Assembly (NCBI RefSeq): GCF_011634835.1
Contig: NZ_SIRP01000001.1
Span: 861,140 to 925,139 of the forward strand
From: Isoptericola sp. BMS4
Lineage (GTDB): Bacteria; Actinomycetota; Actinomycetes; Actinomycetales; Cellulomonadaceae
DNA length: 64,000 nt
Reading direction: 5' to 3'
In this document: one piece after another, positions 1 to 64,000 of the stretch
Position numbering within the stretch: position 1 is the stretch's first letter
Layout: each line of letters opens with the position of its first letter
Position numbers and translations under genes: made by a program
The notes under the pieces: generated by a model
Seen by the model: only the letters and a program-made list of their open reading frames with translations
What the model was told of the DNA's origin: nothing
The model's database searches: none

Positions 1-2
1 AG

Positions 3-395
3 GCGCACGCCGACCTGCTGCGCTGGTCGGCGTTCACCGACGCGCTGGAGCAGGTCGCCGACCCGGGCACGCGTCGCGTCCTGACGTGGCTGCGGGACGT
101 CTTCGGGCTCACGCTCATCGAGCGCAACCTGGCCTGGTACCTGGTCAACGGCCGCCTGTCGGCGCAGCGCGCGCGGACCGTCACGTCGTACGTCGACCGG
201 CTGCTGGACCGCCTGCGCCCGCACGCCGTCGACCTCGTCGACGCGTGGGGCTACGGGCCCGACCACCTGCGCGCCGTCATCGCGTCCGGCGTCGAGGCCG
301 AGCGCCAGGAGGAGGCGCGGGCGTACTACGCGCGGCAGCGGGCCGACGGCTCCGCGCCGGTCAGCGAGAAGTCGCTCAAGAAGAAGCGCGGCTGA
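3..395 (+). CDS. acyl-CoA oxidase/dehydrogenase family protein, C-terminal fragment
   Basis: An open frame enters from the left edge and stops at TGA 393-395, giving 130 residues with no start in the window. The helical, Arg/Leu-rich sequence with motifs such as RDVFGLTLIERNLAWY and VDAWGYGPDHLRA looks like the C-terminal helical domain of actinobacterial acyl-CoA oxidases, which oxidise acyl-CoA to enoyl-CoA with FAD in fatty-acid beta-oxidation. The tail KSLKKKRG is basic. The FAD and catalytic regions lie outside the window, so the exact subfamily cannot be set. Confidence 0.75.
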   Translation, partial: AHADLLRWSAFTDALEQVADPGTRRVLTWLRDVFGLTLIERNLAWYLVNGRLSAQRARTVTSYVDRLLDRLRPHAVDLVDAWGYGPDHLRAVIASGVEAERQEEARAYYARQRADGSAPVSEKSLKKKRG

Positions 396-409
396 CCGCC
401 GCGAGCACG

Positions 410-444
410 ACGTCGGGACCGCCCTCCTGGGACGGCCCCGACGT
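410..444. terminator. hairpin between convergent genes
   Basis: A 12-base stem with one mismatch (410-421 with 433-444) and an 11-base loop sits 15 bases after the stop of the acyl-CoA oxidase fragment and before the end of the opposing small membrane gene. There is no T tract, as is common for actinobacterial terminators. Confidence 0.6.
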
Positions 445-487
445 CGAGCGCACCACCTGAGTCGACGCTGCCTGCCCGCGCGACCTT

Positions 488-790
488 CTAGGCGGCGGCG
501 GGTGCGGGCGTCGGCGTGCCCGCGGGGTGCGGCAGCGGCTCGATCGCGTCCCGGTCGTCCTGCTCGGCGGCGTCCTCGTCACGCAGCGGGAGCCCGAGCG
601 TCACGGTCGACGGTCGCGCCGCGGTGCGTCGTCGCGGCGGCGGGGCCGACATGGCGACGGCGACGGCGCCGACCAGCCCCGCCACGACGGCGGCGAGTGC
701 CACCAGCGTCCATCCGAGCGCCGCGGCGACCCCGAGCATCGCTCCGTCGATCGTCGCGACGGCGAGCCCGACGACGAGAACCCTCCGCAT
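488..790 (-). CDS. small two-helix membrane protein of unknown function
   Basis: About 100 residues. The start ATG at 788-790 is chosen because GGGGAG lies 8 bases upstream; a longer frame to 859 has no such site. Two hydrophobic stretches, roughly residues 3-24 and 28-48, are followed by an Arg-rich segment and an acidic, Pro/Ala-rich tail ending PTPAPAAA. This predicts a hairpin in the membrane with a cytoplasmic, disordered tail. I do not recognise a family. It is convergent with the acyl-CoA oxidase fragment. Confidence 0.6.
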   Translation of the reverse strand: MRRVLVVGLAVATIDGAMLGVAAALGWTLVALAAVVAGLVGAVAVAMSAPPPRRRTAARPSTVTLGLPLRDEDAAEQDDRDAIEPLPHPAGTPTPAPAAA

Positions 791-892
791 GACACGTCTC
801 CCCACGGTCCGCCTCTTCCGTGCCCTTTCCAGGAGACGACAGGTCGGGCCGGAGTGCATCCGCAGGGAGCGGTCGGCGCGGTCACGAGTGCA

Positions 893-1417
893 TCACGGTT
901 GCGCGCCGAGCCCCCGGGCGGGCTGCACGGCCGGCTGCGGGGACGAGTGCTCGGACGCGCGGCGGTCCATCGGCAGGGCGGGGGAGACCAGGCCGGAGCT
1001 TCGCCGCAGGGCGAGGTGCATGTCGCCCGTGAGCCGCAGGGCGAGCTCGAGCCGGACGGGCTCGACGCGCTCGGCGTGGAGCCTGCCGCCGACCGCCGGG
1101 TGCGGGGAGAACGTGAACACCTCGTCCGGGGCGGCCACCACGCCGCGTGCGGCGACCTCCTGGCAGATGTCCTCCAGGAGGAGGTCGCCGCGCCCCTCGG
1201 GCGACTCCAGCTCGGCGTACAGCTCGACGGCGGTCGGCCAGCGCAGCTCCAGCGATCCCTCGAGCGTGTCGAGGAACCACCACCCCTCCAGCGACTCCAG
1301 GAAGACGTCGCCGAAGGCCGTCGTGAAGCGGGGGGTCTTGCCGTGGACCCCCAGCCACGACCAGGACGTGAGTCCGTACGCGAAGGCGCCAGGGTCGAAG
1401 GCTCGAAGCATGTCCAC
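893..1417 (-). CDS. Tdi1-like (DUF1851/GAD-like) immunity-type protein
   Basis: About 174 residues. Hydrophobic-aromatic repeats (FGDVFLESLEGWWFLDTLEG, VFTFSPHPAVGGRLHAERV, then LTGDMHLALR) match the layout of the T6SS immunity Tdi1 / DUF1851 family, whose members often end near a GQLH-like motif. The GTG start at 1415-1417 is preferred because TTTGAT lies 6 bases upstream, as in a leaderless mRNA; TTG 1450 or ATG 1411 are alternatives. No toxin or type VI gene is in the window, so this would be an orphan. The C-terminal 35 residues are variable and disordered. The family call is by pattern only. Confidence 0.5.
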   Translation of the reverse strand: MDMLRAFDPGAFAYGLTSWSWLGVHGKTPRFTTAFGDVFLESLEGWWFLDTLEGSLELRWPTAVELYAELESPEGRGDLLLEDICQEVAARGVVAAPDEVFTFSPHPAVGGRLHAERVEPVRLELALRLTGDMHLALRRSSGLVSPALPMDRRASEHSSPQPAVQPARGLGAQP

Positions 1418-1698
1418 GAGCGAATCAAACCATCTTGTGATAAAAGGCAAAACCCCCTCTGGGGATCTTTCCGGCTCGCGTGGTTCTGCTCACGGGCGTG
1501 GGTCACTCGCGTGGGCCACGGTCGACGGTCGGGGCAAGCGGTCGCCACGAATGGCTGCGGGGATCGTCATCGTTCCTGCTCGGCACGGTCATGGGCGCCT
1601 TCGTCGCCCGCCCGCCGGCGGCCTCGGTGGGCCTGCTCCGGGAGGCCGCGGACGTGGCATCCTCGACGAAGGACGGCGCGCGCGACTCTGGAGGTGCC

Positions 1699-2322
1699 AT
1701 GACCCGGCCGAACGCAGCACGAGAGGGCGCGGGGGTTCCCGCGGCGCACGAGGGGCACGACAGCCCCGACGTGCGTAGCGCGGTGGTCACCGGCGTCACC
1801 ACCGCGCTCTGGTACGCGGTGCCGGACGTCGTCGGACCGCGCTGGGGGCGCGCGCTGGCCAAGACCGCCGTGCTCGGCGCCGGCGTCGGCATCGGCATCG
1901 CCGTGACCTTCGAAGGGCGCGCGGCCCTGGCGGGCCTGCGTGCCGTCGAGGCCTCCGACGCCGAGCTCGACGAAGGCCTCGACCACGGTCCCGACGATGA
2001 CCCCGACGGCGACATCGACGACGCGTCCGCAGCCGACGAACCCGCCGCGGACCGGGGCGACGGGCCCGCACCGGTGAACCCGCTCGTGGCGGCCGGCGGC
2101 ATCGCCGCGGCGCTGGGTGCGGTGACGGCGCTCGCGGTCCTGGGGGAGAAGTGGGCCTATCGCCTCGGGGAGCGCCGACGCGCGAAGGGGCGGCGGCTGC
2201 CGCACACCGGCGTCGGCCTCGTCGTGGGCGTGCTCGCGGCAGGGCTGACCCTGCTCGAGCCGCGGGCCGTGGGCGCCAGCGCGGGCGGGGAGCCGGACGC
2301 CTGGGCCCCGGGGCGCCGTTAG
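1699..2322 (+). CDS. membrane protein of unknown function
   Basis: 207 residues from ATG 1699, preceded by GGAGG with a 5-base gap; longer frames to 1480 lack this site. Hydrophobic segments occur near residues 28-45, 52-68, 123-145 and 175-195, separated by a long acidic stretch rich in Asp (about residues 85-115). A central motif, TTALWYAVPDVVGPRW, looks conserved-type but I cannot name the family. It sits on the same strand just upstream of purL, whose promoter starts at the end of this gene, so it is probably a separate transcript. Confidence 0.6.
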   Translation: MTRPNAAREGAGVPAAHEGHDSPDVRSAVVTGVTTALWYAVPDVVGPRWGRALAKTAVLGAGVGIGIAVTFEGRAALAGLRAVEASDAELDEGLDHGPDDDPDGDIDDASAADEPAADRGDGPAPVNPLVAAGGIAAALGAVTALAVLGEKWAYRLGERRRAKGRRLPHTGVGLVVGVLAAGLTLLEPRAVGASAGGEPDAWAPGRR

Positions 2323-2329
2323 ACTGGCC

Positions 2330-2335
2330 GCGCGC
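2330..2335 (+). promoter_or_regulatory. -10 element of purL promoter
   Basis: TAGACT lies about 160 bases before the purL start and just past the preceding gene's stop. It predicts a leader of about 155 bases. That leader holds two adjacent copies of the 12-mer AGCACCCGAGCA at 2427-2450. No purine riboswitch fold was recognised. Confidence 0.4.
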
Positions 2336-2496
2336 CGTGTGCGCGCCCCCGCCCGGGCCGAAGCCGGATACCGGCCGTCCTCGTCATCCTCGTCATGGTG
2401 AGGCGGTGCGGCGATCACCCGGTCCGAGCACCCGAGCAAGCACCCGAGCATCCGACCACCGCGCATCCCGCGACTCGTGCGACCCGAGGGAAGTTG

Positions 2497-4863
2497 ATGA
2501 CCGCCGCAAGCGCTGACGCCGTGCCCGCCCGCCCGCAGCCCGACCAGCAGCTGGACCAGCACCTCGACACCGTCGACCGCGCGGCCGCGACCCCGGACGA
2601 GTCGCTGCCGTACGCCGAGCTCGGCCTCAAGCCGGACGAGTGCCAGCGCATCCGCGACCTCCTGGGCCGACGGCCCACCGCCGCGGAGCTCGCCATGTAC
2701 TCCGTGATGTGGTCCGAGCACTGCTCGTACAAGTCGTCCAAGGTGCACCTGAAGAAGTTCGGCGACCGGGTCACCGACGAGATGACGGAGCACCTGCTCG
2801 TCGGCATCGGCGAGAACGCGGGTGTCGTCGACATCGGCGACGGCTGGGCCGTGACGTTCAAGGTCGAGTCGCACAACCACCCGTCGTTCGTGGAGCCCTA
2901 CCAGGGCGCGGCCACCGGGGTCGGCGGCATCGTGCGCGACATCATCTCCATGGGCGCCCGCCCGGTCGCGGTGATGGACCAGCTCCGGTTCGGCGACGTC
3001 GACCACCCCGACACCGCGCGCGTCGTGCACGGCGTCGTGTCCGGCGTCGGCGGCTACGGCAACTCCCTCGGCCTGCCCAACATCGGCGGCGAGCTCGTCT
3101 TCGACGGCTCCTACCAGGGCAACCCGCTCGTCAACGCGCTGTGCGTCGGCGTGCTGCGCCACGAGGACATCCACCTCGCCAACGCGTCCGGGGCGGGCAA
3201 CAAGGTGGTCCTCTTCGGCGCCCGCACCGGCGGCGACGGCATCGGCGGCGCCTCCATCCTCGCGTCGGAGACGTTCGAGGACGGCGTCCCCGCCAAGCGC
3301 CCCAGCGTGCAGGTGGGCGACCCCTTCATGGAGAAGGTCCTCATCGAGTGCTGCCTCGAGCTGTACGCGGCGCACGTGGTGGAGGGCATCCAGGACCTCG
3401 GCGCCGCCGGCATCTCCTGCGCCACGAGCGAGCTCGCCTCCAACGGCGACGGCGGCATGCACGTGTGGCTCGACGACGTCCTGCTGCGCGACCCGACGCT
3501 CAACGCCGGCGAGATCCTCATGTCGGAGTCGCAGGAGCGGATGATGGCCGTGGTCCGGCCGGAGAAGCTGGACGAGTTCCTCGCGATCACCGGCAAGTGG
3601 GACGTCGAGACCGCCGTCGTCGGCGAGGTCAACGACTCCGGCCGCCTGACGATCGACCACCACGGGCAGCGCATCGTCGACGTCGACCCGAGGACGGTCG
3701 CGCACGAGGGGCCCGTCTACGAGCGGCCGTACGCCCGCCCGGCGTGGCAGGACGCCCTGCAGGCCGACACCACCGTCGCCGCCGGCCTGGCGCGGCCGTC
3801 GTCGGGTGAGGAGCTCCGTGCCACGGCGCTGCGGCTGCTCGCCTCGCCCAACCTGGCGTCCCCGGCGTGGGTCACCGACCAGTACGACCGGTTCGTGCAA
3901 GGCAACACGGCCCTGGCGCAGCCGGACGACGGCGGCGTGGTCCGCGTCGACGAGACCACCGGTCGTGGCGTGGCCCTGGCGACCGACGCCAACGGTCGGT
4001 ACGGCAAGCTCGACCCGCGCACCGGCGCGCAGCTGGCCCTCGCCGAGGCGTACCGGAACGTCGCGACGACCGGCGCGAAGCCCCTGGCCGTCACCGACTG
4101 CCTCAACTTCGGCTCGCCCGAGCACCCCGACTCCATGTGGCAGCTCGTCGAGGCGATCGAGGGCCTCGCCGACGCCTGCCAGGAGCTCGGCGTCCCGGTG
4201 ACGGGCGGCAACGTCTCCCTGTACAACGGCACGGGCGAGCCGGGACAGATCGACTCCGCCATCCACCCCACGCCCGTCGTGGGCGTGCTCGGCGTGCTCG
4301 ACGACGTCCGCACCGCCGTCCCGTCCGGGTGGCAGCGGGCCGGCCTGGCCGTGCTGCTGCTCGGCGCGACCGCCGACGAGCTCGACGGCTCCGCCTGGGC
4401 CGAGGTGGAGCACGGGCACCTGGGCGGCCTGCCGCCGCGCGTGGACCTCGCCGCGGAGCGCTCCCTGGCGTCCGTGCTCGTCGGGGCCCGCGAGCAGGGG
4501 CTCGCCGAGGCCGCGCACGACCTGTCCGAGGGCGGCCTGGTCCAGGGCCTGCTGGAGGCGTCGCTGCGCTTCGGCGTCGGCGTGACCGCCGACCTGGCCG
4601 CCGTGACCGCACGCGACGGCGTGTCCCCCTTCGCGGCGCTGTTCAGCGAGTCGACGGCGCGCGTGCTCGTCGCCGTCGACCCGGCGCGCGAGGCGGAGCT
4701 CGTGTCCGCCGCCGAGGCGGCGGGCGTCCCGGTGGCCCGCGTCGGCGAGACCGGCGGCGAGGCGGTCGTCGTGTCGGGCGGCTTCGACGGCGGCACCTTC
4801 GAGATCGCGCTGGACGAGGCCCGCGAGGCGCACGAGGGCACACTGCCGCGCATCTTCGGCTGA
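2497..4863 (+). CDS. purL: phosphoribosylformylglycinamidine synthase subunit PurL
   Basis: 788 residues. ATP-dependent amidation of FGAR to FGAM, step 4 of de novo purine synthesis, in the cytoplasm. The sequence shows the PurL signature [10 protein letters not shown] near residues 72-81, Gly-rich AIRS-type motifs (TGGDGIGGA near 245) and two tandem PurM-like halves. It is the small-type PurL, which needs PurQ (glutaminase) and PurS; neither is in this window. ATG 2497 is preferred because GAGGGAAG lies just upstream; the frame extends to 2395 without a ribosome binding site. purF and purM lie about 10 kb downstream on the same strand. Confidence 0.95.
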
Positions 4864-5001
4864 GCCTTCCCGTCCTGCGGGCGTGAGCCCGGGGTGGTGG
4901 GTCAGCCGCCGGTGACGACGTCGAGGACGGCGTCGGCCTCGGGGCCGGCCCGGCACTCGTCCCGGCGCGCACCATTGTCGCGCGAACGGGTGCCGAACTC
5001 C

Positions 5002-5007
5002 TACGCT
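5002..5007 (+). promoter_or_regulatory. -10 element TACGCT
   Basis: TACGCT about 30 bases before the start of the small membrane-anchored protein gene; predicted transcription start near 5014. The 170 bases between purL and this gene hold no other clear feature. Confidence 0.35.
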
Positions 5008-5037
5008 GGGAGGAGAGCCCGACGGTGGGATGCGCCG

Positions 5038-5436
5038 ATGACCTGGCAGCTGGCGTTCGTCGCGGCGACGGCCGTCCTGACGACGGCGGCCGCCGCCCGC
5101 GCGTGGCTGCGCTCCGAGGCCCACCGCGACGCCGTCGCCCGCCGTGACCCGCGCCGTCGCGCGGCCATGATCGACCCGCTGGTGACGCTCGCGATCCAGG
5201 TGCGGCTCGGCGAGCTCGCGCACGAGCTCCACCACCTCACCGACGACCCGGACGTCTACGCGCGGGCCCACCACTGGCGCGCCGTGCAGGGCGCCTACGA
5301 CGAGCTGCTGCGCGAGGCGTGCCGGCTGTCCGGCCTCGACGTGCGCGACACGCCGCTGCGCGCCGACGAGCGTGCGCGGAACGACGAGCGCCTGCGCGAG
5401 GAGCTGGAGCTCAGCTCCCGCGGCTGGTCCTGGTAG
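5038..5436 (+). CDS. membrane-anchored protein of unknown function
   Basis: 132 residues from ATG 5038, with GGTGGGA about 7 bases upstream. The first 22 residues are hydrophobic (one helix), followed by an Arg-rich segment and a helical, charged soluble domain containing LGELAHELHHLTDDPDVYARAHHW. The His-rich helix is notable but no metal motif is certain. It has no recognised family. It ends against a 31-bp-arm palindrome shared with the convergent icd gene. Confidence 0.6.
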   Translation: MTWQLAFVAATAVLTTAAAARAWLRSEAHRDAVARRDPRRRAAMIDPLVTLAIQVRLGELAHELHHLTDDPDVYARAHHWRAVQGAYDELLREACRLSGLDVRDTPLRADERARNDERLREELELSSRGWSW

Positions 5437-5450
5437 CCCCGTGCATGCGG

Positions 5451-5520
5451 CTCGGGTCGGCACTCCGTCCCCGGGTCGGCAGACAGGTGTGCCGACCCGG
5501 GGACGGAGTGCCGACCCGAG
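5451..5520. terminator. 31-bp perfect inverted repeat, bidirectional terminator-like
   Basis: Arms 5451-5481 and 5490-5520 are exact reverse complements, with the 8-base loop GACAGGTG. The element sits 14 bases after the stop of the upstream plus-strand gene and 15 bases before the stop of icd on the minus strand. Each arm also carries an internal partial repeat (GGGTCGGCA twice). The position fits a shared terminator for convergent genes, though the stem is much longer than needed. Confidence 0.75.
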
Positions 5521-5535
5521 TGCTGGGGGCGGACC

Positions 5536-7813
<2,278 letters not shown>

Positions 7814-7921
7814 GATATCTGGCTTCGTACACCCCTGTCGAAGACGGGTGCACAGTGCCGCCCCAGGGCCTTGCCGCGTCGTGCCGCGCCGTGTCGCCGC
7901 GCGTCGGGCGACCCGCATGGC

Positions 7922-7927
7922 TACCGT
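7922..7927 (+). promoter_or_regulatory. -10 element TACCGT, leaderless start of RNB gene
   Basis: TACCGT is followed by a 7-base spacer and GTG at 7935, the spacing of leaderless actinobacterial mRNAs. It favours GTG 7935 over the in-frame ATG at 7917. Confidence 0.45.
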
Positions 7928-7934
7928 CGGTGAC

Positions 7935-9434
7935 GTGCCGTCGCGTCTGCTGCATCTGACCCGCTCCGGTCCTGACGAGGTGACCGGGGCGCTCGCCGCC
8001 CTGCGGGCCGAGCTCCGGGTGCCGTCCATGTTCCCGGCGGAGGTCCGCGCGGAGGCCGAGGAGGCGGCGCGGTCCGGAGGGCGGCCGCCGGCCGCGATCA
8101 CCGGGGGCCGCAAGGACCCGGTGCGGTCCGACCGGCGCGACGTGGAGCTCGTCACGATCGACCCCGCCGGCTCGATGGACCTGGACCAGGCGGTGCACGT
8201 GGCGTCGTCCGGCCGCGGCTACATCGTGCGGTACGCGATCGCGGACGTGGCGGCGTTCGTCGAGCCGGACGGACCGCTGGACGCCGAGACGCACCGGCGC
8301 GGCGCCACCGTCTACGGCCCCGACGTGCGCACGCCGATGCTCCCGCCCGTGCTCTCGACCGGGGCGGCGAGCCTGCTGCCGGACCAGGACCGGCCCGCGG
8401 TGCTGTGGACGATCGCGCTGGACCCGAGCGGCGAGATCACGAGCGCCGCCGTGACGCGGGCGCTGGTGCGCTCGCGTGCGCGCATCACGTACGGCGAGGC
8501 GCAGTCGAGCCTCGACGCCGGCCTCGCCCCCGAGTCGCTGACGCTGCTCGCGGACGTGGGGCGGCTGCGGCAGGAGCGTGAGCGGGCGCGCGGCGGGGTC
8601 TCCCTCGACGTGCCGGAGCAGGAGGTCGTGCCGGGCCCCGACGGCGGCCTCGCGATCGAGATGCGCCGCACGCTGCCGGTCGAGGGCTGGAACGCGCAGA
8701 TCTCCCTGCTCACCGGCATCGCGGCCGCGGCGATGATGCGGGACGCGGGCGTGGGCCTGCTGCGGACGCTCCCGGAGCCGGAGCCGCGCGACGTCGCGCG
8801 GCTGCACGGCGTGGCCGCGGCGCTGGGCGTGACCTGGCCCGACGGCGTGCCCTACGCGGAGGTGCTGCGGACGCTGGAGTCGGGAAAGCCCGCCCATGCG
8901 GCGTTCCTCGCGGAGGCCACGTCCCTGTTCCGCGGTGCCGGGTACCTCGCGTTCGGGGTGCGTGGGGACGGGGCCGAGCAGAGCCTGCCGGCCGACGCCG
9001 CCCACGCGGCGATCGCCGCCGAGTACGCGCACGTCACCGCGCCGCTGCGGCGCCTGGCCGACCGGTACGCGACCGAGGTCTGCCTGGCCCACGCGGCGGG
9101 GCGGCCCGTGCCCGGTTGGGTGCGCGACGCGCTGCCGGAGCTGCCGGGCACGATGGCGACGACCGCCCGTCGCGCTTCCCGCTTCGAGCGCGGCTGCGTG
9201 GACGTGGTCGAGGCAGCCCTGCTCGAGGGACGCGTGGGCGAACGGTTCAGCGGCGTCGTCGTCGACGTCGACGACGCCCCGGACGACGGCGTCGGGCGCG
9301 GCGAGGTCATGCTCCGCGACCCGGCGGTGCGCGCGCCGCTCGAGGGCGCCGGGCTGCCGCTGGGGCAGCGGGTCGACGTGATTCTCAAGGAGGCCTCGGT
9401 GGCCGACCGCCGAGTGCGGTTCGCCCTCGCCTGA
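7935..9434 (+). CDS. RNB-domain (RNase II/R family) ribonuclease
   Basis: 499 residues. 3'-5' exoribonuclease family acting on RNA in the cytoplasm. The RNB core begins near residue 65; VTIDPAGSMDLDQAVHV (about 73-89) carries the Asp cluster that binds catalytic metal, followed by RYAIADVAAFVEPDG. The later HVTAPLRRLADRYATE matches the conserved end of RNB domains. The protein is shorter than RNase R and lacks clear cold-shock and S1 domains, as in many actinobacterial short RNB proteins. Start GTG 7935 is chosen from the -10 spacing; ATG 7917 is possible. Confidence 0.85.
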   Translation: MPSRLLHLTRSGPDEVTGALAALRAELRVPSMFPAEVRAEAEEAARSGGRPPAAITGGRKDPVRSDRRDVELVTIDPAGSMDLDQAVHVASSGRGYIVRYAIADVAAFVEPDGPLDAETHRRGATVYGPDVRTPMLPPVLSTGAASLLPDQDRPAVLWTIALDPSGEITSAAVTRALVRSRARITYGEAQSSLDAGLAPESLTLLADVGRLRQERERARGGVSLDVPEQEVVPGPDGGLAIEMRRTLPVEGWNAQISLLTGIAAAAMMRDAGVGLLRTLPEPEPRDVARLHGVAAALGVTWPDGVPYAEVLRTLESGKPAHAAFLAEATSLFRGAGYLAFGVRGDGAEQSLPADAAHAAIAAEYAHVTAPLRRLADRYATEVCLAHAAGRPVPGWVRDALPELPGTMATTARRASRFERGCVDVVEAALLEGRVGERFSGVVVDVDDAPDDGVGRGEVMLRDPAVRAPLEGAGLPLGQRVDVILKEASVADRRVRFALA

Positions 9435-9494
9435 GACCTCGGTGCCCGGCCGCCGTGCCCCCGACCGTGCCACCGACCGTGCCACCGACCGGAA

Positions 9495-9500
9495 TACGCT
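9495..9500 (+). promoter_or_regulatory. -10 element TACGCT, leaderless start
   Basis: TACGCT, 6-base spacer, then ATG 9507 of the sterol-carrier-like gene. Confidence 0.5.
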
Positions 9501-9506
9501 GTGGCC

Positions 9507-9881
9507 ATGCCTGCACGACGACGGACCGACCCGGCGCAGGGTCGCGCGGCGGTGGCCGCCTGGTTGGCCGGCGAGACCGACCGGCGCACCACGACGACGG
9601 CGGTGCGGTTCACGCTCGAGGAGCTGGCCGACGTCGCGCCCGGCAACGCCGTGGAGGTGCGCGTGCCTCCCGCCGGGGCGGTGCAGGCCGTCGCCGGGCC
9701 GCGGCACACCCGCGGGACTCCTCCGAACGTGGTGGAGACGGACGTCGAGACGTGGCTCGCGCTCGCGACCGGGCGCCTGACGTGGGCCGACGCCGCGGCC
9801 TCCGGGACGGTGAGCGCGTCGGGGGAGCGCGCCGACCTGTCCGCGCTGCTCCCGCTGCAGGCGGCGCGCGACCGTTCCTGA
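9507..9881 (+). CDS. sterol carrier (SCP2-like) family protein
   Basis: 124 residues. Matches the small actinobacterial family annotated as sterol carrier family protein, with [24 protein letters not shown], the block [16 protein letters not shown] and [12 protein letters not shown] near the C-terminus. The SCP2 fold binds lipids in other proteins, but the ligand here is unknown. In many actinobacteria this gene lies near purF; here purF is about 6 kb downstream with other genes between. ATG 9507 is chosen because a -10 box ends 6 bases before it, which makes the in-frame GTG at 9501 untranslatable. Confidence 0.8.
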
Positions 9882-9916
9882 GGGCCGCGCGGTAGGCGCG
9901 TGTCGGCGGCGTTCGC

Positions 9917-9922
9917 TACGTT
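9917..9922 (+). promoter_or_regulatory. possible -10 element upstream of the nuclease gene
   Basis: TACGTT about 120 bases before the nuclease start. It lies upstream of the PHO-box-like repeat, so it may be a second promoter or a chance match. Confidence 0.25.
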
Positions 9923-9977
9923 CGGCACACCCCCGGCAGCGGTCGGGCGGCGGGACGACGTCGTCCCGTGGCCTGCG

Positions 9978-9999
9978 GTTCAGCACCGGTTCACACCGG
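9978..9999 (+). promoter_or_regulatory. PHO-box-like direct repeat
   Basis: GTTCAGCACCG followed directly by GTTCACACCGG: two 11-base direct repeat units with exact 11-base phasing and the GTTCA core. This is the layout of PhoP sites in Streptomyces. It sits 45 bases before an extracellular nuclease gene, a common Pho target. Confidence 0.5.
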
Positions 10000-10043
10000 T
10001 CTGCTGGGGTGGCACCACCACGCCACCGGCCGAAGGAGTCAGC

Positions 10044-12707
10044 GTGACCCGCACCCAACCGTCCCGACGCCGCAGGGCGGCCACCACCGTCGCCGCCGCC
10101 CTCGTCGTCCCCGGCGCCGTCGTCCCCGCGGCCGTCACCGTCGCGCCCACCGCCGCGGCCGAGGTCTCGGCCGACGCCCCCGTCGTCATCGACGAGGTCT
10201 ACGGCGGGGGAGGCAACAGCGGCGGCGCCTACGCCCAGGACTTCGTCGAGCTGTACAACCCGACCGACGAGCCCGTGAGCCTCGCCGGCTGGTCCGTCCA
10301 GTACGCCTCCGCCACCGGCACCTGGGCGAACGGCGCCCAGACCGACCTCGCCGGCCAGATCCCCGCTGGCGGGTCGTACCTGATCGGCCAGGCCGCCGGC
10401 GCGGACGACACGCAGCCCCCGCTGCCGACCCCCGACGTCCAGGGGGCGATCGCGATGTCCGGCTCGGGCGCCAAGGTCGCGCTCGTGCGATCGACCGACC
10501 GGATCACCTGCGCCGGCGCCGACTGCGCCGCCGTTCCCGACGTCGTCGACCTCGTCGGCTGGGGCGACCGCGCGACCTCGTACGCCGGGTCGGGCCCGGC
10601 GCCCGCCACCACCAACGCGACGTCGGTGGCCCGCGTCGACCACGCGCACACCGCGGACAACGCGGCCGACTTCGTCACGGGCGCGCCCACGCCGACGGCG
10701 AGCGGTACCGAGCCGGGGCCCGACCCGGACCCCGAGCCCGCGGAGCCGGCGACGATCGCGGAGATCCAGGGCACCGGCCACACGTCGCCGCTGGAGGGCG
10801 CCACCGTCACCACCACCGGCGTGGTCACCGCCGCCTACCCGACCGGCGGGTTCGACGGGCTCTACCTGCAGACCGCCGGCACCGGCGGGGACCCGGACGA
10901 CGACGCCACGCCCGGCGCGTCCGACGGCGTGTTCGTCTACTCGCGCGCCGCCGCCGCGGCGCTCGCCGTCGGCGACCACGTCGAGGTCACCGGCACGGTC
11001 GGCGAGCACTACGGTCTCACCGAGGTCACCGCCTCGGCGTGGACCGTGCTCGACGAGCCGGCCGCCGTCGAGCCGCTCGCCACGCCGTGGCCCGCGACCG
11101 ACGCCGAGCGGGAGGCCCTCGAGGGCATGCTCCTGGCGCCGCAGGGCGACTTCACCGTCACCGACAACTACGCCACCAACCGGTACGGCACGGTCGGGCT
11201 CGCGGCCGGCGACGCGCCGCTCGTGCAGCCGACCTCCGTCGGCCGGCCCGGCTCCGCGGAGGCCGCGACCCAGGCCGCGGACAACGCCGCGCGCGCCGTC
11301 CAGCTCGACGACGGAGCGTCGGTCGACTACCTGTCGTCGTCGCACCAGGACGAGCCGCTGCCCTGGCTGACCGCCGGCGACCCCCTGCGTGTCGGCGCCG
11401 CCGTGACCTTCACCGGTCCCGTGGTGCTCGACTACCGCTACGACGCGTGGGGCCTGCAGCCGCGGCAGCAGCTCACCCCGGACGTCGCCGACCGGGCGCA
11501 GCCCGCCACGTTCGCGGACACCCGCGAGCCCGCCCCGCAGGACGTCGGCGGCACGCTCACCGTCGGCACGTTCAACGTGCTGAACTACTTCGCGACCACC
11601 GGCGACCAGCTCGACGGCTGCACGTACTACACGGACCGGCACGGCGACCCGGTGAGCGTCCGCGGCGGCTGCCTCGCGCGCGGTGCCGCGGACGCGGAGA
11701 ACCTCGAGCGCCAGGAGACGAAGATCGTCGCCGCGATCTCGGCGCTCGGCGCCGACGTCGTCGCCCTGGAGGAGATCGAGAACTCCGCGGCATTCGGGAA
11801 GGATCGCGACCAGGCGCTGTCCGACCTGGTCGACGCCCTCGACGCGCACGACGGCGCAGGGACGTGGGCGTACGTGGGCTCGCCCGCCGACGTCCCGGCC
11901 GACGAGGACGTCATCCGCAACGCCTTCGTGTACCGGATCGCGGACGCCGAGCCCGTGGGGGAGTCGCGGATCCTGCTCGGCTCCGAGGCGTTCGGCAACG
12001 CCCGCGAGCCGCTCGCGCAGACGTTCCAGCCCGCCGGCGGCGTCGACAGCGACCCCGGCGACGACGTCGTCGTGATCACCAACCACCTCAAGTCCAAGGG
12101 CTCCGCGGGCCCCTGGCCGGGCGACGAGGACTCGGGGGACGGCCAGGGCGCCTCGAACGAGTCGCGGGTGCGCCAGGCGACGGCGCTCGCGGACTTCGCC
12201 GACGACGTGGCCGCGGACGCCGGCACGGACGCCGTCCTGCTGGTCGGGGACTTCAACGCCTACGAGCAGGAGGACCCGATCGCCGTCCTCACCGACTCCG
12301 GGTACACCGACCTGGGCCCGGCGACGGGGGAGCACACCTACGTGTTCGGCGGCATGGTCGGGTCGCTGGACCACGTGCTCGCCTCGCCCGCGGCCGCCGC
12401 GCGGGTCACCGGCGCCGACGTCTGGAACGTCAACGCCGTCGAGCCGGTCGCAAACGAGTACAGCCGGTACGAGTACAACGCCACGATCCTGTACGACACG
12501 TCGCCCTTCCGGTCGTCCGACCACGATCCGCTGCTCGTCGGGCTCGACCTGGAGCCGTCCGTGGCCGCCTGGGACCGCGGCACCCGCTACTGGTGGGGTG
12601 ACGAGGTGCGCTACGAGGGCACCGTGTACCGGGCGACCCGCCCCAACCACGGCAAGGAGCCGGGAGCCAGGCGGAACGGTCCCTGGAGCGTCGTGACGCC
12701 GCGCTGA
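10044..12707 (+). CDS. secreted ExeM/NucH-type extracellular endonuclease with C-terminal carbohydrate-binding module
   Basis: 887 residues. Residues 1-40 form a signal peptide with a basic start (TRTQPSRRRR), hydrophobic core and Ala-rich cleavage region. A lamin-tail domain follows (about 47-165, VIDEVYGGGGNSGGAYAQDF), then an OB-fold region (about 235-330), and an endonuclease/exonuclease/phosphatase domain from about 506 (TVGTFNVLNYF, ALEEIENSAAFG, TNHLKSKGS, VGDFNAYEQED, SSDHDPLL). The last 45 residues (YWWGDEVRYEGTVYRA) look like a family 5/12 carbohydrate-binding module. It probably degrades extracellular DNA for phosphate and nucleosides while tethered to polysaccharide. Start GTG 10044 has GAAGGAG 5 bases upstream. 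Confidence 0.9.
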   Translation: MTRTQPSRRRRAATTVAAALVVPGAVVPAAVTVAPTAAAEVSADAPVVIDEVYGGGGNSGGAYAQDFVELYNPTDEPVSLAGWSVQYASATGTWANGAQTDLAGQIPAGGSYLIGQAAGADDTQPPLPTPDVQGAIAMSGSGAKVALVRSTDRITCAGADCAAVPDVVDLVGWGDRATSYAGSGPAPATTNATSVARVDHAHTADNAADFVTGAPTPTASGTEPGPDPDPEPAEPATIAEIQGTGHTSPLEGATVTTTGVVTAAYPTGGFDGLYLQTAGTGGDPDDDATPGASDGVFVYSRAAAAALAVGDHVEVTGTVGEHYGLTEVTASAWTVLDEPAAVEPLATPWPATDAEREALEGMLLAPQGDFTVTDNYATNRYGTVGLAAGDAPLVQPTSVGRPGSAEAATQAADNAARAVQLDDGASVDYLSSSHQDEPLPWLTAGDPLRVGAAVTFTGPVVLDYRYDAWGLQPRQQLTPDVADRAQPATFADTREPAPQDVGGTLTVGTFNVLNYFATTGDQLDGCTYYTDRHGDPVSVRGGCLARGAADAENLERQETKIVAAISALGADVVALEEIENSAAFGKDRDQALSDLVDALDAHDGAGTWAYVGSPADVPADEDVIRNAFVYRIADAEPVGESRILLGSEAFGNAREPLAQTFQPAGGVDSDPGDDVVVITNHLKSKGSAGPWPGDEDSGDGQGASNESRVRQATALADFADDVAADAGTDAVLLVGDFNAYEQEDPIAVLTDSGYTDLGPATGEHTYVFGGMVGSLDHVLASPAAAARVTGADVWNVNAVEPVANEYSRYEYNATILYDTSPFRSSDHDPLLVGLDLEPSVAAWDRGTRYWWGDEVRYEGTVYRATRPNHGKEPGARRNGPWSVVTPR

Positions 12708-12727
12708 GCGTCCCCGAGGCCAGGTGT

Positions 12728-12765
12728 CCGGGGTCACGTGGCCGGTGCGGCACGCGTGACCCCGG
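12728..12765 (+). terminator. terminator-like hairpin after the nuclease gene
   Basis: An 11-base perfect stem (12728-12738 with 12755-12765) and a 16-base loop, 20 bases after the nuclease stop. Confidence 0.55.
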
Positions 12766-12782
12766 CGCCCGTGCGCGTGACC

Positions 12783-12788
12783 TAGGCT
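12783..12788 (+). promoter_or_regulatory. -10 element TAGGCT, leaderless start
   Basis: TAGGCT, 6-base spacer CGAGGG, then GTG 12795. Confidence 0.5.
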
Positions 12789-12794
12789 CGAGGG

Positions 12795-13157
12795 GTGAGC
12801 AGCACGCCCTCCGAGAACCCCGACGCGACGCCGGAGCCCACCGAGCCCGCCCCGTCGGAGGAGCCGCACGACGACCGGCCGGAGCCCGAGGAGCACCTGC
12901 TCGTCGACCCGAGGCAGGTGCGGCGCGCGCCGCGGTACGGGGCGTTCCTCACGATGGGTGCCGTCGTCGGTCTCGCCGCGGGCCTGATCTTCGGCACCTG
13001 GCTCGTGGGCCAGGTCGACCCGTCGCAGGGCGACTTCCCGCTCGAGAAGCCGGGCGTCTACGTGACGGTGATCGTGGCCTCGACGACCACCCTCGGCCTG
13101 CTCGTCTCGGGCCTGCTCGCGATCCTCGCGGACCGGCGGAGCCTCCGGCGGCGCTGA
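12795..13157 (+). CDS. two-helix membrane protein with acidic N-terminus, unknown function
   Basis: 120 residues. The first 47 residues are acidic and Pro/Glu-rich (disordered, probably cytoplasmic). Two hydrophobic helices follow (about 50-71 and 90-112) with a short loop, and the tail is Arg-rich (DRRSLRRR). This layout matches many uncharacterised actinobacterial small membrane proteins. The GTG start is supported by the leaderless -10 spacing. It is convergent with the flavin monooxygenase gene, with only 30 bases between the stops. Confidence 0.65.
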   Translation: MSSTPSENPDATPEPTEPAPSEEPHDDRPEPEEHLLVDPRQVRRAPRYGAFLTMGAVVGLAAGLIFGTWLVGQVDPSQGDFPLEKPGVYVTVIVASTTTLGLLVSGLLAILADRRSLRRR

Positions 13158-13187
13158 CCGCGCCGACAGCCTCGGCCTCCGAGCGGG

Positions 13188-14648
13188 TCAGACCGGGCTG
13201 CTCGCCGTGCCCGCCCAGGTGGCCAGGGCGGCGCGCAGTCCGTCCTCGTCGGGCCGGTCGCTCGCCCACGCGACGTAGCCGTCGGGGCGGACGAGGACGG
13301 TGGTGCGCCGGGCGCCCGTCCAGTGCGTCCGCACGACGTTCGCGGGCACGTCGGGCTCCTGGCCGGCCGGCGTGACGAGCACGAAGCGGCCGCCGCGCTG
13401 GAGCTCGTTCAGGCGCCCGTCGGCCAGCTCGAGGTCGGGAGCGCGCCGCCCGGTCAGCTCGTGCGCGCCGCGAGGGGCGCGGTAGGCGATACCGATCCCG
13501 GTGATCATGGACGCCGCCCTGTCGGCCAGCGGGCGGACGTTGCTGACGACCGTCCCTGCCGCACGCCGCAGGAGCCGGGCGAGAGGGTGGTGCAGCAGGG
13601 CGGCGCGCACCAGCGTCCCGCTCATCCGCAGCACCAGCGTGCCGACCGCGTGCCGCTCCTGCTGGTAGGTGTCCAGCAGGCCGTCGTCGGCGCCGTCCCG
13701 CAGCACGGCCACGAGCTTCCAGCTCAGGTTGGTGGCGTCCTGGAGGCCGGTGTTCATGCCCATGGCTCCGGCCGGCGAGTGCACGTGCGCGGCGTCGCCG
13801 GCGAGGAACACCCGCCCGACGCGGTACTCGGGGGCCTGGCGCTCGTCGCTGTGGAACCGGGAGCGCCACGGGACCTCGACGATGCCGTGGTCGGTCCCGA
13901 AGTTCATCCGGAGCAGCTCCGCGACCTCGTCCACCTCCAGCGGCGCGTCGTCGGGGAGCAGGTGGTGGCGGTTCCAGCCGGTCACCCGGTGCAGCCCGCC
14001 GCCCATCTCGGTGAGCAGGGCGAAACCGTCCGGGACGGCGTTCACGACGAACGGGCGGTCGGGGGGCTCGCTCAGCCTGACGTCGGCAAGCACGAGCGAG
14101 CTGAGGATGGTCCGGCCGGGGAACGGCTGGCCGATCGCCCGCCGGACCGTGCTGTGCACCCCGTCGGTGCCGACCAGGTAGGGGGCCCGGTACGAGGTGC
14201 CCGGGCGGCCGTCCCGGTCGTGGGTGCGGGCCGTGACACCGTCCTGGTCCTGCTCGATCCCGGCGACCTCGGTCTCGTGCACGATGTCGACCCCGACCTC
14301 GATTGCGCGGCGCCGGAGCACCTTCTCCACCTCGTACTGCGGGACGAACAGGACGAACGGGTACCGGGTGGGCAGCCGCGTCGGGTCCAGCGTGGCCGAC
14401 TCGAACAGCGCGAGCCGGCGGACCGGGTGCCCGAGCGCCACGACGTCGTCGGCGATGCCGCGGGCGTCGAGCTGCTCCAGTGCCCGGGCGTGCACGACGA
14501 GCGCCCGGGAGAGGTTGCTGGTCCGGGCCGGGCGGCGTTCGACGAGCACGACCGACAGGCCTGCCTCGGCCAGGTCCCCGGCCAGCAGCAGGCCGGTGGG
14601 TCCCGCGCCGACGACGAGGACGTCGGTGGTGGTGACGGTGGACGACAT
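13188..14648 (-). CDS. FAD-dependent monooxygenase (PheA/TfdB-like)
   Basis: 486 residues. An N-terminal dinucleotide-binding motif (VVGAGPTGLLLAGDLAEAG, residues about 11-29) and the later GDAAHVHSPAGAMGMNTG motif (about 280) mark the flavoprotein aromatic hydroxylase family, which uses FAD, NAD(P)H and O2 to hydroxylate aromatic substrates. These are also common in polyketide tailoring and antibiotic inactivation. The substrate cannot be told from sequence. ATG 14648 is preceded by GGAGGGG at 6 bases; a longer frame to 14684 is less likely. It lies downstream of a TetR gene and operator repeats, and is probably controlled by that regulator. Confidence 0.85.
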   Translation of the reverse strand: MSSTVTTTDVLVVGAGPTGLLLAGDLAEAGLSVVLVERRPARTSNLSRALVVHARALEQLDARGIADDVVALGHPVRRLALFESATLDPTRLPTRYPFVLFVPQYEVEKVLRRRAIEVGVDIVHETEVAGIEQDQDGVTARTHDRDGRPGTSYRAPYLVGTDGVHSTVRRAIGQPFPGRTILSSLVLADVRLSEPPDRPFVVNAVPDGFALLTEMGGGLHRVTGWNRHHLLPDDAPLEVDEVAELLRMNFGTDHGIVEVPWRSRFHSDERQAPEYRVGRVFLAGDAAHVHSPAGAMGMNTGLQDATNLSWKLVAVLRDGADDGLLDTYQQERHAVGTLVLRMSGTLVRAALLHHPLARLLRRAAGTVVSNVRPLADRAASMITGIGIAYRAPRGAHELTGRRAPDLELADGRLNELQRGGRFVLVTPAGQEPDVPANVVRTHWTGARRTTVLVRPDGYVAWASDRPDEDGLRAALATWAGTASSPV

Positions 14649-14667
14649 CGTGACCCCTCCTTCATGC

Positions 14668-14693
14668 CTACCAGCGTTGGCCAACGCTTGTAG
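14668..14693. promoter_or_regulatory. operator-like palindrome upstream of the monooxygenase gene
   Basis: A 26-base inverted repeat with one mismatched pair, with a perfect 16-base core AGCGTTGGCCAACGCT at 14673-14688, about 20 bases upstream of the monooxygenase start. It shares GTTGG/CCAAC with the nearby TetR-type sites. Confidence 0.5.
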
Positions 14694-14723
14694 GCATCAC
14701 GATAGGGCGGCTGTCCACACGAA

Positions 14724-14739
14724 GTCAACGATTGTTGGC
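14724..14739. promoter_or_regulatory. TetR-type operator, downstream copy
   Basis: GTCAACGATTGTTGGC matches the copy upstream of the TetR gene (15324-15339) at 14 of 16 positions. It lies between the TetR stop and the monooxygenase start. Confidence 0.55.
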
Positions 14740-14740
14740 A

Positions 14741-15310
14741 TCATGTCGCCGGAGCGTCGCCTGTGAGGTAGCGCTGAACGGTGGGGCCGAGCCAGGCGAC
14801 GACGTCGTCGTCCGTCATGGTGACCGCCGGCGGGAGGCGCAGGACGTACCGGCACAGGGCCATCCCGAGGATCTGGGACGCCACCAGGGCGGCCCGGGAC
14901 TCCGCCTGGCCGAGGGGGCCGGCGGCACCGGTCAGCGCGGCGATCGTCGGTGTGAGCTGGGTGACGAACACCGTCCGGAGCCGCTCTGCCGCGGCCTGGT
15001 TGGTCACCCCCGTGCGCAGCAGGATCTGCAGGGCGTCGTCCGCCTCCCAGCGGTGCATGAAGTGCCGGACCAGGGTTGCGCCCACCTGGTCGCGCGGAAG
15101 GTCGCGGGGGTCGGGCAGTCGCAGGTCGAACTCGGCCGCGGCGGCGAACAGCCCGTCCTTGGAGCCGAAGTAGCGCATCACCATCGAGGGGTCGATGCCG
15201 GCCGCGGCGGCGATCGCCCGGATCGTCGCCCTCTCGTACCCGTCGGCGGCGAACCGCTCGCGGGCCGCGGCGAGGATGCCTGCCTTCGTCTGCGCGGAGG
15301 ATCGTCTCAT
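14741..15310 (-). CDS. TetR/AcrR family transcriptional regulator
   Basis: 189 residues. The N-terminal helix-turn-helix is clear: ILAAARERFAADGYERATIR, then IAAAAGIDPSMVMRYFGSKDGLF (about 12-55), the standard TetR pattern. The C-terminal half would bind a ligand and dimerise. ATG 15310. Two near-identical 16-base inverted repeats flank this gene: one 13 bases upstream of its start and one between its stop and the monooxygenase. It therefore likely represses itself and the monooxygenase, relieved by an unknown substrate. The upstream site also lies about 50 bases before purF on the other strand. Confidence 0.85.
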   Translation of the reverse strand: MRRSSAQTKAGILAAARERFAADGYERATIRAIAAAAGIDPSMVMRYFGSKDGLFAAAAEFDLRLPDPRDLPRDQVGATLVRHFMHRWEADDALQILLRTGVTNQAAAERLRTVFVTQLTPTIAALTGAAGPLGQAESRAALVASQILGMALCRYVLRLPPAVTMTDDDVVAWLGPTVQRYLTGDAPAT

Positions 15311-15323
15311 GGCCCGAGTCTAT

Positions 15324-15339
15324 GTCAACGGTTGTTGAC
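15324..15339. promoter_or_regulatory. TetR-type operator, upstream copy
   Basis: GTCAACGGTTGTTGAC is an inverted repeat (GTCAAC, 4 bases, GTTGAC) 13 bases before the TetR start. It lies about 40 bases upstream of the purF -10 box on the opposite strand. Confidence 0.6.
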
Positions 15340-15379
15340 CTGGTCCGAGCCGCGAGCTCTGGCCGCCGGGGTGCTGTGG

Positions 15380-15385
15380 GATACT
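15380..15385 (+). promoter_or_regulatory. -10 element GATACT, leaderless purF start
   Basis: GATACT, 6-base spacer, then ATG 15392. Confidence 0.45.
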
Positions 15386-15391
15386 CGACCC

Positions 15392-16939
15392 ATGCCCTTG
15401 CGCCCCGACGGCCGCCTGTCCCACGACCTCCTGCCCGGCGAGAAGGGCCCCCAGGACGCCTGCGGCGTCTTCGGAGTCTGGGCCCCCGGCGAGGAGGTCG
15501 CGAAGCTCGCGTACTTCGGCCTGTACGCCCTGCAGCACCGCGGCCAGGAGTCCGCGGGCATCGCCACCAGCAACGGTGAGCAGATCCTCGTCTACAAGGA
15601 CATGGGGCTGGTGTCCCAGGTCTTCGACGAGACCGCCCTCGACGCGCTGACCGGACACCTCGCCGTCGGGCACTGCCGCTACTCGACGACCGGCGGCGTC
15701 ACCTGGGAGAACGCCCAGCCGACGCTCGGCGCGACCGCCGGCGGCACCGTCGCCCTCGGGCACAACGGCAACCTCACGAACTCCGCCGAGCTCGTGAACC
15801 TCGTGGCGGAGCGGTACGGCGCGCAGCGCCGGGGCGAGCTCGCGCGGGGCAACACCACCGACACGGCGCTCATCACGGCGCTGCTCGCCGGCGACGCCGA
15901 CCACACGCTCGCGCAGACCGCGCTGGAGGTGCTCCCGCGGCTGCGGGGCGCGTTCTCGCTCGTCTTCATGGACGAGGGCACGCTCTACGCGGCGCGCGAC
16001 CCGCAGGGCGTGCGCCCGCTCGTGCTGGGGCGCCTGCAGCGCGGCTGGGTCGTGGCGTCGGAGACGCCCGCTCTCGACATCGTCGGGGCCTCCTACGTCC
16101 GCGACGTCGAGCCCGGCGAGATGATCATGATCGACGCCGATGGTCTGCGCTCGGAGAAGTTCGCGACGCCGGAGCGTGCGGGCTGCGTGTTCGAGTACGT
16201 GTACCTGGCGCGCCCGGACAACACGATCAACGGCCGCTCCGTGCACGCTTCCCGTGTGGAGATGGGCCGGACGCTGGCGCGCGAGCACCCCGTCGAGGCC
16301 GATCTGGTGATCCCGACGCCGGAGTCGGGCACCCCCGCTGCCGTCGGGTACGCCTCGGAGTCCGGCATCCCGTTCGGGCAGGGCCTCACCAAGAACGCGT
16401 ACGTGGGGCGCACGTTCATCCAGCCGTCCGACACGCTGCGCCAGCTCGGCATCCGGCTCAAGCTCAACCCGCTCAAGGAGGTCATCCGCGGCAAGCGCCT
16501 CGTCGTCGTGGACGACTCGATCGTGCGCGGCAACACCCAGCGCGCACTGATCCGGATGCTGCGCGAGGCGGGGGCCGCCGAGGTGCACGTGCGGATCTCC
16601 TCGCCGCCCATCAAGTGGCCCTGCTTCTACGGCATCGACTTCGCCTCCCGCGCCGAGCTCATCGCCAACGGGCTCGCCGTCGACGAGGTCGGTCAGTCCC
16701 TCGGCGCCGACTCCCTCGGGTACATCTCCACCGAGGGCATGATCGCCGCGACCGAGCAGCCGGCCTCCCAGCTGTGCGCCGCCTGCTTCACGGGCAAGTA
16801 CCCGATCGAGCTGCCCACCGCCGACCAGCTCGGCAAGCACCTGCTCGAGCAGGCCGAGCTGCCGCTGGGGGCCCCGGAGGACGGCCTCAGGCAGGTCGCC
16901 GTCGGCGCCGGCGGGGCCACCGCGCTCGACCACCCCTGA
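15392..16939 (+). CDS. purF: amidophosphoribosyltransferase PurF
   Basis: 515 residues. First step of purine synthesis: glutamine plus PRPP give phosphoribosylamine. The propeptide MPLRPDGRLSHDLLPGEKGP precedes the N-terminal nucleophile Cys24 (QDACGVFGVW), exposed by processing in this family. The PRPP-binding loop is VVVDDSIVRGNT (about 370-381). Cysteines near 266, 410 and 462-465 (CVFEY, CFYGIDF, CAACFTGKYP) fit the 4Fe-4S-containing, Bacillus-type enzymes. The leaderless start at ATG 15392 is favoured; the open frame extends far upstream without a site. purM follows 70 bases later. Confidence 0.95.
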   Translation: MPLRPDGRLSHDLLPGEKGPQDACGVFGVWAPGEEVAKLAYFGLYALQHRGQESAGIATSNGEQILVYKDMGLVSQVFDETALDALTGHLAVGHCRYSTTGGVTWENAQPTLGATAGGTVALGHNGNLTNSAELVNLVAERYGAQRRGELARGNTTDTALITALLAGDADHTLAQTALEVLPRLRGAFSLVFMDEGTLYAARDPQGVRPLVLGRLQRGWVVASETPALDIVGASYVRDVEPGEMIMIDADGLRSEKFATPERAGCVFEYVYLARPDNTINGRSVHASRVEMGRTLAREHPVEADLVIPTPESGTPAAVGYASESGIPFGQGLTKNAYVGRTFIQPSDTLRQLGIRLKLNPLKEVIRGKRLVVVDDSIVRGNTQRALIRMLREAGAAEVHVRISSPPIKWPCFYGIDFASRAELIANGLAVDEVGQSLGADSLGYISTEGMIAATEQPASQLCAACFTGKYPIELPTADQLGKHLLEQAELPLGAPEDGLRQVAVGAGGATALDHP

Positions 16940-17009
16940 CCCACCCGGTGGCCGCGGACGCGTCGGCCACCGCGGGCCCCGGCCCGACCCCGACACCGCT
17001 GGAGCACGA

Positions 17010-18116
17010 GTGACGAACGAACCCCTGACCTACGCCGCGGCCGGCGTCGACACCGAGGCCGGCGACAAGGCGGTCGAGCTCATGAAGGACGCGGTGCGCC
17101 GCACCCACGGCCCCGCGGTGCTTGGTGGCGTCGGCGGGTTCGCGGGTCTCTACGACCTCTCGGCGGTCCGCGACTACCGCAAGCCGCTGCTCGCGACCTC
17201 GACCGACGGCGTCGGCACCAAGGTCGCGATCGCCCAGGCCATGGACAAGCACGACACGATCGGCTTCGACCTCGTCGGCATGGTCGTGGACGACATCGTC
17301 GTGGTCGGCGCGGAGCCGCTGTTCATGACCGACTACATCGCCACGGGCAAGGTCGTGCCCGAGCGGGTCGCGGACATCGTGCGCGGCATCGCCCAGGCGT
17401 GCGAGGTGGCCGGGACGGCGCTGGTCGGCGGCGAGACCGCGGAGCACCCGGGGCTCCTCGCCGAGGACGAGTACGACGTCGCCGGTGCCGCGACGGGCAT
17501 CGTCGAGGCCGACGCGGTGCTCGGCCCCGAGCGGGTGCGCTCGGGCGACGTGCTCGTCGCGATGGCCTCCAGCGGGCTGCACTCCAACGGCTACTCCCTG
17601 GTGCGGGCCGTGGTGCGCCAGGCCGGCTGGGAGCTCGACCGGCACGTGGAGGAGTTCGGTCGGACCCTCGGCGAGGAGCTGCTGGAGCCGACGCGGGTGT
17701 ACGCCCGGGACGTGCTCGCGCTCGCCGGTGACGCCGGCGCCGACGTGCACGCGGTCACCCACGTCACCGGGGGAGGGCTGGCGGCCAACCTCGCCCGCGT
17801 GCTGCCCACCGGGACGGTCGCGACCGTGGACCGGGCGACGTGGGAGCTGCCCGCCGTGTTCCGGACGGTGCGCGACCTCGGCGGCGTGCCGCGGCAGGAC
17901 CTGGAGAACACGCTCAACCTCGGCGTCGGCATGGTCGCGGTGGTCGGCGCGGAGAGCGCCGACGCCGCCCTGGCCGTGCTGGCCGCGCGTGGCGTGTCCG
18001 CCTGGGTGCTCGGGACCGTGGAGGACCGTGACCTCGCGGCGTCCGCCGAGGACCTCGTCTCCGGCACCAAGGGCGTCGACGGGGGTGCCGTCCGCCTGGT
18101 GGGGGACCACCGGTGA
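17010..18116 (+). CDS. purM: phosphoribosylformylglycinamidine cyclo-ligase PurM (AIR synthetase)
   Basis: 368 residues. ATP-dependent closure of FGAM to AIR, the step after PurL. Family motifs are clear: LLATSTDGVGTKVAIAQ near residues 60-77, GFDLVGMVVDDIVVVGAEP, GGETAEHPG, SSGLHSNGYSLVR and HVTGGGLAANLARVLP. Start GTG 17010 has GGAG 6 bases upstream. It is transcribed after purF and ends at a strong hairpin shared with the convergent DUF3073 gene. The purF-purM-DUF3073 order matches mycobacteria and other actinobacteria. Confidence 0.95.
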   Translation: MTNEPLTYAAAGVDTEAGDKAVELMKDAVRRTHGPAVLGGVGGFAGLYDLSAVRDYRKPLLATSTDGVGTKVAIAQAMDKHDTIGFDLVGMVVDDIVVVGAEPLFMTDYIATGKVVPERVADIVRGIAQACEVAGTALVGGETAEHPGLLAEDEYDVAGAATGIVEADAVLGPERVRSGDVLVAMASSGLHSNGYSLVRAVVRQAGWELDRHVEEFGRTLGEELLEPTRVYARDVLALAGDAGADVHAVTHVTGGGLAANLARVLPTGTVATVDRATWELPAVFRTVRDLGGVPRQDLENTLNLGVGMVAVVGAESADAALAVLAARGVSAWVLGTVEDRDLAASAEDLVSGTKGVDGGAVRLVGDHR

Positions 18117-18150
18117 CCTCCGCGCGACCATGACCGGTCACACGCACTGA

Positions 18151-18185
18151 CGAAGGGCCGGACGGCGTTGCCGTCCGGCCCTTCG
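18151..18185. terminator. strong bidirectional terminator between purM and DUF3073 gene
   Basis: A perfect 16-base stem (18151-18166 with 18170-18185) and a 3-base loop, 35 bases after purM and 22 bases before the opposing stop. Confidence 0.8.
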
Positions 18186-18207
18186 TCCGCGGTTCAGGGG
18201 AGGCGCC

Positions 18208-18405
18208 TCAGCGCTCGTCGTTCCACGCGGAGTAGGTGTTGTCGTACTCGTCGTCGTCGGCCGCATAGCGGTCCTCCGTGGCGACGTCCGTATGACCGCT
18301 ACCTTTGAGCTCCTGCTCGAGCGCGTGGTAGTTCGTCTCGGGGCTGTAGTACTTCAGCGCGCGAGCAACCTTGGTCTGCTTTGCCTTCTGACGGCCGCGG
18401 CCCAT
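18208..18405 (-). CDS. DUF3073 family protein
   Basis: 65 residues. MGRGRQKAKQTKVARALKYY followed by SPETNYHALEQEL is the diagnostic start of DUF3073, a small, basic-then-acidic protein conserved across actinobacteria beside purM (Rv0810c in Mycobacterium tuberculosis). Its function is unknown. ATG 18405 is chosen by family length and the GAGGGGG stretch upstream; the frame extends to 18441. The C-terminus is strongly acidic (ADDDEYDNTYSAWNDER). Confidence 0.9.
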   Translation of the reverse strand: MGRGRQKAKQTKVARALKYYSPETNYHALEQELKGSGHTDVATEDRYAADDDEYDNTYSAWNDER

Positions 18406-18801
18406 GGCTCCGACCCCCTCAACGTAGGAGCGGGGCGGCACCGTCGCAGACGTGCGGCCCCGTGCGTAAGTATCGTCTGTTCAGATCACAACGGTACATG
18501 CTCCGCCACCATTCTCTCCACTCCGCAGCGCGTGCCGTGACGATCGGAACACCCCGATCAGGCCTCTCGGCGGCCGGACGTGTCCCGGATCACGATCTGA
18601 CGCGTCCGTTGCCGCGGTCAGCACGCGGTGGCGCGGTTCCCTGCGCCGCCGCCGGGTCACGAGGGCGAGGCCCGGGCGTTCCGGGCGGAAAACCACCCGG
18701 TATCCCAAGTCGCCTCAATCCCACTTTCTGCCCACAATGGAAGAACGAGGCCGAGAACTACCGGGCGCCGCCCGGGACGGCCACGATCCAGGAGGTGCAG
18801 G
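18406..18801. other. intergenic region between divergent DUF3073 and bldC genes
   Basis: 396 bases without a convincing gene. On the minus strand GATACT at 18469-18474 may be the DUF3073 -10 box. Near bldC the sequence turns AT-richer (18715-18745), as expected for its promoter, but I cannot fix the boxes. No hairpin family or repeat stands out. Confidence 0.5.
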
Positions 18802-19008
18802 ATGTCGCTCCACGGTGAGTCGGAGGTGCTGTTGACCCCCGCCGAGGTGGCCAGCCTCTTCCGGGTCGACCCCAAGACGGTGACGCGTTGGGCGAAGGCC
18901 GGGAAGCTCTCGTCGATCCGTACGCTCGGGGGGCACCGTCGCTACAAGGAGTCCGAGGTGCGTGCGCTGCTCGGCGCCGCGTCCGAGGAGGCGCACCCGG
19001 AGGAGTGA
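18802..19008 (+). CDS. bldC: BldC-type MerR-like transcriptional regulator
   Basis: 68 residues. LLTPAEVASLFRVDPKTVTR, then WAKAGKLSSIRTLGGHRRYKESEVRALL is nearly the full BldC protein: a single winged helix-turn-helix like the MerR DNA-binding domain, without an effector domain. In Streptomyces BldC binds DNA cooperatively in head-to-tail arrays and delays differentiation. Its role in non-sporulating relatives is unclear. ATG 18802 has GGAGGTG 4 bases upstream; an open frame to 18628 is not needed. Confidence 0.92.
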   Translation: MSLHGESEVLLTPAEVASLFRVDPKTVTRWAKAGKLSSIRTLGGHRRYKESEVRALLGAASEEAHPEE

Positions 19009-19044
19009 CGTGCCGTCACCCCGCCGGGGCGTGGCCGCCGCGGT

Positions 19045-19362
19045 TCAGCGACGTGCGGCGCGGACGATGGCGACGGTCGTCACCGCGATGCCGGTGACGA
19101 CCACGCCCAGCAGGATCTTCACGTTCCGGCTCCGGCGCGGGGAGGTGTCGGGCAGGCCCCCGCCGGTGACGAACGAGCCGGCGTCGGCCGCCGCCTGCTT
19201 GGTGGACCGGGCGAGCTGCGCCGCCTGGTAGGACGGCGACAGCCGGGTGACGAGCTGGTCGACGGTGTCGCCGAGCTCCGCGCGGCTCCGCGCGACCTCG
19301 TCCTCGAGCTCGCGCTTGCTCGGTGCGGGCGTCCCGTTCTGGGGCGTGGTGGGCTCGCTCAC
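19045..19362 (-). CDS. DUF3618 family membrane protein
   Basis: 105 residues. An N-terminal soluble segment with the motif KRELEDEVARSRAELGDTVD, typical of DUF3618, is followed by a C-terminal hydrophobic helix (about residues 81-101) and a basic end. Its start GTG overlaps the stop of the upstream holin-like gene by four bases (GTGA, 19359-19362), so the two are translationally coupled. The pair is common in actinobacteria; the role is unknown, perhaps at the membrane or in envelope stress. Confidence 0.75.
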   Translation of the reverse strand: MSEPTTPQNGTPAPSKRELEDEVARSRAELGDTVDQLVTRLSPSYQAAQLARSTKQAAADAGSFVTGGGLPDTSPRRSRNVKILLGVVVTGIAVTTVAIVRAARR

Positions 19363-19778
19363 CGCTTCATCCCCTCCTTGATCGTCGCGACGTCCTCCTT
19401 GACGCGGTCGACCGTCTCCGGCCGGCGGGCGGCGCGCTTCAGCTGCGAGACCGCGACCGCCACGGCGAGGCCCGCGACCAGCACCAGGAAGATGCCGACC
19501 ACCAGCGCCGAGAGCCAGAGCGGCCACGCCTCGGCCAGGCCGATGATCCCGGCCCAGATGAGGACCCCCACGGCGTACAGGACGATGACGACGGCGACGC
19601 TGATCAACCCCACGCCGATCGCCGACCGCTTCGCCTTGTCGGCCATCTCGGCCTTCGCGAGCGCGATCTCGGCGCGCACGAGCCGCGTCGCCTGCTCCGA
19701 GAGCTTCTCCATGAGCGTGCCCATCGTGGGCGGCTCGTCGGCGGGCGGTGGCGTGCGCCCGTCGTCCCAGTCCGTCAT
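19359..19778 (-). CDS. phage-holin-like (holin superfamily III, Actinobacterial Holin-X) membrane protein
   Basis: 139 residues. The motif LSEQATRLVRAEIALAKAEM followed by two hydrophobic helices (about residues 55-80 and 86-108) and a basic tail fits the Holin-X/DUF1469 family. These are housekeeping membrane proteins despite the name, and there is no phage context. ATG 19778 has GGAG 7 bases upstream; the frame extends to 19988 but would run through the tRNA-like repeat. It is translationally coupled to DUF3618. Confidence 0.8.
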   Translation of the reverse strand: MTDWDDGRTPPPADEPPTMGTLMEKLSEQATRLVRAEIALAKAEMADKAKRSAIGVGLISVAVVIVLYAVGVLIWAGIIGLAEAWPLWLSALVVGIFLVLVAGLAVAVAVSQLKRAARRPETVDRVKEDVATIKEGMKR

Positions 19779-19918
19779 CGGCTGCTCCGATCCTGCGATC
19801 CGATCGTCTGTGCGGTCCCACTCAACCCGTACCTGCTGGTCCCGGCAATTCCTGGACGCCGGAAGGGTGTCGACGACGGGCCGGGCACCGGCCTCCGACA
19901 GGTCCGGAGACGACGAGA

Positions 19919-19943
19919 CCCCCGTGGCCCGAGGCCCCGGGGG
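19919..19943. terminator. hairpin beside the tRNA-Phe 3' copy
   Basis: An 11-base stem with one mismatch (19919-19929 with 19933-19943) and a 3-base loop. Relative to the tRNA-like copy it holds the same place as the true tRNA-Phe terminator does to the gene. Confidence 0.4.
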
Positions 19944-19953
19944 TTGCGGCGAC

Positions 19954-19976
19954 GGCTCCGACCGGCGTCGATCCGG
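19954..19976 (-). repeat. 23-base direct copy of the tRNA-Phe 3' end
   Basis: Identical to 20208-20230, which covers tRNA-Phe positions about 50-72 (T arm and 3' acceptor strand). It is on the same strand as the gene. The rest of a tRNA is not clearly present. It could be an att-like remnant or a decayed tandem tRNA copy. Confidence 0.6.
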
Positions 19977-20166
19977 CCCCTCGATCATCGAGCCCCCCGA
20001 CGGCCCGGCGCGAGCCTAACAGGCGGATGTTTCCACAGTTGAGCTGCCGCACGGACGTGGTTCCCTCGTGCTGACGACCTCGGCCGGGAGGCCGCCGGGT
20101 GAATGGTGGAGTTCGCTAACTCAATCGCTAACCGCCCCGGCTGGCAGGCCGGCCGACGGAAACGAA

Positions 20167-20199
20167 GAACCCCCGGAACCGTGGTGGTTCCGGAGGTTC
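20167..20199 (-). terminator. intrinsic terminator of the tRNA-Phe transcript
   Basis: A 14-base stem with one mismatch (20167-20180 with 20186-20199) and a 5-base loop, 8 bases after the tRNA. On the minus strand it is followed by TTCGTTTCC, a weak T-rich tail. Confidence 0.7.
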
Positions 20200-20206
20200 T
20201 TTGCTG

Positions 20207-20279
20207 TGGCTCCGACCGGCGTCGATCCGGTGACCTTTCGATTTTCAGTCGAACGCTCTACCAACTGAGCTACAGAGCC
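20207..20279 (-). tRNA. tRNA-Phe (GAA)
   Basis: 73 bases folding as a full cloverleaf: acceptor GGCTCTG with CGGAGCC, anticodon stem TTCGA/TCGAA with loop CTGAAAA, so anticodon GAA. The T loop begins with A rather than T (ATCGACG). No CCA is encoded. It is the last of three tRNAs (Glu, Asp, Phe) on the minus strand. Confidence 0.95.
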
Positions 20280-20330
20280 CTGACACGAAAGCCCGGAGCG
20301 CCGTGACCGACGTACCGGGCGCATCATGCG

Positions 20331-20404
20331 CGACCCTGACGGGACTTGAACCCGCGACCTCCGCCGTGACAGGGCGGCGCGCTAACCAACTGCGCTACAG
20401 GGCC
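20331..20404 (-). tRNA. tRNA-Asp (GTC)
   Basis: 74 bases. Acceptor GGCCCTG with CAGGGTC and discriminator G; anticodon stem CCGCC/GGCGG with loop CTGTCAC, so anticodon GTC. No encoded CCA. It lies between tRNA-Glu and tRNA-Phe. Confidence 0.95.
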
Positions 20405-20512
20405 TAGGCGGGGAGATGACTCCCTGCCGAGAAGCTCGTTTCGAGCCGAGAAGAAGCGTACCCCATGGTCGAGGAGATCCGGAAATCGGCTCCTGACCAG
20501 CGAAGTCACGCT

Positions 20513-20540
20513 GTTCCACGGCGTCGGAACGCCGTGGGAC
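20513..20540 (-). terminator. hairpin just after tRNA-Glu
   Basis: A 12-base stem with one wobble-type mismatch (20513-20524 with 20529-20540) and a 4-base loop, directly 3' of tRNA-Glu. It may be a terminator, an attenuator or an RNA processing site, since tRNA-Asp and tRNA-Phe lie downstream. Confidence 0.5.
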
Positions 20541-20541
20541 G

Positions 20542-20614
20542 TACCCCCAACGGGATTCGAACCCGTGCTACCGCCGTGAAAGGGCGGGGTCCTAGGCCGC
20601 TAGACGATGGGGGC
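20542..20614 (-). tRNA. tRNA-Glu (TTC)
   Basis: 73 bases. Acceptor GCCCCCA with TGGGGGT and discriminator A; anticodon stem CCGCC/GGCGG with loop CTTTCAC, so anticodon TTC. No encoded CCA. First of the Glu-Asp-Phe cluster and divergent from the metallopeptidase gene. Confidence 0.95.
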
Positions 20615-20636
20615 TCTGGACCCGGCCAGCATACCG

Positions 20637-20665
20637 ATCCCCGTGGCGTGCCTCGCCACGGGGAT
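20637..20665. repeat. perfect hairpin in the tRNA-Glu / metallopeptidase gap
   Basis: A 12-base perfect stem (20637-20648 with 20654-20665) and a 5-base loop, between the two divergent starts. It may be an operator or a structure in the metallopeptidase leader. Confidence 0.45.
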
Positions 20666-20707
20666 GGGCCAGGCGTGCCACGCCGGTCGGTACGGGAGGA
20701 TGGGCCC

Positions 20708-21061
20708 GTGGTGGAGATGACCCGCGAGGACTTCGAGGACGCCGTGCGCGACGGCCTCGACCTGGTGCCCGAGGACCTGACCGGGATGATGGACAACGTC
20801 GTCGTGCTCGTGGAGGACGAGGCGCCCGCCGACGAGCCCGAGCTGCTGGGGCTGTACGAGGGTGTCCCGCTCACGGAGCGCGACCACCTCTGGGCCGCCG
20901 GCGCCCTGCCGGACCGCATCACGATCTTCCGCTACCCGACCCTCGCGATCTGCGAGACGCGGGACGACGTCGTCGAGGAGGTCGCGGTCACCGTGGTGCA
21001 CGAGATCGCGCACCACTTCGGGATCGACGACGAGCGGCTGCACGAGCTCGGCTGGGCCTGA
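20708..21061 (+). CDS. minimal zinc metallopeptidase family protein (Zincin_1/DUF1025)
   Basis: 117 residues. It carries the zinc site HEIAHHFGIDD (HExxH with downstream Asp, about residues 99-109), plus MTREDFEDAVRDGLDLVPED and DNVVVLVEDE that mark this small actinobacterial/proteobacterial family. The substrate is unknown. GTG 20708 is chosen because GGGAGGA is 7 bases upstream; GTG 20711 or ATG 20717 are possible. It ends in a hairpin facing the carboxypeptidase gene. Confidence 0.85.
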   Translation: MVEMTREDFEDAVRDGLDLVPEDLTGMMDNVVVLVEDEAPADEPELLGLYEGVPLTERDHLWAAGALPDRITIFRYPTLAICETRDDVVEEVAVTVVHEIAHHFGIDDERLHELGWA

Positions 21062-21063
21062 GG

Positions 21064-21114
21064 CGTCGCCCGGGTCGGCTGCCCGGCCCGTCGTCCCGAG
21101 CCGCCCGGGCGACG
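21064..21114. terminator. terminator hairpin between convergent genes
   Basis: An 11-base perfect stem (21064-21074 with 21104-21114), extended by about 5 pairs past a one-base bulge. It lies 2 bases after the metallopeptidase stop and 3 bases before the end of the carboxypeptidase gene. Confidence 0.65.
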
Positions 21115-21117
21115 GCG

Positions 21118-22563
21118 TCAGCGCAGCGGCGTGTACTCCCAGTGCCACGCCTCGGGCTTGCGGCCGTCCGACCGCGCCCAGCCGGGGTTGTCCCAGCCGA
21201 ACGCCGGGGCGTTCTCGCGCAGCCACGCGTACTGCGCGCTGCCGAAGGACTGCACCCCGCCGCTGAGATCTACGGCGACGCCCCAGCCGTGGTTCGAGTA
21301 GCCGGGGACGGCGGCCAGGTAACCCTTGGCGGCCTTGACCGCGACCTGCGAGTCGTACGACCGGTAGGAGTCCCGGATGTCGAGGTGCGCGCCGAACCTG
21401 GCCCGGAAGGCGGTGTCGAGCCGCTCGAGCTGCTCCGCGGCGTCGCACCGCAGGGACTCGCCCGGGGCGAACGACAGCTCGCACAGGTCTCCGCCCGGGA
21501 TGCGGCCGTTCTCGTAGCCGGCGGTGTCGTCGGCGTGCCGCGCCAGCATGGAAGCGGCGTCACGGGCGGCTCGGACCTGCGCGGCGAGGATCTCGGCGGG
21601 GGTGGCCGGGGCCGGCTCGATCCCGGTGTCCGTGCCCTGCGCCTTGTTCAGCACGGCCGTGAGGTCGCGGGTGGCGGCGGTGAGCTCCGTCCGCCCGGCG
21701 CCCGTGCGGGACGACGCGCCGTCGGCGCGGTCCGGCGTGCTGCCGGCCCGCGGCCCCGCCCCGTCGGCGGGCACTGGCGCCATGACGGGAGCCTCCAGCG
21801 TCTCGGGGACGACGTCGACGACCTCGGTGGTCAGGTCGGCCTCGGCCGGCAGCGCGAGAGGCGTGGTGTCGATCGTGGTGCCGGGCTCGGTGCCCGCGCC
21901 GCTCGTGTCGCCGGCCCCGTCCGGGGCGGAGGCGGCGCCCGAGCCGGCGGTGTCGCGCGGCTTCTCGGACGCGGCGTCCGGCTCGGGCTTCGCGCCGCGG
22001 TCGTCGGCGCGCTGGTCGAGCGGCTCGCGCTCGGTCGAGCGCGAGGCGGCGTGCTGCGTCCGTGTCCCGGACGGGGAGCCGGCGACGAGCTCGCGCACCT
22101 GGCCCGCCAGCCGCGTGATCCGCTTGCGTTCCTTGCGGGTCACGGCCAGCGAGTCGGCGGCGACGACCTTGGCGCGGGCGAGGGCGGCCTGGGCGTCGGC
22201 CACCGCCTCCGTCGAGGCACCGGTGGAGGTGGCGCCGAGCGTGCCCGTCCGCACGGTCGTGGCTGTCGTGGGGCCGACGGAGGTCGCCTCCGGCGTCTGC
22301 CCGCCGGTCGCGGCGGCCGCCACCCCCGTCGCCATGCCGGTGGACAGCGCCATGACGGTGAGGGCGACGGGCAGGCCACGTCGGGAGTGTCGCCGGGGGC
22401 GCGACGGGGTGGGGTGGTGGATGTCGCGACGGCGCGGGAGCGGGGTGTGCTCCGGCGTGGCGCTCGTCGCGTGATCGGCGCCGCGGTCCGGGTGGTGCTC
22501 GGAGGCGCGCGTGATCTCGTGGTGGGTCACGTGGGGGTCCTGGGGTCTCGGGGGCTCATCCAT
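21118..22563 (-). CDS. M15-family D-alanyl-D-alanine carboxypeptidase (VanY-like), membrane-anchored or secreted
   Basis: About 481 residues. The C-terminal domain holds the M15 motifs SNHGWGVAVDLSGG (about 417-430) and HWEY near the end, plus RDSYRSYDSQV. These peptidases bind zinc and trim D-Ala from peptidoglycan stem peptides. The N-terminal half has a basic region, one hydrophobic segment (LPVALTVMALSTGMATGVAA, about 54-73; signal or anchor), then a long helical and Pro/Ala/Thr-rich linker. The ATG 22563 start is uncertain: no good ribosome site is visible and the frame runs to 22782. Confidence 0.8.
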   Translation of the reverse strand: MDEPPRPQDPHVTHHEITRASEHHPDRGADHATSATPEHTPLPRRRDIHHPTPSRPRRHSRRGLPVALTVMALSTGMATGVAAAATGGQTPEATSVGPTTATTVRTGTLGATSTGASTEAVADAQAALARAKVVAADSLAVTRKERKRITRLAGQVRELVAGSPSGTRTQHAASRSTEREPLDQRADDRGAKPEPDAASEKPRDTAGSGAASAPDGAGDTSGAGTEPGTTIDTTPLALPAEADLTTEVVDVVPETLEAPVMAPVPADGAGPRAGSTPDRADGASSRTGAGRTELTAATRDLTAVLNKAQGTDTGIEPAPATPAEILAAQVRAARDAASMLARHADDTAGYENGRIPGGDLCELSFAPGESLRCDAAEQLERLDTAFRARFGAHLDIRDSYRSYDSQVAVKAAKGYLAAVPGYSNHGWGVAVDLSGGVQSFGSAQYAWLRENAPAFGWDNPGWARSDGRKPEAWHWEYTPLR

Positions 22564-22769
22564 CGTGGTCGAGGCCGAGGGGTGTTCCGGACCGATGGGT
22601 TGACCAACGGACACGAATCTGGTGCGGACCGCGCGACCGACGTGTGAAGGCCGGGACATCCCGGGTGGACGGCGGGCACGTCGCCCGCCGCATCCGGATG
22701 CTGGGACGCACCGTCCCGGGCGTGCGGGTGACCGCGCCCGGGCGGCGGCCGAGCACCAAGACTGCTGCG

Positions 22770-23351
22770 ATGAGCTCCGCACCGGTGACCGTGGCGATCC
22801 ACCGCGTCGTCAGCCCCGACCGCATGCCCGAGGTGACGGCGTGGGTGCAGTCGGGGGTGCGCCTCGCGAACCGCTGGGACGGGTTCCTCGGCTCCGGGTG
22901 GATCCGGGCGGCCGAGGGCTCGGCCGACTGGATCATGCTCTACCGCTTCGCCGACGCCGAGCGGCTCGAGGCGTGGGAGGGGTCGGCGGAGCGGCAGCGG
23001 TGGCTCGCCGAGGGCGCCGACCTCGTCGAGGACCGCCGCGTCGAGCGCCGCACCGGGATCGAGGGCTGGTTCGACCCTCCGGTACGCCAGGACGAGCCGA
23101 CGGGGCCGCCGCTGCTCTCGGCCCCGCCGCGCTGGAAGCAGTCGGTGGCGATCTGGCTCGGGTTCTTCCCCGTCAACCTCGCGTTCACGGCCCTGGTGGG
23201 CTGGCTCCTGCCGGCCTTCGCGGGCCTTCCTGTGGTGCTGCGCGTGCTCGCCTCGACGCTCGTGCTCACGCCGATCATGTCCTTCTGGGTGCTGCCGTGG
23301 GTCACGGGCAGGTTGTCCGGCTGGCTGCACGCGCCCGGCCGCCGCGGCTGA
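22770..23351 (+). CDS. antibiotic-biosynthesis-monooxygenase (ABM) domain fused to two membrane helices
   Basis: 193 residues. The first part (VAIHRVVSPDRMPEVTAWVQ, then WDGFLGSGWIR and WIMLYRFADAERLEAWEGS) fits a ferredoxin-like ABM domain (about 5-95). The C-terminal part has two hydrophobic helices (about 125-150 and 157-180) around LGFFPVNLAFTALVGWLLP. Such fusions occur as uncharacterised membrane proteins in actinobacteria. Its substrate is unknown. ATG 22770 is chosen by domain fit; the frame is open from 22644. Confidence 0.7.
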   Translation: MSSAPVTVAIHRVVSPDRMPEVTAWVQSGVRLANRWDGFLGSGWIRAAEGSADWIMLYRFADAERLEAWEGSAERQRWLAEGADLVEDRRVERRTGIEGWFDPPVRQDEPTGPPLLSAPPRWKQSVAIWLGFFPVNLAFTALVGWLLPAFAGLPVVLRVLASTLVLTPIMSFWVLPWVTGRLSGWLHAPGRRG

Positions 23352-23386
23352 CCCTCTCTCGCAGCGCCGGACCGGCCGAAGGTTCC

Positions 23387-23392
23387 TAGTGT
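23387..23392 (+). promoter_or_regulatory. -10 element TAGTGT, leaderless start of mscS-like gene
   Basis: TAGTGT, 6-base spacer, then ATG 23399. Confidence 0.5.
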
Positions 23393-23398
23393 GGGGAC

Positions 23399-25057
23399 AT
23401 GCTCGCCGACACGGACCCCGACCTCGACCAGACGGTGGAGGCCACGGCCAGCCTCGCCGTCACGATCGCCTGGGCGGCGGGTGCGCTCGTCGCCGCGTAC
23501 CTCTTCGCGACGGTCGCGTCGGTGCTGATCCGGCGGCTGGGACGCCGCAACGTGCTGGTGCGCGACATGGCCGTGCGGATGCGTCGCTCGATGCGCGCCG
23601 TGCTCATGGTGGTGGCGATCTGGGTCGCCGTGCACGTCACGGCGGACCGCGAGGAACCCTGGTTCGACCTCGTCAGCCACGCGCTGCTCATCGCCACGAT
23701 CATCTCGGTGGCGTGGCTCGTGGGTGCGGCGGCGTTCGTCGTCGAGGACCGGACGCTGGCCCGGTTCTCCGGCGACCGGGCGGACGACCGCCACGCCCGG
23801 CGGGTGCGGACCCAGGTCAACCTGGTGCGGCGAATCACCGTCGCGGTGCTGGTGATCTGCGCCGTCGCCGCCGTCCTGCTCACGTTCCCGACCATGCAGG
23901 CCGCCGGGGCCAGCATCCTCGCCTCCGCGGGCCTCCTGTCGATCGTGCTCGGCGTCGCCGCGCAGTCGTCGCTCGCGAACACGTTCGCCGGGATGCAGAT
24001 CGCGTTCACCGACGCGATCCGCGTGGACGACGTCGTCGTGCTGGACGGGGAGTTCGGGCGCATCGAGGAGATCACCCTGACCTACGTCGTCGTGCACGCG
24101 TGGGACGACCGCCGTCTCATCCTGCCGTGCACCTACTTCACGACGACGCCGTTCGAGAACTGGACCCGCCGCGCGGCGGACCTGCTCGGCACGGTCGAGA
24201 TCGACCTGGACTTCCAGGTGCCGATGAGCGCGCTGCGCGCGGAGCTCGACCGGCTGCTGGAGTCGTCCTCGCTGTGGGACCACCGCACCGGTGTGCTGCA
24301 GGTGACGGACGCCGTCGGTGGCAGCGTCCGGGTGCGCGCCCTGGTGAGCGCCGCAGACGCGCCCAGCATCTGGGACCTGCGCTGCTACGTGCGCGAGGGC
24401 TTGATCGAGTGGCTGCAGCGCGAGGCGCCGGCCGCGCTGCCGCGGACGCGCCTGGAGGGCGCGGAGCCGCTCCCGGCGCCCGTCGAGCCGGACGAGGACG
24501 AGGCGGCCGGGGGCGACGAGAGCGAGGACGTCCCCGCCGGAGCCGCGGAGCCCGCGGCCCCCACGGCCCCGGCGGTCGTCCCCGCGCGCGAGTCGCTGCG
24601 GGAGCGTGACCTCCCGGCGCCGGTCCGATCGACGGTCCGCTCGGCCGACCCGCGCGCGCTCCGCCGCCAGGACCAGACCGTCCTCATCGAGGCGTTCGAG
24701 CGTGGCACCGGGACGCAGCGGCGCGCCGGCGCCGACGAGACCGTCGTCATCCCGGTGGTCGACGACGAGCAGCCGGCGAGCACCGCCGAACGGTCCGCGC
24801 TGTTCAGCGGCTCCGCCGAGGCCGAGGCGCGCTCCCGGTACTTCCACGGGCCCGGCGAGGACGTCATCGAGCAGCGTGAGCAGACGGCGGCCGAGCACCG
24901 CGGCGAGGACCCGGACGACGACCTCGACGACGAGCCGGACGAGCGGGGGCGGGGCCGGCCGCCGCGCGTGGCCCCCGACTCCGGCGAGGGCGGCGTCACC
25001 CACGGCCCGGGCGAGGGTGGCCACGGCCGCGACGGGGGCGACGGCGACGGCGGCTGA
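23399..25057 (+). CDS. MscS-family mechanosensitive ion channel with long acidic tail
   Basis: 552 residues. About five hydrophobic helices in residues 15-200, the pore-helix region ASILASAGLLSIVLGVAAQSSL (about 173-195), then the beta domain FTDAIRVDDVVVLDGEFGR (about 204-222). The channel opens under membrane tension to release osmolytes. The last 200 residues are acidic, low-complexity and rich in Glu/Asp/Gly, probably cytoplasmic and disordered, and much longer than in E. coli MscS. ATG 23399 is supported by the leaderless -10 box. tRNA-Lys follows on the opposite strand. Confidence 0.85.
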   Translation: MLADTDPDLDQTVEATASLAVTIAWAAGALVAAYLFATVASVLIRRLGRRNVLVRDMAVRMRRSMRAVLMVVAIWVAVHVTADREEPWFDLVSHALLIATIISVAWLVGAAAFVVEDRTLARFSGDRADDRHARRVRTQVNLVRRITVAVLVICAVAAVLLTFPTMQAAGASILASAGLLSIVLGVAAQSSLANTFAGMQIAFTDAIRVDDVVVLDGEFGRIEEITLTYVVVHAWDDRRLILPCTYFTTTPFENWTRRAADLLGTVEIDLDFQVPMSALRAELDRLLESSSLWDHRTGVLQVTDAVGGSVRVRALVSAADAPSIWDLRCYVREGLIEWLQREAPAALPRTRLEGAEPLPAPVEPDEDEAAGGDESEDVPAGAAEPAAPTAPAVVPARESLRERDLPAPVRSTVRSADPRALRRQDQTVLIEAFERGTGTQRRAGADETVVIPVVDDEQPASTAERSALFSGSAEAEARSRYFHGPGEDVIEQREQTAAEHRGEDPDDDLDDEPDERGRGRPPRVAPDSGEGGVTHGPGEGGHGRDGGDGDGG

Positions 25058-25086
25058 GGTCGCGCAGGTCAGGGCGTGGAGCGTGG

Positions 25087-25159
25087 TGGCCCCCCAGGGG
25101 CTCGAACCCTGAACCCGCGGATTAAAAGTCCGCTGCTCTGCCAGTTGAGCTAGAGGGCC
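25087..25159 (-). tRNA. tRNA-Lys (TTT)
   Basis: 73 bases. Acceptor GGCCCTC with GGGGGCC and discriminator A; anticodon stem GCGGA/TCCGC with loop CTTTTAA, so anticodon TTT. Unlike the three tRNAs at 20.2-20.6 kb, CCA is encoded (25084-25086 on the minus strand). Confidence 0.95.
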
Positions 25160-25398
25160 GTCGTCGCGCGGGCGCGGCGGCACGCACAGCGTACGCGGGG
25201 CGCCCGGGCGGCGGGACCGAGGGGACCCTCGAGGTCACGATCCGGCCACGGAGGGCAACCTATCCGGGCCGGGATGGGGCTGTCACATGCGGTCTCACCC
25301 ACCGGGAGATCCGGTCCCGATCGTGTCTTGCCGTTGCGTTCGGCCCCCGCGGGCTGATTCCGTGGAGAGGTTCGCAAGGACCGACGAGAGGAACGTCC

Positions 25399-25683
25399 AT
25401 GCTCACCGTGACCGACAACGCCCGGACCGCCGTCGAGGACCTCGCCCAGCAGGCGGGCGTTCCTGCCGAGGGCGGCCTGCGCATCGCGCAGTCCGCCGGG
25501 CAGCCGGGCAACTTCGAGCTCGCGCTCGTTCCGGCTCCGCAGGACGACGACCAGGTCGCCGACGACTCCGGTGCGACCCACGTCTTCGTCGAGGCGCAGG
25601 CGGCGCCCGCCCTCGACACGCTCACGCTCGACACCGACCCGGAGGCGCAGGGGCCGGGCTTCGTGCTCACCCCGAAGGCCTGA
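25399..25683 (+). CDS. HesB/IscA-like iron-sulfur scaffold homologue lacking the usual cysteines
   Basis: 94 residues. LTVTDNARTAVEDLAQQAGV and GGLRIAQSAG match the HesB/IscA domain start, as in actinobacterial proteins annotated Fe-S cluster assembly protein HesB. The expected Cys and C-terminal CGCG motif are absent (no Cys in the protein), so a canonical Fe-S scaffold role is doubtful. GAGAGGAA lies about 8 bases before ATG 25399. It ends at a 21-bp-stem terminator. Confidence 0.75.
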   Translation: MLTVTDNARTAVEDLAQQAGVPAEGGLRIAQSAGQPGNFELALVPAPQDDDQVADDSGATHVFVEAQAAPALDTLTLDTDPEAQGPGFVLTPKA

Positions 25684-25704
25684 CGGGGCACGACCAGGCT
25701 TCGG

Positions 25705-25751
25705 CGCGAGGCCGGGGCGACACCGCGGGACGGTGTCGCCCCGGCCTCGCG
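25705..25751. terminator. 21-bp perfect stem terminator
   Basis: Arms 25705-25725 and 25731-25751 are exact reverse complements with a 5-base loop. It is 21 bases after the HesB-like stop and 12 bases before the end of the convergent M50-like gene. Confidence 0.8.
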
Positions 25752-25762
25752 TCGTCCGGGGG

Positions 25763-26527
25763 CTACGTCATCGGGAGCAGGGGCCCGGCCGGCTCGAGGA
25801 TCCAGGTGGCGCCCAGCACGAGGCAGCCCAGGGTGACGACCAGGAAGACGCCCACCCACACGATGCCGGTCGTGCTGGTGAGGGTGCCGAGCTGGTCGGC
25901 GTCGGACCGCCTGGCCTTGCCGCGCCACCGCTGGGTCTGCAGCTCGAGCACGGGGCGGACCGACCCGAGCAGGAGGAACCACGTCACCGCGTACGCGACG
26001 GTCGACTGGGTGGTCGGGTCGAGCCACCAGGAGACGCCGACCAGGGCCGCACCGCTGACCAGCACCGACCACAGGCCGAACCAGTTGCGGATCTTGAGCA
26101 GGATCAGGGCGAGGAGCAGCACCAGGAGCCACAGCAGCCCCACGGCGTAGCCCTGGCGCAGCAGCCAGGCGGCGCCGAGCCCGGTGAGGCCCGGGCCCAC
26201 GTACCCGGCGAACGCGGTCACGACCATGCCGAAACCGCGAGGGCGTCCGGCCGAGACCGTGAGGCCCGACGTGTCGGAGTGCAGGCGGATCCCGTCGAGG
26301 CGCCGGCCGGTGACCATGGCGGCGACGGCGTGCGCGCCCTCGTGCGCGATCGTCACGACGTGCCGCGCCACCCGCCACACCGGCGTGACCAGCACGACGG
26401 CGAGCGCGGCGAGGCCCGCGGCGAGCACCATCGTCTGCGCCGGCGGGTCCACGGGCGTGGTCGCCGCCGTCCAGATCCGGGTCAGCACGTCGCCGGTGGT
26501 CGCGAGGAAGTCGTCCACGGCGGCCAT
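25763..26527 (-). CDS. M50-like (M50B) membrane zinc metallopeptidase
   Basis: 254 residues. HEGAH at about 62-66 (in TIAHEGAHAVAAM) is an HExxH zinc motif inside the first membrane region, and about five more hydrophobic helices follow, including LLWLLVLLLALILLKIRNWFG. This fits the M50B family of actinobacterial membrane proteases; substrates are unknown. ATG 26527 is used; GTG 26518 has a better-spaced GGTGGA and is possible. The gene is divergent from the DEAD-box helicase gene. Confidence 0.8.
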   Translation of the reverse strand: MAAVDDFLATTGDVLTRIWTAATTPVDPPAQTMVLAAGLAALAVVLVTPVWRVARHVVTIAHEGAHAVAAMVTGRRLDGIRLHSDTSGLTVSAGRPRGFGMVVTAFAGYVGPGLTGLGAAWLLRQGYAVGLLWLLVLLLALILLKIRNWFGLWSVLVSGAALVGVSWWLDPTTQSTVAYAVTWFLLLGSVRPVLELQTQRWRGKARRSDADQLGTLTSTTGIVWVGVFLVVTLGCLVLGATWILEPAGPLLPMT

Positions 26528-26768
26528 TCCACCACGGCTTCCTGAGCCCGCGCCGGGACCGCGACGGCGGCTCGGGCGCCGCTCGGCGTCCCCGCGGAGC
26601 CGATCCTGACGTGAGGTGCGGCACTCGTTCGCCCGGCCAGGCCCCCGACGTGCGAGAATGGTCGTGGTGGCTGCGCGTCGCGCGCCCCGCGTCGTGGAGA
26701 TCCCCCCGGATTGTGTGCGGCGGACCCCGACCCCGACGTCCCGGACGTCCCAGCCCCGAGAGGCCACG

Positions 26769-28232
26769 TTGACGACTTTCTCAGACTTCGCCCTGCCCGC
26801 CCCGCTCGTCGAGCGGCTCACGAGCCAGGGCATCGCCACCCCGTTCCCGATCCAGTCGGCCTCGCTGCCGGACACGCTGGCAGGGTCCGACGTGCTCGGC
26901 CGCGGCCGCACCGGGTCCGGCAAGACGCTCGCGTTCTCCCTGCCCGTCGTGACGCGGCTCGCGACGTCGGCCGCCCGGGCCGCCGCGGAGGGCCGGCCGC
27001 GCCGCCGCTCCGCCCGCCCCCGCGCGCTCGTGCTGTGCCCGACGCGGGAGCTCGCGAACCAGATCAACGCCACGATGGAGCCGCTCGCCACGGAGCTCGG
27101 GCTCGTCACCACGACCGTGTTCGGCGGCGTCGCGCAGTCCCGCCAGGTGAATGCGCTCGCGGCCGGCGTCGACGTGCTCATCGCGTGCCCCGGCCGGCTC
27201 GAGGACCTGCTGGGCCAGAAGCACCTCACGCTCGACGACGTCGAGATCACCGTGCTCGACGAGGCGGACCACATGGCCGACCTCGGGTTCCTGCCCGGCG
27301 TGAAGCGGATCATGGACCGCACGCCGTCCACGGGCCAGCGGCTGCTGTTCTCCGCGACCCTGGACAACGGGGTCGACGTGCTGGTCAAGCGCTACCTGAA
27401 GAACCCGGTGACGCACTCGGTGGACGAGGCCGCGGCCCCGCCGCCGCAGATGACTCACCACATCCTCGCGGTGGCGGACGCGGACGCGAAGAAGCGCGTC
27501 GTGCACGAGCTGGCGTCCGGCACCGGCCGCCGCGTGCTGTTCACCCGCACGAAGCACCAGGCCAAGCGCCTCGCGAAGCAGCTGACGAGCGCCGGGGTGC
27601 CGGCCGTCGACCTGCACGGCAACCTCGGCCAGGGCGCGCGCGAGCGCAACCTCGCGGCGTTCTCGACGGGCGGCGTGAAGGTGCTGGTCGCGACCGACAT
27701 CGCGGCGCGCGGCATCCACGTGGACGACGTCGAGCTCGTGGTGCACGTGGACCCGCCCGCGGAGCACAAGGCGTACCTGCACCGCTCCGGCCGGACCGCG
27801 CGCGCCGGCACCGGCGGTGACGTGGTGACGGTGATGCTGCCGGAGCAGCGTGGTGACATGAAGGACCTGACCCGCAAGGCGAAGATCACCGCGCGCCCGC
27901 AGCCGGTGGCGCCTGGGGACGCCGTGGTGATGTCGCTCGTGGGCGAGGTGGCGCCGTACGTCGCCCCGCCCGCGCCCGCGGCTCCTCAGCAGTCCGCTCC
28001 GAAGAAGGGCCGGCGGACGGGGCGCCAGGGCTCTCGGCCCGGCGGCCAGGCGGGAGGCCAGGCAGGAGGGCAGGGTGGTCAGGGGCGCGAGCGGGCGCAC
28101 GACCCGTCCCGGTCCCAGTCCCGCTCGGCCGAGGGACGCCAGGACGCGGGCGCAGGCTCGGCGCGCCCGTCGCGCCGGCGGCGCCGGGGCGGACGCGGCC
28201 GCAGCCAGTCCGGAACAGCGCGCCGCGACTGA
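26769..28232 (+). CDS. DEAD-box RNA helicase with basic C-terminal tail
   Basis: 487 residues. TTG 26769 is chosen from GAGAGG 5 bases upstream and the family start [13 protein letters not shown]; a longer frame to 26616 exists. Walker A RTGSGKT (about 47-53), DEAD box [13 protein letters not shown] (about 163), SAT, and [10 protein letters not shown] (motif VI) are intact. The tail from about residue 400 is Gly/Gln/Arg/Ser-rich and very basic, as in RhlE-type helicases that bind structured RNA. It may work in ribosome assembly or RNA turnover. msrB follows 32 bases later and could be cotranscribed. Confidence 0.92.
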
Positions 28233-28264
28233 CGGTTGCACCCGGTGAACTTCAGGAGGTCGAC

Positions 28265-28669
28265 ATGAGCTACGAGATCACCAAGCCCGACGACCAGTGG
28301 CGGGCCGAGCTGTCGCGCGAGGAGTACGCCGTCCTGCGCGAGGCGGGGACCGAGCGTGCCTGGACGGGGGAGCTGCTCGACGAGAAGCGCGTCGGTGTCT
28401 ACCGCTGTCGGGCGTGCGGCAACGAGCTGTTCCGCAGCGAGACCAAGTTCGACTCGCACTGCGGGTGGCCGTCGTTCTACACGCCCCTCGCGGGTGACGC
28501 CGTCGAGCTGATCGAGGACCGGTCGCTCGGCATGGTGCGCACGGAGGTGCGCTGCGCCCGGTGCGGCTCGCACCTGGGGCACGTGTTCGACGACGCGCCG
28601 CAGACGCCGACGGGTGACCGGTTCTGCATGAACTCGGTGAGCCTGGCGTTCGAGCCCGCGGAGGGCTGA
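28265..28669 (+). CDS. msrB: peptide-methionine (R)-S-oxide reductase MsrB
   Basis: 134 residues, normal MsrB length. Reduces methionine-R-sulfoxide in proteins. Zinc cysteine pairs CxxC at 48/51 and 97/100, the GWPSF block (67-71) and the catalytic Cys121 in RFCMNS are all present. The start ATG has AGGAGG about 6 bases upstream. It ends at a 20-bp-stem terminator facing a MarR gene. Confidence 0.95.
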
Positions 28670-28688
28670 CAGGCCGGACACCCCGGAC

Positions 28689-28732
28689 ACGACGACGGCG
28701 AGGCCTCGGTCACGAGGCCTCGCCGTCGTCGT
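28689..28732. terminator. 20-bp perfect stem terminator after msrB
   Basis: Arms 28689-28708 and 28713-28732 are exact reverse complements with the loop GTCA, between msrB and the convergent MarR gene. Confidence 0.8.
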
Positions 28733-28751
28733 CCCTGCCGCGGTGCGGCGG

Positions 28752-29234
28752 TCAGGCGTGCGTGTCGCGCCAGCGCACGAAGTCCTCGGAGTACCGGTGC
28801 AGCAGCTCCGCGAGCTGTGCGACGTCGTCGCGCTCCCAGTGGCCGAACGCGGCGCGGTACATCTCGACGCGGCCGTCACGCGCACGCGCGAACCGCGCGG
28901 CGCCGTCCTGGGTGAGGGTGATGCGCTGGCCGCGCGTGTCGTCGGGGTCGACCTCGCGGTGCACCAGGCCGAGCTCCACGAGGCGGCTGAGCTGGCGCGA
29001 GACCGTCGCACGGCCGACGCCGAAGTGGGCGGCGAGGTCGGACCCGCGCAGCCCGGGGTGCATGTCGATGTGGGCGAGCAGCGGGTAGGCCGACGCCTCC
29101 AGCTCCGGGTGCACCCGGCGCGCCGTCTGGGCGGCGGCGGACTGGGCGCGCCGGATCAGGACCCGGATCTCTCGTTCGAGGGCGCCGAACGGGTCGGTCG
29201 CCGGGTCTGGTGGGGGCGCTGAGGCGTGGTGCAT
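28752..29234 (-). CDS. MarR family transcriptional regulator
   Basis: 160 residues. LRGSDLAAHFGVGRATVSRQ followed by LSRLVELGLVHREVDPDDTRGQRI is the MarR winged helix-turn-helix (about 62-108), flanked by dimerisation helices. ATG 29234. TATCAT at 29244-29249 (minus strand) may be its -10 box, overlapped by the palindrome ATCATGAT (29241-29248), so it probably represses itself. It precedes, on the same strand, the MFS exporter gene 29352-30980 but lies downstream of it; no clear regulatory link can be read. Confidence 0.85.
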   Translation of the reverse strand: MHHASAPPPDPATDPFGALEREIRVLIRRAQSAAAQTARRVHPELEASAYPLLAHIDMHPGLRGSDLAAHFGVGRATVSRQLSRLVELGLVHREVDPDDTRGQRITLTQDGAARFARARDGRVEMYRAAFGHWERDDVAQLAELLHRYSEDFVRWRDTHA

Positions 29235-29240
29235 GAGGCC

Positions 29241-29248
29241 ATCATGAT
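29241..29248. promoter_or_regulatory. palindrome over the -10 box of the 28.8 kb MarR gene
   Basis: ATCATGAT flanked by GGCC on both sides, overlapping TATCAT on the minus strand. It is placed to act as an autorepression site. Confidence 0.4.
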
Positions 29249-29296
29249 AGGCCGTCCGCGCGGTCGGGAAGACTCGGTGCCGACTCGTGACCTTCG

Positions 29297-29343
29297 CCGG
29301 GCCCGCGGGGGCCCGGCGGGCGTCGCACCGTGCGCCGCCCGCC
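29297..29343 (-). terminator. two nested hairpins after the MFS exporter gene
   Basis: An 8-base stem (29297-29304 with 29309-29316) and a second 8-base stem (29315-29322 with 29336-29343) lie just beyond the exporter stop. They overlap by two bases, so they compete. Confidence 0.5.
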
Positions 29344-29351
29344 GGGAGGTG

Positions 29352-30980
29352 TCAGGAGGCGGGGACGGCCGCCCGGGTGTCGTCGCCGGTGGCCTCCTCC
29401 TCGTCGAGCACCTGCTCGATGCCGGAGCGCTTGCCGAGGGGGATCTCCTTGATGAAGATCACCGCGACCAGCGAGATCACGGCCATGGGGACGGCCAGGA
29501 GGAAGATCTCCGTGATCCCGTTCGAGTACGCCTGCTCGATGACGGCGCGGACGGGCTCCGGCACCTGCGTGAGGTCGGGCACCGCGCCGGCGCCGCCCCC
29601 CGTCGCGGACGCCGGGACACCGAGGTCGGTGAGGCCGGCGGTCACGTCGGATTTCACCCGCGCGGCCATCACCGCGCCGAGGACCGAGACGCCGATCGCG
29701 CCGCCGAGGGAGCGGAAGAACGCGACGCCGGACGTGCCGGCGCCCATCTCGTGCACGTCGAGGGTGTTCTGGGTGGCGAGCACGAGGTTCTGCATGAGCG
29801 CGCCCACGGACAGGCCGAGGCCGAACAGGAAGACGGAGATCACCACGAAGCTCGTGTCGACCTCGATGGTGGACAGACCGAAGAGCGACAGCGACAGCAC
29901 GGCGGCGCCGCCGATCATGATGCCCTTGTAGCGGCCCGTCGCGGAGATGATCCGGCCGAGGACGACGCCGGCGAGCATCGTGCCCACGACCATGGGGATG
30001 GTGAGCAGGCCGGACTCGGTCGGCGTCTTGCCGCGGGCGAGCTGGAAGTACTGCGCGAGGAACACGGCGGTGCCGAACATCGCCACGCCCACGGACGCGG
30101 AGGCGACGACGGACAGCACGAACGTGCGGTTGCGGAACAGGTGCAGCGGCAGGATCGGCTCGGGCACGGCGCGCTCGACGAAGACGGTCGCGACCAGCGC
30201 GACGACCGCGCCGCCGACCATGGCCGCCGTCTGCCACGACGCCCACTCGAACTGGTCGCCCGCGAAGGTGACCCACAGCAGCAGGAGGGCGACCGTCACG
30301 GCGATGAGGGTGGCGCCGACGTAGTCGATCCGGACGGCGCGGGCCTCGCGCCTCGGCAGGTGCAGCGTGCGCTGCAGGGTGATGAGGGCGGCGACGGCGA
30401 AGGGCACGCCGACGAAGAACGTCCAGCGCCAGGAGATCGTGTCGGTGATGACGCCGCCGAGGAGCGGGCCGCCGATCTGGGCGACGGCCATGACGCCGCC
30501 CATGAGGCCCATGTACTTGCCGCGCTCGCGGGGGCTGATGATGTCCGCCATGAGCACGGTGGCCAGCGACATCACGCCGCCCGCGCCGATGCCCTGGAAG
30601 GCGCGGCACGCGATGAGCCACTCGATGTTCTGGGACAGGCCTGCCGCGGCGGCGGACAGCACGGTGACGAGCAGGGCGACCTGCATGAGGACCTTGCGGT
30701 TGGTGAGGTCCGCCAGCTTGCCCCACAGCGGGGTCGAGATCGTCATCGTCAGCAGCATGGCCGTGACGACCCAGGTGTAGGAGTGCTGCGAGCCGTCGAG
30801 GTCCGCGACGATGCGCGGCAGCGACGTCGAGACGATCGTGGTGGCCAGCAGCGAGACGAGGACGCCGAGGAGGATGCCCGAGAGCGCCTCGAGCGTCTCG
30901 CGCCGCGACATGGCGGGGGCCGGACTGGTGTCGGGCGACGGGGCCGCGGGGGCGGTGTCGCCGGTGGTGGGTCGGCTCAT
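29352..30980 (-). CDS. MFS multidrug exporter, DHA2/EmrB-QacA type
   Basis: 542 residues with about 14 hydrophobic segments. Typical features: LATTIVSTSLPRIVADLDGS at TM1, WGKLADLTNRKVLMQ (motif A), GGVMAVAQIGGPLLGGVIT (motif C of drug/H+ antiporters) and the C-terminal cytoplasmic tail rich in Glu/Asp. It probably expels drugs or toxic lipophiles with the proton gradient. ATG 30980 overlaps the stop of the upstream MarR gene by four bases (30977-30980), so expression is coupled to that regulator. Confidence 0.9.
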   Translation of the reverse strand: MSRPTTGDTAPAAPSPDTSPAPAMSRRETLEALSGILLGVLVSLLATTIVSTSLPRIVADLDGSQHSYTWVVTAMLLTMTISTPLWGKLADLTNRKVLMQVALLVTVLSAAAAGLSQNIEWLIACRAFQGIGAGGVMSLATVLMADIISPRERGKYMGLMGGVMAVAQIGGPLLGGVITDTISWRWTFFVGVPFAVAALITLQRTLHLPRREARAVRIDYVGATLIAVTVALLLLWVTFAGDQFEWASWQTAAMVGGAVVALVATVFVERAVPEPILPLHLFRNRTFVLSVVASASVGVAMFGTAVFLAQYFQLARGKTPTESGLLTIPMVVGTMLAGVVLGRIISATGRYKGIMIGGAAVLSLSLFGLSTIEVDTSFVVISVFLFGLGLSVGALMQNLVLATQNTLDVHEMGAGTSGVAFFRSLGGAIGVSVLGAVMAARVKSDVTAGLTDLGVPASATGGGAGAVPDLTQVPEPVRAVIEQAYSNGITEIFLLAVPMAVISLVAVIFIKEIPLGKRSGIEQVLDEEEATGDDTRAAVPAS

Positions 30981-31453
30981 GGAGCTGCGTTCTCCTCCTG
31001 CGCCGAGGCGCGGTCGTGGGTCGAGACGAGTGCGGCCGCGACGCTGCGGATCCGGGTGGTGGCGTCGACGAGGTCCTGCTCCGTCCAGTCGGAGAAGGAC
31101 TCGGAGACGAGGTCGTCGATGCGGCGGAAGGACTCCTCGGCGAACTCGCGGCCGGCGTCCGTCAGCTCGAGGGTGCGGGCCCGGCGGTCGTCGTCGTCCA
31201 CGGTGCGGCGCACGAGGCCGGCGTCGACGAGGGCGCTCACCTGGCGGCTGGCGACCGAGACGTCGACGCGCAGCTTCGCTGCGACGTCGGTGAGCTGGAC
31301 GCGGCCGCACCGTGTGAGCAGGTGCAGGGCGCCGAGGCCGGCGCGGGGGAGGTCGAGGTCGCGCGCGACCCGCATGGCGGCCTCGCGCTGGGCGCGGGAG
31401 AGCTCCTCGAGCGTCTGCACGAGCTCGCGGGCTCGGGCGCGGGGAACGGGCAT
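30977..31453 (-). CDS. MarR family regulator coupled to the exporter
   Basis: 158 residues. ATG 31453 is chosen over TTG 31534 because the likely -10 box (31534-31539) lies downstream of the longer start; GAAGG is 8 bases upstream. LTRCGRVQLTDVAAKLRVDV and SVASRQVSALVDAGLVRRTV form the winged helix, followed by DDDDRRARTLEL (wing). It heads a two-gene operon with the exporter. Two inverted repeats around its promoter suggest autorepression and release by an exporter substrate. Confidence 0.88.
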   Translation of the reverse strand: MPVPRARARELVQTLEELSRAQREAAMRVARDLDLPRAGLGALHLLTRCGRVQLTDVAAKLRVDVSVASRQVSALVDAGLVRRTVDDDDRRARTLELTDAGREFAEESFRRIDDLVSESFSDWTEQDLVDATTRIRSVAAALVSTHDRASAQEENAAP

Positions 31454-31521
31454 GGGCGTGCCTTCGCTGTCCTGGATGGGGGCGGGTCCGTCGCACGGTG
31501 CTCCGCGGCGACGTCGGTTGA

Positions 31522-31560
31522 TTGCTGTATGCAACTATAACTCCGGTGCTTGCAGCAAGC
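31522..31560 (-). promoter_or_regulatory. promoter with two operator-like repeats, MarR-exporter operon
   Basis: On the minus strand TATAGT (31534-31539) is a good -10 box. It lies between TTGCATACAGCAA (31522-31534) and GCTTGCTGCAAGC (31548-31560), both inverted repeats with TTGC/GCAA arms. Binding at either would block the promoter. Confidence 0.55.
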
Positions 31561-31660
31561 AAGTATCCAGGTCGGAGACGCGCTGCGGGCGCGAGGCCGG
31601 CGCTGCTCGCGGCGGAGACAGCGTCGACCTCGCGCCCACGGCGAGCCGAACGGCGGCGGG

Positions 31661-33097
31661 TCAGGCGCGGTGGTACGTCTCCCCGGACATGTCCTCCAGC
31701 TCGACGCCCTTGGTCTCCGGGATCCGGGCCAGCACGAAGAAGAAGGACAGCACGGCGAAGAACCCGTACACCGTGTAGGGGACCGCCGGGCCGAACGTCG
31801 ACAGCATCGGCGGGAACGTGAGCGTCACCGCGAAGTTCGCGAGCCAGTTCGCGGCCGCCCCCACGCCCAGCGCCGCGGCGCGGATCCGGTTGGGGAACAT
31901 CTCGCCCAGGAGGACCCACATCAGCGGCCCCCAGGTGGCGCCGAAGAAGACGACGAACGCGTTCGCCGCCACCAGGGCGATGCCGTTCCACGGCGCGCCC
32001 AGCGAGATGTTCTCGCCGCTGCCGGTCGCCTGGGTGAACGCGACCGCCATCAGCCCGAGGGACACCGCCATCCCGGCGGAGCCCACGAGGAGCAGCGGCC
32101 GGCGGCCGACCTTGTCGATCAGGGCGATGGCGATGAACGTCACCGCGACGTTCGTCACGGCCGTGATCGTGGAGATGAGGAACGACTGCGACTCGTCGAA
32201 GCCCACGGCCTGCCACAGCGTCGTCGAGTAGTAGAAGATCACGTTGATGCCGACGAACTGCTGGAAGATCGCCATGAGGATGCCGACCCACACGATCGGC
32301 TTGAGGCCGAACCGGTCACCCTTGAGCGTCCCGAGCTCGGCGTTCTCCTCGTCCTCCGCGATGGAGCGGTGGATCTCGGCGATCCGGTCGTCGACGTCCT
32401 CCTCCGGTCCCAGCACGGACGACAGGACGCGGCGGGCCTCGCCGTCGCGCCCCTTCGTCACCAGGTAGCGCGGGGACTCCGGCATCCGGAGCGCGAGGAC
32501 GCCGTAGACCGCGGCCGGGACCACGGCGACCAGGAACATCCAGCGCCAGGCCTCCCAGCCGAGCCACAGCTCGTTCGCGGCGCCGCCCGCGCCCTCCGCG
32601 AGGAGCTGGTCCGACAGGAGGGCGGCGAAGATGCCGACGGTGATGGCGAGCTGCTGCAGCGAGCCCAGGCGCCCGCGCAGCGCGGCGGGCGCGATCTCGG
32701 CGATGTACGCCGGAGCGATCACCGACGCGATGCCGATGCCGACGCCGGCCATGAACCTCCAGAGCGCCAGGTCCCAGGCGCTGAACGCGATCGCCGAGAG
32801 GATCGACGACACGAAGAACAGCACCGCGCCCGCCACCATCACGTGGGTGCGGCCCCAGCGGTCGGCGAGCTTGCCTCCGCCCCACGCGCCGAGCGCGCAG
32901 CCGAGCAGGGCGACGGCCACCACGAGGCCCGTCACGGTGGAGCTCAGGCCGAACTGGCCCTCGATCGCCTCGACGGCGCCGTTGATCACCGACGAGTCGA
33001 ATCCGAACAGGAATCCGCCGACGGCGGCGGCGACCGCCAGTCCTGTGGCCTTGCGGTGCGCGCTGCGTGCCGCCGCGCTGAGGGTCGGGCTGGGCAT
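31661..33097 (-). CDS. sugar porter family MFS transporter (XylE/GalP-like)
   Basis: 478 residues with 12 hydrophobic helices. Sugar porter signatures are present: GGFLFGFDSSVINGAVEAIE, GGGKLADRWGRTHVM, RFMAGVGIGIASVIAPAYIAEIAP, PESPRYL, FQQFVGINVIFYYS and the C-terminal PETKG. It likely imports a hexose or pentose with protons. The substrate cannot be told. ATG 33097 has GAGGAG just upstream. A 7-3-7 palindrome overlaps its likely transcription start. Confidence 0.9.
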   Translation of the reverse strand: MPSPTLSAAARSAHRKATGLAVAAAVGGFLFGFDSSVINGAVEAIEGQFGLSSTVTGLVVAVALLGCALGAWGGGKLADRWGRTHVMVAGAVLFFVSSILSAIAFSAWDLALWRFMAGVGIGIASVIAPAYIAEIAPAALRGRLGSLQQLAITVGIFAALLSDQLLAEGAGGAANELWLGWEAWRWMFLVAVVPAAVYGVLALRMPESPRYLVTKGRDGEARRVLSSVLGPEEDVDDRIAEIHRSIAEDEENAELGTLKGDRFGLKPIVWVGILMAIFQQFVGINVIFYYSTTLWQAVGFDESQSFLISTITAVTNVAVTFIAIALIDKVGRRPLLLVGSAGMAVSLGLMAVAFTQATGSGENISLGAPWNGIALVAANAFVVFFGATWGPLMWVLLGEMFPNRIRAAALGVGAAANWLANFAVTLTFPPMLSTFGPAVPYTVYGFFAVLSFFFVLARIPETKGVELEDMSGETYHRA

Positions 33098-33125
33098 GAG
33101 CTCCTCGGTTCTCCCGGTCGTCGTG

Positions 33126-33152
33126 AGCGGACGAGGTCCGCTTCGCATGCTA
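33126..33152 (-). promoter_or_regulatory. promoter and operator of the sugar porter gene
   Basis: TAGCAT at 33147-33152 (minus strand) fits a -10 box; the palindrome AGCGGAC-gag-GTCCGCT at 33126-33142 covers the predicted transcription start, as a repressor site would. Confidence 0.45.
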
Positions 33153-33216
33153 GGCCGGGCGGCGCTGATCGGCCCGGCGAGTGTACGCGGGCTGTCGCAG
33201 GGCCCGGCCCGGGCGC

Positions 33217-33222
33217 CACACT
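33217..33222 (+). promoter_or_regulatory. -10 element CACACT, leaderless start
   Basis: CACACT, 7-base spacer, then GTG 33230. Confidence 0.35.
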
Positions 33223-33229
33223 GGGGGGC

Positions 33230-33868
33230 GTGAACGACGACGAGCCCCGAAGGCACCGCAGGCCCGCCATGCTCGACCCGGCCGAGGCGGAGCAGCTCCC
33301 CGGCTCCGTCGACCCCGCGCTGCGCGACGAGGTGGCGCACACCACGGCCCGCGCCGTCGTGCACCGCGCCCGCGCCGCCGAGGACCCGCAGGTCGTCGAC
33401 AGGCTGGTCCGGCTGGTGGAGCGCGAGGGGCTCGACGTCGTCGCGGCGCTGTGGTCGGACGCCGCCCCCGTGACGCTGCCGGGCGCGCTGTGGCGGATCT
33501 ACGTGCTGCGCGAGTGGGTGCGACGGGACCCCAGGACGGTCGCGCTGCGCTACCGGCTCGGCGTCGCGTCCGCGCCCGTCCACGAGGCCGTCGCCGGGGT
33601 GCCGCGCCCGCCCGGGCCGGAGGACCTGCGTGCCCTCGCCGACGACGTCCTGTCGGGCGTGTACGCCGGCGACCTCGCCGTGGCGCTGGAGCGGGCCGCG
33701 TCGTTCTGCCGGATCCTGGCCACCGGGGCCACGTTCGACGCCGACGCCCGCGAGGCCGCCGACCCCGCCGGGGCCACGCGGACGACCCGTGGGGCGAGCG
33801 ACCTGGTGCGCACCGCCGAGGAGCTGGAGCACGCCGCCGCCCAGTGGCGCGCCGGCACCCTCGAGTGA
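33230..33868 (+). CDS. conserved actinobacterial protein of unknown function
   Basis: 212 residues, helical and charged, no membrane segment. The sequence LDPAEAEQLPGSVDPALRDE and PGALWRIYVLREWVRRDPRT match a small actinobacterial family that databases often label as RNA polymerase subunit beta. I see no polymerase motif, so that label is not supported. GTG 33230 is set by the leaderless -10 spacing. It is divergent from the sugar porter gene and precedes the phosphate uptake operon. Confidence 0.65.
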   Translation: MNDDEPRRHRRPAMLDPAEAEQLPGSVDPALRDEVAHTTARAVVHRARAAEDPQVVDRLVRLVEREGLDVVAALWSDAAPVTLPGALWRIYVLREWVRRDPRTVALRYRLGVASAPVHEAVAGVPRPPGPEDLRALADDVLSGVYAGDLAVALERAASFCRILATGATFDADAREAADPAGATRTTRGASDLVRTAEELEHAAAQWRAGTLE

Positions 33869-34156
33869 CGCCGCGAACCGCCTGACCTGCGGGTTCGGCG
33901 GGAGTTTACGGGCCGGCGGGGGGTGTGCGTACGATGGGCGCGCGACGTCGGGCCGCGGTAGCCCCGGGCTCCATCTTCAGCCGCTACGAGCGGCCACGCG
34001 CCGAGAGGCGCTCCCGGTCCGGCGTCGCACTCACTTGTTCCCGGGGCGTCTCCCGGGCGCCCGCGCGGACGTGCGCCGCGCTGGGCGATTGGGCGCGCCA
34101 CTGCGGCCACCTCTAGTCTGTGAACGTCTCAGCGACCTCGACCACGGGAGCCTCAC
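33869..34156 (+). other. 288-base non-coding leader region before the phosphate uptake operon
   Basis: TACGAT near 33932 and TAGTCT at 34114-34119 are possible -10 boxes. Between them are short stem-prone G/C runs (for example CCCGGGGCGTCTCCCGGG at about 34038-34055). TAGTCT gives a 31-base leader for the DUF47 gene; the earlier box would give a structured leader or a small RNA. A 63-codon frame (33925-34116) is not convincing. Confidence 0.4.
34114..34119 (+). promoter_or_regulatory. -10 element of the DUF47-pit operon
   Basis: TAGTCT, 38 bases upstream of GTG 34157. Confidence 0.45.
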
Positions 34157-34780
34157 GTGCGCCTGCGCCTGACCCCGCGCGACACCACCTACTTCGACAT
34201 GCTGGCCGCGCTCGCGCAGCACAACGTGACCGGTGCCGCGCTGCTCGCCGAGCTGCTCGGCACCCCGAAGACGGACCGTGAGGCCGTGGCGGACCGGCTG
34301 GCCGAGGCCGAGCACCTCGCCGACGACGCCACGCACTCGATCATGCGGCGCCTCAACCAGACGTTCGTCACACCGTTCGACCGGGACGACATCTACGGCC
34401 TGGCCGGCGCCCTGGACGACTGCATGGACGCCATGGAGGAGGCCGGTGACCTCATCGTCCTGTACAAGGTCGACGAGCTGCCGCTGCGGGTCTCCGAGCA
34501 GGTCCAGGTGCTGCAGCGCTGCGCCGAGCTGACCGCGGAGGCCATGCCCCGCCTGCGCTCGATGGACCAGCTCTCCGACTACTGGGTCGAGATCAACCGC
34601 CTGGAGAACCAGGGCGACAAGCTGCACCGCAAGCTCATCGCCCAGCTCTTCGACGACATGTCCGACGACCCGGTCCTGCTCATGAAGCTCAAGGAGATCG
34701 TCGACATGCTCGAGGAGGCCGCCGACGCCTTCGAGCGGGTCGCGAACATGGTCGAGACGATCGCGCTCAAGGAGTCCTGA
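34157..34780 (+). CDS. DUF47 family (PhoU-like) accessory protein of the Pit transporter
   Basis: 207 residues, all helical, with ALAQHNVTGAALLAELLGTP, DDATHSIMRRLNQTFVTPFD and DIYGLAGALDDCMDAMEEAG, the DUF47/PhoU-like signature. These proteins bind metal and accompany Pit phosphate transporters. GTG 34157 has GGGAG 6 bases upstream. The pit gene starts 2 bases after its stop, a clear operon. Confidence 0.92.
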   Translation: MRLRLTPRDTTYFDMLAALAQHNVTGAALLAELLGTPKTDREAVADRLAEAEHLADDATHSIMRRLNQTFVTPFDRDDIYGLAGALDDCMDAMEEAGDLIVLYKVDELPLRVSEQVQVLQRCAELTAEAMPRLRSMDQLSDYWVEINRLENQGDKLHRKLIAQLFDDMSDDPVLLMKLKEIVDMLEEAADAFERVANMVETIALKES

Positions 34781-34782
34781 GC

Positions 34783-35787
34783 GTGGAGGCAGCCCTCGTC
34801 GTCCTGGTCGTCGCGCTGGCGCTCGGGTTCGACTACACCAACGGCTTCCACGACGCCGCCAACGCGATCGCGACGTCGGTCTCCACCCGGGCGCTGACCC
34901 CGCGCGTCGCCCTGGCCATGGCGGCGGTGATGAACTTCGTGGGCGCGCTCCTCGGCACCGAGGTCGCGGAGACCATCGCGACCTCGATCGTGGACCTCCA
35001 GGACGCCTCCAACCACACGGCGCTCGTCGTCGTGTTCTGCGCGCTCGTCGGCGCGATCGCGTGGAACCTCATCACCTGGTGGTTCGGGCTGCCCTCGTCG
35101 TCGACGCACTCGCTGATCGGCGGGCTCGTCGGCGCCGGCCTGGCGGGCGGGCTGCCGATCTACGGCCAGTCGATCGTCGACAAGGTCGTGCTGCCGATGG
35201 TCTTCTCGCCGCTCATCGGGTTCCTCGGCGCCTACCTGGTGATGGTCGCCGTGCTGTGGATCTTCCGGAACAGCTCGCCGTCCCGGGTCACCCGCCGCTT
35301 CCGCATCTCCCAGACGGCGTCGGCCGCCGCGATGGCGCTCGGCCACGGCCTGCAGGACGCGCAGAAGACGATGGGCGTCATCTACATGGCGCTCGTGACG
35401 GTCGGCTGGGCGGCCGACGACGGGACGATCCCGCTGTGGGTGAAGCTGGCCGCCGCGGCCGCGATCTCGCTCGGCACCTACTCGGGCGGGTGGCGCATCA
35501 TGCGCACGCTCGGTCGCCGCATCATCGAGCTCGACCCGGCCCGTGGTTTCGTCGCCGAGTCGGTCTCCGCGCTCGTCCTGTACGTGAACGCCTTCGTGCT
35601 GCACGCCCCCGTCTCCACGACGCACACCATCACGTCGGCGATCATGGGCGTCGGCGCCACCCGGCGGCTGTCGGCCGTGCGCTGGGGCGTGGCGAAGAAC
35701 ATCGGCATCGCGTGGGTGCTGACCATCCCGGCCGCCGCCGCCGTGGCCGCCGTGACCACCTGGATCCTGCACCCGCTCCTGACCTGA
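34783..35787 (+). CDS. pit: inorganic phosphate transporter Pit
   Basis: 334 residues with about ten membrane helices. The Pit signature GFDYTNGFHDAANAIATSVS is at residues 14-33 and is repeated in the second half (HAPVSTTHTITSAIMGVGA). It imports phosphate as metal-phosphate with protons. Short form, as in many actinobacteria. GTG start 34783, 2 bases after DUF47. Convergent with the mutT1-like/ppk operon, with 26 bases between the stops. Confidence 0.95.
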   Translation: MEAALVVLVVALALGFDYTNGFHDAANAIATSVSTRALTPRVALAMAAVMNFVGALLGTEVAETIATSIVDLQDASNHTALVVVFCALVGAIAWNLITWWFGLPSSSTHSLIGGLVGAGLAGGLPIYGQSIVDKVVLPMVFSPLIGFLGAYLVMVAVLWIFRNSSPSRVTRRFRISQTASAAAMALGHGLQDAQKTMGVIYMALVTVGWAADDGTIPLWVKLAAAAAISLGTYSGGWRIMRTLGRRIIELDPARGFVAESVSALVLYVNAFVLHAPVSTTHTITSAIMGVGATRRLSAVRWGVAKNIGIAWVLTIPAAAAVAAVTTWILHPLLT

Positions 35788-35813
35788 CGGCGCCCGCGCG
35801 GGGCACCGTCCGC

Positions 35814-36860
35814 TCAGGACAGCGGCGGGGTGACCCGCTCCGTGGCGACCACCCGGGCGTCGTGCGCGGGGCCGGCCACGTGCGCGACCAGCAGCTCGCC
35901 CGGCTCGAGGTACGGGTCGACCGTGGGCAGCCCGTCGCGGGCCGAGGGCAGGGCACGCCCGCGCAGGCCGTCCAGCACCGCGGGCAGCACCGGCCGGTGG
36001 GTGCACAGCGCCGCCGACCCGTCGGCCATCAGCTCCGTCAGCAGCGCCTCCCGCGCTGCGGCCACCCGCCCCGTGGACCGCGCGGTGGGCGATTCCGCGA
36101 GGACCGGGTGGTCGGCCGGGCGCAGGCCGGCCGCCCGGGCGTACGGCGCGACCGTGGCAGCGCAGCGTGCCCACGGGCTCGTGGCCACGGTCCGCACGCC
36201 GAAAGCGGCGAGCACCGGGACGGCGGCCGCGGCCTGGGCGTGCCCTACGGGGGTCAACGGCCGGTCCGGCTCGGCGCCGTGCCATGCGCCGCGGGCGAGC
36301 GCGCGCCCGTGCCGGGCGACGACGACGGCCCGGGTGTCCAGGCGTCCGGCGCGGTCCGCGGCGAGGAGCGCGTCGAGCGGCACCCGGTCCGCGTCCCGCG
36401 TCAGTCGCCCGGCGGCGTCGTCGACGTCGAGCCAGCACCGGTCGTCCACCTCGTCGCGCGACGGGCGCGCGGTGGGCAGCCGTGCCGCCAGTGCGCCGCC
36501 GTCCTCGTCGCCCGCGCGCCGCGCCGCCCAGTAGTGCACCCGCTTGGTGCGGCCCCCGGACACCGGGTACTCGAGCGACGGCAGCGGGACCCCGAGGACC
36601 ACGGGGTGACCGGTCTCCTCCGCGACCTCGCGCACCGCCGCGACCGCCGTGGTCTCGCCCGCGTCGAGCTTGCCCTTGGGCCACGACCAGTCGTCGTACC
36701 GCGGCCGGTGCACGAGCTGCACCTGCAGGCGGCCCCGGCGCCGACGCCACACCACAGCCCCGGCCGCCACCACGTCGGGGGCGCGCTCCGGGGTCGGTGC
36801 GGGGGCGTGCACCGCCGTGGTCGCGCCGGAGGACCCGGCCGGCGCCGTCCCGGACGTCAC
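35814..36860 (-). CDS. Nudix hydrolase fused to histidine phosphatase (MutT1-like)
   Basis: 348 residues. The Nudix box is complete at about 63-84: GKLDAGE, seven residues, RE, then EE and G. A histidine phosphatase domain follows, with ARHGRA at about 182-187 carrying the phospho-His. This is the layout of mycobacterial MutT1, which hydrolyses 8-oxo-GTP/dGTP and diadenosine polyphosphates. GTG 36860 overlaps the ppk stop by four bases (36857-36860), so it is coupled to ppk; the same neighbour pair occurs in mycobacteria. Confidence 0.88.
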
Positions 36861-39232
36861 CGCACCCGCTCGGGCCGGCGGCGGTGGCGCCGCACGAGCT
36901 GCGTCTGCAGGTCCACGAGCCGTTCGCCGTCGTCGCCCACCGCGTGCCGCGTCCACGTGGCGTCCGGCCCCAGGTGCCAGGTGGAGGTCCGGTCGGACAT
37001 CGAGGCCTCCATCAGCTCCAGGAGCTCGGTGACCTGTGCCTCGTCGGCGATGCGCACCAGCGCCTCGACGCGGCGGTCGAGGTTGCGGTGCATGAGGTCG
37101 GCGGACCCGATGAAGACCTCGGGCCCCGAGTCCGGGCCCTCGCCGATCGCCGGCCCCGCGCTGTTCGCGAACGCGAAGATCCGCGAGTGCTCCAGGAACC
37201 TGCCGAGGATCGACCGGACACGGATGTTCTCGCTGAGGCCGGGAACCCCGGGCCGCAGCGCGCAGATGCCGCGCACGACGAGGTCCACCTTCGCGCCGGC
37301 CTGCGAGGCCCGGTACAGCGCGTCGATCGTGTCCTCGTCCACGGCGGAGTTGACCTTCATCTTCACCCACGCCTCGTGCCCTGCGCGGGCCGCGGCCGCC
37401 TCACGGTCGATGCGCTCGATCAGGCCCGCACGGACGCTGCGCGGCGCGACGAGCAGCCGGTGGAACTTGGACTGCGGGGCGTAGCCCGAGAGCTGGTTGA
37501 ACAGCCGTGTGAGGTCCTGGCCGACGTCGCGGTCGCACGTGAGCAGCCCGTGGTCGGTGTACATGCGCGCGGTCTTGGGGTGGTAGTTGCCCGTGCCGAC
37601 GTGGCAGTACCGGCGCAACCCGTCCGCCTCCTGGCGCACCACGAGCGACAGCTTGCAGTGCGTCTTGAGGCCCACGATCCCGTACACCACGTGCACGCCC
37701 GCCTCCTCGAGCTTGCGCGCCCAGGAGATGTTGGCCTGCTCGTCGAACCGCGCCTTGATCTCCACCAGCGCGAGCACTTGCTTGCCCGCCTCGGCGGCGT
37801 CGATGAGGGCGTCGACGATAGGTGAGTCGCCCGACGTTCGGTACAGCGTCTGCTTGATCGCGAGGACCTTCGGGTCGGCGGCGGCCTGCTCCAGGAACGT
37901 CTGCACGGACGTCGAGAAGGAGTCGTACGGGTGGTGCAGCAGGATGTCGCGCTCGCGGATGGCGGCCAGCACGTCGCCCGGCGTGGCGGACTCGACCTCC
38001 GCGAGCTGACGGTGCGTCGTCGGCACGAACGGGGGGTAGTGCAGGTCGGGGCGGTCGATGTCCGCGATGACGTTCAGTCCCGTGAGGTCGAGCGGGCCGG
38101 GGAGCGTGTAGACCTCGTCCTCGACCACGTCGAGCTCCCGGACCAGCAGCTCGCGGATGCGCGCCGAGATGCCCTCGGTCAGCTCCAGGCGCACCGGCGG
38201 GCCGAAGCGGCGGCGCAGCAGCTCCTTCTCCATGGCCTGCAGGAGGTTCTCCGCGTCGTCCTCCTCGACCTCCACGTCCTCGTTGCGGGTGACGCGGAAG
38301 GTGTGGTGCTCCCGCACCTCCATGCCCGGGAACAGGTGGTCGAGGTGCTGGGCGATGACCTCCTCCAGAGGCACGAACGACGTCTGCGTGCCGCCCTTCT
38401 GCGTCGGCGTGGGCGCGCTGGGACGGCCGCGGTCGTCGACGGCGATGAACCGGGGCAGCAGCGGCGGCACCTTGACGCGGGCGAAGTGCTCCTTGCCGGT
38501 GAGCGGGTTGGCGACCACCACCGCCAGGTTGAGCGAGAGGCCCGAGATGTAGGGGAACGGGTGCGCCGGGTCGACGGCGAGCGGCGTCAGGACGGGGAAG
38601 ATCTGCTTGCGGAAGAACTTGTGCAGGCGCTCCTGCTCGCGCTGCTCCAGCTCGTCCCAGTGCACGATCGTGATGGCCTCCGCCGCCAGCGCCGGCTGCA
38701 CGTCCGAGCGGAAGACCTTCGCGTGCCGCTTCATCAGCCGGTGGGCGCCGTCGCTGATCGCCTCCAGCACCTGGCGCGGGCCCATGCCCGACGCCGTCTG
38801 CACCGCGATCCCGGTCGCGATGCGGCGCTTGAGGCCGGCTACCCGGACCATGAAGAACTCGTCCAGGTTGGACGCGAAGATCGCCAGGAAGCGCACGCGC
38901 TCGAGCAGCGGCAGCGAGGTGTCCTCCGCGAGCTCGAGCACCCGCTCGTTGAACGCGAGCCAGCTCAGCTCGCGCTCCGCGAAGCGGTCGTCGGGCAGCG
39001 GGTCCTGCTCGCCGGCGGCGTGCAGGCCGTCGACGGCCTCGGGGACGGGCTCCTCGGCGATGTGCTCGGCGATGTGGGCCGCGAGCTGACGGTCCATGGG
39101 CCCCGTCGCGGGGCCCGCCGCGGCGGTCGTCCGGGTGCGTGCGTCCAGCAGCTCGGCGGGGGCCGTCGCCGCGACGAACCTGCCGCGGTCGTCCCTGGTA
39201 CGGGCCGTGCGGGGGGTGCGTGGAGCCGTCAT
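36857..39232 (-). CDS. ppk: polyphosphate kinase PPK1
   Basis: 791 residues. Makes polyphosphate from ATP, reversibly. PPK1 motifs: [20 protein letters not shown] at the N domain, [32 protein letters not shown], the phospho-His loop [15 protein letters not shown] (about 522-536) and [17 protein letters not shown]. The first 80 residues are an Ala/Thr/Glu-rich extension. ATG 39232; the ribosome site is weak. It heads an operon with the mutT1-like gene. Confidence 0.95.
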
Positions 39233-39275
39233 GACCCCATCGTGGCACCGAAACGTGAACGACGGGTGTCCGAGG

Positions 39276-40238
39276 TCAGGACATGGTCGCGGGCGCCGGA
39301 GCGTACTGCACGTCCCGTGCGGCCGTCGTGAACCCGGCGCGGTCGTAGGTGGCCCGTGCCGCCGTGTTGTCGCCGTCCACGTACAGCACGGCGCGGTCGC
39401 AGCCGACGGCCGCCAGGTGCTCCAGCGCGACGGCGGTCAGCGCGCGGCCCAGCCCGTGCCCCTGCGCCGCCGGGTCGACGCCGACGGCGTACACCTCCCC
39501 GTCGCGGGCGCCGTCGGGCTGCCCCGGCTCGACCTTCGTCCACAGGTAGGCCACCGGGGCGCCGCCACCGGCCGGCTCGACCAGGAAGAACCCGGCGGCG
39601 TCGAACCAGGGCTCGGCCGCCCGGGCGCGCAGGTCGTCGGCCGTGAGGCGGCCCTGCTCCGGGTGGTCGGCGAACGCGCGCGCGTTGAGCGCCACCCACG
39701 CGTCGTCGTCCTCGCCGGGCCGGAAGCCGCGGACGGTGAACCCGTCCGGCGCCTGGGCGGTACCGGACGGGGCGGCCCCGGCGAGCGGGCGGGCGAGGAA
39801 CAGCAGCTCGCGGGCGACGTCGTACCCCCGCGCCGCCGCGAACGCGCGGGCGGGCGGCAGGTCGCCGTGGGCCCAGACACGCAGCGGCTTGCCGCGCTGG
39901 CCGGGCGCGCCGGAGACGGCGGGCAGCCGGGCGTCGCGCTCCGCCGTGCGCAGGAGCATGCTGCCCGTGTGGCGGCGCCGGTGGTCCGGGTGCACGACGA
40001 GCTCGGCGCCGGCCACGTCCCCGCCCCGGTCGACCTGCGCGTAGCCGATCGTGCCGCCGTGCTTGTCGTGCGCGACGACGTGGGTGAGCCAGTCCGCGTC
40101 CGTGCCCAGGTGGAGCAGGGGCTGCTCGGACAGCGGGGCGACGCCGTCGTGGTCGGCGGTCTCGGCGGCGAGCCGCCGCACCGCGTCCTGGGCGTCCGGG
40201 TCGAGGGGGCCGATCTGCAGCGGGGGAGCGATACGCAC
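39276..40238 (-). CDS. mshD: mycothiol synthase MshD
   Basis: 320 residues. Acetylates Cys-GlcN-Ins with acetyl-CoA, the last step of mycothiol synthesis, a thiol found only in actinobacteria. Two tandem GNAT domains are visible: [16 protein letters not shown] (about 87-102) and [20 protein letters not shown] (about 250-270, complete acetyl-CoA loop). GTG 40238 is chosen because GAGAAT lies 6 bases upstream (leaderless); frames run to 40304 through the upstream palindrome. A typical second-domain motif is VYAVGVDP. Confidence 0.9.
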
Positions 40239-40244
40239 GACCCC

Positions 40245-40250
40245 ATTCTC
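40245..40250 (-). promoter_or_regulatory. -10 element GAGAAT, leaderless mshD start
   Basis: GAGAAT on the minus strand, 6-base spacer, then GTG 40238. Confidence 0.4.
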
Positions 40251-40265
40251 ACCGACCGCCGCGCC

Positions 40266-40321
40266 GTGGGTACGAGGACGGCGTGGAATCCGACCGGATT
40301 CCACGCCGTCTTCGTACCCAC
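40266..40321 (-). terminator. 27-bp-arm palindrome after acs, family A
   Basis: Arms 40266-40292 and 40295-40321 pair with one mismatch across a 2-base centre. The right end, read inward, is GCTGTGGGTACGA. The same 13 bases bound the palindrome at 63754-63815, while the inner parts differ. It lies 16 bases after the acs stop. Confidence 0.75.
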
Positions 40322-40336
40322 AGCGCGTGGGCGGGG

Positions 40337-42349
<2,013 letters not shown>

Positions 42350-42768
42350 GCTTACCTCCGGTGCGCATCGTCGCTGGTGCGATCCCGCCGGCGCGGCGCG
42401 GCGCGCGCGGGAGCAGCGGGTCCCCGAGAGGCCCCGCCGTCGGGAGTCTAGACCGCGGGGGTGATCGGGGTCACGCCGTCCCACCGTTCGGCCGCGGTCC
42501 TCGCAAAAGGGCGCCGCCGCGGGGCCGGTACGGCGGGTCCGCGGCGCGACACGAGGACGGCGCCCGGGAGACGTGTCGTCCGAGCGCCGCTCTCGCCGTA
42601 CCGGACGCGGATATCAGGCGCGTCATCGATCACCGAGCGGGTCCGTTCCCGCCGGGTGGGTCCTCAATCGGGGACTTCCTGTGCGTGGGTCCCGCGTCCG
42701 GCCGTCTTCTCTCCATGAGACGCCCTACGACGCCGTGGCGCAACAGGGTCTCCGGCGCCGTTGCCGGG
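42350..42768 (-). other. 419-base intergenic region with the acs promoter
   Basis: No supported gene; short frames here lack ribosome sites. The acs promoter (42445-42450) and a CRP/GlxR-type site (42461-42474) are near its left side. The rest (42500-42760) shows no clear element beyond a weak G/C hairpin at the HAD stop. Confidence 0.5.
42445..42474 (-). promoter_or_regulatory. acs: acs promoter with CRP/GlxR-type site
   Basis: On the minus strand TAGACT (42445-42450) follows GTGACCCCGATCAC (42461-42474; GTGA-N6-TCAC) by 10 bases. The site would overlap the -35 region, a position that often gives repression. acs is a known CRP-family target in several bacteria; here it is inference. Confidence 0.5.
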
Positions 42769-43602
42769 TCACGGCTGCCGGCGCCGCCACCGCCGCAGCA
42801 GCCAGACCGCGACCCCGGCGCCGACCAGCACGGACGCGGCGAGCAGGGCGACCGGCGGCCGCAGGGCGCGGCGCAGCGCGACCGGGCGGCTGAAGGTGAG
42901 CACGCCCCAGCCGTGCTCGGCCGCGGCGCGGCGCAGGGCCCGGTCCGGGTTGACGGCGAACCCGTGCCCGACGGCACCGAGCATCGGGGCGTCGGTGATC
43001 GAGTCGGAGTAGGCGTAGCTGCGCGCGAGGTCGTACCCGCGGGCCGCGGCGAGCTCCCGCACGGCCTCGGCCTTCTGCTCGCCGTAGGCGTAGAACTCGA
43101 TCTCGCCGCTGTACCGGCCGTCCTGGACGGCCATGCGGGTGGCGATGACGTGGTCCGCGCCGAGGACCGTGGCGATCGGGTCCACCAGCTCGGCGCCGGA
43201 GGCCGACACGATGACGACGTCGTGCCCCAGCTCGTGGTGCTCGGCGATCAGGTCCACGGCCTCGGCGTAGACGTACGGGTCGATGAGCTCGTGCACCGTC
43301 TCGGCGACGATCTGCTGCACCTTGCTCACCTCCCAGCCCGTGGCGAGCTCGGACAGGTGCTTGCGCATCCGCTCCGTCTGGTCGGCGTCGGCGTTGCCGG
43401 CCATGAACAGCAGGTGGGCGTAGGCGCTGCGCAGCACGTCGCCGCGGGTGATGAGGCCGCCGGCGTAGAACGGCCGGGAGAACGCGGCCGAGGAGCTGGT
43501 CGCGATGATCGTCTTGTCCAGGTCGAAGAACGCCGCGACCCGGTGGCCCGTCGTGCCGGTGGCCGAGGGCGTCGTCGCCGGGTCGTCCGCGGGGCCGCTC
43601 AC
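42769..43602 (-). CDS. HAD-IB family hydrolase (SerB-like) with C-terminal membrane helix
   Basis: 277 residues. The nucleophile motif FFDLDKT (about 26-31), SASGAE (motif II), the Lys in YGEQKAEA and YSDSITDAPML (motif IV) are all present. Such proteins remove phosphate from small molecules or lipids; the substrate is unknown. A hydrophobic helix with a basic end (about 250-273) suggests membrane attachment. The GTG start is supported by TAGGCT 7 bases upstream. Confidence 0.85.
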   Translation of the reverse strand: MSGPADDPATTPSATGTTGHRVAAFFDLDKTIIATSSSAAFSRPFYAGGLITRGDVLRSAYAHLLFMAGNADADQTERMRKHLSELATGWEVSKVQQIVAETVHELIDPYVYAEAVDLIAEHHELGHDVVIVSASGAELVDPIATVLGADHVIATRMAVQDGRYSGEIEFYAYGEQKAEAVRELAAARGYDLARSYAYSDSITDAPMLGAVGHGFAVNPDRALRRAAAEHGWGVLTFSRPVALRRALRPPVALLAASVLVGAGVAVWLLRRWRRRQP

Positions 43603-43609
43603 GCAGCCG

Positions 43610-43615
43610 AGCCTA
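43610..43615 (-). promoter_or_regulatory. -10 element TAGGCT, leaderless HAD gene start
   Basis: TAGGCT on the minus strand, 7-base spacer, then GTG 43602. Confidence 0.45.
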
Positions 43616-43647
43616 GCCCGGCGGGCCGAGGGCGGTCACGCCGACGG

Positions 43648-43703
43648 TGCACAAACCCTCTGCACAACTCTTGTGCATAGACCCTGTGCACAGATACTGT
43701 GCA
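43648..43703. promoter_or_regulatory. operator array of five TGCACA/TGTGCA hexamers
   Basis: TGCACA at 43648 and 43661, then TGTGCA at 43672, 43685 and 43698; start-to-start distances are 13, 11, 13, 13. They build the perfect inverted repeats TGCACAA-ctc-TTGTGCA (43661-43677) and CTGTGCACAG (43684-43693), and cover the ArsR-type gene's -35 to -10 region (GATACT 43693-43698). Confidence 0.65.
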
Positions 43704-43706
43704 CCC

Positions 43707-44351
43707 ATGACGCCTCCCGACCGACCCGACCCCCAGGACGACCGGCCCGCCCGCCACCTCGCGCTCACCGCCGAGGCGGTCAAGGTGCTCGCCCACCCGC
43801 TGCGCTCCCGGCTGCTCGGCGCGCTGCGGCGCGACGGGCCGGCGTCGGCGACCGCGCTCGCCGCCACGCTGACCAGCAACACCGGCGCCACCAGCTACCA
43901 CCTGCGCCGGCTCGAGGGCGTCGGTCTGGTCGAGGACACCGGCGAGGGCCGTGGCAAGGAGCGGATCTGGCGGGCGAGCACCGAGGCGCACTCGTGGGAG
44001 AACACCGCGTTCGACGACGACGAGGACGCGCGGACCGCCGTCGACTGGCTGGTGCGCGACTACCACCGGCAGTTCGACGACCACTACTCGCGGTGGCTCG
44101 ACGCGGCCGACGCCTGGCCCGACGCCTGGCGCGACGTGTCCGGGATGTCCGACACGTGGGTCGAGGTGACGCCCGAGCAGGCCGAGGCGATGGACGCCGA
44201 GATCGCGGCCGTGCTCCGGCGCTACGCCAGCGCCGGGCGCGGCGACACTGCCGCGCGTCGCGTGCAGGTGTGGCGGTTCGCCTTTCCGCTCGACCCCTCC
44301 GACGTCCCCGACGCGCCGGACGGGCGGCACGACCTCGAGGAGCCCCGGTGA
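43707..44351 (+). CDS. ArsR-type winged-helix transcriptional regulator
   Basis: 214 residues. AVKVLAHPLRSRLLGALRRD, then GPASATALAATLTSNTGATSYHL and RRLEGVGLVEDTGEG form the ArsR-like DNA-binding domain (about 20-85); the C-terminal half is helical and acidic, with no obvious metal Cys. ATG 43707 follows GATACT by 8 bases, so the mRNA is nearly leaderless. The upstream TGTGCA array suggests autoregulation. Its stop overlaps the start of an MFS gene (44348-44351), its likely target. Confidence 0.85.
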   Translation: MTPPDRPDPQDDRPARHLALTAEAVKVLAHPLRSRLLGALRRDGPASATALAATLTSNTGATSYHLRRLEGVGLVEDTGEGRGKERIWRASTEAHSWENTAFDDDEDARTAVDWLVRDYHRQFDDHYSRWLDAADAWPDAWRDVSGMSDTWVEVTPEQAEAMDAEIAAVLRRYASAGRGDTAARRVQVWRFAFPLDPSDVPDAPDGRHDLEEPR

Positions 44352-45634
44352 GCACCCTGACGCCCGCCGCGGCCCGGCGGATCTTCCTGCTCCTGACCGC
44401 CACCCGCTGGTTCCCCGTGGGTCTCGTCGTCTCGGTGACGACGCTCCTGCCGATCGACCGGGGGCTCTCGGTCACCCAGACCCTCACGCTCGCCTCCGTC
44501 ACCGGCATCGTGGTCTTCGCGCTCGAGCTGCCGACCGGCGGCACCGCGGACGCGTTCGGGCGGAGGCCCGTGCTCGTCGCCGCGGCGTCGATGCAGGTGC
44601 TCGCCGCGACCCTGTTCGCGACCGCGCAGTCGTTCTGGGCGTTCGCGCTCGCCGCGGCCGCGATGGGCACGTTCCGCGCCCTGGACTCCGGCCCGATGGA
44701 GGCCTGGTTCGTCGACACCGTGCACGCGACCAGCCCGGGCGCCGACGTCGACCGCACGCTCTCGCGCCAGGGCGGCGTGCTCGGCGCCTCGATCGCGCTC
44801 GGCGCGCTGGTCTCCGGCGGGCTCGTGTGGTGGGACCCGGTGGACGCCTGGTCGGCGCTCACGCTGCCCTACGTCGTCTACGCCGTCCTCGCCGCCGGGC
44901 ACCTCGTCATGGTGTGCCTGCTGCTGCGCGAGGACCGCCCCGTCGAGGCGGGCGCGGGGCCGAGCCGGCTGCGGCGCGCCCTCGACTCGGCGCGGCGGAC
45001 GCCGGGGACCGTCGTCGCCGGCCTGCGGCTCGCGGGCGGCAACCGGGTGCTGCGGTCTCTGCTGCTCGTCGAGGTCTTCTGGGCCGCGGCCATGGTGGTG
45101 TTCGAGCAGTTCCTCCCGATCCGGCTCGCGGAGATCCTTGGCGACGAGGCGGCGGCGGGCACGCTCGTCGGCCCGGCTGCCGCCGCGGGCTGGGGCGTGT
45201 TCGCGCTCGGGGCCACGCTCGCGGGTCTCGCCTCCCGGCGCGTCGGGGTGGTGCGCGCGGCCATCGCCGCGCGCGTCCTCAACGGCCTGGGCGCCGTCTG
45301 GATGGGCCTGGTGGCCGGGCCTGCGGCGCTCGTGGTGGCCTACCTCGTGACGTACGCGCTCCACGGTGCCGGTGGCCCGCTGTACAACACGCTCCTGCAC
45401 CGCGAGGCGGAGGCGCGCAACCGGTCCACCGTGCTCTCCATGGCGTCGATGACGGCCTTCGCGTCGTTCGCCGTCGTCTCGCCGTCGCTGGGCTGGATCT
45501 CGGACACGGTCTCGACGCCCGTCGCGATGGTCGCCGGCGGCGCGCTCAGCGTGCTCGGCGCCCTGTGCTTCGTCCCCGCGTGGCGCCGTGAGCGGGAGCT
45601 GGCCGCGGAGGGACGGACCGTCGTGAGCGTCTGA
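44348..45634 (+). CDS. MFS transporter coupled to the ArsR-type regulator
   Basis: 428 residues with about 12 hydrophobic helices. TM1-2 region WFPVGLVVSVTTLLPIDRG and motif-A-like ALELPTGGTADAFGRRPVLV are followed by SGPMEAWFVD, as in the DHA3-like group of uncharacterised exporters. GTG 44348 overlaps the regulator's stop by four bases, so the two are co-expressed. The substrate is unknown. It ends before the Tad pilus genes. Confidence 0.85.
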   Translation: MSTLTPAAARRIFLLLTATRWFPVGLVVSVTTLLPIDRGLSVTQTLTLASVTGIVVFALELPTGGTADAFGRRPVLVAAASMQVLAATLFATAQSFWAFALAAAAMGTFRALDSGPMEAWFVDTVHATSPGADVDRTLSRQGGVLGASIALGALVSGGLVWWDPVDAWSALTLPYVVYAVLAAGHLVMVCLLLREDRPVEAGAGPSRLRRALDSARRTPGTVVAGLRLAGGNRVLRSLLLVEVFWAAAMVVFEQFLPIRLAEILGDEAAAGTLVGPAAAAGWGVFALGATLAGLASRRVGVVRAAIAARVLNGLGAVWMGLVAGPAALVVAYLVTYALHGAGGPLYNTLLHREAEARNRSTVLSMASMTAFASFAVVSPSLGWISDTVSTPVAMVAGGALSVLGALCFVPAWRRERELAAEGRTVVSV

Positions 45635-45724
45635 CAGGCGCGGAGGCCGCCCCCACGACACCGCCGTCCACAGAGCCGGGGGCACCGCTGCCGGTCCCCG
45701 GCCCCGCCCGCCAGCGTGGACGCC

Positions 45725-46549
45725 ATGGACACCGCACCCCAGCAGCTCCGGCTCCTCGACCCGCCCGCCGCCGTCCCGCCCGGCGCGGCCGGCGACGCCG
45801 GGCCGTTCGCCCGGCCGGGCACCGCGCTGCGCGCCAGCCGCACCGTGGCGGTGCTCGGCGCGTGCGGCGGCGCCGGCACCAGCACCCTCGCCGCCGCCCT
45901 CGCACACGCCCTGCGCGGCTCCGGGGAGCGGGCCGTGCTCGTCGACCTCGACGTCCCCGGCGCCGGCGCCGACGTCCTGCTCGGCATCGAGGACGAGCCA
46001 GGGGCGCGGTGGCCCGAGCTGGCCGCCGCCCGCGGGGACGTCGATGGCGAAGGCCTCGTGGCCGCGCTGCCCCGCTGGCGGCGCGTGCCCGTGCTCAGCG
46101 GGACCCGGGCGCAGGCGGCGCCGCCCGACGGGTCCGTCGTCCTGGACGTCGCCACCGGGCTGCTGCGCGCCGGGGAGAGCGTCGTCCTCGACCTCCCGCG
46201 CGCGTCCGGGTGGAGCCACGCCGCGCGGCTGCTCGCCGCCGCCGCGGACACCGTCCTGCTGGTCGTGCCCAGCACCGTGCCCGGCGTGGCCGGGGCCGCC
46301 TCCGCCGCCGTCGCCCTCCAGGAGGCCGGGGCGGGTGACCCGTGGGTGGTGGCCCGCCGGCCCGCACCCGGGCGCGTCGACGCGACGGCCGTCGAGGCCG
46401 CGCTCGGCCTCGACGTGGTCGCCGAGCTGCCCTGGGACCCGCGCCTCGCCGCCGCCGTCGAACGGGGCGAGGGGCCCCGGGTGGGACGCCGCGCACCGGT
46501 CGGGCGCACCTCCGCGCGGCTGGCGGCGGCGCTCGCGAGGGCGTCGTGA
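45725..46549 (+). CDS. CpaE/TadZ-like ATPase-fold protein (helicase/secretion neighbourhood CpaE-like)
   Basis: 274 residues. The P-loop-like start VLGACGGAGTSTLAAALAHAL (about 42-62) has the GGxGTST form and lacks the usual Lys, as in the actinobacterial CpaE-like family (Rv3660c). VLVDLDVPGAGADVLLG is the following MinD-like strand. It probably places or assembles the Tad pilus machine. ATG 45725 is used; GTG 45716 in frame is possible. Its stop overlaps the cpaF start. Confidence 0.8.
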   Translation: MDTAPQQLRLLDPPAAVPPGAAGDAGPFARPGTALRASRTVAVLGACGGAGTSTLAAALAHALRGSGERAVLVDLDVPGAGADVLLGIEDEPGARWPELAAARGDVDGEGLVAALPRWRRVPVLSGTRAQAAPPDGSVVLDVATGLLRAGESVVLDLPRASGWSHAARLLAAAADTVLLVVPSTVPGVAGAASAAVALQEAGAGDPWVVARRPAPGRVDATAVEAALGLDVVAELPWDPRLAAAVERGEGPRVGRRAPVGRTSARLAAALARAS

Positions 46550-47766
46550 CGGCCGGGACGGTGGACCGCACGCTGCTCGCCGACGTGCGCGCACGCGTGG
46601 GGGCCACCGGTGCCGAGGTCGACGACGCCGCGGTGGCGGACGCCCTGCGCGCGAGCGGGCGCGTCATCGGCTCCCAGGCCCTCACCGACCTCACGCGCGC
46701 CGCCCGTGCCGAGCTCACCGGTGCCGGGCCGCTGCAGGCGCTGCTCGACGCGCCGGGCGTCACGGACGTGCTCGTCAACGGGCCCCGGGACGTGTGGGTC
46801 GACCGGGGCGACGGCCTGCACCGTGCCGACGTCGACCTCGGTACCCCGGCGGACGTGCGGGCGCTCGCCGTGCGGATGGCGGCCGTGAGCGGGCAGCGGC
46901 TGGACGACGCCGCGCCGACCGTCGACGCCCGGATGCCCGACGGGACGCGACTGCACGCCGTCGTCGAGCCCGTGGCGCCCGAGGGTGCGGTCGTCGCCCT
47001 GCGCGTGCTGCGCCAGACCACGCTCACCCTCGACGCCCTCGTCGACGCCGGCGCCGTGCCCCGGCAGTGGCAGCCGCTGCTGGGCGCCCTCGTCGTGGGG
47101 CGGGCGAACCTGCTGGTCAGCGGCGGCACCGGCACCGGGAAGACGACGCTGCTGGCCGCCCTGCTCGGGCTCGTGCCCGCACGCGAACGGCTGCTCGTGG
47201 TCGAGGAGGCGCGTGAGCTCGCGCCCCGGCACCCGCACGTCGTGGCCCTGGCCGCGCGACGGCCCAACGTCGAGGGCGTGGGCGAGGTGACGCTGACCGA
47301 CCTGGTCCGCGGCGCGCTGCGGATGCGCCCGGACCGCATCGTCGTGGGGGAGTGCCGCGGCGCCGAGGTGCGCGAGCTCCTGCTCGCCATGAACACCGGG
47401 CACGACGGCGGCATGGCCACCGTGCACGCCAACGCCGCCGAGCACGTCCCCGCGCGTCTCGAGGCGCTCGCCGCGCTCGCGGGCATGCCGCGCGAGGCCG
47501 TCGCCGCCCAGGCGGCCGCCGCCCTGGACGTGGTGCTGCACCTGCGCCGACGGGGCGGGCGACGCCACCTCGCCCAGGTCGGCCTCGTCGGCCGCGACGC
47601 CGGTGGCGGGCTCGAGGTGCGCCGCGCCGCGTCGTGGGACGGGTACGGCGACCCGGTGGCGGGGCCGGCGTGGGACGACCTGCGACGGTCGGTCCCCGAC
47701 GTCGCGGGGCCGGCGTGGGACGACCTGCGACGGTCGGTCCCCGACGTCGCGGGGCCGGCGTGCTGA
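46546..47766 (+). CDS. TadA/CpaF-type secretion ATPase
   Basis: 406 residues. Motor ATPase for the Tad/Flp pilus. Walker A GGTGTGKTT at about 191-199, VVEEARELAP, the Walker-B-like IVVGECRGAEVRELLLAMNT and the His box ATVHANA are intact. The C-terminus carries an extra tail with a 15-residue unit (AGPAWDDLRRSVPDV) repeated twice plus a partial third copy, encoded by a 45-base tandem repeat (47659-47762). GTG 46546 overlaps the previous stop; the tadB start overlaps its own end. Confidence 0.92.
   Translation: MTAGTVDRTLLADVRARVGATGAEVDDAAVADALRASGRVIGSQALTDLTRAARAELTGAGPLQALLDAPGVTDVLVNGPRDVWVDRGDGLHRADVDLGTPADVRALAVRMAAVSGQRLDDAAPTVDARMPDGTRLHAVVEPVAPEGAVVALRVLRQTTLTLDALVDAGAVPRQWQPLLGALVVGRANLLVSGGTGTGKTTLLAALLGLVPARERLLVVEEARELAPRHPHVVALAARRPNVEGVGEVTLTDLVRGALRMRPDRIVVGECRGAEVRELLLAMNTGHDGGMATVHANAAEHVPARLEALAALAGMPREAVAAQAAAALDVVLHLRRRGGRRHLAQVGLVGRDAGGGLEVRRAASWDGYGDPVAGPAWDDLRRSVPDVAGPAWDDLRRSVPDVAGPAC
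47659..47762 (+). repeat. 45-base tandem repeat at the end of cpaF
   Basis: Two identical 45-base units (47659-47703, 47704-47748) and a 14-base partial third unit. The units stay in frame and encode AGPAWDDLRRSVPDV. Exact identity suggests a recent or variable-number repeat. Confidence 0.9.
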
Positions 47767-48410
47767 GCGCCGCCGCGGGGGCGGCCACGGGACTGGCGGT
47801 CTGGCTGGTGCTCGCCCGTGCGGGCCGGCGCGCACCACTGTCCCGATCGTCGCGTCGGCGCCTGAGACTGGCGCCGCGTCGGCGCGCCACGGGTCCCGAC
47901 GCCGCGGGGGACACCGTCCGGGTGGCGATGGCGCAGGTGGTGGCCCTGCTGCGGGCGGGGGCACCGCCGGCGGCGGCGTGGTCGCGGGCCCTGGCCGTCC
48001 CGGCCGGACCGGACGGCGTGCCGCGCCAGGGGGACCTCGCGCCCCTGGTGGGCGGCGCCGAGCACGCCCGGTCGATCGCCGCGGCGGCCCGCCTGGCGCG
48101 CGACGTCGGCGCCCCGCTCGGCGGCGTGCTCGACGCCGTGGCCGGGGCACTCGCGGCGGAGGCCGAGTCGCGGGCGGAGCGGGCGGCGTCCCTGGCCGGC
48201 CCGCGCGCCACCGCGCGGGTGCTCCTCTGGCTGCCCGCGCTCGGCGCCCTGCTCGGGTGGGTGCTCGGCGCCGACCCGCTCGGCACGGCCGTGGACGGCG
48301 GTGCGGGCACCGCGTCCGTGGCCGCCGGGCTGCTGCTGCTCGCCGCGGGGCGCGTCTGGACCGGTCGCCTCGTCGCGACGGCCCGCCGTGCCGGTGAGGA
48401 CCCGGCATGA
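47760..48410 (+). CDS. TadB-like membrane protein (type II/IV secretion F domain)
   Basis: 216 residues. An N-terminal helix, a helical F domain (VRVAMAQVVALLRAGAPPAAA, then RLARDVGAPLGGVLDAVAGA) and two C-terminal helices (about 155-200) fit the small TadB proteins of actinobacterial pilus clusters, the inner-membrane platform. GTG 47760 overlaps the cpaF end by 7 bases. Its stop overlaps the tadC start (48407-48410). Confidence 0.82.
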   Translation: MLSAAAGAATGLAVWLVLARAGRRAPLSRSSRRRLRLAPRRRATGPDAAGDTVRVAMAQVVALLRAGAPPAAAWSRALAVPAGPDGVPRQGDLAPLVGGAEHARSIAAAARLARDVGAPLGGVLDAVAGALAAEAESRAERAASLAGPRATARVLLWLPALGALLGWVLGADPLGTAVDGGAGTASVAAGLLLLAAGRVWTGRLVATARRAGEDPA

Positions 48411-48994
48411 CCGCCGGGGCCCTCCTCGCGACCGCCGCACCCGTGGCGCTCCTCGCGCTGTGCGGCGCCGCGCCCTGGTGGGCGTCCCACGCCGGTGTCC
48501 GACGCCGCGCACGCCGGGTCGCCGTCGCGCCGCCCGCGCGCCCTGCGGGCCCGGGCATCGCGGCCCGCGTGGAGCTGCCCGTGCTGCTCGAGCTGCTGGC
48601 CGCGGCGGTCCGGGCGGGCGCCGGGGTCCCCCGCGCGCTGGCGGCCACGGGCGACGCCGTCGGCGGGGCGGAGGGCGCGGCCCTGCGGGACGCCGCCACC
48701 GCGCTGCGCCTCGGCGCGCCCTGGGAGGACGCGTGGCGATCCGCCCCCGCCCGGCTCGCGCCCCTGCACCGCGCGCTCCGCAGCGCCTGGTCCGACGGCG
48801 CCGCGCCGGCCGACGCGCTGCGCACCGCGCGGGAGGAGGTGCTGCACGCGCGCAGCGCCGCCGCCCGGACGGCGGCCGCCCGGCTCGCGGTGCGCCTGGT
48901 GCTGCCCCTGGGCGCCTGCTTCCTCCCGGCGTTCGTGCTCGTCGGGCTGGCGCCCGTGCTGATCGCCCTGGGGATCGACCTGCTGTCGGGATGA
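48407..48994 (+). CDS. TadC-like membrane protein
   Basis: 195 residues. One N-terminal helix, a soluble F-like domain (LPVLLELLAAAVRAGAGVPR, LGAPWEDAWRSAPARLAPLH) and two C-terminal helices (LVLPLGACFLPAFVLVGLAP). Partner of TadB in the pilus platform. Four-base overlap with tadB. About 100 bases with three hairpins separate it from the pilin-like gene. Confidence 0.8.
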   Translation: MTAGALLATAAPVALLALCGAAPWWASHAGVRRRARRVAVAPPARPAGPGIAARVELPVLLELLAAAVRAGAGVPRALAATGDAVGGAEGAALRDAATALRLGAPWEDAWRSAPARLAPLHRALRSAWSDGAAPADALRTAREEVLHARSAAARTAAARLAVRLVLPLGACFLPAFVLVGLAPVLIALGIDLLSG

Positions 48995-49008
48995 ACCTGA
49001 CGCCGACC

Positions 49009-49075
49009 ACCGGCCACCCGGCCGGTCATGCTCCGGCCGCCCGGCCGGAGCACACGCACCGGCAGCCTGCCGGTG
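49009..49075 (+). repeat. three consecutive perfect hairpins before the pilin-like gene
   Basis: Stems of 7 (49009-49015/49020-49026, loop ACCC), 10 (49029-49038/49043-49052, loop GCCC) and 8 bases (49057-49064/49068-49075, loop GCC), spaced by 2 and 4 bases. They end 8 bases before the AAGGAGG site of the pilin-like gene. Confidence 0.75.
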
Positions 49076-49091
49076 GAGCGAAGGAGGAGAG

Positions 49092-49454
49092 ATGACCAGC
49101 ACGACGAGTCGCACGACCCGCCGGGGGACGTCCGGTCCGGGGGCCCCCGAGGTTGCGGCCGCACAGGTGGGGCAGGGAGCGCCTGATGGTCCGGGTGCGC
49201 CTGTGGCACCCGGAGCGGACGGTGCGTCGGGTGCGAGGGAGAAGGCGCGCCCGGGCAGGACGGGCGGGCTCGACGCACCCGACCTGCCCGACACCGCCGA
49301 CCGGTCCGACCCGGAGGCCGGGCTGGCGACGGCGGAGTACGCCGTCGCGACGGTCGCCGCCGTCGGGTTCGCCGGGCTGCTGATCGCCGTGCTCAAGAGC
49401 GACACCGTCCGCGGGCTGCTCGAGAGCATCATCAGCTCGGCCCTGTCCGTCTGA
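49092..49454 (+). CDS. DUF4244 family Flp-pilin-like protein
   Basis: 120 residues. A Gly/Pro/Ala-rich leader of about 75 residues is followed by the pilin-like segment EAGLATAEYAVATVAAVGFA, GLLIAVLKSDTVRGLLESI: a Glu-5-type hydrophobic helix typical of Flp/DUF4244 pilins cut by a prepilin peptidase. The leader is far longer than in classic Flp. AAGGAGG lies 4 bases before ATG 49092. Its stop overlaps the next start (TGATG). No prepilin peptidase gene is in the window. Confidence 0.85.
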   Translation: MTSTTSRTTRRGTSGPGAPEVAAAQVGQGAPDGPGAPVAPGADGASGAREKARPGRTGGLDAPDLPDTADRSDPEAGLATAEYAVATVAAVGFAGLLIAVLKSDTVRGLLESIISSALSV

Positions 49455-49846
49455 TGGCGCCGCGACGCAGCGGGGCGCGCCGTGCGGCGCCGTCGCCGCC
49501 TCACGGGGCCGCCGCGGAGCGGGGCGCGGTCACGGCCGAGCTGGCCGTCGGGCTGCCCGTCGTGGTGCTCCTGCTGGTCGCGGTGCTCACGCTCACGGCC
49601 GCGTCCACGGCGCAGATGCGTGCCCTGGACGCGGCCCGGGCCGGAGCCCGCGCCTACGCGATCGGGCAGGACGACGCCGAGGTCCGCCGCGTGGTGGACC
49701 GGGTCGGCGGTGCGGAGGCCGCGCTGGGCGTCTCGAGGGACGGCGACTGGGTCCGCGTCACCGTCACCCGGCCGGTCGTCGGCGGCTGGTTCGCGGCCGC
49801 CCCGGTGCGGGCGTCCGGCGAGGCGACCGCGTGGGTGGAGCCGTGA
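49454..49846 (+). CDS. TadE-like pseudopilin
   Basis: 130 residues. A basic start, then AAERGAVTAELAVGLPVVVL and LLVAVLTLTAASTAQMRALD: the TadE pattern, with Glu after the Ala-rich break and one hydrophobic helix (about 25-52). A small extracytoplasmic domain follows. It is a minor pilin candidate of the Tad system. Stop overlaps the next gene's GTG (49843-49846). Confidence 0.85.
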   Translation: MAPRRSGARRAAPSPPHGAAAERGAVTAELAVGLPVVVLLLVAVLTLTAASTAQMRALDAARAGARAYAIGQDDAEVRRVVDRVGGAEAALGVSRDGDWVRVTVTRPVVGGWFAAAPVRASGEATAWVEP

Positions 49847-50244
49847 CCGGCGGTCCCGAGCGGGGCGCCGGCACCGTCCTGGTGCTGGCGGTCGCCGCCG
49901 TCGTGCTGCTCCTGGCGCTGGGCGTCGGGGCGCTGGGTTCCGCGCAGCGGGCACGTGGCTCGGCGCAGGCCGCGGCAGACCTCGCGGCGCTCGCGGCCGC
50001 GACCGTCGCGCGTCACGGCGAGGACGCGTGCACGGTGGCGACTGACGCGGCACGGCGCAACGGCGCCGAGCTCGTCGGGTGCGAGCCGGAGCCCGGCGGT
50101 GTGGTGCGGGTCCGGACGGCAAGGCCCGCCGTCGGGAGCGACGGCGGGCCCTGGGCCGGCCTGCTCGGCGACGCGCACGCCGACGCCAGGGCCGGCCCTC
50201 GGCCTGCCGGGCCGCCGACGGACGAGGGCGGGGCAGCCGGGTAG
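49843..50244 (+). CDS. second TadE-like protein (Rv3654c-type)
   Basis: 133 residues. PERGAGTVLVLAVAAVVLLL is a short signal/TadE-like helix (about 5-30), then RARGSAQAAADLAALAAATVAR, the DLAALA motif of the actinobacterial helicase/secretion-neighbourhood TadE-like family. The C-terminal 40 residues are Gly/Pro/Ala-rich and contain a 12-base perfect hairpin in the DNA (50123-50150). GTG 49843 is coupled to the previous gene. Last gene of the Tad cluster. Confidence 0.78.
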   Translation: MTGGPERGAGTVLVLAVAAVVLLLALGVGALGSAQRARGSAQAAADLAALAAATVARHGEDACTVATDAARRNGAELVGCEPEPGGVVRVRTARPAVGSDGGPWAGLLGDAHADARAGPRPAGPPTDEGGAAG

Positions 50245-50276
50245 GGGGGAGCCAGGCCGTGCGACCGGTGTGCCGG

Positions 50277-51146
50277 TCAGGCCGGGTTCACGTGGAACAG
50301 CGCCGCCCGCTCGCTGATCTTGCGGGCGCGGGCCAGGCGCGGCTTGTCCGAGCCGTCACGGATGACGCCGCCGGCGGCCTCGAAGTCGGCGAGGAAGTCC
50401 ATGGCCCAGGCGACGTCCGCCGGGGCGGGGCTGAAGGACTCGTTCACCACGGCCGGCGTCTCGAGGTCGAGGCACAGCTTGCCGGTGAGGCCCAGGTTGA
50501 CACCGTCGGCGGACTGCTCGCGCAGCAGCGCGTGGCTGGTGCCGACGGTGGGCCCGTCGATCGGGCCGGGCAGGCCGCCGATGCGGCTCGCGGTGACGAG
50601 CCGGGAGCGGGGGTACGCCATCGCGAGCGACTCGTTCGCCGTGCCGGTGTCGCGGCGGTAGTCGCCCGACCCGAAGGCCAGGCGGAACGCCCCGGGCGCC
50701 CGGGCGATGCTGACGGCGTCCTCGATGCCCAGGGCCGACTCGACCAGCGGGATGACGGGCCGGTTCCCGCCGAGCCGCTGCACGGTGTCGATCACCTGGT
50801 CGGGCGACTCGGTCTTGGCGAGCATCACGCCGGACAGCCCGTCGGCGTCCCACAGCGCGCGGATGTCGTTCGCCCAGGCCGCGGAGCCCCGCTCGTTGAT
50901 GCGCACCCAGGCGCGGCCGCCGCGGGCGAACCAGTCGAGCACCTTCTGCCGCGCCTCGTCCTTGCGGCTGTCGTCCACGGCGTCCTCGCAGTCGAGGATC
51001 ACCTGGTCCGCGCGGGAGAGCTGGGCGTCGTCGAACAGCTCGTCCCGCAGCGCCGACAGCAGCAGCCAGGAGCGGGCGTTGGCCGGGTCGACGCGGGTCT
51101 CCTCGCGGGAACGACGGCGTTCGGCGAGCTCGGTGTCGATAGTCAC
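50277..51146 (-). CDS. CitE-like HpcH/HpaI aldolase/citrate lyase family protein
   Basis: 289 residues. A TIM-barrel aldolase family: SRADQVILDCEDAVDDSRKD (metal-linked Asp), RAWVRINERGSAAWANDI, GVMLAKTESPDQV, PVIPLVESALGIEDA and FGSGDYRRDTG fit CitE-like proteins of actinobacteria, which cleave or hydrolyse short acyl-CoAs such as malyl-CoA. Standalone, without citrate lyase subunits, so it is not a true citrate lyase. GTG 51146 follows TACGAT by 6 bases (leaderless) and also overlaps the helicase stop by four bases. Confidence 0.85.
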   Translation of the reverse strand: MTIDTELAERRRSREETRVDPANARSWLLLSALRDELFDDAQLSRADQVILDCEDAVDDSRKDEARQKVLDWFARGGRAWVRINERGSAAWANDIRALWDADGLSGVMLAKTESPDQVIDTVQRLGGNRPVIPLVESALGIEDAVSIARAPGAFRLAFGSGDYRRDTGTANESLAMAYPRSRLVTASRIGGLPGPIDGPTVGTSHALLREQSADGVNLGLTGKLCLDLETPAVVNESFSPAPADVAWAMDFLADFEAAGGVIRDGSDKPRLARARKISERAALFHVNPA

Positions 51147-53731
51147 GCCTCGATCGTAGAGTCCGCGGGAGCGTGACTCAGCACGGCATCCAACAAGCGC
51201 ACGGCCGCGGACTTGTCGAGTGGCGCGTTGTCGCTGCCGCACTTGGGCGACTGCACGCACGCCGGGCACCCGTCCGTGCACCCGCACGCGGCGATCGCGT
51301 CCCGCGTGGCCCGCAGCCAGCGGGCCCCGAGCCCAAAGCCGCGCTCGGCGAACCCGGCGCCGCCCGGGTAGGCGTCGTACACGAAGACGGTCGCCTGGCC
51401 GGTGTCCGCGTGCAGCGCCGTCGACACCCCGCCCAGGTCCCACCGGTCGCACGTCGCCAGCAGCGGCAGCAGCCCGATCGACGCGTGCTCCGCCGCGTGC
51501 AGCGCACCCGGCGCCGCGTCCTCGTCGACCCCGGCGGCGCGCAGCACGAAGTCCGGCACGCTCCACCACACGGCCGTCGTGCTCAGGGTCCGCGACGGCA
51601 GGTCCAGCGCCTCCGTACCGAGCACCTGCATGTCCGGCAGGCGGCGCCGCTGGAAGCTCACCACCTGGCTGGTGACCTCCACCGGGCCGAGCCCCCACGT
51701 GACCGGACCCCACTCGTGCTCCACGGCGGGCCGGGCGCCCTCGGGGGCGGGGTGCTCGGCGTCCCCGGGGCGCTCCAGCGCGATCTCCATGACCTCGCGC
51801 GACCACGTCGCGTGGTCGACGTCGCGGCGCGCCACCAGCGCCACCCCGTCGTCCAGGTCCAGGTGGTCCACGACGAACGTCGTGCCCTGGTGCGTGTACA
51901 CCGCGCCGTCATGCACCTGCCCGTCCGCGGACGCCGCGTCGACCGTGCCCAGCACCCGCCCCGTGACCGCCTCCACGACGCGTACCGGCCGGCCGCCCGA
52001 CCCGCGCAGGTCGGCCAGGTGCGCGGCCGGCCGGGCGTGCGTCCAGTACCACCCGGACCGTCGCCGGCGCAGCGCCCCGCGGGCCACCAGCACGTCCAGC
52101 ACCTCGCGCACCGCCGCCGCGTCCCCGAACGCGGGCAGGTCGGCGGTGCGCAGTGGCAGCTCCTGGGCGGCGGCGCACAGCTGGGGCGCGAGCACGTGGG
52201 GGTTGCCCGGGTCGAACACGGTGGCCTCCAGGGGCGCGTCGAGCAGCGCCTCCGGGTGGGTCACCAGGTAGGTGTCGAGCGGGTCCTCGCGCGCGACGAA
52301 CGCCACGAGCCCGTCCGCGCCCGCCCGGCCGGCGCGCCCCGCCTGCTGCCACAGCGACACGCGGGTGCCGGGCCACCCGGTGACGAGGACGGCGTCGAGG
52401 CCGGAGACGTCGACGCCGAGCTCCAGGGCGTTGGTCGTCGCCAGGGCGCGCACGGCGCCGGTGCGCAGCGCCTGCTCCAGCTCGCGGCGCTCCTCGGGCA
52501 GGTAGCCGCCGCGGTAGCTCGCGACCCGCCCGGCCAGGTCGTCGGACACGGCGCGCAGGTGGTCGCGCGTCCGCTGCGCCACCGACTCCGCGCCGCGGCG
52601 CGACCGGGTGAAGGCCAGCGTGCGGGCGCCGTGCGCGGTGAGGTCCGCCAGCAGGTCGGCGACCTCGGCGGTCGCGGAGCGCCGCGGGTGCGGGGCGGCG
52701 GCCTCCCGGGTGACGACGGGCTCGGTCTCGCGTTCCGTGCGGCCGGTGTCGAACGGGTCGGGCAGCGCCCACGGGTCGTGCTGCCCGGTGTCGGCGCCGG
52801 CGTCGGCGGCGGGGTCGTGACCGTAGCCGGCGACCTCCGGCGGCTGCCACAGCGCGACCGTGCGCCGGCCGGCGGGCGAGGTGTCTCCCGCGACCGTCAC
52901 CACGTCGTCCGGGGGGACGCCGATCAGCCGCGCCGCGCTCGCCGCGGGCTCCGCCGTCGTGGCGCTGGCCACCACGAACGCCGGCCCGGGGGCCGGCCGT
53001 GCCGCGGGGTCGAACGCGGCCGCGCCCGTCGGCCGGTGGTCCGCCGCCAGCCGGGTCAGGCGGCGCAGGACGAGCGCCACGTGCGCCCCGAAGATCCCCC
53101 GGTAGGCGTGCCCCTCGTCCACGACGACGTAGCGCAGGCGCCGCAGCAGCCGGGCCCAGCGGCGGTGGTTCGGCAGCAGGGAGAAGTGCAGGAAGTCGGG
53201 GTTGGTGAGCACGACGTCGGCGTGCTCGGTCACCCAGCGGCGCTCCTCGACGGGGGTGTCGCCGTCGCAGGTCGCGACGCGTACGTCGCGCGTGCCCGCG
53301 GCGCCGAGGAGGCGCTCCAGGCCCGCGAGCTGGTCGGCGGCGAGCGCCTTCGTCGGTGCCAGGTACAGCACCGTGCCACGCCGCGCGGAGGACTCGATCC
53401 CCGTGGCGCCGTCCGGCACGCCGCCGCGGACGGCGGTGAGGGCGGGCAGCCAGAACGCCATGGACTTCCCGGACCCGGTCGACGTCGCGAGCGCCACGTG
53501 CCGGCCCGCCCACGCGGCCTCGGCGGCCGTGGCCTGGTGCTCCCACGGCCGGTCGACGCCCAGCGCCCGGTACCCGGCCACGACGTCCGGGTCCGCCCAG
53601 GCGGGCCAGCGGGCCGTCGTGCCCTCGCGCGCCGGGAACGTGCGCACGTGCGTCAGCCGGTCGGCGCGGGCGCCGTGCGCGGTGAGCACGTCGAGCAGCG
53701 GGTGCTCGGCGGTCTCGACGATGGGGGGCAC
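51143..53731 (-). CDS. DEAH/DEAD-box ATP-dependent helicase with C-terminal DUF1998 (MrfA/Hrq1-like)
   Basis: 862 residues. Walker A ATSTGSGKS (about 82-90), VVDEGHAYRG (DEGH box, about 202), TLAFTRSRRGAE, TNALELGVDVSGLDAV and WQQAGRAGRAG (motif VI) are clear. The C-terminus holds a zinc-type cluster CGCTDGCPACVQSPKCG, as in MrfA and Hrq1 helicases that act in DNA repair. It stands beside the Tad genes on the other strand, as in mycobacteria (Rv3649 group). GTG 53731 follows GACACT by 6 bases. Confidence 0.9.
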   Translation of the reverse strand: MPPIVETAEHPLLDVLTAHGARADRLTHVRTFPAREGTTARWPAWADPDVVAGYRALGVDRPWEHQATAAEAAWAGRHVALATSTGSGKSMAFWLPALTAVRGGVPDGATGIESSARRGTVLYLAPTKALAADQLAGLERLLGAAGTRDVRVATCDGDTPVEERRWVTEHADVVLTNPDFLHFSLLPNHRRWARLLRRLRYVVVDEGHAYRGIFGAHVALVLRRLTRLAADHRPTGAAAFDPAARPAPGPAFVVASATTAEPAASAARLIGVPPDDVVTVAGDTSPAGRRTVALWQPPEVAGYGHDPAADAGADTGQHDPWALPDPFDTGRTERETEPVVTREAAAPHPRRSATAEVADLLADLTAHGARTLAFTRSRRGAESVAQRTRDHLRAVSDDLAGRVASYRGGYLPEERRELEQALRTGAVRALATTNALELGVDVSGLDAVLVTGWPGTRVSLWQQAGRAGRAGADGLVAFVAREDPLDTYLVTHPEALLDAPLEATVFDPGNPHVLAPQLCAAAQELPLRTADLPAFGDAAAVREVLDVLVARGALRRRRSGWYWTHARPAAHLADLRGSGGRPVRVVEAVTGRVLGTVDAASADGQVHDGAVYTHQGTTFVVDHLDLDDGVALVARRDVDHATWSREVMEIALERPGDAEHPAPEGARPAVEHEWGPVTWGLGPVEVTSQVVSFQRRRLPDMQVLGTEALDLPSRTLSTTAVWWSVPDFVLRAAGVDEDAAPGALHAAEHASIGLLPLLATCDRWDLGGVSTALHADTGQATVFVYDAYPGGAGFAERGFGLGARWLRATRDAIAACGCTDGCPACVQSPKCGSDNAPLDKSAAVRLLDAVLSHAPADSTIEA
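51153..51158 (-). promoter_or_regulatory. -10 element TACGAT, leaderless citE-like start
   Basis: TACGAT on the minus strand, 6-base spacer, then GTG 51146, inside the helicase gene's last codons. Confidence 0.4.
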
Positions 53732-53737
53732 GGCGTC

Positions 53738-53743
53738 AGTGTC
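53738..53743 (-). promoter_or_regulatory. -10 element GACACT, leaderless helicase start
   Basis: GACACT on the minus strand, 6-base spacer, then GTG 53731. Confidence 0.35.
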
Positions 53744-53776
53744 CCACCCTGTGACAGGTGCGGGACCCGGCGCCGC

Positions 53777-53839
53777 GGTAGTGCCGTGCGCGCTCCGGTC
53801 GTGCGCGCCGAGACCTACCGCGGCGCGCACGGCACTACC
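53777..53839 (-). terminator. hairpin with two exclusive stems after the aminopeptidase gene
   Basis: Outer stem of 17 bases (53777-53793 with 53823-53839) and an alternative 9-base stem (53801-53809 with 53822-53830) that shares the same right-hand strand, so only one can form. It lies 7 bases after the aminopeptidase stop. Confidence 0.6.
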
Positions 53840-53845
53840 TCGCGG

Positions 53846-55174
53846 TCAGAGCGTGAGCGCCGCGCCCATCGCCCGCGACAGGTACCACGGGTCCACGACG
53901 GCGGTGAGCTCGCGCGCGGAGTGCATCGACAGGATCGCGGCGCCGACGTCGACCACCCGGATGCCGAGCCGCGTCGCGGTGATGGGGCCGATGGTGGAGC
54001 CGCACGGGATCGTGTTGCTGGAGACGAACTCCTGGCTCGGCACACCCGCCGCGGCACAGGCCGCGGCCCACCGCGCGGCGCCGTGCGCGTCGGTCGCGTA
54101 CCGCTGGTTCGCGTTGATCTTGAGGATCGGCCCGCCGCCGGCGACCGGGTGGTTCGCCGGGTCGTGGCGCTCCGGGTAGTTGGGGTGCACGGCGTGCCCG
54201 ACATCGGAGGACACGCACAGCGACGAGGAGAACGCGCGCCGCCGGTCGACGTCGTCCGCGCCCAGCGCCGTCGAGACCCGGACCAGGACGTCCTCGAGGA
54301 ACGGTCCCGCCGCCCCCGAGCGCGACCCGGACCCGATCTCCTCGTGGTCGAACGCCGCGAGCACCGCCACCCCGGACAGCGCCGCCGGGTCCGCGCCCAG
54401 CAGCGCGACCAGCGCCGCGTGCGTGGAGAGCAGGTTGTCGAGCCGCCCCGACGCCCACAGCGCCCCGCCGGCGCCGAACGCGCGCGGCGCCTGCGTGTCC
54501 GCGACGAGCACGTCGTAGCCCGCGATCTCGGCCGGGTCGACGCCCGCGCCGTCGTCGGCGCTCGCGGCCAGCGCCGCCAGCACGTCCGCGTCGGCGACGT
54601 CGCCCAGACCGAAGACCGGCTGGGTGTGCCGCTGCTTGTCGAGCGCGAGGCCGTCGTTCACGGCCCGGTCCAGGTGGATCGCGAGCTGCGGGATCCGCGC
54701 GAACGGCCCGGTGCGCACCAGGTGCTCGGTCCCGTCGGCGGTGACGACCCGCCCGGCGAGCTCGAGCTCGCGGTCCAGCCAGGAGTTGAGCAGGGGCCCG
54801 CCGTACACCTCGACGCCGGCCTGCTGCCAGCCGTGCCCGCCGGTCGTCGGGCGCGGCTTGAGCTTGAAGCCGGGGGAGTCGGTGTGCGTGCCCAGGATCG
54901 TGAACGGCGTCGTGGCACCGGCCGACGGCGGTACGACGACCGCGACCGCGGCGCCGTCGCGCACGACGACGTAGCGGCCGCCGGGCTCGACGTCCCACGC
55001 GGCGTCCTCGTCCAGGCGGGTGAACCCGGCGGCCTCGGCACGGCGGGCCACCTCCGCGGCGGCGTGGTACGACGACGGCGACGCGGTGACGAAGGAGCCG
55101 AGGTCCTCGGCGTGGGTGCGGGCGGCCTCGGGAACGGGGGTGCTGTTCACAGCGGCGTCAGGCATGGCCGTCAT
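53846..55174 (-). CDS. M18 family aminopeptidase
   Basis: 442 residues. Zinc-dependent aspartyl-type aminopeptidase that cuts N-terminal residues from peptides. Motifs: LGTHTDSPGFKLKP (about 90-103, zinc His and Asp), GRLDNLLSTHAALVA (bridging Asp), AAFDHEEIGSGS (about 270-281, catalytic Glu pair) and HAVHPNYPERH. ATG 55174 has GGAGGG 7-8 bases upstream; ATG 55165 is possible. Terminated by a hairpin before the helicase gene. Confidence 0.93.
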   Translation of the reverse strand: MTAMPDAAVNSTPVPEAARTHAEDLGSFVTASPSSYHAAAEVARRAEAAGFTRLDEDAAWDVEPGGRYVVVRDGAAVAVVVPPSAGATTPFTILGTHTDSPGFKLKPRPTTGGHGWQQAGVEVYGGPLLNSWLDRELELAGRVVTADGTEHLVRTGPFARIPQLAIHLDRAVNDGLALDKQRHTQPVFGLGDVADADVLAALAASADDGAGVDPAEIAGYDVLVADTQAPRAFGAGGALWASGRLDNLLSTHAALVALLGADPAALSGVAVLAAFDHEEIGSGSRSGAAGPFLEDVLVRVSTALGADDVDRRRAFSSSLCVSSDVGHAVHPNYPERHDPANHPVAGGGPILKINANQRYATDAHGAARWAAACAAAGVPSQEFVSSNTIPCGSTIGPITATRLGIRVVDVGAAILSMHSARELTAVVDPWYLSRAMGAALTL

Positions 55175-55196
55175 CCTGCCACCCCCCTCCCTCGCT

Positions 55197-55257
55197 GCCG
55201 AACAGGTGGTTGGTCCGGGACTCGACACTCGAGTCCCGGACCAACCACCTGTTCGGC
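55197..55257 (-). terminator. 29-bp perfect inverted repeat
   Basis: Arms 55197-55225 and 55229-55257 are exact reverse complements around the 3-base centre CAC. It lies 11 bases after the stop of the sigma-partner gene and 22 bases before the aminopeptidase start, all on the minus strand. Confidence 0.75.
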
Positions 55258-55268
55258 GCCCGGATTTC

Positions 55269-56642
55269 TCAGTCGCCCGCGACGAAGAACCGCCAGGTCC
55301 CGTCCTCGCGGATGCCGAGGCGCCACCCGAGGTAGCCCCCGCCCGCGCGCATGTCCGCCGCCTCGCCGGCGTCGAGCAGCCCGGCATCCACCACCTCCTG
55401 CCACGCCTCGTCGGAGCCCGCCCACTCCTGCGTGGCGACGCGCGGCCACACGTACGTGAACGGGCCCTGGTCGTCGGCCGGGCTGGCGGACCACCGGGTG
55501 TCCGCGACCAGTTGGGCCAGGTGGGAGTACACGTCGTCGTGCTCCTCGGCGCCGGGCAGCGTGAAGAACTCCGCGGGTGTGCGGCCGCCGAAGTTCGTGC
55601 TGGTCCCGTCGGCCCGCGCACGCTCCACGAGCGCGCCGTCGTCGCAGCCCAGCGCGTCGTCGAGCAGCGCCTCCGCCGTCCCGCGCACGGTCGGGGGCAG
55701 CGTGGACAGGTCCGGCCGGCCCGCGTCGAGCCCGTCCGCCGAGCAGTCGGCGCCCGCCGGCTCAGCAGAGTCAGGGCCGCCGCCTGACCCGTCGTCCGCC
55801 ACCACCACCGTGGCGGGCTCGGAGAGCGCCAGCCCGACCCGCGAGTAGTCCGCGGACCACACCGTGACGTACGCGCGGACCTGGTACTCCCCGGCGGGCA
55901 GCTCGGTCGTGTACGTGTCAGCGCCACCCTCCTCGTCGTGCTCCGGGGCGCAGGTCGTCACCGTGGAGTCCTCGGCGTCCCGCTCGCGCTCGACGTCGCC
56001 GAGCCGGTCCATGCCCCCCTCGGTCGTGTCGATCCCGACGTCGACCACGCGGCCGTCCTGCGCCCAGAGCAGCGTCGGGGCGCTCACGCGCTCCCCGGCG
56101 GAGCCCTCGGCCGAGAGGGTCAGCCGCGTGGGCGCACGCCACGTCCGCACCGCGTCGGTCCCGTCCGCGCTCGACACGGTCCCGAGGGCGGGGTCGTCGA
56201 GCAGCTCCAGCGTGTTCGCCGGCAGGTCGTCGGCCGGCATCCCGCACACGAGGTCGGTGCCCTGCAGCCACGCGGGCTGGTAGCCGTCCTCGACGAGCGC
56301 CACCGCGCCCCGCTCCTCGCCGTCGACCGTGGCGCCGTCGGACGGCTCCGGCGACGACGTGCGCGTCGGCGAGGGCGTGACCGCAGGGCCGGGCAGCGGG
56401 TCCGGTTCCGGCAGCAGGGTCGCGCCGCCCACGACGAGGCCGCCCGCCACGACGAGCGTCGTCGCGCCGATCCCGGCCTGCTTGATCGTGCGGCGGCGCC
56501 GCACCCGGGAGCGCACGCCGCCGAGCGCGCCGTCGAGCCCCGACGACGTCGCGCCGACGCCCGCCAGGGTGTCGAGCTCGCGCCGCAGGGCCTCCTCGGT
56601 GCGCGGGTCGGTCCAGTCGTCGCGTGCGTGGTTCGTGCTCAT
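55269..56642 (-). CDS. membrane-anchored putative anti-sigma/partner protein of the ECF sigma factor
   Basis: 457 residues. A cytoplasmic N-terminal segment (about 1-52) is followed by a single helix (GIGATTLVVAGGLVVGGATLL, about 57-77) and a large extracytoplasmic part with a Pro/Ser/Thr-rich stretch and Cys pairs. Its ATG overlaps the sigma stop by four bases (56639-56642). This is the layout of an anti-sigma factor, though no ZAS Cys/His motif is seen in the N-terminal part, so the role is inferred from position. Confidence 0.65.
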   Translation of the reverse strand: MSTNHARDDWTDPRTEEALRRELDTLAGVGATSSGLDGALGGVRSRVRRRRTIKQAGIGATTLVVAGGLVVGGATLLPEPDPLPGPAVTPSPTRTSSPEPSDGATVDGEERGAVALVEDGYQPAWLQGTDLVCGMPADDLPANTLELLDDPALGTVSSADGTDAVRTWRAPTRLTLSAEGSAGERVSAPTLLWAQDGRVVDVGIDTTEGGMDRLGDVERERDAEDSTVTTCAPEHDEEGGADTYTTELPAGEYQVRAYVTVWSADYSRVGLALSEPATVVVADDGSGGGPDSAEPAGADCSADGLDAGRPDLSTLPPTVRGTAEALLDDALGCDDGALVERARADGTSTNFGGRTPAEFFTLPGAEEHDDVYSHLAQLVADTRWSASPADDQGPFTYVWPRVATQEWAGSDEAWQEVVDAGLLDAGEAADMRAGGGYLGWRLGIREDGTWRFFVAGD

Positions 56643-57226
56643 CGGGCGGCCCTCCCGTCGGTCGTGCGGGTCGTCGGCCCCGCGGTGTCGATGTCCACCT
56701 GCAGCACCGCGCGCATCGTCCCTGTCGCGTCCGCCAGGTAGCGCTTGACCGTGCCCTGCGCGAGGCCGAGGCGTGCGGCCACCTGCGGCACGGTGAGGTC
56801 CTCGAAGTAGCGCAGGACGACGCACGCCCGCTCGCGGGGGCTCAGCCGCGCCAGGGCAGCGGCGACGTCGGCGCGCGCCGTGGCTCCGGACGCGGGCCCG
56901 CGCACGTGGTCGTCGGCCGCCACGAGGTGCCGCACGCCGGACCACCGCCGTCGGCGCCGGTACTCGTCGAGGTACAGCGTGAGGATCGCGCGGCGCACGT
57001 AGGCCTCGGACGTCCCGCTCGTGCCGCCGTCGAGCGGGTGCACGCCCGCTGCGGGGGCGGGCTCCCCCGGCGCCCGGCGGCGCAGCCGCGAGAACACCTT
57101 GACGAGGGCGTCCTGCACCAGGTCCTCGGCCTGGCGCTGGTCGCCGCACAGCACGTAGGCGTACCCCACGAGCGCGCGTCCTCGTGACTCGGCGAGCTCG
57201 GCCAGCTCGCGCTCCCAGTGGGCCAT
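56639..57226 (-). CDS. ECF-type (SigE-family) RNA polymerase sigma factor
   Basis: 195 residues. Region 2 AYVLCGDQRQAEDLVQDALV (about 23-42) and region 4 LSPRERACVVLRYFEDLTVP then QVAARLGLAQGTVKRYLADA (about 129-168) are clear. An unusual Pro/Ala-rich insert (about 50-72) lies before YVRRAILTLYLDEYRRRRRW. ATG 57226 has GGGAGG 4 bases upstream. Autoregulation is likely but no promoter motif could be assigned. Coupled to the downstream membrane gene. Confidence 0.88.
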   Translation of the reverse strand: MAHWERELAELAESRGRALVGYAYVLCGDQRQAEDLVQDALVKVFSRLRRRAPGEPAPAAGVHPLDGGTSGTSEAYVRRAILTLYLDEYRRRRRWSGVRHLVAADDHVRGPASGATARADVAAALARLSPRERACVVLRYFEDLTVPQVAARLGLAQGTVKRYLADATGTMRAVLQVDIDTAGPTTRTTDGRAAR

Positions 57227-57386
57227 GGGTCCTCCCTGCAGGCATCCTTACCCACCCTGACGCTCCCCACCCCCGGACCGTTGGGTCGTGACGTGCCGCC
57301 GTTCGCGGGCGTGCCTACGCTGGTGCCTCAGGACGCCGGCGTCGCGCTCGCCCGGGCGGCGTCCGGCGGGTGGAGGGAGACCTGCC

Positions 57387-58226
57387 GTGAGCGAGCCGAC
57401 CGGGGTGGTGCGCGTCGACGTGGACGCGGCGCGGCTCGGGGGGGTGGACGGGCTCGACGTCGCCTACCGGCGGGCGGGGACGGGGCCCGCGCTGGTGCTG
57501 GTGCACGGCGCCGCGGAGGACGGCCGGGTCTGGACGCCGCAGCTCGCCTCGCTGTCCGACGAGCTCACCGTCGTCGCGTGGGACGAGCCCGGCGCGGGGG
57601 CGTCGGACGACGTGCCGTCCGACTTCACGCTCGCCGACTACGCCGACTGCCTGGCCGGGCTGATCAGGTCCCTGGGTGTGGGTCCTGCCCACGTGGGCGG
57701 GCTGTCCTGGGGGTCCACGGTCGTCCTGGAGCTGTACCGGCGGCACCCCGGGCTGGTGTCCACCCTGGTCCTCACGGGCGCGTACGCCGGATGGAAGGGC
57801 TCGCTGCCGGCCGGGGAGGTCGTCGCCCGCGTCGACGGCGTGCGGCGGCTGCTCGCCGCCCCGCCCGAGGCGTTCGACCCCATGTTCCCGGGGCTGTTCG
57901 CCGCGGCCCCGCCGGCCGAGTTCGTCCCGCTGCTCGACGCGATGACGGCGGACGTGCGCCCCGCGAGCATGCGGACCGCGCTGGAGATCATGGCCGAGGC
58001 CGACCTGAGCACCGTGCTGCCCGGCGTCGTGGTGCCCACCCTGCTGCTGTGGGGCGAGCAGGACGCCCGGTCCCCGCTCGCGGTGGCCCGCACGATGGAG
58101 CGCGCGATCCCGGACGCGACGCTGGTCGTGATCCCCGGCTGCGGGCACGTGACGAACCTCGACCGGCCCGCCGCGTTCGACCGTGCGGTGCGCGCGTTCT
58201 GCCGGGACCACCCGCCGCCCGGCTGA
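57387..58226 (+). CDS. alpha/beta-fold hydrolase
   Basis: 279 residues. LVLVHGAAEDGRVW (oxyanion HG, about 40-53), the nucleophile elbow GLSWGS (about 109-114, Ser), a later Asp in WGEQDARSPL and GCGHVTN (catalytic His) form the triad. No substrate can be named. GTG 57387 has GGAGGGAGA about 7 bases upstream; TACGCT at 57314-57319 may be its -10 box. Its stop and that of the convergent ArsA-like gene lie in one palindrome. Confidence 0.87.
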   Translation: MSEPTGVVRVDVDAARLGGVDGLDVAYRRAGTGPALVLVHGAAEDGRVWTPQLASLSDELTVVAWDEPGAGASDDVPSDFTLADYADCLAGLIRSLGVGPAHVGGLSWGSTVVLELYRRHPGLVSTLVLTGAYAGWKGSLPAGEVVARVDGVRRLLAAPPEAFDPMFPGLFAAAPPAEFVPLLDAMTADVRPASMRTALEIMAEADLSTVLPGVVVPTLLLWGEQDARSPLAVARTMERAIPDATLVVIPGCGHVTNLDRPAAFDRAVRAFCRDHPPPG

Positions 58227-58237
58227 GCGCTCAGCCG
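58220..58237. terminator. 18-base palindrome containing both stop codons of convergent genes
   Basis: CGGCTGAGCGCTCAGCCG. The hydrolase ends GGC-TGA at 58221-58226 and, on the minus strand, the ArsA-like gene ends GGC-TGA at 58231-58236. The stops are only 4 bases apart. Confidence 0.6.
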
Positions 58238-59199
58238 AGGTGCGCCGCCAGGCGGTCGAGGGCGGCCGGGCCGACGACGTCGTCGGCCTGCAGCGGCACC
58301 TCGTCGAGGGGCAGGTGACCCAGCGCCTCGCGCAGGGTGCGCAGGTGCGCGTCCTCCTGCGCGTGCCGGGCGGCGAGCAGCGCTCCGGCGTCGGCGGGGG
58401 AGCGCTTGTTCACGACGAGCCCGCCGACGGGCACCCGCAGGCCGTCGAGCTCGGCGCACAGCTCGATCGTCTCGGCGACGGGCAGGCGCTCGGCGGCGAG
58501 CACCACGACGAACGCCGTGGTGCCGGCGTCGGTGAGCACCTCGCGCAGCGTGGCGAACCGCGCGCGCCGGTCCTCCAGGACGCGGCGGATCTCGCCGTCG
58601 CGCCGGGCCTCGGCCTCGCCGCGGCCGCCGAGCATCTGCGCGGCGGCGCCGAGCCGCTCGGAACGGTCGCGTCGGCGCAGCAGCCCGTCGGTCCACGCGC
58701 CCATCGTCTCGGGCAGGGTGAGCAGGCGGGCCGTGTGCCCCGACGGCGCGGTGTCGAAGACGACGAGGTCGTGGCTCGCCAGGCCCTGCTCGACGGCGGT
58801 CGCCACCCGCTCCAGCACGGCGGCCTCGTGGGTGCCGGGCGCGTCGCGGGCCAGGTCGAGGTGGCGGTCCACCTCCCCGGCCAGGTGCGGGGCCACCAGG
58901 CGGTGCAGGGTCCGCCGCACCTGCGCCAGGTGCGCGTCGGCGGTGCGCGCCGGGTCGATCTCGACGCCGTCGAGCAGCCCGCCGCCCGGGAACGGCCCGG
59001 CGAGCCGGACGGCGTCGTCCCCGACGGGCCGCTCCCACAGGTGCCCGAGGTTGTGCGCGGGGTCGGTGGACACGAGGAGCACGCGGCGCCCGGTGCGCGC
59101 CTGCGCGAGGGCCACCGCTGAGGCGAGCGACGTCTTGCCGACGCCGCCCTTGCCGCCGAGGAACAGCACGCGCCGCCGCGCGGCGAGGTCTAGCAGCAC
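58231..59199 (-). CDS. ArsA/Get3-like P-loop ATPase (single domain)
   Basis: 322 residues. VLFLGGKGGVGKTSLA (P-loop, about 11-26), STDPAHNLGHLWE (switch I, about 44-56) and FDTAPSGHTARLLTLPE (switch II) match ArsA/Get3. It has one ATPase domain, unlike two-domain E. coli ArsA, and only one Cys (ELCAEL), so both the ArsA metalloid-binding cysteines and the Get3 CxxC zinc site are missing. The GTG 59199 start overlaps the end of the small Cys-Cys gene by 10 bases. Third gene of the cstA set. Confidence 0.85.
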   Translation of the reverse strand: MLLDLAARRRVLFLGGKGGVGKTSLASAVALAQARTGRRVLLVSTDPAHNLGHLWERPVGDDAVRLAGPFPGGGLLDGVEIDPARTADAHLAQVRRTLHRLVAPHLAGEVDRHLDLARDAPGTHEAAVLERVATAVEQGLASHDLVVFDTAPSGHTARLLTLPETMGAWTDGLLRRRDRSERLGAAAQMLGGRGEAEARRDGEIRRVLEDRRARFATLREVLTDAGTTAFVVVLAAERLPVAETIELCAELDGLRVPVGGLVVNKRSPADAGALLAARHAQEDAHLRTLREALGHLPLDEVPLQADDVVGPAALDRLAAHLG

Positions 59200-59453
59200 G
59201 ACACGTGCTCCAGGGGCGAGCGGTCCATGCCCATGCGGGTGTGCCACTCGTGCACGCGCTCCGCGACGAGCGGCAGCAGCTCGACGGTGTAGTACGAGGC
59301 CGGGTTGGGCACGCCGAGCGCCTCGGCGAGGACGACGACGGTGAACAGGTCGTCCTCGTCCCGCCGGGCGCCCGAGAGCGTGCGCCGGTACGGCGCCTCG
59401 TAGAGCTCCCGGAGCCCGGCGGACACCCCGCGCAAGCGGTCGCGCACGGTCAC
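59190..59453 (-). CDS. small Cys-Cys-ending protein (cory-CC-star family) beside cstA
   Basis: 87 residues, ending RSPLEHVSCC followed by TAG. The N-terminal part is helical and basic (RLRGVSAGLRELYEAPYRRT), with a conserved-looking ELLPLVAERVHEWHTRMGMD. It resembles the actinobacterial cory-CC-star proteins, named for the Cys-Cys-stop, found next to cstA and an ArsA-like gene. GTG 59453 lies 4 bases after the cstA stop. Its last codons overlap the ATPase gene start. Function unknown; the dicysteine may be redox-active or metal-binding. Confidence 0.85.
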   Translation of the reverse strand: MTVRDRLRGVSAGLRELYEAPYRRTLSGARRDEDDLFTVVVLAEALGVPNPASYYTVELLPLVAERVHEWHTRMGMDRSPLEHVSCC

Positions 59454-59457
59454 GACG

Positions 59458-61173
59458 TCACGCCCGCTCGTCGCCTCCGCCGGCCGACGACGCCAGCACC
59501 GGCTCGTCCGTCTCGGGGTCGAAGTCGCCCCGGCGCGCCGCGCGCATGGCGATCGCGGACTCCAGCGCCACCCACAGGGACGCGACGAGGATGACGACGT
59601 CCAGGCCGAGCAGCAGCCAGCTGCGGTCCGCCCAGAAGGTGCCGAGCTGCACGACCAGCGCGTAGATCGACATGACGAGCACGAAGACCAGCGGGACGAG
59701 CACGGGCAGCGGGTTGCGCTTCTTGCGCAGCAGGACCACCGCGACGATCGCGAGGGTCAGCGACGCCAGGAGCTGGTTGGTGGTGCCGAACAGCGGCCAG
59801 ATGAGCAGCCCGCCGGAGCCGTCCCCGCCGGCGCTGAACGTCAGGCCGACCGCGACGACGAGCACGATCACGGTGGCCCAGCCCTTGGGGACCCGGACCC
59901 CGAGGACCTCGCCGGCCTCCTGCACGACGAACCGCTGCAGGCGCACGCCCGTGTCCATGGTGGTGGCGGCGAACAGCACCGCCATCGTCGCGAGGATCGT
60001 CGCCGACAGCGAGGCGGGGATGCCCAGGCCCGCGTTGACGATGGAGGCGCCGCCCGAGACGAACGCGGACACGCCGCCCTCGTTGAAGGCGCTGTACACG
60101 GCCTCCCAGTCGGCGAGGGTCCGGTAGCCGGCCGTGGCGGCGATGATCGCGCCGAGCGCCAGCATGCCCTCGCCGACCGCGCCGAAGTAGCCGACGAACC
60201 GGCCGTCGGTCTCGGAGTCGAGCTGCTTGGCCGACGTGCCCGACGCGACCATGCCGTGGAAGCCGGAGATGGCGCCGCAGGCGATGGTGACGAACAGCAG
60301 CGGCACCAGGCTCGGCGTGCCCTCGGGCACGTCCTGGTTGATCGCGGGGGCCACGACGGCCGGGCTGGCGAACAGCACGGACAGGTAGAGGATCCCCAGG
60401 CCGATGAACAGCTGCACGCCGTTGATGTAGTCGCGCGGCTGCAGCAGCACCCACACCGGCAGCAGCGAGGCGATGCCCGCGTAGACGAACAGGGCCACGA
60501 TCCAGAACGTGGCGGGGGACATCCCGAGGACCGGGTCCGGCAGCACGACCGGGAACCGGTCGCCGACGACGATCAGCGTGTACAGCGCGACGACGCCGAT
60601 CACGGTGGTGACCAGCAGGTTGATCTTCCAGCGGTAGATCATCTGGCCGATGACCGCGGCGACGACGATCGCGCCCCAGACGGGGATGACCGACGACGGG
60701 GTCGAGATCAGCAGGTTCTTGATGACGGTGGCGAACGCCGCCACGACCATGAGCAGCAGCAGGAAGATGACGACGAGGAACAGGTTGCGGCCCCGCGCTC
60801 CGATGTAGCGGCCGGAGAGCATGCCCATCGACTGGCCCCGGTTGCGCACGGACGCCCACAGGGCACCCATGTCGTGCATGCCGGCGAAGAAGACGGTGCC
60901 GAGCGTGACCCACAGGAACGCGGGCAGCCAGCCCCAGATGACGGCCACCGCCGGCCCGACGATCGGGGCGGCGCCCGCGACGGAGGTGAAGTGGTGCCCC
61001 CACAGCACGAACTTGTTGGTGGGGACGTAGTCCACCCCGTCGGACAGCTCGTGGGCGGGGGTGCGGAAGCCCGCGGCGAGCCGGTAGACGCGCCTGCCGA
61101 GGTACTTCGAGTACAGGAAGTACCCGGCCAGCATCATCGCCAGCCCCACCAGCATGAGGACCAGGGAGTTCAT
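59458..61173 (-). CDS. cstA: carbon starvation protein A (CstA), pyruvate/peptide transporter
   Basis: 571 residues with about 16 hydrophobic segments. CstA signatures: VDYVPTNKFVLWGHHFTSVA, AGAAPIVGPAVAVIWGWLPA, RDYINGVQLFIGLG and FGTTNQLLASLTL. In E. coli CstA imports pyruvate and peptides on starvation. ATG 61173. TAGAAT at 61233-61238 (minus strand) is a likely -10 box with a hairpin at the transcript start. A GTGA-N6-TCAC site lies 100 bases upstream of that start. Followed by the Cys-Cys and ATPase genes. Confidence 0.95.
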   Translation of the reverse strand: MNSLVLMLVGLAMMLAGYFLYSKYLGRRVYRLAAGFRTPAHELSDGVDYVPTNKFVLWGHHFTSVAGAAPIVGPAVAVIWGWLPAFLWVTLGTVFFAGMHDMGALWASVRNRGQSMGMLSGRYIGARGRNLFLVVIFLLLLMVVAAFATVIKNLLISTPSSVIPVWGAIVVAAVIGQMIYRWKINLLVTTVIGVVALYTLIVVGDRFPVVLPDPVLGMSPATFWIVALFVYAGIASLLPVWVLLQPRDYINGVQLFIGLGILYLSVLFASPAVVAPAINQDVPEGTPSLVPLLFVTIACGAISGFHGMVASGTSAKQLDSETDGRFVGYFGAVGEGMLALGAIIAATAGYRTLADWEAVYSAFNEGGVSAFVSGGASIVNAGLGIPASLSATILATMAVLFAATTMDTGVRLQRFVVQEAGEVLGVRVPKGWATVIVLVVAVGLTFSAGGDGSGGLLIWPLFGTTNQLLASLTLAIVAVVLLRKKRNPLPVLVPLVFVLVMSIYALVVQLGTFWADRSWLLLGLDVVILVASLWVALESAIAMRAARRGDFDPETDEPVLASSAGGGDERA

Positions 61174-61319
61174 GGGTTCGTTCCGTTCTGTCGCCGTCGA
61201 CGCCGGGGGCGTCCGAGGAGGACGCCCGGGGGATTCTAGGGCGTCGGCGGGGTGCCCCGGCGCCGGTCGGTGAGCGCGCCGTCGGCCCGCCCGACGCCGG
61301 CACCCGCGGGCCCGTGTTC

Positions 61320-61333
61320 GTGACGGCCGTCAC
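61320..61333. promoter_or_regulatory. CRP/GlxR-type operator between cstA and hppA
   Basis: GTGACGGCCGTCAC is a perfect 14-base palindrome of the form GTGA-N6-TCAC, followed by A (TCACA). Its centre is about -100 for cstA (activation-compatible) and about -25 for hppA (repression-compatible). Confidence 0.6.
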
Positions 61334-61339
61334 ATGTGA

Positions 61340-61345
61340 GTAGAC
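61340..61345 (+). promoter_or_regulatory. -10 element of hppA
   Basis: TAGACT, 6 bases after the CRP-type site. Confidence 0.45.
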
Positions 61346-61464
61346 TCGCGCGCATCCCGCCGTCAACGGTGCCGGCGGGACCTTCCGTTCCTGCGGTCGG
61401 AAGCCCCACCGGGCGGCGTCGGCGGAGCGGCAGGACCAGGACTGCAGCACGTCGAGGAGGACGG

Positions 61465-63744
61465 ATGCTCACGCTCGGATCCAGCAGCATCACGATCGTC
61501 GTGGTCATCGCCGTCGTGGCGCTGGCCGCCCTGGTGTGCGCGGCCGCCCTGCGCAGGCAGGTGCTGGCGGCGCCCGAGGGGTCCCCGGGCATGCAGGACA
61601 TCGCCCACGGCGTGCAGGAGGGGGCGTCCGCGTACCTGAACCGCCAGTTCCGCACCCTGGCGCTGTTCGCCGTCGTCGTGTTCGCGCTGCTGTTCCTGCT
61701 GCCCGGCGACGGCGGGGTGCGGGTCGGCCGGTCCGTCGCGTTCCTCGTGGGTGCCGGCTTCTCCGCGGCGATCGGGTACCTCGGCATGTGGCTCGCCGTC
61801 CGCGCCAACGTGCGCGTCGCGGCGGCCGCCACCCGGCCCGACGGCCGGTCGGCCGGCGCGCGCATCGCGTTCCGCACCGGCGGCGTGGTCGGCATGTCCG
61901 TGGTCGGCCTCGGCCTGCTGGGCGCCGCGCTCGTCGTGCTCGTCTACCGGTCCGACGCTCCCGCGGTGCTGGAGGGCTTCGGCTTCGGCGCCGCGCTGCT
62001 GGCGATGTTCATGCGCGTCGGCGGCGGCATCTTCACCAAGGCTGCCGACGTCGGGGCGGACCTCGTCGGCAAGGTCGAGCAGGGCATCCCCGAGGACGAC
62101 CCACGCAACGCCGCCACCATCGCCGACAACGTGGGCGACAACGTCGGCGACTGCGCCGGCATGGCCGCCGACCTCTTCGAGTCCTACGCCGTCACCCTCG
62201 TGGCCGCCCTCATCCTCGGCAAGGCCGCCATGGGCGAGCAGGGCCTCGTCTTCCCGCTGATCGTCACCGCGATCGGCGCGTTCGTCGCGCTGCTCGGCGT
62301 GCTCGTCACCCGGGTGCGCGGCAACGAGAACGGGCTCGCCGCCATCAACCGCGGCTTCTACCTGTCGGCCGTCGTGGGCGCGATCCTCGCCGCGATCGCC
62401 GCGTTCGTGTACCTGCCCGGCTCCTTCGACCAGCTCGCCGGCACCGCCGACCTCGGCGACGTCACCGCCGACCCGCGCGTCGTCGCGTCGCTCGCCGTCG
62501 TCATCGGCGTCGTGCTCGCCGGCGTCATCCTGTGGATCACCGGCTACTTCACGGGCACCACGTCCAAGCCGACGCTGCACGTGGCCGCGACGTCGCGCAC
62601 CGGCGCCGCGACCGTCGTGCTGTCCGGCATCGGGGTGGGCTTCGAGTCCGCCGTCTACACCGCGGGCATCGTCGCCGCCGCGATCTGCGGCGTCTTCCTG
62701 CTGGCCGGCGGGTCCCTCTGGCTCGCGCTGTTCCTCGTGGCGCTCGCGGGCTGCGGCCTGCTCACCACGGTCGGCGTGATCGTCGCCATGGACACCTTCG
62801 GCCCCGTCAGCGACAACGCGCAGGGCATCGCGGAGATGTCCGGCGAGGTCGACGACGAGGGCGCGCAGATCCTCACCGACCTGGACGCCGTCGGCAACAC
62901 CACGAAGGCCATCACCAAGGGCATCGCGATCGCGACGGCCGTGCTCGCGGCCACGGCCCTGTTCGGCTCGTACGCCGATGCCGTGGAGGGCGCGCTCGCG
63001 GACGTCGCGGAGATGGGCGGCGGGCTGGTGCCCGCGATGCTCAGCTTCGAGATCATCTCGCCGGTGACCCTGGTGGGTGTGATCCTCGGCGCGGCGACCG
63101 TGTTCCTGTTCTCCGGGCTCGCGATCGACGCCGTGACCCGCGCCGCCGGCGCGATCGTCTTCGAGGTGCGCCGCCAGTTCCGCGAGCACCCCGGCATCAT
63201 GACGTACGACGAGCGCCCCGAGTACGGCAAGGTCGTGGACATCTGCACCAAGGACTCGCTGCGCGAGCTCGCGACGCCCGGTCTGCTCGCGGCGTTCGCG
63301 CCCATCGCGGTCGGCTTCGGCCTCGGCGTCGGCCCGCTGGCCGGGTTCCTCGCCGGCGCCATCGGCGCGGGCGTGCTCATGGCCGTCTTCCTCGCCAACT
63401 CCGGCGGCGCCTGGGACAACGCGAAGAAGATCGTGGAGGACGGCGCCTACGGCGGCAAGGGCTCGGAGGCGCACGAGGCGACGATCATCGGCGACACCGT
63501 CGGCGACCCGTTCAAGGACACCGCGGGCCCGGCGATCAACCCCCTCATCAAGGTGATGAACCTGGTCTCCGTGCTCATCGCGCCGGCCGTGGTGATGATG
63601 AGCGTGCCGGCCGACGCCAACCACGGGGTCCGCATCGCCATCGCCGTGGCGGCCGCCGCCGTCGCCTTCGGCGCGGTCGTCGTCTCCCGGCTGCGCGCCG
63701 CCCGGGTGGACCGCGAGCAGGCCACGGAGGCCCTCCGCGTCTGA
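61465..63744 (+). CDS. hppA: K+-independent proton-pumping membrane pyrophosphatase HppA
   Basis: 759 residues with about 16 helices. Pumps protons using pyrophosphate. Catalytic loops GGGIFTKAADVGADLVGKVE, DNVGDNVGDCAGMAADLFES and GDTVGDPFKDTAGPAINPL are intact. GNTTKAITKG has Lys where K+-dependent enzymes have Ala, which marks the K+-independent class. ATG 61465 has GAGGAGG 4 bases upstream. It reclaims energy from pyrophosphate made by the biosynthetic pathways. A long palindrome follows. Confidence 0.95.
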   Translation: MLTLGSSSITIVVVIAVVALAALVCAAALRRQVLAAPEGSPGMQDIAHGVQEGASAYLNRQFRTLALFAVVVFALLFLLPGDGGVRVGRSVAFLVGAGFSAAIGYLGMWLAVRANVRVAAAATRPDGRSAGARIAFRTGGVVGMSVVGLGLLGAALVVLVYRSDAPAVLEGFGFGAALLAMFMRVGGGIFTKAADVGADLVGKVEQGIPEDDPRNAATIADNVGDNVGDCAGMAADLFESYAVTLVAALILGKAAMGEQGLVFPLIVTAIGAFVALLGVLVTRVRGNENGLAAINRGFYLSAVVGAILAAIAAFVYLPGSFDQLAGTADLGDVTADPRVVASLAVVIGVVLAGVILWITGYFTGTTSKPTLHVAATSRTGAATVVLSGIGVGFESAVYTAGIVAAAICGVFLLAGGSLWLALFLVALAGCGLLTTVGVIVAMDTFGPVSDNAQGIAEMSGEVDDEGAQILTDLDAVGNTTKAITKGIAIATAVLAATALFGSYADAVEGALADVAEMGGGLVPAMLSFEIISPVTLVGVILGAATVFLFSGLAIDAVTRAAGAIVFEVRRQFREHPGIMTYDERPEYGKVVDICTKDSLRELATPGLLAAFAPIAVGFGLGVGPLAGFLAGAIGAGVLMAVFLANSGGAWDNAKKIVEDGAYGGKGSEAHEATIIGDTVGDPFKDTAGPAINPLIKVMNLVSVLIAPAVVMMSVPADANHGVRIAIAVAAAAVAFGAVVVSRLRAARVDREQATEALRV

Positions 63745-63753
63745 CCCGAGCCC

Positions 63754-63815
63754 GCTGTGGGTACGACGATGGCGTCCGATCAGGCCTGATCGGACGCCAT
63801 CGTCGTACCCACAGC
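63754..63815. terminator. 62-base perfect palindrome, family A
   Basis: Arms 63754-63784 and 63785-63815 are exact reverse complements with no loop. Outer ends GCTGTGGGTACGA are shared with the palindrome at 40266-40321. It lies 9 bases after hppA and 14 before the end of the convergent DUF664-like gene. Confidence 0.8.
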
Positions 63816-63829
63816 ACTGCGGGGCGTGG

Positions 63830-64000
63830 CTACGCGCCGGTGCGGCCGTCGATGCACTCGCGGAGCAGGTCGGCGTGCCCGGCATGGCGGGCGTACTCCT
63901 CGACGAGGTGCTCGAGGATGTCGCGCACGGGCACCTGCCGACCGCGGTGCTCGACCGTCCGGCCCATGTCCGCGTCGGTCTGCGTGGCGAGCCACGCGTC
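63830..64000 (-). CDS. DUF664/DinB-like protein, C-terminal fragment
   Basis: 56 residues, entering from the right edge and stopping at TAG 63830-63832; the start lies outside. [20 protein letters not shown] followed by [12 protein letters not shown] matches the end of the actinobacterial DUF664 (mini-circle/DinB-like) family, whose four-helix bundle carries a His metal triad; the His residues in [11 protein letters not shown] fit. Possible roles include mycothiol-dependent or other thiol-transfer enzymes. It is convergent with hppA. Confidence 0.75.

Follow-up and report, generated by a model that had tools for sequence, protein, structure and literature searches.

Two clades were distinguished among the CstA carriers sampled here, and each has its own kind of small partner: a protein of the YbdD/Sel_put family accompanies the long CstAs, a cory-CC-star protein (CC-star) together with an ATPase the short ones. 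Added here is that these partner families, one for each CstA branch and without detectable homology, share a Cys-Cys end in all sequences examined. The locus in the window (the whole stretch of 64,000 nucleotides that was analysed) is an ordinary member of an already described system. CstA itself, a carrier for nutrients, is widespread and needs its small partner.

Gene products of the cstA locus

The locus comprises three genes on the minus strand with the following features:

59458..61173, minus strand: cstA, short-type carbon starvation protein A, 571 aa
59190..59453, minus strand: CC-star small gene, GTG start, 87 aa, end HVSCC-stop
59193..59198, minus strand: codons of the C-terminal Cys86-Cys87 of CC-star, directly before the stop, invariant in 91/91 loci
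58231..59199, minus strand: gene of a single-domain ArsA/GET3-family ATPase, 322 aa from the GTG at 59199
60277..60279, minus strand: codon of CstA Cys299 in ACGAxSGFH, the sole conserved Cys of the CstA family

The tight packing described in the earlier note was confirmed from the open reading frames: cstA and the CC-star gene are separated by 4 bases (59454-59457), and the start of the ATPase gene overlaps the gene of the 87-residue Cys-Cys protein by 10 bases. The ATPase could also start further upstream, from an in-frame GTG at 59247. The trio is flanked by a membrane pyrophosphatase gene and an alpha/beta hydrolase gene; no ars genes adjoin it in the window, and no RNA element, sigma-70 promoter or terminator was found within the locus.

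The carrier belongs to the CstA family (PF02554, 440.8 bits; cut-off 27). Its model has an APC/LeuT-type carrier fold, with fold matches over most of the carrier which include Nramp metal carriers among many others; a search by sequence returned no solved CstA structure at E 0.1 or better. The conserved Cys (Cys299 here) is present in 94/94 rows of a CstA alignment, nine of which are long CstAs, and in 79/79 of the CstAs used for the tree (47 with CC-star, 19 with Sel_put, 13 partnerless), so that its equivalent is kept in partnerless CstAs too. The adjoining residues 300-315 are modelled with a pLDDT below 50.

The small protein is a member of NCBIfam NF041419 (cory-CC-star) with 124.1 bits (cut-off 80), a match over positions 3-80 of the 80 profile positions and the Cys-Cys end. 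Its model, which is of low confidence (pLDDT 67.7, pTM 0.33), shows helices at 3-45, 51-55 and 57-73 followed by an unstructured tail of 14 residues. The highest Kyte-Doolittle mean over 19 residues is 1.21 in the window protein and 0.67-1.28 across 34 sequences; lacking a strongly hydrophobic segment, CC-star is not an obvious tail-anchored client. The frame ends Cys-Cys in all 91 loci where it was found, corresponding to 87 distinct genes as four are present twice; the two remaining loci of the 93 given are orphan-cstA loci. Among 500 greedily picked long ORFs of 80 loci just five end Cys-Cys, all of them CC-star frames, and the end is thus more than chance. A possible Cys-Sec end of CC-star relatives was sought in the 2.5 kb downstream of ten partnerless CstAs, where no reading frame of at least 40 codons ends in Cys-Cys or in Cys-TGA before a stop. 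No relatives of CC-star or CstA were confirmed in viral contigs.

The third protein belongs to the ArsA/GET3/TRC40 superfamily, judged by its score against TIGR00345 (203.6 bits, cut-off 135) and its intact nucleotide-binding motifs; against PF02374 (ArsA_ATPase) it reaches 177.6 bits. GGKGGVGKT, STDPAH and DTAPxGHTxRL are conserved in an alignment of 84 ATPases. That the protein lacks the CxxC of Get3 and the Cys sites of ArsA was already claimed from the sequence, and this holds: CxxC is absent, and no alignment column has Cys in at least 30 % of the 84 rows. An arsenite-pump ATPase (TIGR04291) was rejected, as the protein reaches 121.4 bits against a cut-off of 650 and has one domain and no conserved Cys. 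An assignment to the GET3 tail-anchor chaperones by their CxxC zinc motif likewise fails, both for the window protein and for the alignment. The closest solved relatives include GET3, archaeal Get3-like proteins and ArsA.

Linkage of the trio and the two CstA branches

In the neighbourhood survey proposed by the earlier note, CC-star and the ATPase stayed together: among the best 80 of 214 confirmed loci, chosen for closeness to the window protein, the ATPase follows CC-star in 80/80 and cstA precedes it in 79/80. The genome of the single exception (L057) has a short cstA on another contig. A set of 37 diverse loci, in which profiles were used to tell CC-star and ATPase ORFs apart, contains both in 37/37 and CstA in 36/37. 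Other ORF clusters found in at least nine of these loci overlap the trio itself (174 of 179 members in the case of a 34-locus cluster); no further gene occurs in more than six of the 37, and ars genes are not recurrent near the trio.

A sample of 119 genomes at the level of the order contains CC-star in 13, in each case adjoining a short CstA and followed by an ArsA match, and short CstA in 15 (Fisher p 1.3e-15, ignoring relatedness). In 98 genomes sampled from the class CC-star was found in four, again always adjoining a short CstA; the locus sets of the genome samples contain some genes twice. The order sample has partnerless CstAs in 2 of its 15 short-CstA genomes, the class sample in 2 of 6 short-CstA and 4 of 25 long-CstA genomes. 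Hence a small-protein tail is not required by every CstA. The control genome of Haloferax volcanii remained under the NF041419 cut-off, and the CstAs of three haloarchaeal plasmids have no small partner in the flanks examined.

A midpoint-rooted tree of 79 CstAs groups the 47 with CC-star and ATPase in one clade with three partnerless ones (support 0.74) and the 19 with Sel_put in another with six partnerless ones (support 1.0). Sel_put occurs in 21/98 genomes of the class sample, each time adjoining a long CstA; the window genome has no match to it (PF04328), and it is absent from 19 of 20 CC-star genomes. Two genomes (G089 and G218) possess both small proteins, each adjoining its own CstA type; the short-CstA pair of G218 is the locus L030.

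The Cys-Cys end that the earlier note supposed for E. coli YbdD is real, as the sequence ends GGARCC. Sel_put ends Cys-Cys in 19/19 sequences (six rows repeat a gene), and no ATPase gene lies behind it. The idea of two families beside CstA with a common dicysteine but no detectable kinship is borne out as well: the profile-profile probability (hhalign) for CC-star and Sel_put is below 1 %, namely 0.1 % in global and 0.9 % in local mode, so that no common ancestry was detected. By eye the tails have weak likenesses, with a Trp near -17/-18, an Arg near -15/-16 and a Pro at -6/-8. Some Sel_put/DUF466/YbdD relatives are described with Cys-selenocysteine ends (PMC4607533; KCU-star entry in PMC13188914), which argue for thiol or redox chemistry. 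In E. coli, CstA is described as requiring YbdD for pyruvate uptake (PMC5847655).

Possible roles of the ATPase and of the thiol tail

The position of CC-star, which is that of YbdD, and the presence of the ATPase wherever CC-star is found suggest one uptake system. As its best, still tentative, explanation we propose that ATP drives or gates the secondary carrier CstA, that CC-star serves as adaptor and that its tail performs a redox or thiol step. CC-star would lie at the cytoplasmic face of CstA and recruit a homodimer of the ATPase. By binding and hydrolysing ATP this dimer would power the carrier or control its gate, in the manner of ArsA with ArsB, and the uptake of pyruvate-like or peptide substrates by a secondary carrier would thereby turn ATP-dependent; this substrate range of the short CstA is presumed from E. 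coli CstA only. The two adjacent thiols of the flexible tail would carry out the thiol step, be it a redox switch or a thiol or metal contact. As this step would be common to both CstA branches, it is proposed to be independent of the ATPase. Several points count against this explanation: partnerless CstAs exist, the CC-star model is of low confidence, the CC-type clade has a support of only 0.74 in a midpoint-rooted tree, and APC-fold carriers normally need no ATPase. If the ATPase does power short CstA, energising of the ArsA type would extend beyond arsenic resistance, an idea of 2010.

A regulatory ATPase is rather unlikely. CstA would remain a proton-coupled secondary carrier, opened and closed by the ATPase and CC-star in response to ATP or redox state; this would suit a CstA that models as a complete APC/LeuT-type carrier as well as the existence of long and orphan short CstAs without a linked ATPase, whereas the all-or-none co-occurrence of CC-star and ATPase is compatible with either role. 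Unlikely, too, is a Get3-like chaperone whose work, outside the transport cycle, would be to escort CC-star or CstA or to assemble either of them at the membrane. The ATPase is single-domain and of homodimer-type size (PF02374), GET3 and archaeal Get3-like proteins stand beside ArsA among its closest solved relatives, and TIGR00345 spans both functions. However, CxxC is missing, CC-star offers no strongly hydrophobic segment (0.67-1.28 in the 34 sequences), and a general chaperone is not expected to be tied to a single operon.

The tail could also act inside the carrier, although we regard this as doubtful: its dithiol, or the thiol-selenol in DUF466 relatives, would enter CstA and react or share a metal or disulfide with the family-wide Cys299. 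The two unrelated small families would then have converged on the tail in response to a demand of the carrier, with the ArsA-type ATPase adding ATP control in the short branch. CstA carriers would thus make up a class whose gating depends on a redox-active tail that another protein provides in trans. If both partner families share the dithiol because the carrier needs it, the functions of YbdD, the Cys-Sec selenoproteins of DUF466 and CC-star become one question.

The vicinal cysteines of ArsD pass arsenite to ArsA. A similar metal or metalloid site in the tail of CC-star, in a system moving a metal, metalloid or metal chelate, is improbable: an ArsA-family ATPase does adjoin a vicinal-Cys protein and Nramp carriers are among the many fold matches of CstA, but the ATPase has no conserved Cys to accept a metalloid, ars genes are missing beside the trio and not recurrent in the 37 loci, and the YbdD branch moves pyruvate (PMC5847655). 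Overlap with the ATPase gene, whose start would lie within the Cys-Cys codons, can practically be dismissed as the sole reason for keeping this end. The ATPase gene does begin 10 bases inside these codons in 29 of 74 placeable loci, but in 42 of the 74 its first start does not overlap; the end is nevertheless invariant in 91/91 loci, and Sel_put keeps it with no ATPase behind.

Comparison with known systems

The novelty supposed by the earlier note does not stand. Operons of CstA, "CstX" and ArsA were described by Castillo and Saier (2010), who also proposed ATP-energised transport (PMC2963123), and NF041419 was already named. CstX of these operons has about 90 aa, and their ArsA homologue is a single-domain protein of about 330 aa (PMC2963123). 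The window trio has the same layout: next to cstA lie a gene for a protein of similar size to CstX and one for a single-domain ArsA homologue, with no ars genes. Cluster 18 of these authors lists Psychrobacter and Brevibacterium (PMC2963123), and the Psychrobacter loci found here likewise have CC-star between cstA and the ATPase gene. Judged from operon layout, CC-star is probably CstX. Archaeal CstX (cluster 14) is called a single-TMS protein (PMC2963123), whereas the hydropathy of CC-star (0.67-1.28 in 34 sequences, no archaeal CstX among them) does not show one. The accessible parts of that paper mention neither a Cys-Cys end nor YbdD, and no functional test of the CstA-CC-star-ArsA system was found in the open-access literature.

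The E. coli CstA-YbdD system, with which BtsT-YjiX is grouped, likewise consists of CstA followed by a short Cys-Cys-ended protein, and its CstA has the same invariant Cys. It differs in a long CstA, a Sel_put (PF04328) partner of another family, which the window locus lacks, and the absence of an ATPase gene from the annotated flanks.

The ArsA-ArsB-ArsD arsenite pump, too, combines a secondary carrier with an ArsA-family ATPase and also includes a small vicinal-Cys protein (ArsD). In contrast, carrier and small protein of the window are of other families and the ATPase is single-domain without the metalloid cysteines. With GET3/TRC40 and the bacterial Get3-like proteins (BagA/BagB, NosAFP) the window ATPase has the TIGR00345 family and the nucleotide motifs in common, but it lacks CxxC, lies far under the BagA, BagB and NosAFP cut-offs and is encoded in a transporter operon.

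The three-gene unit and its linkage

Three genes on the minus strand of the window encode CstA, a small protein of the NCBIfam family cory-CC-star (CC-star) and an ArsA/GET3-family ATPase:

59458-61173, minus strand: cstA (PF02554 profile match)
59190-59453, minus strand: CC-star gene, 87 residues, Cys-Cys directly before the stop (NF041419 profile match)
GTG start at 59199, minus strand: ArsA/GET3-family ATPase gene (TIGR00345 and PF02374 profile matches)

Only 4 bases separate cstA from the CC-star gene, and the ATPase start lies 10 bases inside the latter. An earlier note had described this gene order, the gap, the overlap and the Cys-Cys-stop, and proved correct wherever it could be checked. 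The trio is flanked by membrane pyrophosphatase and alpha/beta hydrolase genes, both on the opposite strand (profile matches). The ATP site of the ATPase is intact, and CstA models with a carrier fold.

Relatives of the small protein are encoded in 214 genome stretches. Among the best 80 of these 214, the ATPase gene lies downstream in 80 and cstA upstream in 79; they come from numerous actinobacterial genera, Psychrobacter, Natronospirillum, a Granulosicoccaceae strain and MAGs. Further hosts, known from plasmid records, are Pseudochrobactrum, Paracoccus and Cytobacillus. Of the 80, the single locus lacking an adjacent cstA is L057 (2857-4133) of an Aquisalimonas MAG, where CC-star and ATPase occur without cstA in the 2.8 kb upstream; a short cstA, from one of the two CstA clades (short and long), is present on a separate contig of this genome. 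No gene besides the trio was found in more than 6 of 37 diverse loci checked for recurrent neighbours.

Less biased samples of 119 genomes of the order and 98 of the class agree with this linkage; the trio is shown to be a module. All 13 order genomes with CC-star (13/119) have a short CstA before it and an ArsA match after it, and in the class sample CC-star adjoins a short CstA in 4 of 4 cases (4/98 genomes). Since just 2 of 143 gammaproteobacterial genomes carry CC-star, one of these being the centre of the sample, its distribution is patchy. A profile search of genome G136, which belongs to the same genus as the window, gave neither a CC-star nor a CstA match.

Some loci show individual features. 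In Natronospirillum (L064, 4354-9073) a second short CstA gene directly follows the ATPase gene on the same strand (CstA, CC-star, ATPase, CstA). Cytobacillus spongiae (L154) encodes an unnamed 95-residue protein, whose C-terminal residue is not Cys, between cstA and CC-star (3693-3980), and genes for a metal-sensitive regulator and a TusA-like sulfurtransferase beyond the trio and a peptidase gene (6843-8261), not recurrent elsewhere. The cstA match is split in two pieces in L073, L075 and L018, as by a frame break or assembly error; in L073 the ATPase match is likewise split.

Two CstA branches with different partners

PF02554 matches fall cleanly into two groups. In the order and class samples, long CstAs give a single-piece match with E <1e-240 for most (1e-167 to 1e-211 for some of the order sample), short CstAs a two-piece match with E of about 1e-107 to 1e-117. 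The class sample contains long CstA in 25/98 genomes and the YbdD-type small partner Sel_put (PF04328, DUF466) in 21/98, every Sel_put being located just downstream of a long CstA (in G079 cut by the contig end). Short CstA occurs in 6/98, four of which have CC-star. Sel_put is missing in 19 of 20 CC-star genomes; in the exception, G218, it adjoins a long CstA. G218 and G089 hold both systems (L030; L144, L149), each small partner next to its own CstA type.

A tree built from 79 CstAs places the 47 that have CC-star and ATPase with 3 partnerless ones, and the 19 that have Sel_put with 6 that the profile labelled partnerless. Of these 6, L097 has a Pfam Sel_put match and a contig end truncates L114, leaving 4 true orphans. 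The branch of the trio's CstA and the swap of partner are established in this way. In the short-CstA orphan genomes G112 and G139 the surroundings of cstA show no ArsA match, and the flanks examined in G019 and G090 contain neither CC-star nor ATPase; the two are present or absent jointly. Behind the orphan short cstA of L141, a long GC-rich stretch (2285-3217) translates into one short unit repeated many times; this is a tandem repeat, not a plausible gene.

The dicysteine end and Cys299

The C-terminal Cys-Cys is invariant in CC-star (91/91 loci, 87 distinct genes). It also ends 19/19 Sel_put sequences inspected, some being the same gene twice; these include E. coli YbdD, whose ending the earlier note had given correctly. 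Homology between the two families received an hhalign probability below 1%. In Epsilonproteobacteria, DUF466 proteins with a Cys-Sec end are described (PMC4607533), an ending entered as KCU-star, NF033934, in a 2026 review (PMC13188914). A Cys-to-Sec exchange would be difficult to account for if this position had no part in thiol or redox chemistry.

The sole conserved Cys of CstA is Cys299 within ACGAxSGFH (94/94 alignment rows). It is found in 79/79 CstAs of the tree set, in both branches and in partnerless members, and therefore has a role apart from the small-protein tail, which makes a contact between tail and Cys299 less likely.

Comparison with described systems

Already in 2010 Castillo and Saier described 26 instances in which an ArsA homologue accompanies CstA, 24 of these also including CstX, and matching trees of the three proteins; they proposed that CstX mediates energising of CstA by ArsA (PMC2963123). 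Psychrobacter and Brevibacterium both appear in their cluster 18, so that CstX is almost certainly CC-star, an identification based on these organisms. The parts of that paper covered here mention neither the C-terminal end of CstX nor YbdD. The window locus is a further case of this described system, not a new one as the earlier note had suggested; no experimental study of the trio was found in the mostly open-access literature searched. Its value is that the shared dicysteine allows a sharp and cheap test.

As the dithiol occurs in both CstA branches and the ATPase in one, tail chemistry would be part of how the carrier basically cycles or is controlled, with the ATPase as an addition. The trio may assemble at the cytoplasmic face; ATP would drive or gate CstA and the dithiol tail would carry out a thiol step, and the presumed substrate is taken from E. 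coli CstA. Rival explanations regard the ATPase as a Get3-like assembly factor or a regulator, or the trio as a metal-handling system. In E. coli, pyruvate uptake drops to 20% of wild type in a ybdD deletion and to 13% in a cstA deletion (PMC5847655), and the trio is most likely an ATP-linked version of this CstA-YbdD uptake system.
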